A stretch of 32,481 bases of DNA from Candidatus Methylomirabilota bacterium (lineage in GTDB: Bacteria > Methylomirabilota > Methylomirabilia > Rokubacteriales > CSP1-6): assembly GCA_036002485.1 (NCBI GenBank), contig DASYTI010000146.1, positions 1-32,481 of the forward strand, read 5' to 3'. The position numbers were made by a program, and so were the translations under genes. Shown piece after piece: positions 1 to 32,481 of the stretch (the stretch's first letter is position 1; every line of letters starts with the position of its first letter). The notes beneath the pieces were generated by a model that was given only the letters and a program-made list of their open reading frames with translations, made no database searches and was not told the DNA's origin.

Positions 1-835
1 CGGCTTGGCCCTGGCCCCGCCGGGCAATCCGGAGCTCGAAGGCCGGGTGCAGCGTGCGGTCCAGCGTGCCCGACCACCACGAGCGTATCGAGCCCTCCGT
101 GCCCGCGACGTGGAGGAGCTGGTGGTATTCGAAGCCCGCCAGCGTCTCGGTAATGATCGCGTGAGCCTGGCCGGGGAAGCGCAGGACAGCGCTGAAGTTG
201 GCGGACATGCCCGCGCGGCCGGACTCGGCCGCGCCAAACGCCTGCACCGAGAGCGGATCGCCGAGGCCCTCGAAGTACCACATGGTGAAGTCGAAGAAGT
301 GCACCGGCTCCTCGAGGATCCACGAGCCGACGCGCTGGGCATCGTACCGCCAGCCGCCCGACCCCGGCCGGAACGGGAAGCGGAACAGCGAGAAGGCCAG
401 ATAAGCCGGCGTGCCGATCTCCCCGGCGTCGATCAGGGCCTTGACCTTACCGTACTGCGCCGAGAGACGCAGCTCGTGGCCGATGGTCAGGACGCGCCCG
501 CTCTTTCGGGCAGCGGCGAGAAGCCTGTCGCAGTCCTCCATGGTGGTCGCCATGGGCTTCTCGAGCAGCACGTCCTTGCCTGCCTCGAGGGCGGCCGTGC
601 CGACCTCGGCATGAAGGTGATTCGGTACCGCCACCGCGACGGCGTCGAGGTCGGGCCGGGCGAGAAGGCTTTGATAGCCAATGTCCACGGGCACCCCGGG
701 GAAATCCTGTCGCGCGGCCGACGCGGTCGCTTCGCTCGCGCAGGCGATAGCGGCCAGGTCCGCGCCCGGCGCCTCGGCGATGGCCGCGGCATGATGCCGG
801 CCCCAGAGACCGTAACCGATCAAGCCGAAGCGCAC
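1..835 (-). CDS. Gfo/Idh/MocA family oxidoreductase (C-terminus off the window)
   Basis: Probable NAD(P)-dependent sugar or inositol-type dehydrogenase. About 278 residues are in the window and the gene runs off the left edge. The protein begins MRFGLIGYGLWGRHHAAAI, a Rossmann-fold GxGxxG region. It continues with AVAVPNHLHAEV and the family signature LLEKPMATT near residue 90, whose EKP lysine is catalytic in this family. A substrate-domain stretch, EEPVHFFDFTMWYFEG, follows. The start is a GTG at 835-833, 10 nt after the stop of the upstream permease, so it is the last visible gene of the transporter operon. This suggests it acts on the imported carbohydrate or polyol. The substrate cannot be read from the sequence. 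Translation was done by hand; the family call is secure and the exact product is not. Confidence 0.88.
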   Translation of the reverse strand, partial: MRFGLIGYGLWGRHHAAAIAEAPGADLAAIACASEATASAARQDFPGVPVDIGYQSLLARPDLDAVAVAVPNHLHAEVGTAALEAGKDVLLEKPMATTMEDCDRLLAAARKSGRVLTIGHELRLSAQYGKVKALIDAGEIGTPAYLAFSLFRFPFRPGSGGWRYDAQRVGSWILEEPVHFFDFTMWYFEGLGDPLSVQAFGAAESGRAGMSANFSAVLRFPGQAHAIITETLAGFEYHQLLHVAGTEGSIRSWWSGTLDRTLHPAFELRIARRGQGQA

Positions 836-845
836 GGGCCGGCCC

Positions 846-1733
846 CTATCCTTTGAGGGCGCCGGTGACCAGCCCGCGCACCACGTATTTCTGAAGGGCC
901 AGCACCAGGAACAGAGTGGGCAGCAGACCCAGGAGGCAAATGGCCATCATGAGGGTGAAGAACACGAAGTAGTCGGAGACCAGGCCGGCCAGGATCACGG
1001 GCACCGTCATGAACTCGGGGCGCGAGACGAGAATGAGCGGGATGAGCAGCTCGTGCCAGGAGATGATGAAGAGGATGACGCCGCAGGCGGCCAGACCCGG
1101 CGCGGACAGCGGCAAGACGATGCGCAGGAAGGCCTGCCAGCGGGTGCATCCGTCGATGCGGGCCGCGTCTTCGAGATCCGACGGGAAGGCCGAGAAGTAG
1201 GGCACGAGGATGAGGACGGCGTAGGGGAGGAGCAGACCCACCTCGGCCACCACGATGCCGCTGAGGGAGTTGAGCAGGCCGTAGCGACGGAACAGCACAT
1301 AGAGCGGCACCATGAGCACGATCAGCGGCACCATCCGGCACACCACGCTCACCTGCAAGAGCGCCTGAGTCCAGCGAAGGCGCAGCCGGGCCAGCGCATA
1401 GGCCGACAAGCTGGCCGTCGCCAGCGTGACCATGGTCACGGCGAGGCCCACGAGCAGGCTATTGAGAAAGGCGGCGGGGAAGCGTTCCACTGACTTGGGT
1501 AGATACGTCACCTGCTCGAAGATCGGTCCCTTGCTCCGGCCGCCGGAGAGGATGAGCCGGAAGTTGGCCAGGGTGTACGCCTCGGGCAGCAGCGCGTGGA
1601 CGTTCTTCTGCATGCTCTTCTCCGACTGGAGACTTCCCAGCACCACCGGGACCAGCGGCAGCAGGAGAAACGCGATGGCGCACAGGTTGGCTACCCACAG
1701 GAAAAGGCGCCGCGGAAATGACAGGCGAGTCAT
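846..1733 (-). CDS. Carbohydrate ABC transporter permease, MalG/UgpE type (CUT1)
   Basis: Inner-membrane permease subunit of 295 residues, the usual length for MalG-like subunits. The N-terminus carries one hydrophobic segment (LFLWVANLCAIAFLLLPLVPVV) followed by a periplasmic loop, and five further hydrophobic segments can be seen. The cytoplasmic EAA loop that docks on the ATPase is EDAARIDGCTRWQAFLRIVLPLSAPG near residue 190. The protein ends GLVTGALKG, as many CUT1 permeases do. It pairs with the permease upstream and with the Tat-exported binding protein. No ABC ATPase gene lies in the operon, so an ATPase encoded elsewhere is probably used. A REP-like hairpin separates it from the upstream permease gene. 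Confidence 0.95.
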   Translation of the reverse strand: MTRLSFPRRLFLWVANLCAIAFLLLPLVPVVLGSLQSEKSMQKNVHALLPEAYTLANFRLILSGGRSKGPIFEQVTYLPKSVERFPAAFLNSLLVGLAVTMVTLATASLSAYALARLRLRWTQALLQVSVVCRMVPLIVLMVPLYVLFRRYGLLNSLSGIVVAEVGLLLPYAVLILVPYFSAFPSDLEDAARIDGCTRWQAFLRIVLPLSAPGLAACGVILFIISWHELLIPLILVSRPEFMTVPVILAGLVSDYFVFFTLMMAICLLGLLPTLFLVLALQKYVVRGLVTGALKG

Positions 1734-1751
1734 ATTCGCCGTGCTATCTCT

Positions 1752-1790
1752 CCCTCTCCCCCATTGGGGGAGAGGGTAGGGTGAGGGGGT
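1752..1790. repeat. REP-like C/G-rich hairpin, copy 1
   Basis: Arms CCCTCTCCCCC (1752-1762) and GGGGGAGAGGG (1766-1776) form a perfect 11-bp stem with an ATT loop, followed by a TAGGGTGAGGGGG tail. The same element occurs twice at 15562-15680. It lies inside the operon between the two permease genes, so it could stabilise or attenuate the polycistronic mRNA. That role is inferred only. Confidence 0.85.
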
Positions 1791-1802
1791 AGGAGCCTGG
1801 CC

Positions 1803-2774
1803 TCACGCATACTCGACACGACGGTAGACGAGCTTCACGTAGGCAATCGCGACGAGTCCGACAATCACGGCCAGCACCCACGCGGAGGCCGCGCCGAGCC
1901 CGATGTTGAAGGGCGGCTGAAAGGCCATGCGGTACGTGTACCAGGCGGCGACCCAGGTGTCATTGCCGGGGCCGCCCTGCGTGATGGCGAGGATCTCGTC
2001 GAAGACCATGAAGCTGAAGGTGGTGCGGAGGATCAGGGTCACGGCAATCACGGGCCGGAGCAGCGGCAGGGTGAGCCGCCACAGGCTCTGCCACGACGAG
2101 GCGCCGTCCACCGCCGCCGCCTCGTAGATCTGAGCGGGGATGCCCTGAATGGCCGCGTGGTAGAGAAGGATGTTGAACGGCGTGGTCCGCCACACATAGG
2201 CGACGATGACGGCGGCCGTGGCGAGCCGCGGATGGCCCAGCCAGTTGATGTAGTCGGTGATCAGCCCCAGCTTGTGGAGCGCCCGGTTCAGGTAGCCGTA
2301 CTGGGCATTGACGATGAAGGACCACAGGAGCCCGTTGACCACGGGCGGCACCGCCCACGGGATCAGGATCAGGACGCGCGTGATCCGCGAGAGCCACACG
2401 CGCTCGTCGCTGATGGTCAGGGCGATGGCCAGACCGATCACGAGCTCGAGCACCACCGAAGCCACCACGAAGACCACGGTGTGGCGCAGAGAGAGCCAGA
2501 ACACCTCGTCCTGGAACAGCCGCGAGAAGTTCGCCAGGCCGGCGAAGGGGAACTCGCCGGCGCGGAGGTGGCGGATGCTCACCTCGTGGAAAGAGAGATA
2601 GCCCGCGAAGCAGATGGGATAGGCGAGGACAAGGACAAGCCCCGCCAGAGTTGGAACATTGAGAAGGAACGCGAGCCGGCCCGCCGAGAGCTCGCCCCGC
2701 CTGCGCGCTCGACGCGGGCCGTGGTCGGGACGAACCGAGCTCTCCGCCCGGTCCGTCCCGGTTCCCGGCGTCAT
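1803..2774 (-). CDS. Carbohydrate ABC transporter permease, MalF/UgpA type (CUT1)
   Basis: Inner-membrane permease of 323 residues with a basic N-terminal tail (GPRRARRRGELSAGRLAF) before the first membrane segment (LLNVPTLAGLVLVLAYPICFAGYL). The EAA loop is YEAAAVDGASSWQSLWRLTLPLLRP, about 90 residues from the C-terminus, and is followed by ITQGGPGNDTWVAAWYTYRMAF, typical of MalF/UgpA proteins. The ATG at 2774-2772 shares one base with the TGA of the upstream binding-protein gene (TGATG), which points to translational coupling. It forms a heterodimeric channel with the 846-1733 product. The substrate is unknown; the family suggests sugars, polyols or glycerol-3-phosphate-like compounds. Confidence 0.95.
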   Translation of the reverse strand: MTPGTGTDRAESSVRPDHGPRRARRRGELSAGRLAFLLNVPTLAGLVLVLAYPICFAGYLSFHEVSIRHLRAGEFPFAGLANFSRLFQDEVFWLSLRHTVVFVVASVVLELVIGLAIALTISDERVWLSRITRVLILIPWAVPPVVNGLLWSFIVNAQYGYLNRALHKLGLITDYINWLGHPRLATAAVIVAYVWRTTPFNILLYHAAIQGIPAQIYEAAAVDGASSWQSLWRLTLPLLRPVIAVTLILRTTFSFMVFDEILAITQGGPGNDTWVAAWYTYRMAFQPPFNIGLGAASAWVLAVIVGLVAIAYVKLVYRRVEYA

Positions 2775-4132
2775 CAGCCCCGCTTGGCCGTGGCCAGCGC
2801 GGCGATCATGTTGTCACAGGCCAGATCGGCGCTGATCTTGCCCTGGAGACACGCGGTCAGCTCGACGTTGATGGCATCGCTCCAGCGCGGATACCACGGC
2901 TGGGCCACCGCCGGCACCACGTCGGCGAAGTTGGTCGCCTTCTTGAAGACGTCGAGGACCGTGGGCACATCCGCCCATTTCGCCCAGGCCTTGCGCAAGA
3001 GCTCGCTCTCCATCACCGACTGGTAGCCGCTGGCCAGCATGGCGTCCTGGGCCAGGCGCTGGGCCTGCGTGTACTCCCCGTTCTTGGTGCGCCCGCCGAG
3101 GTATTGCTGGAGCTTCCAGGCCCATTCCTTGTTCTTGGTGGCGCTGGTGAGGATGTAGAGCATGGTGTAGCCGATGGTCTTGCCGTCCCCGGGCAGCCCG
3201 AGCACGCGACCCTTGCCTGCGATGGGGGACTGCGCCTGATCGTTGATCAGGCTGATGTAGTAGTGGTGCAGGGTGCCGAGGAAGACGTGCTGGCCGGCAT
3301 TGAATGCTTTGCAGGCGGGAATGAAGCGGAGGTTCAGCGAGTTGGGATCGGCCAGCTCCTCCTTGAAGGTGCTCTGCCACCACTTGAGGGTCTCGCGCGC
3401 CACTGATCCGGCGCCCAGCTGGGGAGCGAGCTGCTTGTCGAAGATGACGCCGCCGCGATTCCACGTCAGATTGAACCAGGTGCCGGGCAGCTGCTCGAAG
3501 CCGGCTCCCGCGATCCAGAGGATGGGATATTTCGCCACGCCGTCCTTCTTGGCCTTGCGCGCCTGCTCCACGAGCTCGGGATAGCTCCGGAACGGCTTGC
3601 CCTTGAACCCGGCCTTCCCCAGCAGCTCGTCGTTGTAGATGAAGATCCAGGCGGTGGAGAAGTAGGGCAGGCCCCACGTCTTACCGTCGCGCTGGGCGGC
3701 CGCCCGCGCGAACGGCGTGAAGTCCTTGACGTACTGGTCGACGCCGGGCAGTCCGTCGATGGGCACGGCAATGCCCTGCTGGATATAGCTCGCCAGGTAC
3801 TGGATGGGCGAGAGGGAGACGTCCACCTCGTCGCCCGCGCCGAACATGGTGGTGAGCTTGGCCACCTGCGGCTCGACATTGGGCTCGATGATCTGGTTGA
3901 GCTTGATGCCCCAGTCGTCCTCGAACTGCTTGGAGATCTGCTCGTAGATCTTGCCGTACTGCCAGACCACGAAGGTGAGCTTCTGCGGGTTGCCCGGCGG
4001 ACGCTGGGCCCACGGGGCGCCCTGGGCTGCTATGGCGCGGGGCCATAGCGCCCCGCCCGCCGCGGCGGCGGCGGCGCCCTGGACGAAGCGACGTCTGTCG
4101 AGTGAGGTGGGGGCTGTTGACGATGTGGACAT
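2774..4132 (-). CDS. Tat-exported extracellular solute-binding protein (CUT1 family)
   Basis: Periplasmic binding protein of 452 residues that delivers solute to the two downstream permeases. The N-terminus has a twin-arginine signal, LDRRRFVQGAAAAAAGGALW, followed by AIAAQGA as a likely cleavage region. The mature part starts LTFVVWQYGKIYEQISKQFEDDWGIKLN, the usual first strand and helix of family 1 binding proteins. The start is the ATG at 4132-4130, preceded by a strong ribosome-binding site (GGAGGAAA, 5 nt spacer). An upstream in-frame extension is possible but only shadows the thioredoxin-like gene. Export by Tat suggests folding or cofactor loading before export. Substrate identity cannot be inferred. 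Confidence 0.93.
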   Translation of the reverse strand: MSTSSTAPTSLDRRRFVQGAAAAAAGGALWPRAIAAQGAPWAQRPPGNPQKLTFVVWQYGKIYEQISKQFEDDWGIKLNQIIEPNVEPQVAKLTTMFGAGDEVDVSLSPIQYLASYIQQGIAVPIDGLPGVDQYVKDFTPFARAAAQRDGKTWGLPYFSTAWIFIYNDELLGKAGFKGKPFRSYPELVEQARKAKKDGVAKYPILWIAGAGFEQLPGTWFNLTWNRGGVIFDKQLAPQLGAGSVARETLKWWQSTFKEELADPNSLNLRFIPACKAFNAGQHVFLGTLHHYYISLINDQAQSPIAGKGRVLGLPGDGKTIGYTMLYILTSATKNKEWAWKLQQYLGGRTKNGEYTQAQRLAQDAMLASGYQSVMESELLRKAWAKWADVPTVLDVFKKATNFADVVPAVAQPWYPRWSDAINVELTACLQGKISADLACDNMIAALATAKRG

Positions 4133-4206
4133 GGGTGTTTCCTCCGCAACGCGAGTGCGTTCGACGTGAGCTGAGCTGCGGCAGGCTGGTGCCGCCACCA
4201 CTCGGC

Positions 4207-4926
4207 CTACTTCGCCAGTGACCCGACGACAACCCGCTCGTAGAGGAGGCTCAGGATCTCGTCGATCGCCGCGGAGCTCCAGACGTCGAGCATGGGCGAG
4301 GCGAGCATGGCCGCGAAGTCCTTGCGCGCGCGGGTTTGAGTCTCCTCGGGGGTCTCGCCGGGGCGCGCCGTGGTCTGGTGGCCGCGGATCCTGTCCTTGT
4401 GATAGCAGGCGGGGAACTCGACATAGCGGTAGAGCTCGCGGAGGTCCTTGTCGTAGAAGACGGCCACGGGGATGGACTGGAAGGTCTGACCGTTCTTCTC
4501 GTTCAAGAACTCGGCCATGAGATCGGCATTGCTGTCGGGGGCCTCGGCCAGCGTGGGCTTGTTGCTTCGGCCGAACTTCTGGCCGTCGCGGTTGAAGATG
4601 CGGAGCTCGAGCCCGCCCGCCTCGGCCAGACGCGCCAGCGCGGGCACGTCGCGCCGGCAGTCCGACGACCACTCCTCGGAGATGACGAGCACCTTGGCGG
4701 GACCGCCCGGCTGGGCAGCCAGCCACTTGATCATGGCCGACTGCGCGTCGGTGAGCTTGACCTTCTGGTGGCGCTCGCGCAGGAAGCCGCTCTGATCCGT
4801 CCGCTTGCCGCCCAGGGAGCTCTCGCGCTGGAGATTGCCGGGGGTGGCCACATGCGCCATGTACTGCTCGAAGGTCATGCCTTTGGCGAAGCGGGCGGGA
4901 GTGACGACGCTCGGTTGGTGAGCCAC
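4207..4926 (-). CDS. Thioredoxin-fold family protein with a degenerate active site
   Basis: A 239-residue cytoplasmic protein (no signal peptide) that looks like a Thioredoxin_9-type member: KVLVISEEWSSDCRRDVPALARLAEA (beta strand, active-site turn, helix) at about 78-103, and SIPVAVFYD further on as the cis-proline loop. The usual WCxxC is WSSDC at 86-90, so the nucleophilic N-terminal Cys is a Ser (codon TCG) while the second Cys is kept. Classical dithiol exchange is therefore unlikely. The GTG start at 4926-4924 is chosen because AGGAGGT lies just upstream; a longer frame from 5055 has no such site. It is the first gene of the sugar-transport operon, 74 nt before the binding-protein gene. 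Its role there is unclear. Confidence 0.82.
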   Translation of the reverse strand: MAHQPSVVTPARFAKGMTFEQYMAHVATPGNLQRESSLGGKRTDQSGFLRERHQKVKLTDAQSAMIKWLAAQPGGPAKVLVISEEWSSDCRRDVPALARLAEAGGLELRIFNRDGQKFGRSNKPTLAEAPDSNADLMAEFLNEKNGQTFQSIPVAVFYDKDLRELYRYVEFPACYHKDRIRGHQTTARPGETPEETQTRARKDFAAMLASPMLDVWSSAAIDEILSLLYERVVVGSLAK

Positions 4927-4963
4927 GGGTGACCTCCTGTCCGCGTGAGACCTCAGAAAAGGC

Positions 4964-5000
4964 ACGCGGAGTATAGCACCGGGAGTAGTCCTCGGCTCAG
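4964..5000 (-). promoter_or_regulatory. Possible promoter of the thioredoxin-like/ABC transporter operon
   Basis: On the minus strand a TATACT hexamer (plus 4969-4974) lies about 45 nt upstream of the GTG start, matching the -10 consensus at five of six positions. No convincing -35 hexamer is found at 16-18 nt spacing, so an activator or a non-housekeeping sigma factor may be needed. The call is weak. Confidence 0.3.
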
Positions 5001-5104
5001 ACGCGCGTGGAAAGCACCTCGCGGATGCGGTCGCGGATGGGGCGGTGGTGAGCATGGCTCATCTCGATGGCTTCGCGAATGAAGGCGGGCTCCGGAGGTT
5101 CCGG

Positions 5105-6109
5105 ATGCCGCCGTCACCCACCGTGTTCACCGTGCTACCATGCCGCAGTCTTCGCGGAGCCTCGCCATTCCCTCAACCTCGTGCGAGCGTACAGGGGGCT
5201 ACCAAGCTGCCGAAGGCTGATGAGTTGAGCGCCCTCTTTCCCGAAGAGCCGCTCGTCGAGAGCGCGCCTCTGGCCCACCGTCTCGCCCAGACGCACTGCC
5301 GTCCGCTGCCCGGGACGGGGGCGGACTGCGCCTGGTATCACGGCTTCTGGCAGTACCTGCGGCTCATGGGGCTGGCGAAGACGTCCGGCGGGCAAGGCGC
5401 CTTTCTGATGGAGACGCTGCGAGGGCTGGCCCGCGCCGGACAATCTCCGCGGGTGATGGTCTCGGGCTCCGCCGACTACTCGATGCCCGCCCACGCCCTG
5501 TGGGCTTACCGCCTGGAAAGCGCCGCCCTGCGGCTTGCCGTCGTGGACCGGTGCGAGACGCCCCTGGCCCTTTCTCGCTGGTATGCGGAAAGACACGGCG
5601 AGAGGATCTCGACCCATTGCCGTGATGTCCGTGATCACGAGCCTCCGGAACCCATGGATGTGGTCTTCACCAATTCCTTCCTGGGCAGCTTCGATGCCGC
5701 CGGCCGTCCACACCTGGTAGCGGCCTGGCGACGCCAGCTGCGGCACGGAGGCAAGGTGCTTTTCACGAACCGTCTGCGTCCTAACGCTGGCGCCGAGGCC
5801 CTCGGCTTCGATGGCGAGCAGGCTCGACGTTTCGCCGAAGCGGCGCGCCAGGAAGCGGAAGCCCGCCGCGCTACACTGGGCCTCGATCCGGACGAGGCCG
5901 TCCGCCAGGCTCGCGCCTATGCCGAGCGTTACCGGTCCTTCCCGGCTCGCTCGGTCGATGAGATCGCGCGGCTGCTGACGGAGGGCGGCTTCGCGATCGA
6001 CCTCCTGGAGGTGACGACCAATCCGGGACGGCCGGGTTCAGCCGCGGTGTCGGGACCGTCCACCGCAGAGCGCGCCGACTACGCGCGGGTGATCGCCACC
6101 CGGCTCTGA
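5105..6109 (+). CDS. Class I SAM-dependent methyltransferase-like protein
   Basis: A 334-residue soluble protein. The central region has the layout of a Rossmann-like methyltransferase: VMVSGSADYSMPAHALWA (glycine loop, motif I position), then LRLAVVDRCETPLALSRWYAERHG (acidic end of strand 2), then MDVVFTNSFLGSF and LRHGGKVLFTNRLRP (strands 4-5). The ATG at 5105 is preferred because GGAGG sits 6 nt upstream; in-frame starts at 5045 and 5054 lack this. The first 35-40 residues are less protein-like, so a still later start remains possible. It is transcribed alone, divergent from the transporter operon and convergent with the PaaK-like gene. The substrate is unknown. Confidence 0.72.
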   Translation: MPPSPTVFTVLPCRSLRGASPFPQPRASVQGATKLPKADELSALFPEEPLVESAPLAHRLAQTHCRPLPGTGADCAWYHGFWQYLRLMGLAKTSGGQGAFLMETLRGLARAGQSPRVMVSGSADYSMPAHALWAYRLESAALRLAVVDRCETPLALSRWYAERHGERISTHCRDVRDHEPPEPMDVVFTNSFLGSFDAAGRPHLVAAWRRQLRHGGKVLFTNRLRPNAGAEALGFDGEQARRFAEAARQEAEARRATLGLDPDEAVRQARAYAERYRSFPARSVDEIARLLTEGGFAIDLLEVTTNPGRPGSAAVSGPSTAERADYARVIATRL

Positions 6110-6141
6110 GCGACGCGCCCGCGAGTCCCTTGGCGCCTCGA

Positions 6142-7500
6142 TCACGCGGTCACCTCGCAGACGAAGTTCTCGAACTTGCCCGCGGCATTGCGCGGGATCT
6201 CGTCGCAGTAGGCGAAGCTGACCGCGAAGCGGTGAGGCAGGGACGTCTCGATGTAGATGCGGAGGGAGCGCTCCTCGGATGGGGTCAGGGGCCGCTCGGT
6301 GACGAGCCGCGCCTCGATCCGATCCAGGCTCTTCTGCACGAACTGGTGCTGCACGATGGGCGCCAGCTCGGTCAGCTTGCGCGAGCCGAAGGCCGGCCAG
6401 TAGCGCGCCCCCGTGGGCGCGACGAGGAGCGCATTGCGCTCGCGCCCGAGGATCCGGCGGAGCACGGGCAGGCCCCGACCACAGGGACAGGGCTCGCCAA
6501 CCTCGGCGTAGTCGCCGAGCTCGTAGCGCAGGAGCGGCATCGCGTAGTTGTGGAGCGGCGTCACCAGCACGCGGCCCGTCTGGCCGGGCCCGCATGGTGC
6601 CCCCTCCTCGTCCACCACCTCGACGAGGATGCGCTCCGCCTGGACGTGATGGCTCTCGGAGGTGGGGCACTGGAGGGCGATGATGCCGACCTCCTGCGCG
6701 CTGTACACGTCGATGACGGGAGCGTCCCACGCGCGGGCGCACTCCTGCCGCGTCTCGGGATTGAGCACCTCGCCCATGGTGATCACGTGCTCCAGGTGGG
6801 GCAGCGTGATGCCGTGCTCCCGGCAATGCTCGGCGAGGAATCGGAGATTCGAGGGATACGTCAACAGGTAGTCGGGATCTTGCCGCGCGAGCCACTCGGC
6901 TTGCTCGGCGATGCTCGCGCTGATGCTGAGGGTGGCCGCGGGCCCCGTGATGAAGGGAAAGGTGGCGGTGTCGTCCCAGCGCGACTGGATCAAACCATGG
7001 GGATACTCGTAGTGCTGACCTCGGACGCGCCGGATGGTCACAAGCTTGCCGGAGAAATCGTGAGGATGCCACAGATAGTGGCGCAAGGTGATGGCCTTGC
7101 CGACCACGGCATCGAACATGGTTCCCCGCACCGTGACGGGCGTCCCCGTGGAGCCGGAGGTCTTGGTCGTGATGACCTTGCCGTGGCCGGAGGGAACCCT
7201 GCTGCTGGAAAGCTCGTCGGCCGCCCGCTGGATGTCCCGCCGGGTCAGGGGCGGGAGGTGGCGCCACCGCTCGAGATCCAGAGGGCGCGAGGGATCGAGC
7301 CCCGCGTCCCTGAGTCGCGGCCGGTGGAAGGGCACGGTGCCATGAGCGTGGGCGAGAAGAAGAGCGAGCTGACGCCGCTGGTGCTCAGCCAGCCGTTCGC
7401 CGGACCACCACTGGCTGTCTTCGAGGCGCTTCTGAAAGGTCAGATCGCCGGGCCCCGACGGCACCAATGGGCGGTCGGGATCACCGGGAATGCTCGACAT
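6142..7500 (-). CDS. Phenylacetate-CoA ligase (PaaK/CapK)-like adenylate-forming enzyme
   Basis: A 452-residue member of the ANL adenylating superfamily, about the length of PaaK. The N-terminal part has the PaaK-like start (AEHQRRQLALLLAHAHGTVPFHRPRL). The P-loop-like motif is TTKTSGSTGTPVTV near residue 110. YSAQEVGIIALQCP corresponds to the adenylate-binding region, CPCGRGLPVLRRILGRE to the metal-binding turn and hinge typical of PaaK, and the tail ends IPRNAAGKFENF with the C-terminal-domain lysine. The carboxylate substrate is not determined. CapK/PaaK-like proteins also occur in exopolysaccharide and exosortase loci, and here the gene lies only 21 nt after a PEP-CTERM-like gene on the same strand. 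No good ribosome-binding site is visible, so translational coupling is possible. Confidence 0.88.
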   Translation of the reverse strand: MSSIPGDPDRPLVPSGPGDLTFQKRLEDSQWWSGERLAEHQRRQLALLLAHAHGTVPFHRPRLRDAGLDPSRPLDLERWRHLPPLTRRDIQRAADELSSSRVPSGHGKVITTKTSGSTGTPVTVRGTMFDAVVGKAITLRHYLWHPHDFSGKLVTIRRVRGQHYEYPHGLIQSRWDDTATFPFITGPAATLSISASIAEQAEWLARQDPDYLLTYPSNLRFLAEHCREHGITLPHLEHVITMGEVLNPETRQECARAWDAPVIDVYSAQEVGIIALQCPTSESHHVQAERILVEVVDEEGAPCGPGQTGRVLVTPLHNYAMPLLRYELGDYAEVGEPCPCGRGLPVLRRILGRERNALLVAPTGARYWPAFGSRKLTELAPIVQHQFVQKSLDRIEARLVTERPLTPSEERSLRIYIETSLPHRFAVSFAYCDEIPRNAAGKFENFVCEVTA

Positions 7501-7521
7501 CGAGGACTGGACGACGAAAGA

Positions 7522-8103
7522 CTAGCGGCCCTTCCGGCGGCGCAATATCTGTAAACCCGTCAGCCCCGCCAGGAGGAGCGCGATCGTGGCCGGCTGAGAC
7601 ACGCGGCTTGGCGGCGTGACGCTCAGCGTGACCCGGTACGACTCGAACGAGCCGGCACTGAGTGCCTTGACGCCTAGCGTGAGCTGGCTGCCGAGTATCG
7701 GCCCCGCGATGTGTTTCGTACCGAGAGTGTCGAAGGTGATCGCATTGCCGAAATTGTTCTGGTCCGTGTAGAGGGCGGCCTGCAAGACCTGGAGGCAATT
7801 CTGCGAAGGAGGCGGAGGAGTGCAGCTAAGGCGCTGGACCTGGAAGTCGAAGCTCCCTCCGACGGGGAGGCCGGTGTAGTTCAGGAAGTCGATAGGATCG
7901 GGGAAGGGATTGCTGTTCCCGTTGTTGAATCCGTTGAAGATGTCACCGGCCGCGAAGAAGGGACCGAGAAGCTGACCCGGGAAGCTGTCGTTCCCATCAG
8001 GGGGGAAGCTCTCGTTGATCGTCCCCGCGCCTGCGGAAAGAGGCAGCGCGGCCACGGTCGTCGTGCCCAGCACGGTCCCCGCGATCTTCGACAGGTTGCC
8101 CAT
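7522..8103 (-). CDS. PEP-CTERM-like exported protein with a variant sorting motif
   Basis: A 193-residue secreted protein. It has an N-terminal signal (NLSKIAGTVLGTTTVAALPLSAGAG), a low-complexity Gly/Asn/Pro/Phe-rich middle (GDIFNGFNNGNSNPFPDPIDF) with two Cys, and a C-terminal tripartite anchor, SRVSQPATIALLLAGLTGLQ followed by ILRRRKGR. Layout and spacing match PEP-CTERM exosortase substrates (motif, hydrophobic helix, Arg-rich tail), but VPEPAT is replaced by VSQPAT; both changes are single-base differences. The ribosome-binding site AGAGGGAGAA precedes the ATG. A sigma-54-type promoter lies about 55 nt upstream, in line with reported RpoN control of PEP-CTERM genes. No exosortase gene is in the window. 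The body of the protein resembles no enzyme I know and is probably a surface or matrix component. Confidence 0.78.
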   Translation of the reverse strand: MGNLSKIAGTVLGTTTVAALPLSAGAGTINESFPPDGNDSFPGQLLGPFFAAGDIFNGFNNGNSNPFPDPIDFLNYTGLPVGGSFDFQVQRLSCTPPPPSQNCLQVLQAALYTDQNNFGNAITFDTLGTKHIAGPILGSQLTLGVKALSAGSFESYRVTLSVTPPSRVSQPATIALLLAGLTGLQILRRRKGR

Positions 8104-8157
8104 GGGTTCTCCCTCTGTCGGCAGCTATGTCACGGACAGGGCTCCGGGAAGAGATAC

Positions 8158-8172
8158 GCAAGATTTGCGCCA
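8158..8172 (-). promoter_or_regulatory. Candidate sigma-54 (-24/-12) promoter of the PEP-CTERM-like gene
   Basis: The minus strand reads TGGCGC-AAATC-TTGC, matching the sigma-54 consensus TGGCRC-N5-TTGC with exact spacing. Predicted transcription start is near 8146, giving a leader of about 43 nt before the ATG at 8103. The upstream 80 bp to the end of the dioxygenase gene would have to hold the enhancer site; no obvious palindrome was found there. Confidence 0.6.
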
Positions 8173-8255
8173 TACGAGAGTCATCCGTGAATTGAGGCGG
8201 TTACGAAGGGGGCGCCTGACACCTCAAACGAAACTGTAAGACTCTCCGACGATGG

Positions 8256-9134
8256 TCAAGCGGTAGGCCCGTCGCCGGCCACGGTGGTGCGGTGCATGAT
8301 GCGCGTATAGCGATTGGAGTCCCACAGGCGGCCGCGGTGGAGCAGGCAGCGGTTGTCCCAGATGACGAGGTCGTGCTGGCGCCAGCGATGCTGGTAGATG
8401 TTTTCCGGGCGGGTGGCAATCTCGAGCAGCTCCTTGAGGATGGCGCGGCCTTCGGCCACGGGCATGCCCTCGATGTGCGAGGCGTGCGCGCCGATGTAGA
8501 CGGTCTTTCGGCCATTGAGGGGATTGGCGCGGATCAGGGCCTGACGCACGGGCGGGTACATGTCCTCGGTCTCCTTGCCGAGCAGCGTCGGATCGATGAG
8601 CCCGCGCGAGTAGGCGAAGGAATGGATGGCGACCTTGCTTTCCAGCCCGCGCTGCATCTCCGCAGAGAGCGTGTCCCAGGCCACACGGCAGGAGACGAAC
8701 TCCGTTTCGCCGCCCTCGGGCGGTACCGTGCGGCCGGAGAGCATGGAGGCCTGGGCCGGCACCTCTTTAAAGGATGAGTCGGTGTGCCACATCTGATTGC
8801 CGCTCTGGTAGAGCATGCGGCGATCGGACCAGTCCATGAGCTTGCCGTCCTCGTCGACATTGGCGAGCTCGACCAGGTTGGGATGCAGGCGGTCTTCCTT
8901 GCCCAGCGTCTTGACCGTCGTCTCCAGGGATCCGAAGCGGACGGCGAAGCGCATCTGCTCCTCGTCGGTGAAAGGCTGGTCGTGGAAGACGAGGAGGGAA
9001 TGCTCGTTGAACGCCTCCCAGATGTGCGCCCAGGTGCCGTCGTCGAGGGGCTGGCGCAGATTCGCGCCGCTGATCTCCACGCCGAACTTGGGGTGGAGCC
9101 GCGTCATGCCGAGGGTGCCCGTCGAGGTCGCCAT
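8256..9134 (-). CDS. TauD/TfdA-type Fe(II)/2-oxoglutarate-dependent dioxygenase
   Basis: A 292-residue cytoplasmic oxygenase, the normal size for TauD/TfdA. The iron-binding facial triad is visible: H117-T-D119 in NQMWHTDSSF, and H266 in DNRCLLHRGRLWD. The 2-oxoglutarate-binding arginine lies in the following NRYTRIMHRTT stretch. The N-terminal LHPKFGVEISGANLRQPLDD is a hallmark of the family. The HTDSSF context resembles TfdA-like members more than strict taurine dioxygenase, so the substrate may be an aryloxy acid, a sulfonate or another compound. The ATG at 9134 is chosen because AGGAGG precedes it; a longer frame to 9206 has no such site and runs into the promoter. It is divergent from a complete CUT1 binding-protein and permease set and probably co-regulated with it. 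Confidence 0.94.
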   Translation of the reverse strand: MATSTGTLGMTRLHPKFGVEISGANLRQPLDDGTWAHIWEAFNEHSLLVFHDQPFTDEEQMRFAVRFGSLETTVKTLGKEDRLHPNLVELANVDEDGKLMDWSDRRMLYQSGNQMWHTDSSFKEVPAQASMLSGRTVPPEGGETEFVSCRVAWDTLSAEMQRGLESKVAIHSFAYSRGLIDPTLLGKETEDMYPPVRQALIRANPLNGRKTVYIGAHASHIEGMPVAEGRAILKELLEIATRPENIYQHRWRQHDLVIWDNRCLLHRGRLWDSNRYTRIMHRTTVAGDGPTA

Positions 9135-9177
9135 CGAAGCCTCCTGGCCCGCGAAGCATTCTGAAGAATTGCGCTCG

Positions 9178-9206
9178 ATGATGCTGTGCGCTCGCGGAAC
9201 TGTCAA
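9178..9206 (-). promoter_or_regulatory. Promoter of the TauD-like dioxygenase gene
   Basis: On the minus strand TTGACA (9206-9201), a 17-nt spacer, then CATCAT (9183-9178), four of six matches to the -10 consensus. Predicted start near 9171 gives a leader of about 37 nt. The -35 hexamer is one arm of an inverted repeat shared with the divergent promoter. Confidence 0.6.
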
Positions 9207-9221
9207 GGCGGCCCCTTGACA
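9201..9221. promoter_or_regulatory. Inverted repeat TGTCAAGG-N5-CCTTGACA joining two divergent -35 boxes
   Basis: A perfect 8-bp inverted repeat with a 5-bp spacer (CGGCC). The outer six bases of each arm are the -35 hexamers of the two divergent promoters. A regulator bound here, or steric competition between two polymerases, would control both transcription units together. Confidence 0.6.
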
Positions 9222-9244
9222 AGGTCGTCGACGGCGCTTACAAG
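9216..9244 (+). promoter_or_regulatory. Promoter of the second ABC transporter operon
   Basis: TTGACA (9216-9221), a 17-nt spacer and TACAAG (9239-9244). The -35 is a perfect consensus match and the -10 matches four of six. Predicted start near 9251 leaves a 25-nt leader with ribosome-binding site AAGGAGAG before the ATG at 9276. Confidence 0.68.
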
Positions 9245-9275
9245 AACGTCACCTTCTGCACAAAGGAGAGCCCAC

Positions 9276-10571
9276 ATGTCCAAAGCCTTCCGATGGATCC
9301 TTCTCTCCGCTGGCGTCCTCGCTCTCGCCCTGGCCCTTCAGCCGGCCTCGGCCGCCGACGTGAAGGTGACGCTGTGGCGGCTCAAGACCTACATTCCGCC
9401 CGCCGACAAGATCCTCGACACGAGCATCCAGGAGTGCGGCAAGAAGATCGGCGCCGAGGTGACGATACAGACCTATACCTTCGACGACATGTGGACCAGG
9501 TACACCGCGGCCATCGAGAGCAAGACGCTGCCCGACGTGGCGGAGCTGGACGCGGTCGGGCCGGCGCGGCTGGCCAATCTGGGGCGGCTCTCGGACGTGT
9601 CGGACCTGGTGGGCACGGTGACGAAGGAGCTGGGCGACCTGGCCCAGAATGCCGAGGGCGCCGTCAAGTTCGGCGGCAAGTTCTATGCGGTGCCGCACTA
9701 CGCGATCCCCCTCATCCTGTTCTATCGGAAGGACCTGCTCGAGAAGGTAGGCGCCCAGCCTCCCGACACGTGGGAAGCCATCAACGAGATCTCCGTCAAG
9801 ATCAAGAAGGCGGGGCTCCAGGACTTTCCTCAGGGCTTCCCGTGGAATCGGACGGGCGACGGTTATGATCCCGCCATGAGCCTGCTCTGGTCCTACGGCG
9901 CGGCGTGGGTGGACAAGAGCGGGAAGTTCATCGGCATTCCCAAGGACAAGGCCGTCCAGGCCATCAAGGTGGTGACGCCGGCCTATGTGACGGACAAGAC
10001 CGCGGCCTTCGACTATCTGTCCTGGTCGGGCTCGGCGAACAACGAGGCCTTCATGGCCGGCAAGATCGCCTTCACGCCCAATGGGCCGAGCATTCTCTTC
10101 CAGGAGGACTCGACGAAGCACCCGTTGCGGAAGGACACCGCGATCAAACTCATGCCCAAGGGGCCGGTCGGGCGCAACCTGGCCCTGACCTTCGTGATGA
10201 ACTGGGGCATTCCCGTGGACGGCAAGCAGCAGAAGGAGGCGAGAGCGCTCGTGGCCTGCCTCATGTCCAAGGAGAAGTTCACCACGTACATGACGGGCTC
10301 CTTCCAGCAGGCCGTGCCGCTCTTCAAGAGCCTGATCAACCACGAGTACTGGAATACGCGGGACGGCAAGGTCATCGCGGAGACAGTGAAGCTCGGCCGG
10401 CCCGTGGGCTGGCCGGGGCCGACGACGCCGGCGGCGGCGGAAGTGGTCTCGAGCAACGTGCTCACGGACATGATGACGCGGGTGATCGTGGACAAGGTGA
10501 CGCCCGAGAAGGCGGTAGAGGAGGCGGACAAGCGGATCAAGGAGATCTACGACCGCCTGCCCATCAAGTGA
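9276..10571 (+). CDS. Extracellular solute-binding protein of a second CUT1-type ABC transporter
   Basis: A 431-residue periplasmic binding protein. A Sec signal (MSKAFRWILLSAGVLALALALQ, then PASA) is followed by DVKVTLWRLKTYIPPADKI as the first strand of the mature protein, and the fold continues with family 1 features (FGGKFYAVPHYAIPLILFYRKDLLEKVG, EAFMAGKIAFTPNGPSIL). The ATG at 9276 follows AAGGAGAG closely; the frame is open further upstream but crosses the promoter. The gene heads an operon with two permeases, 9 nt before the first. Unlike the other binding protein in this window it uses the Sec route. The substrate is unknown; divergence from a TauD-like dioxygenase suggests that the imported compound may be a substrate or inducer of that enzyme. 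Confidence 0.93.
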   Translation: MSKAFRWILLSAGVLALALALQPASAADVKVTLWRLKTYIPPADKILDTSIQECGKKIGAEVTIQTYTFDDMWTRYTAAIESKTLPDVAELDAVGPARLANLGRLSDVSDLVGTVTKELGDLAQNAEGAVKFGGKFYAVPHYAIPLILFYRKDLLEKVGAQPPDTWEAINEISVKIKKAGLQDFPQGFPWNRTGDGYDPAMSLLWSYGAAWVDKSGKFIGIPKDKAVQAIKVVTPAYVTDKTAAFDYLSWSGSANNEAFMAGKIAFTPNGPSILFQEDSTKHPLRKDTAIKLMPKGPVGRNLALTFVMNWGIPVDGKQQKEARALVACLMSKEKFTTYMTGSFQQAVPLFKSLINHEYWNTRDGKVIAETVKLGRPVGWPGPTTPAAAEVVSSNVLTDMMTRVIVDKVTPEKAVEEADKRIKEIYDRLPIK

Positions 10572-10580
10572 GGGGATCTC

Positions 10581-11525
10581 TTGAGTAAGATTCTTACGCA
10601 GCCCGCGGCGACGGTGCCGCGGGCTGCGGGCCCCGCCTGGTTCCGGGTCAATCGCGTCCAGGAGAGGCTGCTCGGCTATGCCCTGATCGCTCCCATCGCG
10701 CTCCTGATCGTTGCCCTCATCGCCTATCCCTTTCTGAACGCGATCTGGCTCTCCCTGACCGAGAAGATGGTGGGCTATCCCGCCCACTTCGTGGGGCTCA
10801 AGAACTACGCCACGCTCTACGAGAGCCCGCGCTTCCGCATCGTGGCCTGGAACAGCGTGGTCTACACGGTGGGCTCGATCAGCGCCAAGCTCGTGATCGG
10901 GATGGTCATGGCCGTGGCCCTCCAGAAGGCCGTGCGGGGGAATCAGCTCCTGCGCGGGTTCCTCCTCCTGCCGTGGGTGATCCCGACCGTGGTCATCGCG
11001 CTCACGTGGCGCTGGCTCCTGGATCTCTACCGCGGCCTCTTCAACGTCGGGCTCCACGACCTCGGCATCATCGGGGCGGGCATCCACTGGCTGGGCAATC
11101 CCGATCTGGCCATGCTCTCCGTCATCATGGCGAATGTCTGGCGCGGCTTCCCCTTCTTCGGCGTGTCCTTCCTCGCGGCCATGCAGACGGTGCCCCAGGA
11201 TCTCTACGACGCCGCCTCGGTGGACGGCGCCTCCGCGTGGCAGCAGTTCTGGCGGGTGAGCCTGCCCTCGATCAAGGGCGTGGTCGCCATCGTCACGCTG
11301 CTGAGCACCATCTGGACGCTCAACGACTTCAATATCGTCTACATCATGACCCGCGGGGGTCCGGGGGCGGCCACCCACATCTTCGCCACGTACTCCTACG
11401 AGCTCGGCATTCAGTCCCAGCGGTGGGGCATGGCCATGGCGGCCAGCATGTACTCGCTGCCCGTCATCGCGCTGCTCATCGTGTTCGTGGTCCGCTATCT
11501 GCACCGAGAGGAGCCCGCCTCGTGA
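10581..11525 (+). CDS. ABC transporter permease, MalF/UgpA type (CUT1)
   Basis: Inner-membrane permease of 314 residues. A short N-terminal tail (MSKILTQPAATVPRAAG) precedes the first membrane segment (LLGYALIAPIALLIVALIAYPFLNAIWLSL). The EAA loop is YDAASVDGASAWQQFWRVSLPSIKG, followed by IMTRGGPGAATHIFATYSYELGI, the usual MalF/UgpA region. Translation starts at a TTG (10581-10583) 9 nt after the binding-protein stop, with GAGGGG in front; no ATG fits better. The stop overlaps the start of the next permease by 4 nt, so the two subunits are probably made in equal amounts. No ATPase gene is adjacent. Confidence 0.95.
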   Translation: MSKILTQPAATVPRAAGPAWFRVNRVQERLLGYALIAPIALLIVALIAYPFLNAIWLSLTEKMVGYPAHFVGLKNYATLYESPRFRIVAWNSVVYTVGSISAKLVIGMVMAVALQKAVRGNQLLRGFLLLPWVIPTVVIALTWRWLLDLYRGLFNVGLHDLGIIGAGIHWLGNPDLAMLSVIMANVWRGFPFFGVSFLAAMQTVPQDLYDAASVDGASAWQQFWRVSLPSIKGVVAIVTLLSTIWTLNDFNIVYIMTRGGPGAATHIFATYSYELGIQSQRWGMAMAASMYSLPVIALLIVFVVRYLHREEPAS

Positions 11526-12340
11526 GCGGGCGCGTCCTCCGGTGGCTCGCCGTGGGAATCCTCCTCCTGCTCGTGGCCGTGCCCCTCTACTGGATCGTCG
11601 TCACCTCGCTCAAGACGGGGCGGCAGATCCTCATGTCCCAGGCCATCTACATCGCCTCCCCCTTCACCCTCGAGAACTATCGCTATCTCTTCGAGGAGAC
11701 GCGCTTCGCCCTCTGGCTCCGCAACAGCGCGGTGACGGCGGTGGCGAGCACGATTGTCTCGCTGGCCATCGGCGCGGCGGGGGCCTATGCGCTGACGCGC
11801 CTCCGCTTCGCCGGGCGGCGTGTCTTCGGCGCCCTCGTGCTCATCACCTATCTCGTGCCGCCCGGCCTCATGTTCATCCCGCTCTACCGGACCTTGATCC
11901 AGATTGGCTACACGAATTCCCTGGGCACGCTGATCCTCGCCTATCCGACTTTCCTGGTGCCGTTCGTGACGTGGCTCCTCATGGGGTTCTTCCGCTCCAT
12001 CCCCAGGGAGCTCGAGGAGGCCGCGCTGGTGGACGGCGCCACCCGGCTGCAGACGCTGTGGAGGATCGTGCTGCCCCTGGCCGCGCCGGGGCTGCTCGCC
12101 GCGGGGCTCTTCTGCTTCACCCTGTCGTGGAACGAGTTCCTCTACGCCTTGATCTTCATCGCGGATGACAGCCTCCGGACATTGCCCGTCGGTCTCTCGG
12201 AGTTCGTCGTCTCCGACTTCGCGTTCTGGGGGCAGCTCATGGCCGCGGCCGCCCTCGCGTCGCTTCCCGTGGTTCTCGTCTACATCTATCTCCACAAGTA
12301 CATGGTGGGCGGCCTGACGGCGGGCGCCGTCAAGGGCTAG
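11522..12340 (+). CDS. ABC transporter permease, MalG/UgpE type (CUT1)
   Basis: Inner-membrane permease of 272 residues. The GTG start at 11522-11524 overlaps the previous stop (GTGA), giving the N-terminus MSGRVLRWLAVGILLLLVAVPLYWIVVTSLK with a classic first membrane segment and periplasmic loop (FTLENYRYLFEETRF). The EAA loop is LEEAALVDGATRLQTLWRIVLPLAAPG, and the protein ends VGGLTAGAVKG, as MalG-like subunits commonly do. A longer open frame from 10973 only shadows the preceding permease. It closes the operon; a long inverted-repeat element begins 13 nt after its stop and could terminate transcription. Confidence 0.95.
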   Translation: MSGRVLRWLAVGILLLLVAVPLYWIVVTSLKTGRQILMSQAIYIASPFTLENYRYLFEETRFALWLRNSAVTAVASTIVSLAIGAAGAYALTRLRFAGRRVFGALVLITYLVPPGLMFIPLYRTLIQIGYTNSLGTLILAYPTFLVPFVTWLLMGFFRSIPRELEEAALVDGATRLQTLWRIVLPLAAPGLLAAGLFCFTLSWNEFLYALIFIADDSLRTLPVGLSEFVVSDFAFWGQLMAAAALASLPVVLVYIYLHKYMVGGLTAGAVKG

Positions 12341-12353
12341 CAGGCCTCGCAGG

Positions 12354-12471
12354 CGGCTCAAAAAGGTCCAGATGCGAGGCGGCGCCCGAAGGCCGCAGGT
12401 GAGGCGTACTCTCTGTACGTTGAACCTGCGGCCGAGGGCGCCAACGAAGCAGATGGGCCTTTTTCAGCTGC
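12354..12471. repeat. Long imperfect palindrome between convergent genes (repeat family 1, full-length copy)
   Basis: Two arms of about 54 nt can pair. From the ends inward they share AAAAAGG, the CAGATG/CATCTG area, GGCGCCC, GGCCGCAGGT and a GTAC core near 12413. It separates the converging ends of the permease (12340) and TPR genes (12476), so a transcript from either side would form a long hairpin with T/A-rich ends, as in a bidirectional terminator. An internally deleted copy lies at 30141-30204. Confidence 0.8.
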
Positions 12472-12475
12472 CTGA

Positions 12476-13096
12476 TCAGATGCAGACGAGCTGGCCGGCC
12501 CGCCTCACGAGGACGCAGGGCGGATAGCCGAACCCGGGATAGGGAGCGCCGAGGTACGGGTAGCCCGGGTAGAACGGATAGCCGAAGTACGGGTAGGGGG
12601 AGTACAGCGCTCGCGCCTCCTCGGCTTCGCGAGCGAGCTCGGCCGCGGTGCCGAGGCTGCTCGCCAGGAGCTCGCGGACCGGCTCGGTGAGCGGCGGCCC
12701 GCGAAGGACCTCGAGGGCGTGGTCGATCTGCTGGGCCAGCCGCGGGTCCATGGGCCGGGCGCGGAAGGCCGCGAGCTGTTCGGCGGCTCGGGCGGCATCG
12801 TTCTTCCTCAGATAGGAGAGGCCCAGATAGAGCAGAGCGGTGGGCTCGTTGGGGCTCGCCGCCAGTGCCTTCTGCAGGGTCGCCACGGCCTGGTCGAGGT
12901 CGCCCCGCTTGTACTGCGTCACGCCCAGTCCCACCAGCGCGCTGGCCCGCCTGGGATCCTTGGCGAGGGCCTCGTTGAAGTAGCGCTCGGCCTCGAGGTA
13001 GCGTCCCTGACGAAGCGCCGACTCTCCCTTTTCAACCGTGGTGGCGCAGCCCGCGGTCAGCGTCATGGCGATCAAGAGCGTCAGGGCAGTCCTCAT
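12476..13096 (-). CDS. TPR-repeat lipoprotein with a Tyr/Pro/Gly-rich tail
   Basis: A 206-residue predicted lipoprotein. The signal peptide ends in a lipobox, LTAGC (Cys17), so the mature protein is lipid-anchored. Three tetratricopeptide repeats follow (ESALRQGRYLEAERYFNEAL; LGVTQYKRGDLDQAVATLQKAL; LGLSYLRKNDAARAAEQLAAF), covering about residues 22-120, and suggest a protein-protein scaffold. The last 45 residues hold a striking aromatic-proline-glycine tract, YSPYPYFGYPFYPGYPYLGA and on to GFGYPPC, ending with two Cys. The gene starts 15 nt after the hydroxy-acid oxidase gene on the same strand and is probably co-transcribed. The partner protein is unknown. Confidence 0.85.
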   Translation of the reverse strand: MRTALTLLIAMTLTAGCATTVEKGESALRQGRYLEAERYFNEALAKDPRRASALVGLGVTQYKRGDLDQAVATLQKALAASPNEPTALLYLGLSYLRKNDAARAAEQLAAFRARPMDPRLAQQIDHALEVLRGPPLTEPVRELLASSLGTAAELAREAEEARALYSPYPYFGYPFYPGYPYLGAPYPGFGYPPCVLVRRAGQLVCI

Positions 13097-13111
13097 GATC
13101 GCGGGGCCTGT

Positions 13112-14182
13112 TCAGAGCAGGGGGAAGGCGCTCAGGGCGCCGGCTTCGGTGACGAGCCGCGCCTCGCGAAGATACGACGCGTCGAGCTGGCTATAGCTCG
13201 TCACGCCGAGAAGGCCCAGGCAGATCCTGATCTCCTCCTCGAGGATCTCGAGGGCGCGCTCGAGCCCGGCCTGACCGGCGGCGGCCAGGCCCAGACACTG
13301 GAGGCGCCCGAGCCCCACGCACTGGGCGCCGAGGGCGATGGCCTTCACGATGTCGGTGCCGCGCAGGAAGCCGCCGTCGACCATGACGGCGGCGCGGCCA
13401 TTGACGGCCCGCACCACCTCGGGCAGAACCTCGAGCGAGCCCAGGCCATGGTCGAGCTGGCGGCCGCCGTGGTTCGAGACGTACACGACCTCCACGCCAT
13501 GATCGCACGCGATGTCCGCGTCTTCCGCGGTGGCGATGCCTTTCAGGATGAGCGGGATATCGTGAACGTCCTTGAAGCGCTTGACCTGATCCCAGGAGAG
13601 GGCGGCCTGCCATTCCATGCCGCGGGCGGCCTGGCGCCACGGCTTGACGAAGCGCTTGTCGAGGTCGCGCTCACGGCGGCTGTAGTGGGCCGAGTCCACC
13701 GTCATGCAGAAGACGGTGTAGCCGTTGTCCCGCGCGCGCTTGACGTGATCGTCGACGAAGGCGTCGTCACCGCGGACATAGAGCTGAAAGATGCGGTAGT
13801 TGTCCGCGGCGGCCGCGGTCGCCTCCAGCCCGGGGTTGCAGGCGCTCGACAGCATGTGCGGTACGCCGAAGGCCCCCGAGGCCTTGGCCGACGTGGCGCC
13901 GCCTCCGGGCGTGAAGCTCTCCACCGAGCCGACGGGCGCGAGCATGACGGGCAGGCGCACGGGCCGCCCCATGAAGGTCGAGGTGGAGTCCACCTTGGAG
14001 GTGTCACGCAGCACGCGCGGACGGAAAGCCATCGCGTCGATGGCCGCGCGGTTCCGTCTGAGGGTGGTCTCGGTCTCGGTGCCGCCCATCATGTAGTCCC
14101 ATGGCCCGTCGGCCAGGTTGCGCCGCGCGGCGCGGGCAATCTCGTGAAGCGTCTGGAACTGCTCGTCGAGGTTCGAGGGCAT
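13112..14182 (-). CDS. FMN-dependent alpha-hydroxy-acid oxidase/dehydrogenase (LldD/glycolate oxidase family)
   Basis: A 356-residue flavoenzyme oxidising an L-2-hydroxy acid such as lactate, glycolate or mandelate. It has the TIM-barrel layout: WDYMMGGTETETTLRRNRAA at the N-terminus, PVMLAPVGSVESF as the FMN-contacting strand, and the active-site motif YVSNHGGRQLDH with catalytic H238 and substrate-binding R241. The usual motif is SNHGARQLD; the Gly for Ala is a mild variant. VMVDGGFLRGTDIVKAIALGAQCVGLGR provides the phosphate-binding loop. The ATG at 14182 is chosen because AAAGGAG lies just upstream; a frame open to 14236 lacks one. The electron acceptor and exact substrate cannot be told from sequence. 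The TPR lipoprotein follows 15 nt later. Confidence 0.93.
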   Translation of the reverse strand: MPSNLDEQFQTLHEIARAARRNLADGPWDYMMGGTETETTLRRNRAAIDAMAFRPRVLRDTSKVDSTSTFMGRPVRLPVMLAPVGSVESFTPGGGATSAKASGAFGVPHMLSSACNPGLEATAAAADNYRIFQLYVRGDDAFVDDHVKRARDNGYTVFCMTVDSAHYSRRERDLDKRFVKPWRQAARGMEWQAALSWDQVKRFKDVHDIPLILKGIATAEDADIACDHGVEVVYVSNHGGRQLDHGLGSLEVLPEVVRAVNGRAAVMVDGGFLRGTDIVKAIALGAQCVGLGRLQCLGLAAAGQAGLERALEILEEEIRICLGLLGVTSYSQLDASYLREARLVTEAGALSAFPLL

Positions 14183-14222
14183 GAGGGCTCCTTTGAGAGT
14201 GTTTCCAAGTCTGCCTTCGCCC

Positions 14223-14258
14223 TTGACGGAAGTCAAAGCAGACCGCGCGTGCTATTCT
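14223..14258. promoter_or_regulatory. Divergent promoter/operator region between the oxidase and propeller genes
   Basis: A perfect inverted repeat TTGAC-GGAA-GTCAA (14223-14236) lies between the divergent starts at 14182 and 14278. On the minus strand it yields a TTGACT -35-like hexamer for the oxidase. On the plus strand an extended -10 (TGCTATTCT, 14250-14258) sits 20 nt before the propeller ATG. A dimeric regulator site is likely but its protein is unknown. Confidence 0.45.
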
Positions 14259-14277
14259 CGGGCTCGCGAGCGCTGTC

Positions 14278-15459
14278 ATGATCCGTACGCGCACTCTTCT
14301 CACCGCCCTCTTCGTTCTGGCCGCGGTGTCCTCCGCGCTGGGCGAGGAGCCCGAACGTCTCCTCTGGAAGTTCCAGAGCGTCTCCTGGTACAACCGCTTC
14401 TCCACGAATTCCACGGTGGGTCCCGTCGTCCTGGGCCCCACGGCGATCTTCGGCGGGACCTATGCCTACCAGAACACGACGGAGTCGAAGCTCGCCATGG
14501 TCGATCTCGCGAGCGGCCAGGCGCGCTGGCGCTTCGAGCGCGCGGGCCCGCTCGGCCCCGTGGCGGTGGCCGGCGGGGCCATCGCCCTCGGCAATGGCGA
14601 TGCCGTCCTCCTGCTCGATCTGGCATCCGGCCGCCTGCGCTGGGAGGGCAAGGGAAGCGTGCAGGCCCTGGCCATCGCCGGCGAGGTCGTGCTGGCCACG
14701 GACAACGGCTCCCTGCGCGCCCTCGAATTGAACACGGGGAAGGAACGCTGGCGGGTCAAGGCTTCAAGCGAGCCGGTGGTGGCGGGAGATACGGCGTATG
14801 TGCTCGATGGGCGTCGGCTGCGCGCGCTCGACTCGCTCGTGGGAGCGGAGCGCTGGAGTCTCGATCTGTCCGCGGATCTCTCTTATCCGCATTCGCTACG
14901 CGGTGACCACCTCTATCTGCTGGGCTCGCGGACCCTCGGGTCCATCAATGTGAGGACGCGCGCCGTCGAGTGGGTACTCCCGCTCGAGAGTGCCCTCGCG
15001 GCGCCCCTCACGGTGACCGACGATGTCCTCTACTTCACGACTCAGGATCCGGCGAGCGGAGCCTATTGGTTCCGCGCCGTCGACGTGGCGACCCAGCGGG
15101 ATCGCTGGCGCGTGAGCCTCAGCTCGCGCGCGCCCATGGCCCCCACCGTGCTCCCCTCCCTGGTGCTCACGGGCGCGAGCGCCGAGAAGGAGAGCCTCGT
15201 CGCGGTCAATCGCGCGACGGGGGCGGTGGCGTGGCGGGCCCGCGTGGGCACCGTCTCGGCCCAGCCTGTCCTGAGAGGCGAGGTGCTGTACGTGGCGGGC
15301 CAAGGGCCCAAGCGCCTCTATGCGCTCAGCGTCGGCACGGGCGTCGAGCGCTGGAGCGTGATGCTGAATGGCTGGCCCCTCGGCGCTGTGCTCACCGCGG
15401 ACAGCAAGCTCCTCGTGAGCACCGACGATCTCACCCTCTACGCATTCCGCACCGAGTAG
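14278..15459 (+). CDS. Exported PQQ-like (BamB-type) beta-propeller protein
   Basis: A 393-residue predicted periplasmic protein. The signal peptide is MIRTRTLLTALFVLAAVSSA, with cleavage near GEE; there is no lipobox Cys. At least eight PQQ-type repeats with the docking Trp can be counted, for example SGQARWRFERAG, SGRLRWEGKGS, TGKERWRVKAS, VGAERWSLDLS, TQRDRWRVSLS, TGAVAWRARVG and TGVERWSVMLN, so an eight-bladed propeller is expected. It may bind PQQ or act as a BamB-like scaffold; no methanol-dehydrogenase catalytic residues or cytochrome domain are seen. It is divergent from the hydroxy-acid oxidase and ends near a pair of inverted REP-like hairpins. Confidence 0.85.
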   Translation: MIRTRTLLTALFVLAAVSSALGEEPERLLWKFQSVSWYNRFSTNSTVGPVVLGPTAIFGGTYAYQNTTESKLAMVDLASGQARWRFERAGPLGPVAVAGGAIALGNGDAVLLLDLASGRLRWEGKGSVQALAIAGEVVLATDNGSLRALELNTGKERWRVKASSEPVVAGDTAYVLDGRRLRALDSLVGAERWSLDLSADLSYPHSLRGDHLYLLGSRTLGSINVRTRAVEWVLPLESALAAPLTVTDDVLYFTTQDPASGAYWFRAVDVATQRDRWRVSLSSRAPMAPTVLPSLVLTGASAEKESLVAVNRATGAVAWRARVGTVSAQPVLRGEVLYVAGQGPKRLYALSVGTGVERWSVMLNGWPLGAVLTADSKLLVSTDDLTLYAFRTE

Positions 15460-15561
15460 CGCGGCTTCGCGCGCAGGAAACGCAGCGGCTGCCTCGACCT
15501 CGTAATCGACACGGCAGTCACCCGTCGCTTGCACCGCTACCTTCTAGCCTGGCCTCGGATG

Positions 15562-15680
15562 CACCCCCTCACCCTGCCCTCTCCCCCAATGGGGGAGAGG
15601 GATCAAAATTAAGAGCGCAGCACTCCGGAGCAGTTTTCATCCCTCTCCCCCGTCGCGGGGAGAGGGCGGGGTGAGGGGCA
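15562..15680. repeat. Inverted pair of REP-like hairpins (copies 2 and 3)
   Basis: Copy 2: arms 15577-15587 and 15591-15601 with an AAT loop, preceded by CCCCCTCACCCTG. Copy 3: arms 15641-15650 and 15657-15666 with a CGTCGC loop, followed by CGGGGTGAGGGG. The two lie in opposite orientation about 40 bp apart, a BIME-like arrangement, between the convergent ends of the propeller (15459) and OsmC-like (15697) genes. They could act as a transcription barrier or mRNA-end stabiliser. The remaining 15460-15561 segment shows nothing I can recognise. Confidence 0.85.
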
Positions 15681-15696
15681 GCCAGGAGTATCCTCG

Positions 15697-16116
15697 TCAA
15701 GCCTTGACGGCGAGAGTGTCTACCTTCACGTCGGTCGCGGCCGCGACCGTGCGATAGAGGGGTCAGCGGCTCTTCCAGACCTCCACGAGCTCGTCCGCCT
15801 GCCCCTGGCTCACCCCGCGGAGCGCGAACGAGACGTTGATGCACTGGAAGCGATTGGGCTCCGCATCGCTGCGGATGCCCTCGATGGTCACCTCCATGCT
15901 CTCGAGCGGCACCTTCTGCTCGATGGCGTACTTCTCGATGAGGGTGACGCCGCACGAGGAGATGCCCGCGAGGAAGGCCTCGCCATTCGTCACCGCCTCG
16001 TTGGGCCCCGACGGCGAGTCGAGGATGAAGTGCTGCTGCCGCGCGCTGTTGAGGGAGCGGCCCGGCGTGCCGCTCGAGGAGGACCGCACCGTATCGATCT
16101 TCACGCCCTGGGCCAT
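15697..16116 (-). CDS. OsmC-family peroxide-reductase-like protein, probable selenoprotein (UGA at codon 118)
   Basis: OsmC/Ohr-family proteins reduce organic peroxides with two conserved thiols. Here the first is C55 in LAGISSCGVTLIEKYA. The second should be the Cys of a C-P motif near residue 118, but that codon is TGA (15765-15763): WKSR-[UGA]-PLYRTVAAATDVKVDT and on to LAVKA, ending at a TGA at 15699-15697. Reading the first UGA as selenocysteine gives 139 residues, normal for the family; stopping there gives 117 and loses the catalytic residue and last strand. A 7-bp hairpin with a GGCC loop lies 20 nt after the UGA. The ATG at 16116 is preceded by GGGAGGTG. OsmC-like selenoproteins have been reported in metagenomes, which supports this reading. 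The alternative is a nonsense mutation or sequencing error. Confidence 0.85.
15732..15749 (-). promoter_or_regulatory. Candidate bacterial SECIS element
   Basis: In the OsmC-like mRNA, CGGUCGC-GGCC-GCGACCG forms a perfect 7-bp stem with a GGCC tetraloop. Twenty nucleotides separate the UGA from the first loop base, and the first two loop bases are G. This fits the published bacterial SECIS rule: a short stem-loop within about 16-37 nt of the UGA with a G among the first two loop bases. The stem also encodes sensible protein sequence (TVAAATD). Confidence 0.7.
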
Positions 16117-16147
16117 GGAGTACACCTCCCGTGGTAAGGTGTCGAGT

Positions 16148-16159
16148 CTCACGCGTGAG
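16148..16159. promoter_or_regulatory. Perfect 12-bp palindrome between the divergent OsmC-like and ABM genes
   Basis: CTCACGCGTGAG lies midway in the 68-bp gap between start codons at 16116 and 16185. Its position and symmetry suit an operator for a dimeric regulator, perhaps oxidant-responsive given the neighbours. No regulator gene is adjacent and no clear -35/-10 pair is visible. Confidence 0.4.
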
Positions 16160-16184
16160 CATACCTCAACCGGGAGGATTCGAG

Positions 16185-16475
16185 ATGCTGGGTGTGGTGG
16201 CGACGATCAAGGTGAAGCCGGGAATGGAGAAGGAGTTCGAGGCGGTCGCGAAAGAGCTGGTGGCCAAGGTGAACGCCCATGAGCCCGGCTGCAAGCTGTA
16301 CGCGCTCCACCATCATGGGGAGACGCCGGGCACCTATGTCTTCATGGAGCGCTATACCGACCAGGCGGCCGTGGAGGCGCACCGCGCGAGCGAGCATTTC
16401 AAGACGCTCGGCCGCAAGATGGGCGAGTACATGGATGGCCGGGCCGAGGTCTTGCGTCTGCGCGAGGTCGAGTAG
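16185..16475 (+). CDS. Antibiotic biosynthesis monooxygenase (ABM)-domain protein, putative quinol monooxygenase
   Basis: A 96-residue single-domain protein of the dimeric alpha/beta-barrel type. It starts MLGVVATIKVKPGMEKEFEAVAKELVAKVNAHEPGC, the typical first strand and helix, and continues with YALHHHGETPGTYVFMERYTDQAAVEAHRASEHFK, including the conserved H-x-x-S-x-H-F-like segment. Size and motifs match YgiN-like quinol monooxygenases, cofactor-free enzymes acting on quinols or similar aromatics; the substrate here is unknown. GGGAGGA precedes the ATG at 16185, which is preferred to an open frame from 16131. It is divergent from the OsmC-like gene, suggesting a shared response to oxidative or xenobiotic stress. 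Confidence 0.88.
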   Translation: MLGVVATIKVKPGMEKEFEAVAKELVAKVNAHEPGCKLYALHHHGETPGTYVFMERYTDQAAVEAHRASEHFKTLGRKMGEYMDGRAEVLRLREVE

Positions 16476-16556
16476 GCTCTCGTCGGCGGCGCGGGCCGGA
16501 TCGATCAGCCGTGCCGCCGGCTATGTGTCTTTCCGACTAGTTCCCATACCCACGCC

Positions 16557-16649
16557 AGCAGGAATGTTCCGCTTCGAGCGCCGGCTTTGCCGGCGCAATC
16601 TGTTCGGGGGGAGGCTTCGGAAGGGGGGCGGAGCCCCCCTCCGAGCTAC
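16557..16649. repeat. Palindrome-bearing repeat, copy A (repeat family 2), flush with a stop codon
   Basis: A segment of about 93 bp that recurs almost identically, inverted, at 31999-32093. It carries two hairpins, GCGCCGGC-TTT-GCCGGCGC and GGAGGGGGGCTCC-type G/C-rich arms (16617-16642). It begins immediately after the TAG of the histidine kinase gene and is read in the same orientation relative to that gene as copy B is to its gene. It may be the terminator. The stretch 16476-16556 before it shows nothing I recognise. Confidence 0.88.
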
Positions 16650-18029
16650 CTAGGTGCGGGCGGGCAGGATCAGCGAGACGCGGCAGCCGTGCTCGCGGCC
16701 TCCCTGGCCATTGGCGGGGCCGATGACAATGCGCCCGCCGTGCACCTCGGCCACCCGATGGGCGAGGGTGAGGCCGAGTCCGAAGCCATGGGTGGGCCCC
16801 TCGGGCGTGCGCGCCTTGTCGAGGCGGTAGAAGGGCGCGAGGACGCGCTCGCGCTCCTCGGGGGGAATGCCCGCGCCTTCGTCGGTCACCGAGAGCACCA
16901 CGTCTGACCCCTCGCGCTCCGCGGCCAGCGTGATGGGCGGCGCCCCGTACTTGGCGGCGTTCTCGATGAGGTTCCACACCGCCCGCCTCAGGAGCGCGGG
17001 ATCGGCCACGCACTCGACGGAGGCGCTCCCGCCCAGGGAAACCGTGAGCCCGGCCGTGGCCGGATCGCGGCTCGCCCGCTCGGCGAGATCGGCCATGATC
17101 TGCCGCGCGTCCATCCTCGACGGATGGGGCGGCAGTCCCGTGGCGTCGAGGCGCGCTGTGGTCAGCACGTCCTCGATCAGCCGCTCGAGCTCGTCCAGGT
17201 CCGCCTCCACGTCGTGCAGACGCGCATCGGCCTCCTCGTCGCGCGGGAGGAGCTCGAGGGCGACCCGGATGCGCGTGAGGGGCGAGCGAAGCTCGTGCGA
17301 GACATTGGCCATGAGCTCTTTCTGCCCGGCGACGAGCCGCTCGATGCGCTCGGCCATGTCATTGAAGGCCTGCGTCAGCTCCGCCAGCTCGTCGCCCCTG
17401 GACGGTGGGCGGCGGCGCCACCATGTCCGCTGGTCGAGGGGCACGCGAGCGGCGAGATCACCCGTACCGAGCCGCCGCACGGCGGCGGTGAGACGCTCCA
17501 GGGGCCGGGAGATGCGGCGCGCCAGGAGGGCGGCGGCGCCCGCGAACATGACCACCATGAGGCCGAGCATCATGGCCGGGCGGGTCAAGCCGCGCCAGCG
17601 CGCGCGGCGATGGGCGGTGGTCTCGACGGTGCCGATGACCGCGCCCGTCTTCGGATCGCGGACGGGGCTCGCCACCGACCATTCCGGGTCCGGCCGCACC
17701 ATGCGGAGCCCCGTGCGTACCTGGGCCAGTTGCTCGGCGGTGAAGGTGGGCGGCTCCGCGCCGGCGCCGGCCACCACGCGCCCCTCGAGATCGCGCACCA
17801 CGAGGTCGAGCTCCAGGTCCTTGTGGATCTGCTGCACCCGGCGGGCGAGGGCTGGACGATCTCCGAAGGCCTCGCCCACCAGTGAGGCGACGTGACGCGA
17901 GGTGCGGCCGGAGGACTCCTGCACGAAGGCCCCGCGCGCGGTGAAGGCGAAGAGCAGGCTGACCGCGATCGCCACGACGAGCAGCCCGCCCAGGAAGTGA
18001 AGGTAGATGCGCGCGAAGAGCCGGCGCAC
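16650..18029 (-). CDS. Sensor histidine kinase with HAMP domain (EnvZ/BaeS type)
   Basis: A 459-residue membrane kinase. TM1 is at about 11-32 (LHFLGGLLVVAIAVSLLFAF), a periplasmic sensor region follows at about 33-150, TM2 is near 151-172 (PAMMLGLMVVMFAGAAALLA), then a HAMP linker (RRISRPLERLTAAVRRLGTGDLAARV). The HisKA motif MANVSHELRSPLTRIRVALE carries the phospho-acceptor H245. The ATPase domain shows NLIENAAKYG (N box), DEGAGIPPEE (G1) and HGFGLGLTLAHRVAEVHGG (G2). The GTG start immediately follows the stop of the response-regulator gene with no gap, so the pair is co-translated. It is likely an envelope-stress-type sensor; the nearby RND pump is a reasonable, unproven target. Confidence 0.95.
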   Translation of the reverse strand: MRRLFARIYLHFLGGLLVVAIAVSLLFAFTARGAFVQESSGRTSRHVASLVGEAFGDRPALARRVQQIHKDLELDLVVRDLEGRVVAGAGAEPPTFTAEQLAQVRTGLRMVRPDPEWSVASPVRDPKTGAVIGTVETTAHRRARWRGLTRPAMMLGLMVVMFAGAAALLARRISRPLERLTAAVRRLGTGDLAARVPLDQRTWWRRRPPSRGDELAELTQAFNDMAERIERLVAGQKELMANVSHELRSPLTRIRVALELLPRDEEADARLHDVEADLDELERLIEDVLTTARLDATGLPPHPSRMDARQIMADLAERASRDPATAGLTVSLGGSASVECVADPALLRRAVWNLIENAAKYGAPPITLAAEREGSDVVLSVTDEGAGIPPEERERVLAPFYRLDKARTPEGPTHGFGLGLTLAHRVAEVHGGRIVIGPANGQGGREHGCRVSLILPART

Positions 18030-18734
18030 TCAGTCGGCCTCACCCGCCAGCATGTAGCCGACGCCGCGCACCGTCTTGATGTAGCGGGGCTCCTTGGGAT
18101 CGGGCTCGAGCTTGGCGCGGAGCTTGGCGATGTGCACATCGATGGAGCGGTCGAAGGCCTCCGCCTGACCCTTGAGGGCGTCGAGGATCTGCTCCCGGGT
18201 CAGGACGCGGCCCGCCGCCCGCGCCAGGGTGGCCAGGAGCTCGAACTCGTGGTGGGTGAGCACGCGGCGCTTGCCGCTGACCGTGACCTCGCGCGCGGCG
18301 AAGTCGAGCTCCAGCCGGCCCACGCGAAGCTTCGGCGGTGGCGGCGTCGCCACGGGGCTCGTCCGGCGCAGCACGGCCCGCACTCGGGCCACGAGCTCGC
18401 GCGGGTTGAAGGGCTTGGCGAGGTAGTCGTCGGCGCCGAGCTCGAGCCCGACCACCTTGTCCACGTCTTCGCCCTTGGCCGTGAGCATGATGATGGGCAG
18501 GCCGGACAGGTCGGGGGTGGCGCGGATGCGCCGGCAGACCTCGAGGCCGTCCATGCCGGGGAGCATGAGGTCGAGGAGGACGAGCTCGGGGCGGCGCTTG
18601 TTGAGGGCGGTGAGCCCCCGTGGTCCATCGCCGGCCACGGTCACGTCGATATCGTGCTTGCCGAGATATTCGGTCACGAGGGCGCCCAGGCGGGCGTCGT
18701 CGTCGATGAGCAGCGCGGAGATGCGGTGGGGCAC
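18030..18734 (-). CDS. OmpR/PhoB-family response regulator
   Basis: A 234-residue DNA-binding response regulator and partner of the adjacent kinase. The receiver domain has the acidic pocket IDDD (D11-D13), phospho-acceptor D55 in LVLLDLMLPGMDG, and the conserved Lys in MLTAKGED. A linker leads to the winged-helix Trans_reg_C domain (LELDFAAREVTVSGKRRVLTHHEFELLATLARAAGRVLTREQI and the tail RYIKTVRGVGYML). It starts at a GTG (18734-18732) with AGAGGA upstream and is the first gene of the two-gene operon. Its promoter must lie in the repeat-rich region to the right. Confidence 0.96.
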   Translation of the reverse strand: MPHRISALLIDDDARLGALVTEYLGKHDIDVTVAGDGPRGLTALNKRRPELVLLDLMLPGMDGLEVCRRIRATPDLSGLPIIMLTAKGEDVDKVVGLELGADDYLAKPFNPRELVARVRAVLRRTSPVATPPPPKLRVGRLELDFAAREVTVSGKRRVLTHHEFELLATLARAAGRVLTREQILDALKGQAEAFDRSIDVHIAKLRAKLEPDPKEPRYIKTVRGVGYMLAGEAD

Positions 18735-18922
18735 GCGGTTATCCTCTCATGCTCGGCGGGCCTTTCATGCCCGGCTGGCTTCTCACGGCAGCTCTCCTCG
18801 GGAAGGTTGCCAAGGCGGCCCCGGCTCCGTATCGCCGAGGTTCGGGGATGGCCGTGAAGCCGGTGTGTGGTCCGTGTAAAGAAGTATGAAGGTACTGGGC
18901 CAATTTGCTTCGCCAGTTCTAC

Positions 18923-19113
18923 TCAGCCCTCGCCTCGCGACGCCCAGGGGCCGCCGCTCAGCTCGAACGGCGTCAGCCCTCGCCTCGCGACGCCCAGGGG
19001 CCGCCGCTCCGCTCGAACGGCGTCAGCCCTCGCCTCGCGACGCCCAGGGGCCGCCGCTCAGCTCGAACGGCGTCAGCCCTCGCCTCGCGGCAGGGCCGCT
19101 CAGCTCGAACGGC
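18923..19113. repeat. 50-bp tandem repeat array, about 3.8 copies
   Basis: Units begin TCAGCCCTCGCCTCGCGACG and end CAGCTCGAACGGCG. They start at 18923, 18973 and 19023, with a fourth, internally shortened unit from 19073 to about 19113. The units are nearly identical: the second differs by one base (CCGCTCCGCTC for CCGCTCAGCTC). There are no unique spacers, so this is not a CRISPR. Diverged inverted relatives lie at 19190-19221, 20007-20028, 20074-20110 and 20122-20137. Confidence 0.92.
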
Positions 19114-19279
19114 CACGTTCTCGGTCGCCAGCGACGCTCAACGTACATACAGGTACGCTAGGCAAAGCTGGCTCCCTCGGGCGTGGCTTTTCGAGCTGAG
19201 GGCGTAGCCCGAGGCGAGAGCGGGGTTGATGTGGCTCGCAACTTGACCCAGTCCCAGCGCTGCACCGAGTTGTTCCGGG

Positions 19280-19308
19280 TTGCACCGAGGTGGCCGGGAC
19301 GTTATTAT
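19280..19308 (+). promoter_or_regulatory. Promoter of the TetR-family gene
   Basis: TTGCAC (19280-19285), a 17-nt spacer and TATTAT (19303-19308), five of six matches to the -10. Predicted start near 19315 leaves a leader of only about a dozen nucleotides before the ATG at 19327, with no Shine-Dalgarno sequence visible. Confidence 0.5.
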
Positions 19309-19310
19309 CT

Positions 19311-19325
19311 AGTTGGTTACTTACT
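19311..19325. promoter_or_regulatory. TetR-type operator overlapping the transcription start
   Basis: AGTTGGTTACTTACT is palindromic at AGT-N2-GT-N-AC-N2-ACT. It lies between the -10 box and the ATG of the regulator, the usual place for an autorepression site, and resembles the GTTACTTACT-type half-sites seen upstream of efflux-linked TetR repressors. Confidence 0.5.
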
Positions 19326-19326
19326 G

Positions 19327-19980
19327 ATGGCCGTGCTCTCCGTCCTGAGACCTCGTCCGCAGCCCGCTGGGCGCCATCCCGAGCGCACCCGCGAGCGCAT
19401 CCTCATGGCCGCCCTCAAGGAATTCTCGGCCAAGGGCTTCGCGGGCGCGCGCGTCGACCGCATCGCCCGCCGGGCGCGGATCAACAAGCGAATGCTCTAC
19501 CACTACTTCGGCAACAAGGAACACCTCTTCCGCGAGATCCTGACCCGCAAGGTGCGCGAGCGCTCGGCCTGGGCGGTGACGGCCCCCGACGATGCCGCCG
19601 AAAGCCTCGCCTTCTGGTTCGATGCCGCCTGCCGGGATCTCGACTGGGTGCGGCTCATGGAGTGGGAGGCGCTGAGCGCGGCCGAGGGCGTGGTCGCCGT
19701 CGATGCCGAGCGCCGCGCGGCCTTCGCCCTGGGCGTCTCGCAGGTGCGCGAGCGACAGGCGCGCGGCCTTCTGCGCGCTGACCTCGATCCCGGCCATTTC
19801 CTGCTCGCCATGGTAGCCCTGACCACCTTTCCCGCGGCCTTTCCACAGTTCACGCGACTGCTGACGGGGCTCAAGCCGACGGACCCGGCCTTCGTGGCCC
19901 AGCATGGCGCGTTCCTGCGGCGGCTCGCCGGGGCCTTGCGACCCCAGCAAACTCCCGCGGCCAGGGTGGAGGTTCGATGA
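19327..19980 (+). CDS. TetR/AcrR-family transcriptional repressor
   Basis: A 217-residue regulator. The N-terminal DNA-binding domain is clear: RTRERILMAALKEFSAKGFAGARVDRIARRARINKRMLYHYFGNKEHLFREIL, where the recognition helix is NKRMLYHYF. The C-terminal ligand domain is mostly helical (ESLAFWFDAACRDLDWVRLMEWEALSA). The ATG at 19327 is chosen as the start of the conserved domain region; the frame is open back to 19183 but crosses promoter and repeats. It lies 164 bp upstream of an adaptor/RND-pump operon on the same strand and is probably its repressor, as in AcrR-type systems. The ligand is unknown. Confidence 0.92.
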   Translation: MAVLSVLRPRPQPAGRHPERTRERILMAALKEFSAKGFAGARVDRIARRARINKRMLYHYFGNKEHLFREILTRKVRERSAWAVTAPDDAAESLAFWFDAACRDLDWVRLMEWEALSAAEGVVAVDAERRAAFALGVSQVRERQARGLLRADLDPGHFLLAMVALTTFPAAFPQFTRLLTGLKPTDPAFVAQHGAFLRRLAGALRPQQTPAARVEVR

Positions 19981-20006
19981 TTTTCGAGCCGAGACGCTGC
20001 CCGCTG

Positions 20007-20137
20007 TTCGAGTTGAGCGAGGGCCTGAAGCCGGCGCGAGACGAGAGCTGGCTTGATCCCGCAGGCGTGGCAATTCGAGCTGAAGGGCGAAGCCGTGAGG
20101 CGAGAGCTGAGTGGAACAGCGGCGAGGCGAGGGCTGA
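20007..20137. repeat. Degenerate relatives of the 50-bp repeat before the efflux operon
   Basis: Three partial, inverted relatives of the array unit at 20007-20028 (TTCGAGTTGAGCGAGGGCCT), 20074-20110 (begins TTCGAGCTGA, ends GCGAGAGCTGA) and 20122-20137 (GCGAGGCGAGGGCTGA). They fill most of the gap between the TetR stop and the adaptor start, where the efflux promoter is expected; no clear promoter hexamers stand out. Confidence 0.6.
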
Positions 20138-20144
20138 ACTTGTC

Positions 20145-21383
20145 ATGAGCCGGCGCTGGATGGCCGCGCTCATCCTCTGCGTGTCCGCGCTCGCTGTCGC
20201 GTGCTCCAAGGGCGACGACGCGGGCAAAGCCAAGGCGGCGGCTCGCCCCCCTGCCGTGGCCGTCACCGCGGCGCCGGTCGAGATCCGCGACGTGCCCGTG
20301 CAGATCCAAGCCATCGGCAACGTCCAGCCCCTGGCCACTGTGTCCGTCTACTCCCTGGTCGGTGGCCAGATCTTCAAGGTCCACTTCAACGAGGGCCGAG
20401 ACGTGAAGGCGGGCGACGTCCTCTTCTCCATGGATCCGCGCCCGTTCGAGGCGGCGCTGGCGCAGGCGCAGGCGACCATGGGGCAGCATCAGGCGCAGGT
20501 GGCGCAGGCCGAGGCGAACCTCGTGCGAGATCAGGCCCAGTACGAGAACGCCCGCGTGGGCGAGGAGCGCTACCGGCGCCTCGTGGACGGCGGCTTCGTT
20601 GCGCGCGAGCAGTACGATCAGTACGCCACGACGCTCAAGACGGCACAGGCGACCGTGGACGCCGATCGTGCCGCCCTGGCCAATGCCAAGGCGCTGGTGC
20701 AGGCCGACGCGGCCATGGTGGAGAACGCGAAGGTGCAGCTGAGCTACACGACCATCCGGGCCCCCATCGCGGGCCGGACGGGCAACCTGCTCATCCACCA
20801 GGGCAACGTGGTCAAGGCCAACGACATCGGCAATCCGCTGGTCGTGATCAATCGCATCCACCCGATCTACGTCACCTTCGCGGTGGCCGAACGCTTCCTC
20901 GATCAGATCAAGGTGGAGCGAGCGAGGGGCACCCTCGTGGTGGACGCCATCCCCCAGGGGCAGACGGTGACGACTCGGGGCAGCCTGAGCTTCGTCAACA
21001 ACACCGTCGACACGACCACGGGCACCATCCAGCTCAAAGCCACCTTCGAGAACACGGACGACGTCCTCTGGCCCGGACAGTTCGCCACGGTGGTCCTGAC
21101 CGTGCGCACCGAGCCGGGCGCGCTCGTGGTGCCGTCACAGGCGATCCAGGCCGGCCAGCAGGGGCAGTACGTCTTCGTGGTCAAGCCCGACTCGACCGTG
21201 GAGTCGCGCCCCGTGATGGTCGCCTTCGCGAACGGGCCCGTGACGGTGGTGCGACAGGGCGTGCGGGCCGGCGAGCGGGTGGTGACGGACGGCCACATGC
21301 GCCTGGTGCCCGGCTCGCGCGTCGACGTCAAGCCCTCCGGCCCCACTCAGCCGGCGGCGGCGCCCGCCTCGACGCCACGATGA
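20145..21383 (+). CDS. RND efflux periplasmic adaptor (membrane-fusion) lipoprotein
   Basis: A 412-residue adaptor linking an RND pump to an outer-membrane channel. The signal peptide ends in a lipobox, ALAVAC, so it is probably lipid-anchored. VSVYSLVGGQIFKVHFNEGRDVKAGDVLFSMD is the first half of the lipoyl domain, a long helical hairpin follows (AALAQAQATMGQHQAQVAQAEANLVRDQAQYENARV), then the second lipoyl half (LSYTTIRAPIAGRTGNLLIHQGNVV) and a beta-barrel and membrane-proximal part. The ATG at 20145 is chosen because the lipoprotein signal starts there. Its stop overlaps the pump start by 4 nt (ATGA). No TolC-type gene is present, so an outer-membrane partner must be encoded elsewhere. Confidence 0.95.
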   Translation: MSRRWMAALILCVSALAVACSKGDDAGKAKAAARPPAVAVTAAPVEIRDVPVQIQAIGNVQPLATVSVYSLVGGQIFKVHFNEGRDVKAGDVLFSMDPRPFEAALAQAQATMGQHQAQVAQAEANLVRDQAQYENARVGEERYRRLVDGGFVAREQYDQYATTLKTAQATVDADRAALANAKALVQADAAMVENAKVQLSYTTIRAPIAGRTGNLLIHQGNVVKANDIGNPLVVINRIHPIYVTFAVAERFLDQIKVERARGTLVVDAIPQGQTVTTRGSLSFVNNTVDTTTGTIQLKATFENTDDVLWPGQFATVVLTVRTEPGALVVPSQAIQAGQQGQYVFVVKPDSTVESRPVMVAFANGPVTVVRQGVRAGERVVTDGHMRLVPGSRVDVKPSGPTQPAAAPASTPR

Positions 21384-24300
21384 GCACCGACCTCTTCATC
21401 CGGCGTCCCGTCATGACGACCCTGCTCATGGCCGGGCTCCTGATCTTCGGCTTCATGGCGTACCGGCAGCTTCCCGCGAGCGACCTGCCCAACGTGGACT
21501 TCCCCGTCATCCAGGTCGCCGCGAGTCTGCCCGGCGCGAGCCCCGACACCATGGCCTCCGCCGTGGCCACACCGCTCGAGCGCCAGTTCTCGACCATCGC
21601 GGGCATCGACTCGATGACGTCCACGAGCGCCCTCGGCCTGACCCAGATCACGGTGGTGTTCACGCTCGATCGCAGCATCGACGCGGCCGCCCAGGACGTC
21701 CAGGCCGCCATCGCGGCCACCCTGCCCCTTCTTCCTCCGGGCATGCCGACGCCGCCCTCCTACAAGAAGGTGAATCCGGCGGACCAGCCCGTCCTGTACC
21801 TCGCGCTGAGCTCGCCCACCTTGCCGCTCTACACCGTGGACGAGTACGCCCAGACCATGCTGGCCCAGCGCATCTCCACCATCAGCGGTGTCGCCCAGGT
21901 GCAGGTCTTCGGATCGCAGAAGTACGCGGTGCGCGCCCAGCTCGACCCGCGGGCCATGGCCACCCTCGGCGTGGGCATCGACGAGGTGCAGAACGCCATC
22001 GCCCAGTCCAATGTCAACCTGCCCACGGGCACGATCTACGGCCAGTACCAGTCCTTCAGCGTCCAGGCCACCGGGCAGCTCACCAATGCCCAGGCCTACC
22101 GGCCGCTCATCGTCGCGTATCGCAATGGCTCGCCCGTCAGGCTCGAGCAGCTCGGCCGGGTCATCGATAGCGTCCAGACCGACAAGGTAGCTTCCTGGTA
22201 CAAGGACGAGCGCGCGGTCATCCTGGCCATCCAGCGCCAGCCCGGCACCAACACCATCGAGGTGGTGGATTCGATCAAGAAGATCCTGCCCACCTTCACG
22301 GCCCAGCTGCCCGCCTCCGTCAACCTCAACATCCTGTACGACCGGTCCGTTTCCATCCGTTCTTCGGTCGAGGACGTCCAGTTCACCCTGCTCCTGGCCA
22401 TCGCGCTCGTGGTCCTGGTCATCTTTCTCTTCTTGCGGAACATCTCGGCCACCATCATCCCGAGCCTCGCTCTGCCCCTGTCGATCATGGGGACGTTCGC
22501 GGCGATGCAGATGCTCGGCTACACCATCGACAACCTCTCGCTCATGGCCCTGACCCTGGCCGTGGGTTTCGTGGTGGACGACGCCATCGTCGTGCTCGAG
22601 AACATCGTGCGCCACATGGAGCACGGGATGGGGCGCATGGAGGCGGCCCTGCTGGGCTCGCGCGAGATCGGCTTCACCATCGTGTCCATGACCCTGTCCC
22701 TGGCCGCTGTGTTCATCCCGGTCCTGTTCATGGGGGGCGTGGTCGGCCGGCTCCTCCATGAGTTCGCCGCCGTCATCGGCGTCGCCGTCATCGTCTCGGG
22801 GGTGGTGTCACTCACCCTGACGCCGATGCTGTGCAGCCGGTTCCTCAAGCCTCCGGCCGCGACCCACGGCCGCCTCTACCGGGCATCGGAGCGGGTCTTC
22901 GAGGGAATGCTCCGGACCTACCGGTGGACGCTCGAGGCCGTCCTCCGCCATCCATCAATGATGATCGTCGTCTTCGTGGCCACCCTGGTGGCCACGGTGG
23001 GACTCTTCATGGTGGTGTCGAAGGGCTTCATCCCCGACGAGGATACCGGGCAAATCTTCGCCTTCACCGAGGCGGCCCAGGACATCTCCTTCGACAGCAT
23101 GGTGGCCCATCAGCGGGCGGCCGCCGACATCGTGCTGAAGCAGCCCTACGTGAGCTCGTTCATGTCCTCGATCGGAGCCAGCAACACGAGCGTGGTGCCG
23201 AATACGGGACGGCTCTTCATCCGGCTCAAGCCACGGGCGGAGCGGCCCGGAGTGGACGAGATCATCCGGGACTTGCGCGTCAAGCTCACCGGCATCCCCG
23301 GCTTCAACGTGTACCCGCAAAAGCTGCCCACCATCAGGATCGGCGGCAACTTGACCAAGGCCGCCTTCCAGTACACGCTGCAGGACGCCGACCTGCCGAC
23401 CCTCTACCAGTGGGCGCCCGTGCTGCTGGAGAAGATGCGCCTGGTTCCTGGCCTGCTCGACGTCAACTCCGACCTTCAAGTCACGAGCCCGCAGGTGCTG
23501 GTGGAGATCGACCGCGACCGTGCTTCAGCGCTCGGCGTCACCGCCACCCAGATCGAGGCCGCCCTGAACAATGCCTACGGCGCGCCCCAGATCTCCACCA
23601 TCTACACGCCGACCAACCAGTACTGGGTGATGATGGAGCTCCTGCCCCAGTACAAGGACGATCCGGACGCCCTCGGCATGCTCTACATCCGCTCGAGCAC
23701 GGGCAAGCTGGTGCCCCTGAACGCGGTGGCCAAGCTCAGGCGGACGGTGGGCCCGCTCACCGTCAACCACCTGGGCCAGCTGCCCGCCGTGACGATCTCC
23801 TTCAACCTCAGGCCCGGGGTGGCGCTGGGCGACGCGGTGAACGAGATCCGCAACCTCGAGCGGGAGCTGCGGATGCCCGCCACCCTGACCACGAGCTTCC
23901 AGGGGACCGCGCAGGCCTTTCAGTCCTCCGTCAAGGGACTGGGACTTCTGCTCCTCGCCGCCGTCCTCGTGATCTACCTGATCCTCGGCATCCTGTACGA
24001 GAGCTTCATCCACCCCCTGACCATCCTTTCCGGTCTGCCGTCGGCGGGGGTGGGCGCGCTCTTGACCCTGCTCATCTTCCGCGAGGAGCTGAACCTGTAC
24101 GGCTTCGTGGGGATCATCATGCTCGTGGGCATCGTGAAGAAGAACGCGATCATGATGATCGACTTCGCGGTGGATGCGCAGCGCGAGGGTAAGTCGCCGC
24201 GCGAGGCGATCTTCCAGGGCTGCCTGCTCCGCTTCCGACCCATCATGATGACCACCATGGCCGCCCTCATGGCCACCCTGCCCATCGCCATCGGCGCCGG

Positions 24301-24514
24301 CGCGGGCGGCGACTCGCGGCGCACCCTCGGGCTCTCGGTGGTCGGCGGGCTCATCCTCTCCCAGCTCCTCACGCTCTACATCACGCCAGTGATCTATCTG
24401 CAGCTCGAGGGCTTGCGGCAGCGCGTGGGCGGCTGGCGCGACCTGTGGCGTCGGCTCCATCCCACGCGGGCCGAGGGGCTCCGCCTGCCGTCGTCAGGCA
24501 CCGCCGGCAAGTAG
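21380..24514 (+). CDS. RND multidrug efflux pump, HAE1 family (MdtB/MdtC-like)
   Basis: A 1044-residue inner-membrane proton antiporter of normal family length. The start MSTDLFIRRPVMTTLLMAGLLIFGFMAYRQLP resembles MdtB/MdtC/MuxBC-type pumps. The transmembrane proton-relay aspartates are D400-D401 in GFVVDDAIVVLEN, and the matching lysine pair is near 920 in GIVKKNAIMMIDFA. Two large periplasmic loops flank the repeats expected of the duplicated fold (LPNVDFPVIQVAASLPGASPD; FVVSKGFIPDEDTGQIF). Only one pump gene is present, unlike MdtBC pairs, so a homotrimer is likely. The substrate range cannot be read from sequence. Confidence 0.96.
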   Translation: MSTDLFIRRPVMTTLLMAGLLIFGFMAYRQLPASDLPNVDFPVIQVAASLPGASPDTMASAVATPLERQFSTIAGIDSMTSTSALGLTQITVVFTLDRSIDAAAQDVQAAIAATLPLLPPGMPTPPSYKKVNPADQPVLYLALSSPTLPLYTVDEYAQTMLAQRISTISGVAQVQVFGSQKYAVRAQLDPRAMATLGVGIDEVQNAIAQSNVNLPTGTIYGQYQSFSVQATGQLTNAQAYRPLIVAYRNGSPVRLEQLGRVIDSVQTDKVASWYKDERAVILAIQRQPGTNTIEVVDSIKKILPTFTAQLPASVNLNILYDRSVSIRSSVEDVQFTLLLAIALVVLVIFLFLRNISATIIPSLALPLSIMGTFAAMQMLGYTIDNLSLMALTLAVGFVVDDAIVVLENIVRHMEHGMGRMEAALLGSREIGFTIVSMTLSLAAVFIPVLFMGGVVGRLLHEFAAVIGVAVIVSGVVSLTLTPMLCSRFLKPPAATHGRLYRASERVFEGMLRTYRWTLEAVLRHPSMMIVVFVATLVATVGLFMVVSKGFIPDEDTGQIFAFTEAAQDISFDSMVAHQRAAADIVLKQPYVSSFMSSIGASNTSVVPNTGRLFIRLKPRAERPGVDEIIRDLRVKLTGIPGFNVYPQKLPTIRIGGNLTKAAFQYTLQDADLPTLYQWAPVLLEKMRLVPGLLDVNSDLQVTSPQVLVEIDRDRASALGVTATQIEAALNNAYGAPQISTIYTPTNQYWVMMELLPQYKDDPDALGMLYIRSSTGKLVPLNAVAKLRRTVGPLTVNHLGQLPAVTISFNLRPGVALGDAVNEIRNLERELRMPATLTTSFQGTAQAFQSSVKGLGLLLLAAVLVIYLILGILYESFIHPLTILSGLPSAGVGALLTLLIFREELNLYGFVGIIMLVGIVKKNAIMMIDFAVDAQREGKSPREAIFQGCLLRFRPIMMTTMAALMATLPIAIGAGAGGDSRRTLGLSVVGGLILSQLLTLYITPVIYLQLEGLRQRVGGWRDLWRRLHPTRAEGLRLPSSGTAGK

Positions 24515-24559
24515 CTGACTCTCTGCAGCCCGTCCTCATCCTCCGGATTCCCCTCCGGA

Positions 24560-27500
24560 ATGCCGATCTATCCAGTCATGAGGTCCGACATCGGCTCGCG
24601 GGACAGGAAGGGGCGGTGGGCCGCCCCCGCCCCGCCCGCTCAGGCCCCCGCGGGCGGCGCGGCCGACCTTCTCGAAGCGGCCACGGAGGAGCTGCGCCGC
24701 TCGGAGGAAAGGTTCTCCGTCGTCTTCCACTCGAGCCCGCAGCCCATGAGCATGAGCACGCTTCACGAGGGCCGGGTGCTGGACGTGAACGAGGGGTATG
24801 CCCGCTTCTTCGGGTTCCGCCGCGAGGAGATGATCGGGCGGCTGGTCGGCGACCTCGGTCTCTGGGTCACCCTCGAGGAGCGCGACGCGATCATCCGGCT
24901 CCTGGAAACGCACGGCCGCGTGCGCAATGCCGAGGTGCGGTTCCGGAAGCGCTCGGGTGAGATCGGCCATGCCCTGCTGTCCACAGAGCGGCTGGCCCTC
25001 TCGGGCGAGCCCACCGTGGTCACCACGGTCACCGACATCACCGAGCGCAAGCTCTCCGAGGAGGCCACCCGGGCGCTGGCCGAGGTCGGGCGCGACCTGA
25101 CGGGCAGCCTGGACCTCGGGCATGTGGCCAACCGTCTCGTCTCGGCGGTGGTGACGCTGTTCGGCGCACGCGTCGCGAACCTCTACCGCCGGGAGACCGA
25201 TCCCGACGGGCTCGTATGCATCGCCACGGCGGGGGAGGCCCAGGAGCCCAGATGGCTCGGCATCCGGGTGCCGCCGGGCTCCGGCGTCACCTCGATCGCC
25301 CTTCGGGAAGGCCGGCTCGTGTCCGTCGCCGACATCCTCACCGACCCGCGGGTGACCCTCGACCCGGAATACCGCGAGCACATGATCGCCAAGGGCCACG
25401 GCGCCACGGTCGCGGTGCCCTTGAGCGTGGGCGGGAGATCCCTCGGGGTGCTCGCCGTCGGGTACTCGCACGGGCGTGTCCTCACCCCGGAGGAGGAGCG
25501 GCTCCTGTCCATGTTCGCGGACCAGGCCGCTCTTGCGCTCGAGAGCGCGCGGGTCCGTGGAGAGATCGAACAGCGCCGGCGGGAGGCGGAAGCGCTGGCC
25601 CTCGTGGCCCAGCGCCTGACGGAGACGCTCGACGTCGAAGAGGTCGGACAGCGTATCGTCGAGCATGTCCTTGCCCTCTTCGGGGCGCAGTCTGCCGTGG
25701 TGCGACTGCTCGATCCCGACGGTGGTCTCCGCCTGATTGCCGTGGGCGGTCCCGGCCAGCGGCGATTCGAGCTGGGCCATGTCCTGCCCCCGGGCGTGGG
25801 CGTGACCGGCCGCGCCGTCAGCGAGGGTCGCCCCGTCTCATCGACCGATATCACTGACGATCCAGCGGTCCGTGCGTCCGAAGACTTCCGGACGCATGTC
25901 GCGAAGTTCGACATACGGGCCATGGCCGCGGTGCCGCTCCGCACCAAGGGAGCCGTCGTCGGAGCGCTGGCCGTCGGGGATCGTACCGGACGCGTGTTCA
26001 CCGCCAATGACGTCCGGCTCCTCCAGGCCTTTGCCGATCAGGCGGCCATCGCCATCCGCAATGCCGAGCTCTTCTCGGCCGAGCGGTCCTCCCGCGCCCA
26101 GGCCGAGGCCTCGGAGCGCGCGCAGCGCGAGAGCGAGGCACGCTTCCGCCGGATCTTCGAGTCCAACATGCTCGGTCTCATGTTTTGGGACGAGAACGAC
26201 AACGCTCTCGATGTCAATGATGCCCTCCTGCGGATGCTCGGATACACGCGCGAGGATCTCGAGGCGGGCCGCCTGCGCTGGCGCGACCTGACTCCCCCCG
26301 AGCACGTCGAGCGGACCGAGAAGGCTCGGGAGGAGATCAAGGCTTCCGGTGTCTGCGCGCCGTTCGAGAAGGAATACATCCGCAAGGATGGCCGACGGGT
26401 GTCCGTGCTCGTCGGTGGCGCCGCCTTGGAGGGCGACCGGGAGCGCGGCGTGGCCTTCATCCTCGACAGCACTCCGCAGAAGCGCCTCGAGGCGCAGCTT
26501 CGCCAGGCCCAGAAGATGGAGGCGGTGGGGCGCCTGGCCGGCGGCATCGCCCACGACTTCAACAATCTCCTGACCGTGATCGGGGGACGGAGCCTCCTCG
26601 CTCTCGAAGACATCCCGGCCACGAATCCGATCCGGGGTGATCTCGAGCTGATCCAGCAGACGGTGGAGCGGGCAGCCGCCCTCACGCGCCAGCTCCTCGC
26701 CTTCAGCCGCAAGCAGCTCTTGCAGACGAAGGCTCTCGATCTCAATGGCGTGGTGGCCGGCATCGTCCCGCTCCTGCGACGCCTGATCGGCGAGGACATC
26801 GAGCTGACCATCGGCCCCGGGGTGGCGGTGGGGCGCGTGAAGGCCGATCCGGCGCAGCTCGAGCAGGTCATCGTCAACCTGGCCGTGAATGCTCGCGATG
26901 CCATGCCCCAGGGCGGGCGACTCGTGATCGAGACGGCCAATGCCGATCTCCCCGCCGAATTCAACGATCTCCCCGAGGCGGTGCCCGCGGGCTCCTACGC
27001 GATGCTCAAGATCACCGACACCGGGGTGGGCATGAACGCCACCGTCCAGGCCCATCTCTTCGAGCCGTTCTTCACGACCAAGGAGGTGGGCAAGGGCACC
27101 GGCCTGGGACTGGCCACCGTGCACGGCATCGTCCGGCAGCACGGCGGCAGCATTCGCGTGTACAGCGCCCCGGGCGAGGGAACCACCTTCAAGATCTATC
27201 TGCCCCAGACCAGCGACCCGCTCGACGCGTATGCCCCCGGCGCGTCCGGGGCCCCGCGCTCCCGGGGCGCGGAGAGAGTGCTGCTCGTCGAGGACGATCC
27301 GGACGTCCGCGCGCTGACCCAGACCATCCTCGAGCGCGGGGGTTACGAGGTCCTCTCGGCGCGCGACGGCCATGAGGCGCTGCGTCTCTTCCGCGAGCAG
27401 GGGCGGCCGATCCAGCTGCTGGTGAGCGACGTGGTCATGCCGAAGATGAGCGGCCGCGAGCTCGCCGACCGCCTCCGGGTGCTCCAGGCCGACCTCAAGG

Positions 27501-27658
27501 TGCTCTACGTGTCAGGCTATACGCAAGAGGCGCTCGGGCGTCACGGCGTGCTCGAGCCGGGGATCGTCCTCCTGCCCAAGCCCTTCCAACCCGTGGCCAT
27601 GCTGGACAAAGTGCGCGAGGTCCTCGACACGGACATGCGGCCTCAGCGGGGCCGGTAG
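24560..27658 (+). CDS. Hybrid sensor histidine kinase: PAS-GAF-GAF-PAS-HisKA-HATPase-REC
   Basis: A 1032-residue soluble hybrid kinase with no membrane segment. PAS at about 48-165 (ERFSVVFHSSPQPMSMSTL, ending VTDITERK); GAF at about 185-335 and again at about 345-500 (VTGRAVSEGRPVSSTDITDD, FADQAAIAIRNAELF); PAS at about 525-640 (ARFRRIFESNMLGLMFWDENDN). HisKA carries GGIAHDFNNLLTVIGG with H665; the ATPase has NLAVNARDAMP, DTGVGM and GKGTGLGLATVHGIVRQHGG. A C-terminal receiver domain (VLLVEDDPDVR) has D957 in LLVSDVVMPKMSG. The start at 24560 is uncertain; the ribosome-binding site is weak and an ATG 18 nt later is possible. It has no output gene beside it. Its last 16 nt overlap the convergent downstream gene. 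Confidence 0.94.
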   Translation: MPIYPVMRSDIGSRDRKGRWAAPAPPAQAPAGGAADLLEAATEELRRSEERFSVVFHSSPQPMSMSTLHEGRVLDVNEGYARFFGFRREEMIGRLVGDLGLWVTLEERDAIIRLLETHGRVRNAEVRFRKRSGEIGHALLSTERLALSGEPTVVTTVTDITERKLSEEATRALAEVGRDLTGSLDLGHVANRLVSAVVTLFGARVANLYRRETDPDGLVCIATAGEAQEPRWLGIRVPPGSGVTSIALREGRLVSVADILTDPRVTLDPEYREHMIAKGHGATVAVPLSVGGRSLGVLAVGYSHGRVLTPEEERLLSMFADQAALALESARVRGEIEQRRREAEALALVAQRLTETLDVEEVGQRIVEHVLALFGAQSAVVRLLDPDGGLRLIAVGGPGQRRFELGHVLPPGVGVTGRAVSEGRPVSSTDITDDPAVRASEDFRTHVAKFDIRAMAAVPLRTKGAVVGALAVGDRTGRVFTANDVRLLQAFADQAAIAIRNAELFSAERSSRAQAEASERAQRESEARFRRIFESNMLGLMFWDENDNALDVNDALLRMLGYTREDLEAGRLRWRDLTPPEHVERTEKAREEIKASGVCAPFEKEYIRKDGRRVSVLVGGAALEGDRERGVAFILDSTPQKRLEAQLRQAQKMEAVGRLAGGIAHDFNNLLTVIGGRSLLALEDIPATNPIRGDLELIQQTVERAAALTRQLLAFSRKQLLQTKALDLNGVVAGIVPLLRRLIGEDIELTIGPGVAVGRVKADPAQLEQVIVNLAVNARDAMPQGGRLVIETANADLPAEFNDLPEAVPAGSYAMLKITDTGVGMNATVQAHLFEPFFTTKEVGKGTGLGLATVHGIVRQHGGSIRVYSAPGEGTTFKIYLPQTSDPLDAYAPGASGAPRSRGAERVLLVEDDPDVRALTQTILERGGYEVLSARDGHEALRLFREQGRPIQLLVSDVVMPKMSGRELADRLRVLQADLKVLYVSGYTQEALGRHGVLEPGIVLLPKPFQPVAMLDKVREVLDTDMRPQRGR

Positions 27659-28752
27659 GTGATCCGGAAGATGTCCCGGGCGAACTGGTCGGAGGAGAGG
27701 AACAGGGCCCCGTCGCGTCCCACCACGAGATCCACGGGCCGAGCCGAAACCGTGCCCCCGGACAGAAAGCCCGTCGCGAAGTCCTCGACGGCCGTGGCCT
27801 TGGCGCCCTCGAGCTTGATCCGCACCACCTTGTAGCCGGTCGGCACCGAGCGGTTCCAGGAGCCGTGGTAGGCCACGAAGAGGCTGCCGCGGTACTCGGC
27901 GGGGAACTGCTGTCCCGTGTAGAAGGCCAGCCCGAGCGGCGCCGAGTGCGCCTGGATCTCGAGCGACGGCGCGGTCATGGACGGGCAGCGGTCGCCCTTG
28001 AGCACGCGCGAGTCGACGAACGTCTTGCCGCCCGCCGCGAAGCAGTCCGGCCAGCCATAGAAGCCGCGCTCCCGCACCTCGGTGATGAGATCGGGCGGGA
28101 CATCGTCGCCCAGCCAGTCGCGCTCATTGACGGTGGCCCAGAGCACGCCCGTGCTCGGGTGAAAGGCGATACCGACGGCATTGCGGAGGCCCGAGGCGAA
28201 GAGTACTCCGCCCGAGCCGTCGGGCCGATAGCGCATGATGGCGGCCCGGCGCGAGTCACTCTCGCGGCAGATGTTGCACGAGGAGCCGATCGAGACATAC
28301 AGGCGGCCGTCGGGACCGAAGGCGATGGTACGTGTCCAGTGGCCACCGGTCGGCAGACTCGGCACCACGACGATCGGCTGAGAGGCCTTCATGGTCGCCG
28401 AGTCATAGTGGAATCGCACGACCTGCCCCGTCTCGGCGACGTAGAGCTGGCCGTCTTTGAAGGCGAGGCCGTGCGGCTGGGTCAGACCTTCGGCCACGGT
28501 GACGACGGCGTCCAGCTTGCCGTGGCCGTTCTTGTCGGGCAGGGCGACCACGCGGCCCCGGCTGGGCACCGAGACGAGGAGGGTGCCCGCCGGGTCGAGC
28601 GTCATGAAGCGCGGGCCGCCCAGGTCCGAGGCGAAGACCTCGAGATGAAAGCCCGGGGGAAGGGACACGGACGGGGCCTGCGCCCAGGAAGGAGAGACCA
28701 GCGCGAGCCCGGCGACGATACCGAGGATCGCTCGCGCCAGCATGGCGGTCAT
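27643..28752 (-). CDS. Sorbosone dehydrogenase/PQQ glucose dehydrogenase-like exported beta-propeller
   Basis: A 369-residue periplasmic protein. The signal peptide is MLARAILGIVAGLALVSPSWA, with cleavage before QAP. The propeller shows the GDH/sorbosone-dehydrogenase pattern: LPPGFHLEVFASDLGGPRFM, GLTQPHGLAFKDGQLYVAETGQVVRF, YVSIGSSCNICRE, ASGLRNAVGIAFHP, VNERDWLGDDVPPDLITEV and FVAYHGSWNRS. This fits a quinoprotein (PQQ) sugar dehydrogenase-like fold, but the substrate is unproven, and several family members are not dehydrogenases. Start is 28752 (GGGGGTA upstream) or ATG 28743. It converges on and overlaps the hybrid kinase gene end by 16 nt and is divergent from the 28802 gene. Confidence 0.86.
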   Translation of the reverse strand: MTAMLARAILGIVAGLALVSPSWAQAPSVSLPPGFHLEVFASDLGGPRFMTLDPAGTLLVSVPSRGRVVALPDKNGHGKLDAVVTVAEGLTQPHGLAFKDGQLYVAETGQVVRFHYDSATMKASQPIVVVPSLPTGGHWTRTIAFGPDGRLYVSIGSSCNICRESDSRRAAIMRYRPDGSGGVLFASGLRNAVGIAFHPSTGVLWATVNERDWLGDDVPPDLITEVRERGFYGWPDCFAAGGKTFVDSRVLKGDRCPSMTAPSLEIQAHSAPLGLAFYTGQQFPAEYRGSLFVAYHGSWNRSVPTGYKVVRIKLEGAKATAVEDFATGFLSGGTVSARPVDLVVGRDGALFLSSDQFARDIFRITYRPR

Positions 28753-28801
28753 TGTACCCCCGCGTCTTGCCAGGGGGCGACGCAGCCAGTAGCCTGACCC
28801 C

Positions 28802-30148
28802 ATGTGGCGAGGTTGGATGCTGGGTGGCGCGGGGCTGGGATGCCTGCTCGCCGCCCTCCTGATCGGGCCGCCGTCGTCCCGAGCGCAGGTCTTCCTGGCC
28901 TCGAAACCCCAGCCCGAGTTCAGCGTCGGCTCGCTCTTCATCGCGGCCAGCATCACCAAGTCGCTCGGCCCCACGCCCATCGACGTGCAGTGGAGCCTCG
29001 TCCTCCCCGCGAAGCGAGACGCCGCCGACATCGCCCAGGACCTCTATCTGCTCTGGCCGGATGCCGTGACGAGCCCGACTCCCGAGGGCCGTCCCGATCC
29101 GGCTCTGGAACGCATGATTGCCGGGGATGGCGTAAGCATCGTGCGGTCGGGCCGGCTTCCCCTCGGGTCGCGCCGTGTCGATCACACCGGGCGGTCGAGC
29201 ACCGTGGAGCCCATGGGTGATGGCGCCCCCTTCGTCACGTTCGTCCGGAAGACCAATAGCGGCGGGCTCTCGAATCCGGGCACCCTCATCCGTATCCCGT
29301 GGCACGAGCTGCTCGGAGACCCCGCCCGCATGGCCACGCTGCGGCTGACCTCGAGCAGGGTCATTCGCGACAAGCCGCAGACGTGGCTCGATGAGCTTTT
29401 CTGGGGGCGGCGCCACACCGCCTCGCTGACCTTCGGCGACGTGCGCTTCTCCTCGCTCTACGGGCTCTACTTCGAGCATCGCGACCGGCTCATCCCGATG
29501 GCGGGGGATCTCTCCCAGCTCACCCTGCGCTTCGGCGATGCCGATCACCTTCGCCTCGACGAGATCAGCCCGGCCGGAGCCACCAGCCAGCGCAGTCAGA
29601 CGAGGAAGGAGACGGAGACGGTCACCCTCGTGCTCGACAAGAGCGACGGACTCAAGCCGCAGCTCCTCCGCGCCTCCTTCGCCTACTTCGACGGCCTGCA
29701 CGCGATCCTGCCCATCGCGGTGACGGTGGCCGTCTTCACGCTGGGACATCTCGGCGGGCCCCTGGTGGCGGCGGTCTTCCGGCGCGGGGCGGCGGCCATG
29801 GCCCGCCGCATCCACATCGCGCCTCGCCGCGGCACGGCCGACCACACCACCGGCGTCGTGCTGTCGAAGGAGACGCTGGGCCGCATCACGCCTGGCGAGA
29901 CGACGTATCAGCAGGTCCTCGCGCTCTGCGGACCCCACAACGAGGAGCACGAGCAGCTCAAGATGCCCGGCCGCCGCAGTCTCATCTATCGCGGCCGGCG
30001 CACTGTCCCGCACGAGCGCCGGAGCTTCGGGCGCCTGGCCACGGTCAGCCACTGGGACGTCGAGCAGCACGAGGTGGTGATCGACTTCGAGGGCGATCTC
30101 GTGAGTGATCTCCAGGCGCACCTGCGGCGCTCCCGCGCCGGCGGCTGA
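28802..30148 (+). CDS. Unknown exported membrane protein with a C-terminal BamE/SmpA-like domain
   Basis: A 448-residue protein I do not recognise as a whole. The N-terminus looks like a signal peptide (WMLGGAGLGCLLAALLIGPPSSRAQ). Residues 30-295 are a soluble, probably periplasmic domain (FSVGSLFIAASITKSLGPTPIDVQWSLVLP; TLIRIPWHELLGDP). A membrane segment follows at about 298-322 (LHAILPIAVTVAVFTLGHLGGPL), then a basic stretch (FRRGAAAMARRIHIAPRR). The last 100 residues (LGRITPGETTYQQVLALCGPHNEEHEQL, then SLIYRGRR) recall the BamE/SmpA fold pattern of a G-x-T-x-x-x-V motif followed by GxP. That domain would lie on the cytoplasmic side if the signal is cleaved and the helix spans once, unusual for BamE. 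Its TGA stop lies inside the first bases of a repeat element. Confidence 0.68.
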   Translation: MWRGWMLGGAGLGCLLAALLIGPPSSRAQVFLASKPQPEFSVGSLFIAASITKSLGPTPIDVQWSLVLPAKRDAADIAQDLYLLWPDAVTSPTPEGRPDPALERMIAGDGVSIVRSGRLPLGSRRVDHTGRSSTVEPMGDGAPFVTFVRKTNSGGLSNPGTLIRIPWHELLGDPARMATLRLTSSRVIRDKPQTWLDELFWGRRHTASLTFGDVRFSSLYGLYFEHRDRLIPMAGDLSQLTLRFGDADHLRLDEISPAGATSQRSQTRKETETVTLVLDKSDGLKPQLLRASFAYFDGLHAILPIAVTVAVFTLGHLGGPLVAAVFRRGAAAMARRIHIAPRRGTADHTTGVVLSKETLGRITPGETTYQQVLALCGPHNEEHEQLKMPGRRSLIYRGRRTVPHERRSFGRLATVSHWDVEQHEVVIDFEGDLVSDLQAHLRRSRAGG

Positions 30149-30204
30149 AAAAGGCCCATCTGCGGCCGTCGCTCGCACCTGGACCTCGCACCTGGACCTT
30201 TTGA
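30141..30204. repeat. Internally deleted copy of repeat family 1
   Basis: It begins GCGGCTGAAAAAGGCCCATC and ends CCTGGACCTTTTGA, matching both ends of the palindromic element at 12354-12471 read on the minus strand, but lacks the central GGCCGCAGGT/GTAC part. It contains a 13-bp tandem duplication (CTCGCACCTGGAC twice). The TGA stop codon of the preceding gene (30146-30148) is inside the element. Confidence 0.75.
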
Positions 30205-30229
30205 CCTAGGGCGTCCCCTATGGCACGAT
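30201..30229 (+). promoter_or_regulatory. Possible promoter of the aldehyde ferredoxin oxidoreductase gene
   Basis: TTGACC (30201-30206), a 17-nt spacer and CACGAT (30224-30229). The spacer holds an inverted repeat TAGGG-CGTC-CCCTA (30207-30220). The -10 matches only three of six, so it may need help or the site may be an operator. The -35 overlaps the end of the repeat element. Confidence 0.35.
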
Positions 30230-30282
30230 CGATTCCCGGCGGGGCCATGTCGGCCCTGCGTCACTCACATCAGGAGCCATCC

Positions 30283-31998
30283 ATGCGCGTGTACTACGAC
30301 ATCGATCTCGGCGGCCGCACCATCACGAAGCGGGAGCTTCACGGCGAGGACGTGGTCAAGGCGGGCCGGTACCTGATCGCCAAGACCCTCGTCGAGATGG
30401 GCGCGGCCACCGTCGAGCCGCTTTCCCCGCAGAACCCGCTCATCTTCTCGGCCGGTCCCTTTGCCGGCACGAGCTTCTCCAATGCCAATCGCACCAGCGT
30501 GGGCTGCAAGAGCCCGCTCACCGGCGGCGTCAAGGAGGCCAACGGCGGGGGGACCTTCAGCTACGGCCTGGGCCAGCTCAAGATCGCGGGCTTCACTCTC
30601 CTGGGCGCCTCCACGGAGTGGGTGGTTCTCCACTTCAAGAAGGACGGCAGCCTCGCCTTCGAGGACGCGGAGCCCTATCTCGGCAAGGGCAACTTCGAGG
30701 CGAATGACATGCTGCACGCGCGGTACGGCAAGAAGGTCACCATCGCGCTCTGCGGCCCCGTGGGCGAGTACGAGGGGCTCCTTGCGGGCATCGCCTTCAG
30801 CGACAAGGATGGCCGGCCGGCGCGGCTGGCCGCTCGGGGAGGGGTGGGGGCGGTGATGGGCTCGAAGAAGGTCAAGGCCATCGTGGTCGATCTCGACAAG
30901 ATCCCCCCCATGCACGACGGCAAGAAGGTCACCTCCAGCATCAAGGACTACGCCAAGATGCTGCAGGCCGACGGCATGGTGCAGAACTTCTACGCCAAGA
31001 TCGGCACCATGGGCATGGCGGATGTCCAGAACCAGATGGGCGGCCTGCCCGTGCGGAACTTCAGCGTGGGAAGGCTGGCCGACGTGGCGGCGGGAGAGAA
31101 GTTCAAGATGGGCGGCGATTTCATCGGCGAGCTCAACACCTCGCGGGGCGGCGAGCAGACGCACTCCTGCATGCCCGGGTGCGTCATCCAGTGCAGCAAC
31201 GTCTACCACGATGCCGCGGGCAAGGAAGTGGTCTCCCCGGTGGAGTACGAAACGCTCGGGCTCCTGGGCACCAACTGCGGCATCAGCGACCCCGACGATC
31301 TCGCCCAGCTCAACTACGTCGCCAATGACCTCGGGGTGGACACCATCGAGCTCGGGGCCATGCTCGCCGTGCTCATGGAGGCGGGGCTCGGCGGCTTCGG
31401 CGACGTCAAGTTCATGACCGACTGCCTGGTGGAGATCCGCAAGGGAACGGAGAAGGGAAAGGTGTGGGCCCAGGGCACCGCGCGGGTGGGGGAGCACTAC
31501 AAGGTGCGCCGCGTGCCCGTCATCAAGAAGCAGGCCATCAGCGCCTATGATCCGCGCGTGGTCGAGGCCACGGGGATCTCGATGATGGCCACGGCCCAGG
31601 GCGCCGATCATACGGCGGGCAACCTGCCCCGGCTCAAGACGCGGGAGATGGACCTGGAGTCGCTCGTGAGCCAGAGCCTGCTGCACCAGACCCGGGTGGC
31701 CGCCAACGATTCGCTCGGGCTCTGCATCTTCGGCATGAGCGTGACCAACCCCAACACCGAGTTCATCGCCAACGCCGCGAACGCCGCCCACGGCACCAGC
31801 CTGACCAAGGACTTCTTCGAGGCCCTGGGGCGCGAGACCCTGCGCTTCGAGAAGGAGTTCAACCGTCAGGCCGGCTTCACCGAGAAGGACGACGAGCTGC
31901 CCGAATTCTTCTACACGGAGCCCATCCCTCCCACCAACCACGTCGCGCGCTTCCACGGGCCCGACGTGCACCGCATGTACGAGCGGCTGCCCGCCTAG
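30283..31998 (+). CDS. Aldehyde ferredoxin oxidoreductase (tungsten-pterin family)
   Basis: A 571-residue member of the AOR family, which oxidises aldehydes to acids with a tungsten bis-pterin and one 4Fe-4S cluster. The N-terminal domain is typical: MRVYYDIDLGGRTITKREL, then NPLIFSAGPFAGTSFSNANRTSVGCKSPLTGG. Cluster ligands are C296, C300 and C304 in SCMPGCVIQCSN and C481 in NDSLGLCIFG. The first spacing is C-x3-C, not the C-x2-C of the Pyrococcus enzyme. EYETLGLLGTNCGI and DTIELGAMLAVLMEAG are further family blocks. The ATG at 30283 follows CAGGAG; the frame open from 30220 is probably leader. No ferredoxin or pterin-synthesis gene is adjacent. Confidence 0.93.
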   Translation: MRVYYDIDLGGRTITKRELHGEDVVKAGRYLIAKTLVEMGAATVEPLSPQNPLIFSAGPFAGTSFSNANRTSVGCKSPLTGGVKEANGGGTFSYGLGQLKIAGFTLLGASTEWVVLHFKKDGSLAFEDAEPYLGKGNFEANDMLHARYGKKVTIALCGPVGEYEGLLAGIAFSDKDGRPARLAARGGVGAVMGSKKVKAIVVDLDKIPPMHDGKKVTSSIKDYAKMLQADGMVQNFYAKIGTMGMADVQNQMGGLPVRNFSVGRLADVAAGEKFKMGGDFIGELNTSRGGEQTHSCMPGCVIQCSNVYHDAAGKEVVSPVEYETLGLLGTNCGISDPDDLAQLNYVANDLGVDTIELGAMLAVLMEAGLGGFGDVKFMTDCLVEIRKGTEKGKVWAQGTARVGEHYKVRRVPVIKKQAISAYDPRVVEATGISMMATAQGADHTAGNLPRLKTREMDLESLVSQSLLHQTRVAANDSLGLCIFGMSVTNPNTEFIANAANAAHGTSLTKDFFEALGRETLRFEKEFNRQAGFTEKDDELPEFFYTEPIPPTNHVARFHGPDVHRMYERLPA

Positions 31999-32093
31999 TA
32001 GCTCGGAGGGGGGCTCCGCCCCCCTTCCGAAACCTCCCCCCGGAACAGATTGCGCCGGCGAAGCCGGCGCTCGAAGCGGAACATTCCTGCTCG
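31999..32093. repeat. Palindrome-bearing repeat, copy B (repeat family 2), flush with a stop codon
   Basis: Inverted, nearly identical copy of 16557-16649, starting immediately after the TAG of the oxidoreductase gene (TAG then TAGCTCGGAGGGGGGCTC). It carries the same two hairpins, a G/C-rich one at 32004-32028 and GCGCCGGC-GAA-GCCGGCGC at 32052-32070, and ends ACATTCCTGCT. The position relative to the upstream gene is the same as in copy A. Confidence 0.88.
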
Positions 32094-32127
32094 CGAGGAC
32101 AGATGCCTAGCCGGAGCCTGCTCCACG

Positions 32128-32165
32128 AAGAGAAAGGACGCCGGCCCGTGTCGCGGCCGGCGTCC
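32128..32165 (-). terminator. Rho-independent terminator of the pilin-like gene
   Basis: On the minus strand GGACGCCGGCC (32165-32155), an 8-nt loop and GGCCGGCGTCC (32146-32136) form a perfect 11-bp stem followed by TTTCTCTTC. It lies 25 nt after the stop of the pilin-like gene. Confidence 0.75.
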
Positions 32166-32190
32166 CTGGATCCCGAAGACTCCAGACGGC

Positions 32191-32481
32191 TTACGGGACG
32201 GTGATGGTGGTGTTGTCGCCGCTGGCGGTGATGGAGAACGTGCCGGTGCTGCTCGACGTGTACGTGTAGGCGCCGCTCCACGCCGGCGCGCCCCCCGGCG
32301 GTGGCGTCGGGACGTTGGCCATGAACGGGCCAGCAACCTGGCCAAGGCCGTTCGTGGTCTGCTGGGTCAGGTCCGTCAGCGCGGCTGGCAGTGCGCCTAT
32401 GTGGGCCGCGAAGATGCTGACCGAGGAGGCCAGGGTCCGGGTATCGGCCTGGGCCTTGGCCACGCGGGCGCGGGTCTGGAC
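32191..32481 (-). CDS. Type IV pilin / type II secretion pseudopilin-like protein (N-terminus off the window)
   Basis: The C-terminal 96 residues of a protein whose start lies beyond the right edge. It opens VQTRARVAKAQADTRTLASSVSIFAAHIGALPAAL, the pattern that follows the N-terminal helix of GspG-like pseudopilins (R-x-x-KAQAD-x-RTLA). The rest is a small beta domain (WSGAYTYTSSSTGTFSITASGDN) ending TTITVP. The prepilin peptidase site and hydrophobic helix would be in the missing part. It ends at a TAA (32193-32191) followed by a strong terminator. It may belong to a type II secretion or type IV pilus locus that continues to the right. Confidence 0.72.
   Translation of the reverse strand, partial: VQTRARVAKAQADTRTLASSVSIFAAHIGALPAALTDLTQQTTNGLGQVAGPFMANVPTPPPGGAPAWSGAYTYTSSSTGTFSITASGDNTTITVP

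Follow-up and report, generated by a model that had tools for sequence, protein, structure and literature searches.

An OsmC-like selenoprotein was described in a survey of the Sargasso Sea (Zhang et al. 2005, PMC1088965), and it is listed with the motif UxxT (PMC9312934, PMC13188914). OsmC-related (seleno)proteins also form an NCBIfam family, NF041052; in the members examined, selenocysteine (Sec) occupies the first catalytic position (AFULMT) and the second position lacks the CP motif. In the Ohr/OsmC hydroperoxide reductases (e.g. 6mjn, 1n2f, 1nye), both positions are held by Cys. We analysed a stretch of DNA of 32,481 nucleotides from an uncultured soil bacterium of the Methylomirabilota (Rokubacteria; hereafter the window, meaning this whole stretch) that carries an OsmC-family gene with an in-frame UGA at codon 118, and we conclude, with a probability of about 0.9, that this gene encodes a redox selenoprotein of the OsmC superfamily in which UGA118 is recoded as Sec. 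The predicted protein is like the Sargasso Sea protein in its superfamily, in its in-frame UGA for Sec and in its bacterial SECIS element. The first-pass annotation had taken it for a member of the OsmC-like selenoproteins already listed; we had to abandon this assignment, since those are UxxT proteins with Sec first. In the window protein, by contrast, the only CxxT motif, C55-G-V-T58, keeps its Cys and Sec would lie in UPLY, at the second position; for the Sargasso Sea protein, the site of Sec was deduced from its motif. In the papers searched, supplements and preprints aside, we came across no account of an OsmC protein with Sec at its second position.

An OsmC-family gene with an in-frame UGA

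The gene is read on the minus strand. Its features, in window coordinates, are the following.

15697 to 16116, minus strand: putative OsmC-family selenoprotein gene with UGA118 read through, 139 residues, from the ATG at 16116-16114 to the terminal TGA at 15699-15697; Pfam OsmC match (3.6e-13) across the UGA; OsmC fold in AlphaFold2
15979 to 15981, minus strand: codon of Glu46, at the place of the Ohr catalytic Glu
15952 to 15954, minus strand: TGC codon of Cys55, the first catalytic Cys, in the motif CGVT (CxxT)
15763 to 15765, minus strand: predicted Sec-UGA, codon 118, aligned with the second catalytic Cys (CP motif) of OsmC/Ohr
15733 to 15748, minus strand: candidate apical stem-loop of a bacterial SECIS, GGTCGC-GGCC-GCGACC, 6 bp (7 bp with the outer C-G pair 15749/15732), its loop 20 nt past the UGA

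Re-reading of the coordinates and of the frame confirmed the OsmC-family open reading frame with an in-frame UGA at codon 118, and its match to Pfam OsmC (PF02566, gathering cut-off 27.5 bits) spans this codon. With UGA read as Cys, the match reaches 50.2 bits over residues 37-132; it falls to 36.4 bits when the UGA is skipped and to 31.8 bits when translation stops there, indicating that both residue 118 and the tail are part of the OsmC fold. This agrees with the earlier proposal that the 21 sense codons between UGA118 and the terminal TGA complete the fold in a protein of 139 residues. An alignment with Ohr 6mjn pairs Cys55 and residue 118 with its two catalytic Cys; residue 118 also aligns with the Cys of the OsmC-like protein 1lql, and its codon is TGT in one homologue (L111). 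The UGA thus lies, as had been claimed, where OsmC proteins have the second catalytic Cys of their C-P motif, and C55 is indeed intact.

Two repeat structures were observed near the gene. Nested inverted repeats lie just 3' of it at 15565-15678 (22-nt arms 95% and 26-nt arms 85% complementary) and look like an interspersed intergenic palindrome of the source genome. Further along the window, at 18923-19089, a 50-bp unit forms a tandem array of 3.3 copies (98% matching), with a two-component operon on one side and a TetR-like gene on the other.

The UGA and the tail are conserved among homologues

A search of 60 related genomes yielded 26 matching genes in 25 genomes, the window's own included. 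Each of them contains exactly one internal TGA, which in the alignment always falls in the codon 118 column (26/26) and is followed by PLYRTVA or PLYGTVA. A wider scan, covering one genome per species for 84,980 species, found 33 loci: codon 118 is TGA in 32 of them and TGT (Cys) in one, while codon 55 is TGC in all. The lone TGT copy, L111, comes from a Tectomicrobia MAG and is distant (36% identity). The record titles of the scan loci name Rokubacteria (Methylomirabilota), ANGP1, two 'Bacillota' MAGs and one 'Actinobacteria' MAG; the copy in the last (L107) matches a Rokubacteria copy (L086), which suggests that it is probably mis-binned. The relatives' set and the scan set overlap, and 41 distinct sequences are left once duplicates and the locus L106 are removed.

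Over the two overlapping sets, the tail stays in frame after TGA or TGT in 58 of 59 loci. Few parts of the protein are as well conserved as the tail, in which R117-U-PLY-TVA-A is invariant in 30 aligned sequences; Glu46 and Cys55 are invariant in the homologue alignment as well, and Arg20 is found in most, not all, members. L106 is the sole TGA homologue that is scrambled, from two codons past the UGA (about 3351 onward), and this may reflect decay or misassembly. Close homologues degraded after the stop had been named as an observation that would refute a selenoprotein; L106 may be such a case, against the 58 loci that keep the tail. None of the neighbouring genes is shared by the entire family. 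In one Rokubacteria sub-clade, genes for a methyladenine glycosylase and a Rieske ferredoxin lie 3' of the OsmC gene (L089, 3433-4344).

A conserved hairpin downstream of the UGA fits the bacterial SECIS model

The first reading of the DNA had pointed to a 7-bp hairpin with a GGCC loop that starts 13 nt past the UGA. This hairpin is present, and its invariant core comprises 6 bp starting at 14 nt (GGTCGC 15748-15743, loop GGCC 15742-15739, GCGACC 15738-15733). We used as a model the four criteria published for bacterial SECIS (bSECIS) elements (PMC13188914), and the hairpin agrees with all four, having a loop of 4 nt, a stem of 6-7 bp, a G in the first two loop positions and a spacing of 20 nt; the SECIS check that had been suggested for this region was positive. 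The apical energy (MFE) is -11 to -14 kcal/mol. Scanning the whole source genome with the SECIS model did not find a second strong element.

Synonymous codons would give the helix in about 23% of cases, so that the hairpin in one sequence is weak evidence alone; what makes it significant is that it is fixed across 41 distinct homologues. All six inner pairs are kept in 40 aligned sequences, and L106 is the one distinct TGA gene without a complete helix; the loop variants are GGNC, GGCT, GGGT, GGGA or AGGT, while the RNA of the TGT (Cys) homologue L111 is devoid of the hairpin. Codon choice in the stem hardly varies (ACG, GTC, GCG/GCA, GCG, ACC), whereas the flanking codons are variable. The two Thr codons of the stem differ and are each fixed, ACG at one end and ACC at the other, as pairing in the helix requires. 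At the five stem codons the 41 distinct sequences have a pairwise synonymous identity of 97.2%; the value drops to 52.9% over the 70 codons that precede the UGA and to 49% over codons +12 to +20. These sequences are related, which calls for caution, yet neighbouring codons in the same sequences vary freely. The stem being invariant, no covariation could be counted in the 40 aligned sequences. The folding energy of the whole 48 nt, compared with synonymous shuffles, is not striking in individual sequences (mean z about -0.9), which is why the case is built on this particular helix and the codons that form it. The codon pattern indicates that the hairpin is under synonymous selection as a putative SECIS element. 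Nearly invariant across lineages whose proteins are down to about 50% identity, it is a convenient element for recoding assays.

Selenocysteine machinery in the relatives and in the source genome

SelA was detected above cut-off in 36 of the 38 genomes searched (the source genome included) and SelB in 35. In the same-genus genomes G001, G002 and G004, selA, selB and tRNA-Sec are all present, and ARAGORN placed a tRNA-Sec (TCA) adjoining selA in these three genomes and in G006. SelA is also encoded in ANGP1, in both 'Bacillota' MAGs and in the Tectomicrobia MAG. One ANGP1 genome, G095, the source of L082, encodes SelA twice at full length, each gene on a contig of its own.

The source genome is a draft, 95.7% complete, in 253 contigs. 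A search for sel genes in it had been put forward as a test of the selenoprotein reading, and the outcome is mixed. Two selD genes were found, L016 (contig C51) and L017 (contig C54), one of Sec type with a TGA at codon 25 and the other without TGA, but the draft contains no SelA, no SelB above cut-off and no tRNA-Sec. The absence of selC/selB had been listed as an observation that would refute Sec, and on its face the draft shows it. The best SelB match in this genome (C222, 104 bits) was discarded because it is confined to the GTPase domain (query 3-226) and similar matches occur in every relative; we took it for another translation GTPase, probably IF2. Contigs C193 and C219 flank about 17 kb that are present in G004 and missing from the assembly. 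C193 breaks off, and C219 ceases to be collinear, where repeats lie; these repeats recur in the selC-selA-selB region of G004, and C219 continues past the repeat into other sequence. Given the sel genes of the relatives and these flanking contigs, the absence of selA, selB and selC is best read as an assembly gap. Rearrangement or recent loss is a less likely cause, but the genome keeps four TGA-containing selenoprotein genes, those for SelD and for three OsmC proteins.

Alternative readings of the UGA

If the UGA were a true stop, as in standard annotation, which ends the gene there, the product would be a 117-residue protein or the locus a pseudogene with a decayed tail, as the degradation of L106 past the UGA might suggest. 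The invariant R117-U-PLY-TVA-A tail, its retention in frame in all other loci and the drop of the Pfam score to 31.8 bits without it make this very improbable. A second reading accepts the read-through and questions the residue: UGA118 could be decoded as Cys or another amino acid by a suppressor tRNA, by UGA reassignment or by Cys misinsertion, given that the identity of the residue is invisible in DNA and that the source draft is without selA, selB and selC. We regard this too as improbable, if to a lesser degree, for TGA is a real stop about 22 codons later in the gene and in more than half of the homologues, the element past the UGA conforms to the SECIS model, and the relatives encode SelA, SelB, SelD and tRNA-Sec. 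Genome-wide reassignment of TGA was rejected on the same terminal stop, which ends this OsmC gene and many of its homologues; a sequencing error at the TGA was rejected as well, the codon being common to many independently assembled MAGs. The selenoprotein reading, proposed at the outset from the letters of the DNA, is instead strongly supported. Every computational test except one speaks for it, among them the TGA in all 26 relatives' genes, a Cys homologue in the same column, the SECIS element, the Sec machinery of the relatives and the Sec-type SelD. The standard reading of UGA as a stop truncates the gene in dozens of genomes and loses a redox residue.

Fold and proposed function

The AlphaFold2 model of the window protein has the OsmC fold (pLDDT 89.3), and its best 33 structural matches are all of OsmC/Ohr/YhfA type, with Z from 15.8 to about 13 (1ml8, 15.1; 6mjn, 14.8). 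Judging from the alignment with 6mjn, Glu46 would be the equivalent of Ohr Glu51. Established Ohr chemistry has one residue attack the hydroperoxide and its partner then close a bond within the molecule. We infer that, in vivo, SelB and tRNA-Sec would decode UGA118 as Sec, directed by the hairpin that starts 14 nt downstream, and that Cys55 (helix 1, CxxT) and Sec118 (at the start of the PLYRTVA helix) would take the positions of the Ohr/OsmC catalytic pair. One residue of the pair would attack a small organic hydroperoxide, the other would close a Cys55-Sec118 selenenylsulfide, and a cellular dithiol would presumably reduce the latter.

By analogy with Ohr, we slightly favour a thiol/selenol peroxidase activity: this chemistry is fitting because both catalytic positions and the Glu are kept, together with Arg20 in most members. 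These same residues argue against a Sec-containing protein of another kind, a thiol-disulfide or persulfide redox protein or a small-molecule or metal binder built on the OsmC fold. Such a role is nonetheless a serious, somewhat less probable, candidate: the fold is no nearer to Ohr than to the uncharacterised YhfA-type OsmC proteins (1ml8, 2egt, 1lql), the protein scores 25.9 bits against the Ohr model TIGR03561, far below its cut-off of 88.85, and the family has no constant gene neighbour.

Comparison with other OsmC selenoproteins

The family NF041052 resembles the window protein in belonging to the OsmC superfamily and in occurring in Rokubacteria, with one member in the source genome itself (C47). 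The window protein, however, scores 24 bits against this family, whose cut-off is 95, and departs from its Sec-first pattern, codon 55 being TGC and the UGA lying at 118. The source genome's other two TGA-containing OsmC genes, L132 (C181; GAUTVLT) and L133 (C47; AFULMT), both have the TGA at the first position; C181 ends at the contig edge, and the G004 relative of its gene has the second Cys. The TGA-OsmC paralogues of Methylomirabilota (L132, L134-L138, L140-L147) come from the same organisms and likewise combine an in-frame TGA with a second redox residue, but theirs is the arrangement with Sec first (e.g. GAUTSMT) and Cys second (e.g. RCPVHRT), whereas the window protein would have Cys first and Sec second. 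The Ohr/OsmC hydroperoxide reductases share with it the fold, both catalytic positions and the Glu of helix 1, and differ by using Cys twice. Since Sec comes first in the known and in the paralogous OsmC selenoproteins, the family described here would be their mirror form. Rokubacteria and their relatives probably carry both mirror forms, at times in one genome. The two selenium positions would then have been reached separately; the Se-S bond would be a shared intermediate, and the forms would differ in the attacking residue. Because these organisms also have paralogues in which the fold carries its selenium at the opposite position, they provide a natural test of an attacking versus a resolving role of selenium in a two-residue redox protein.
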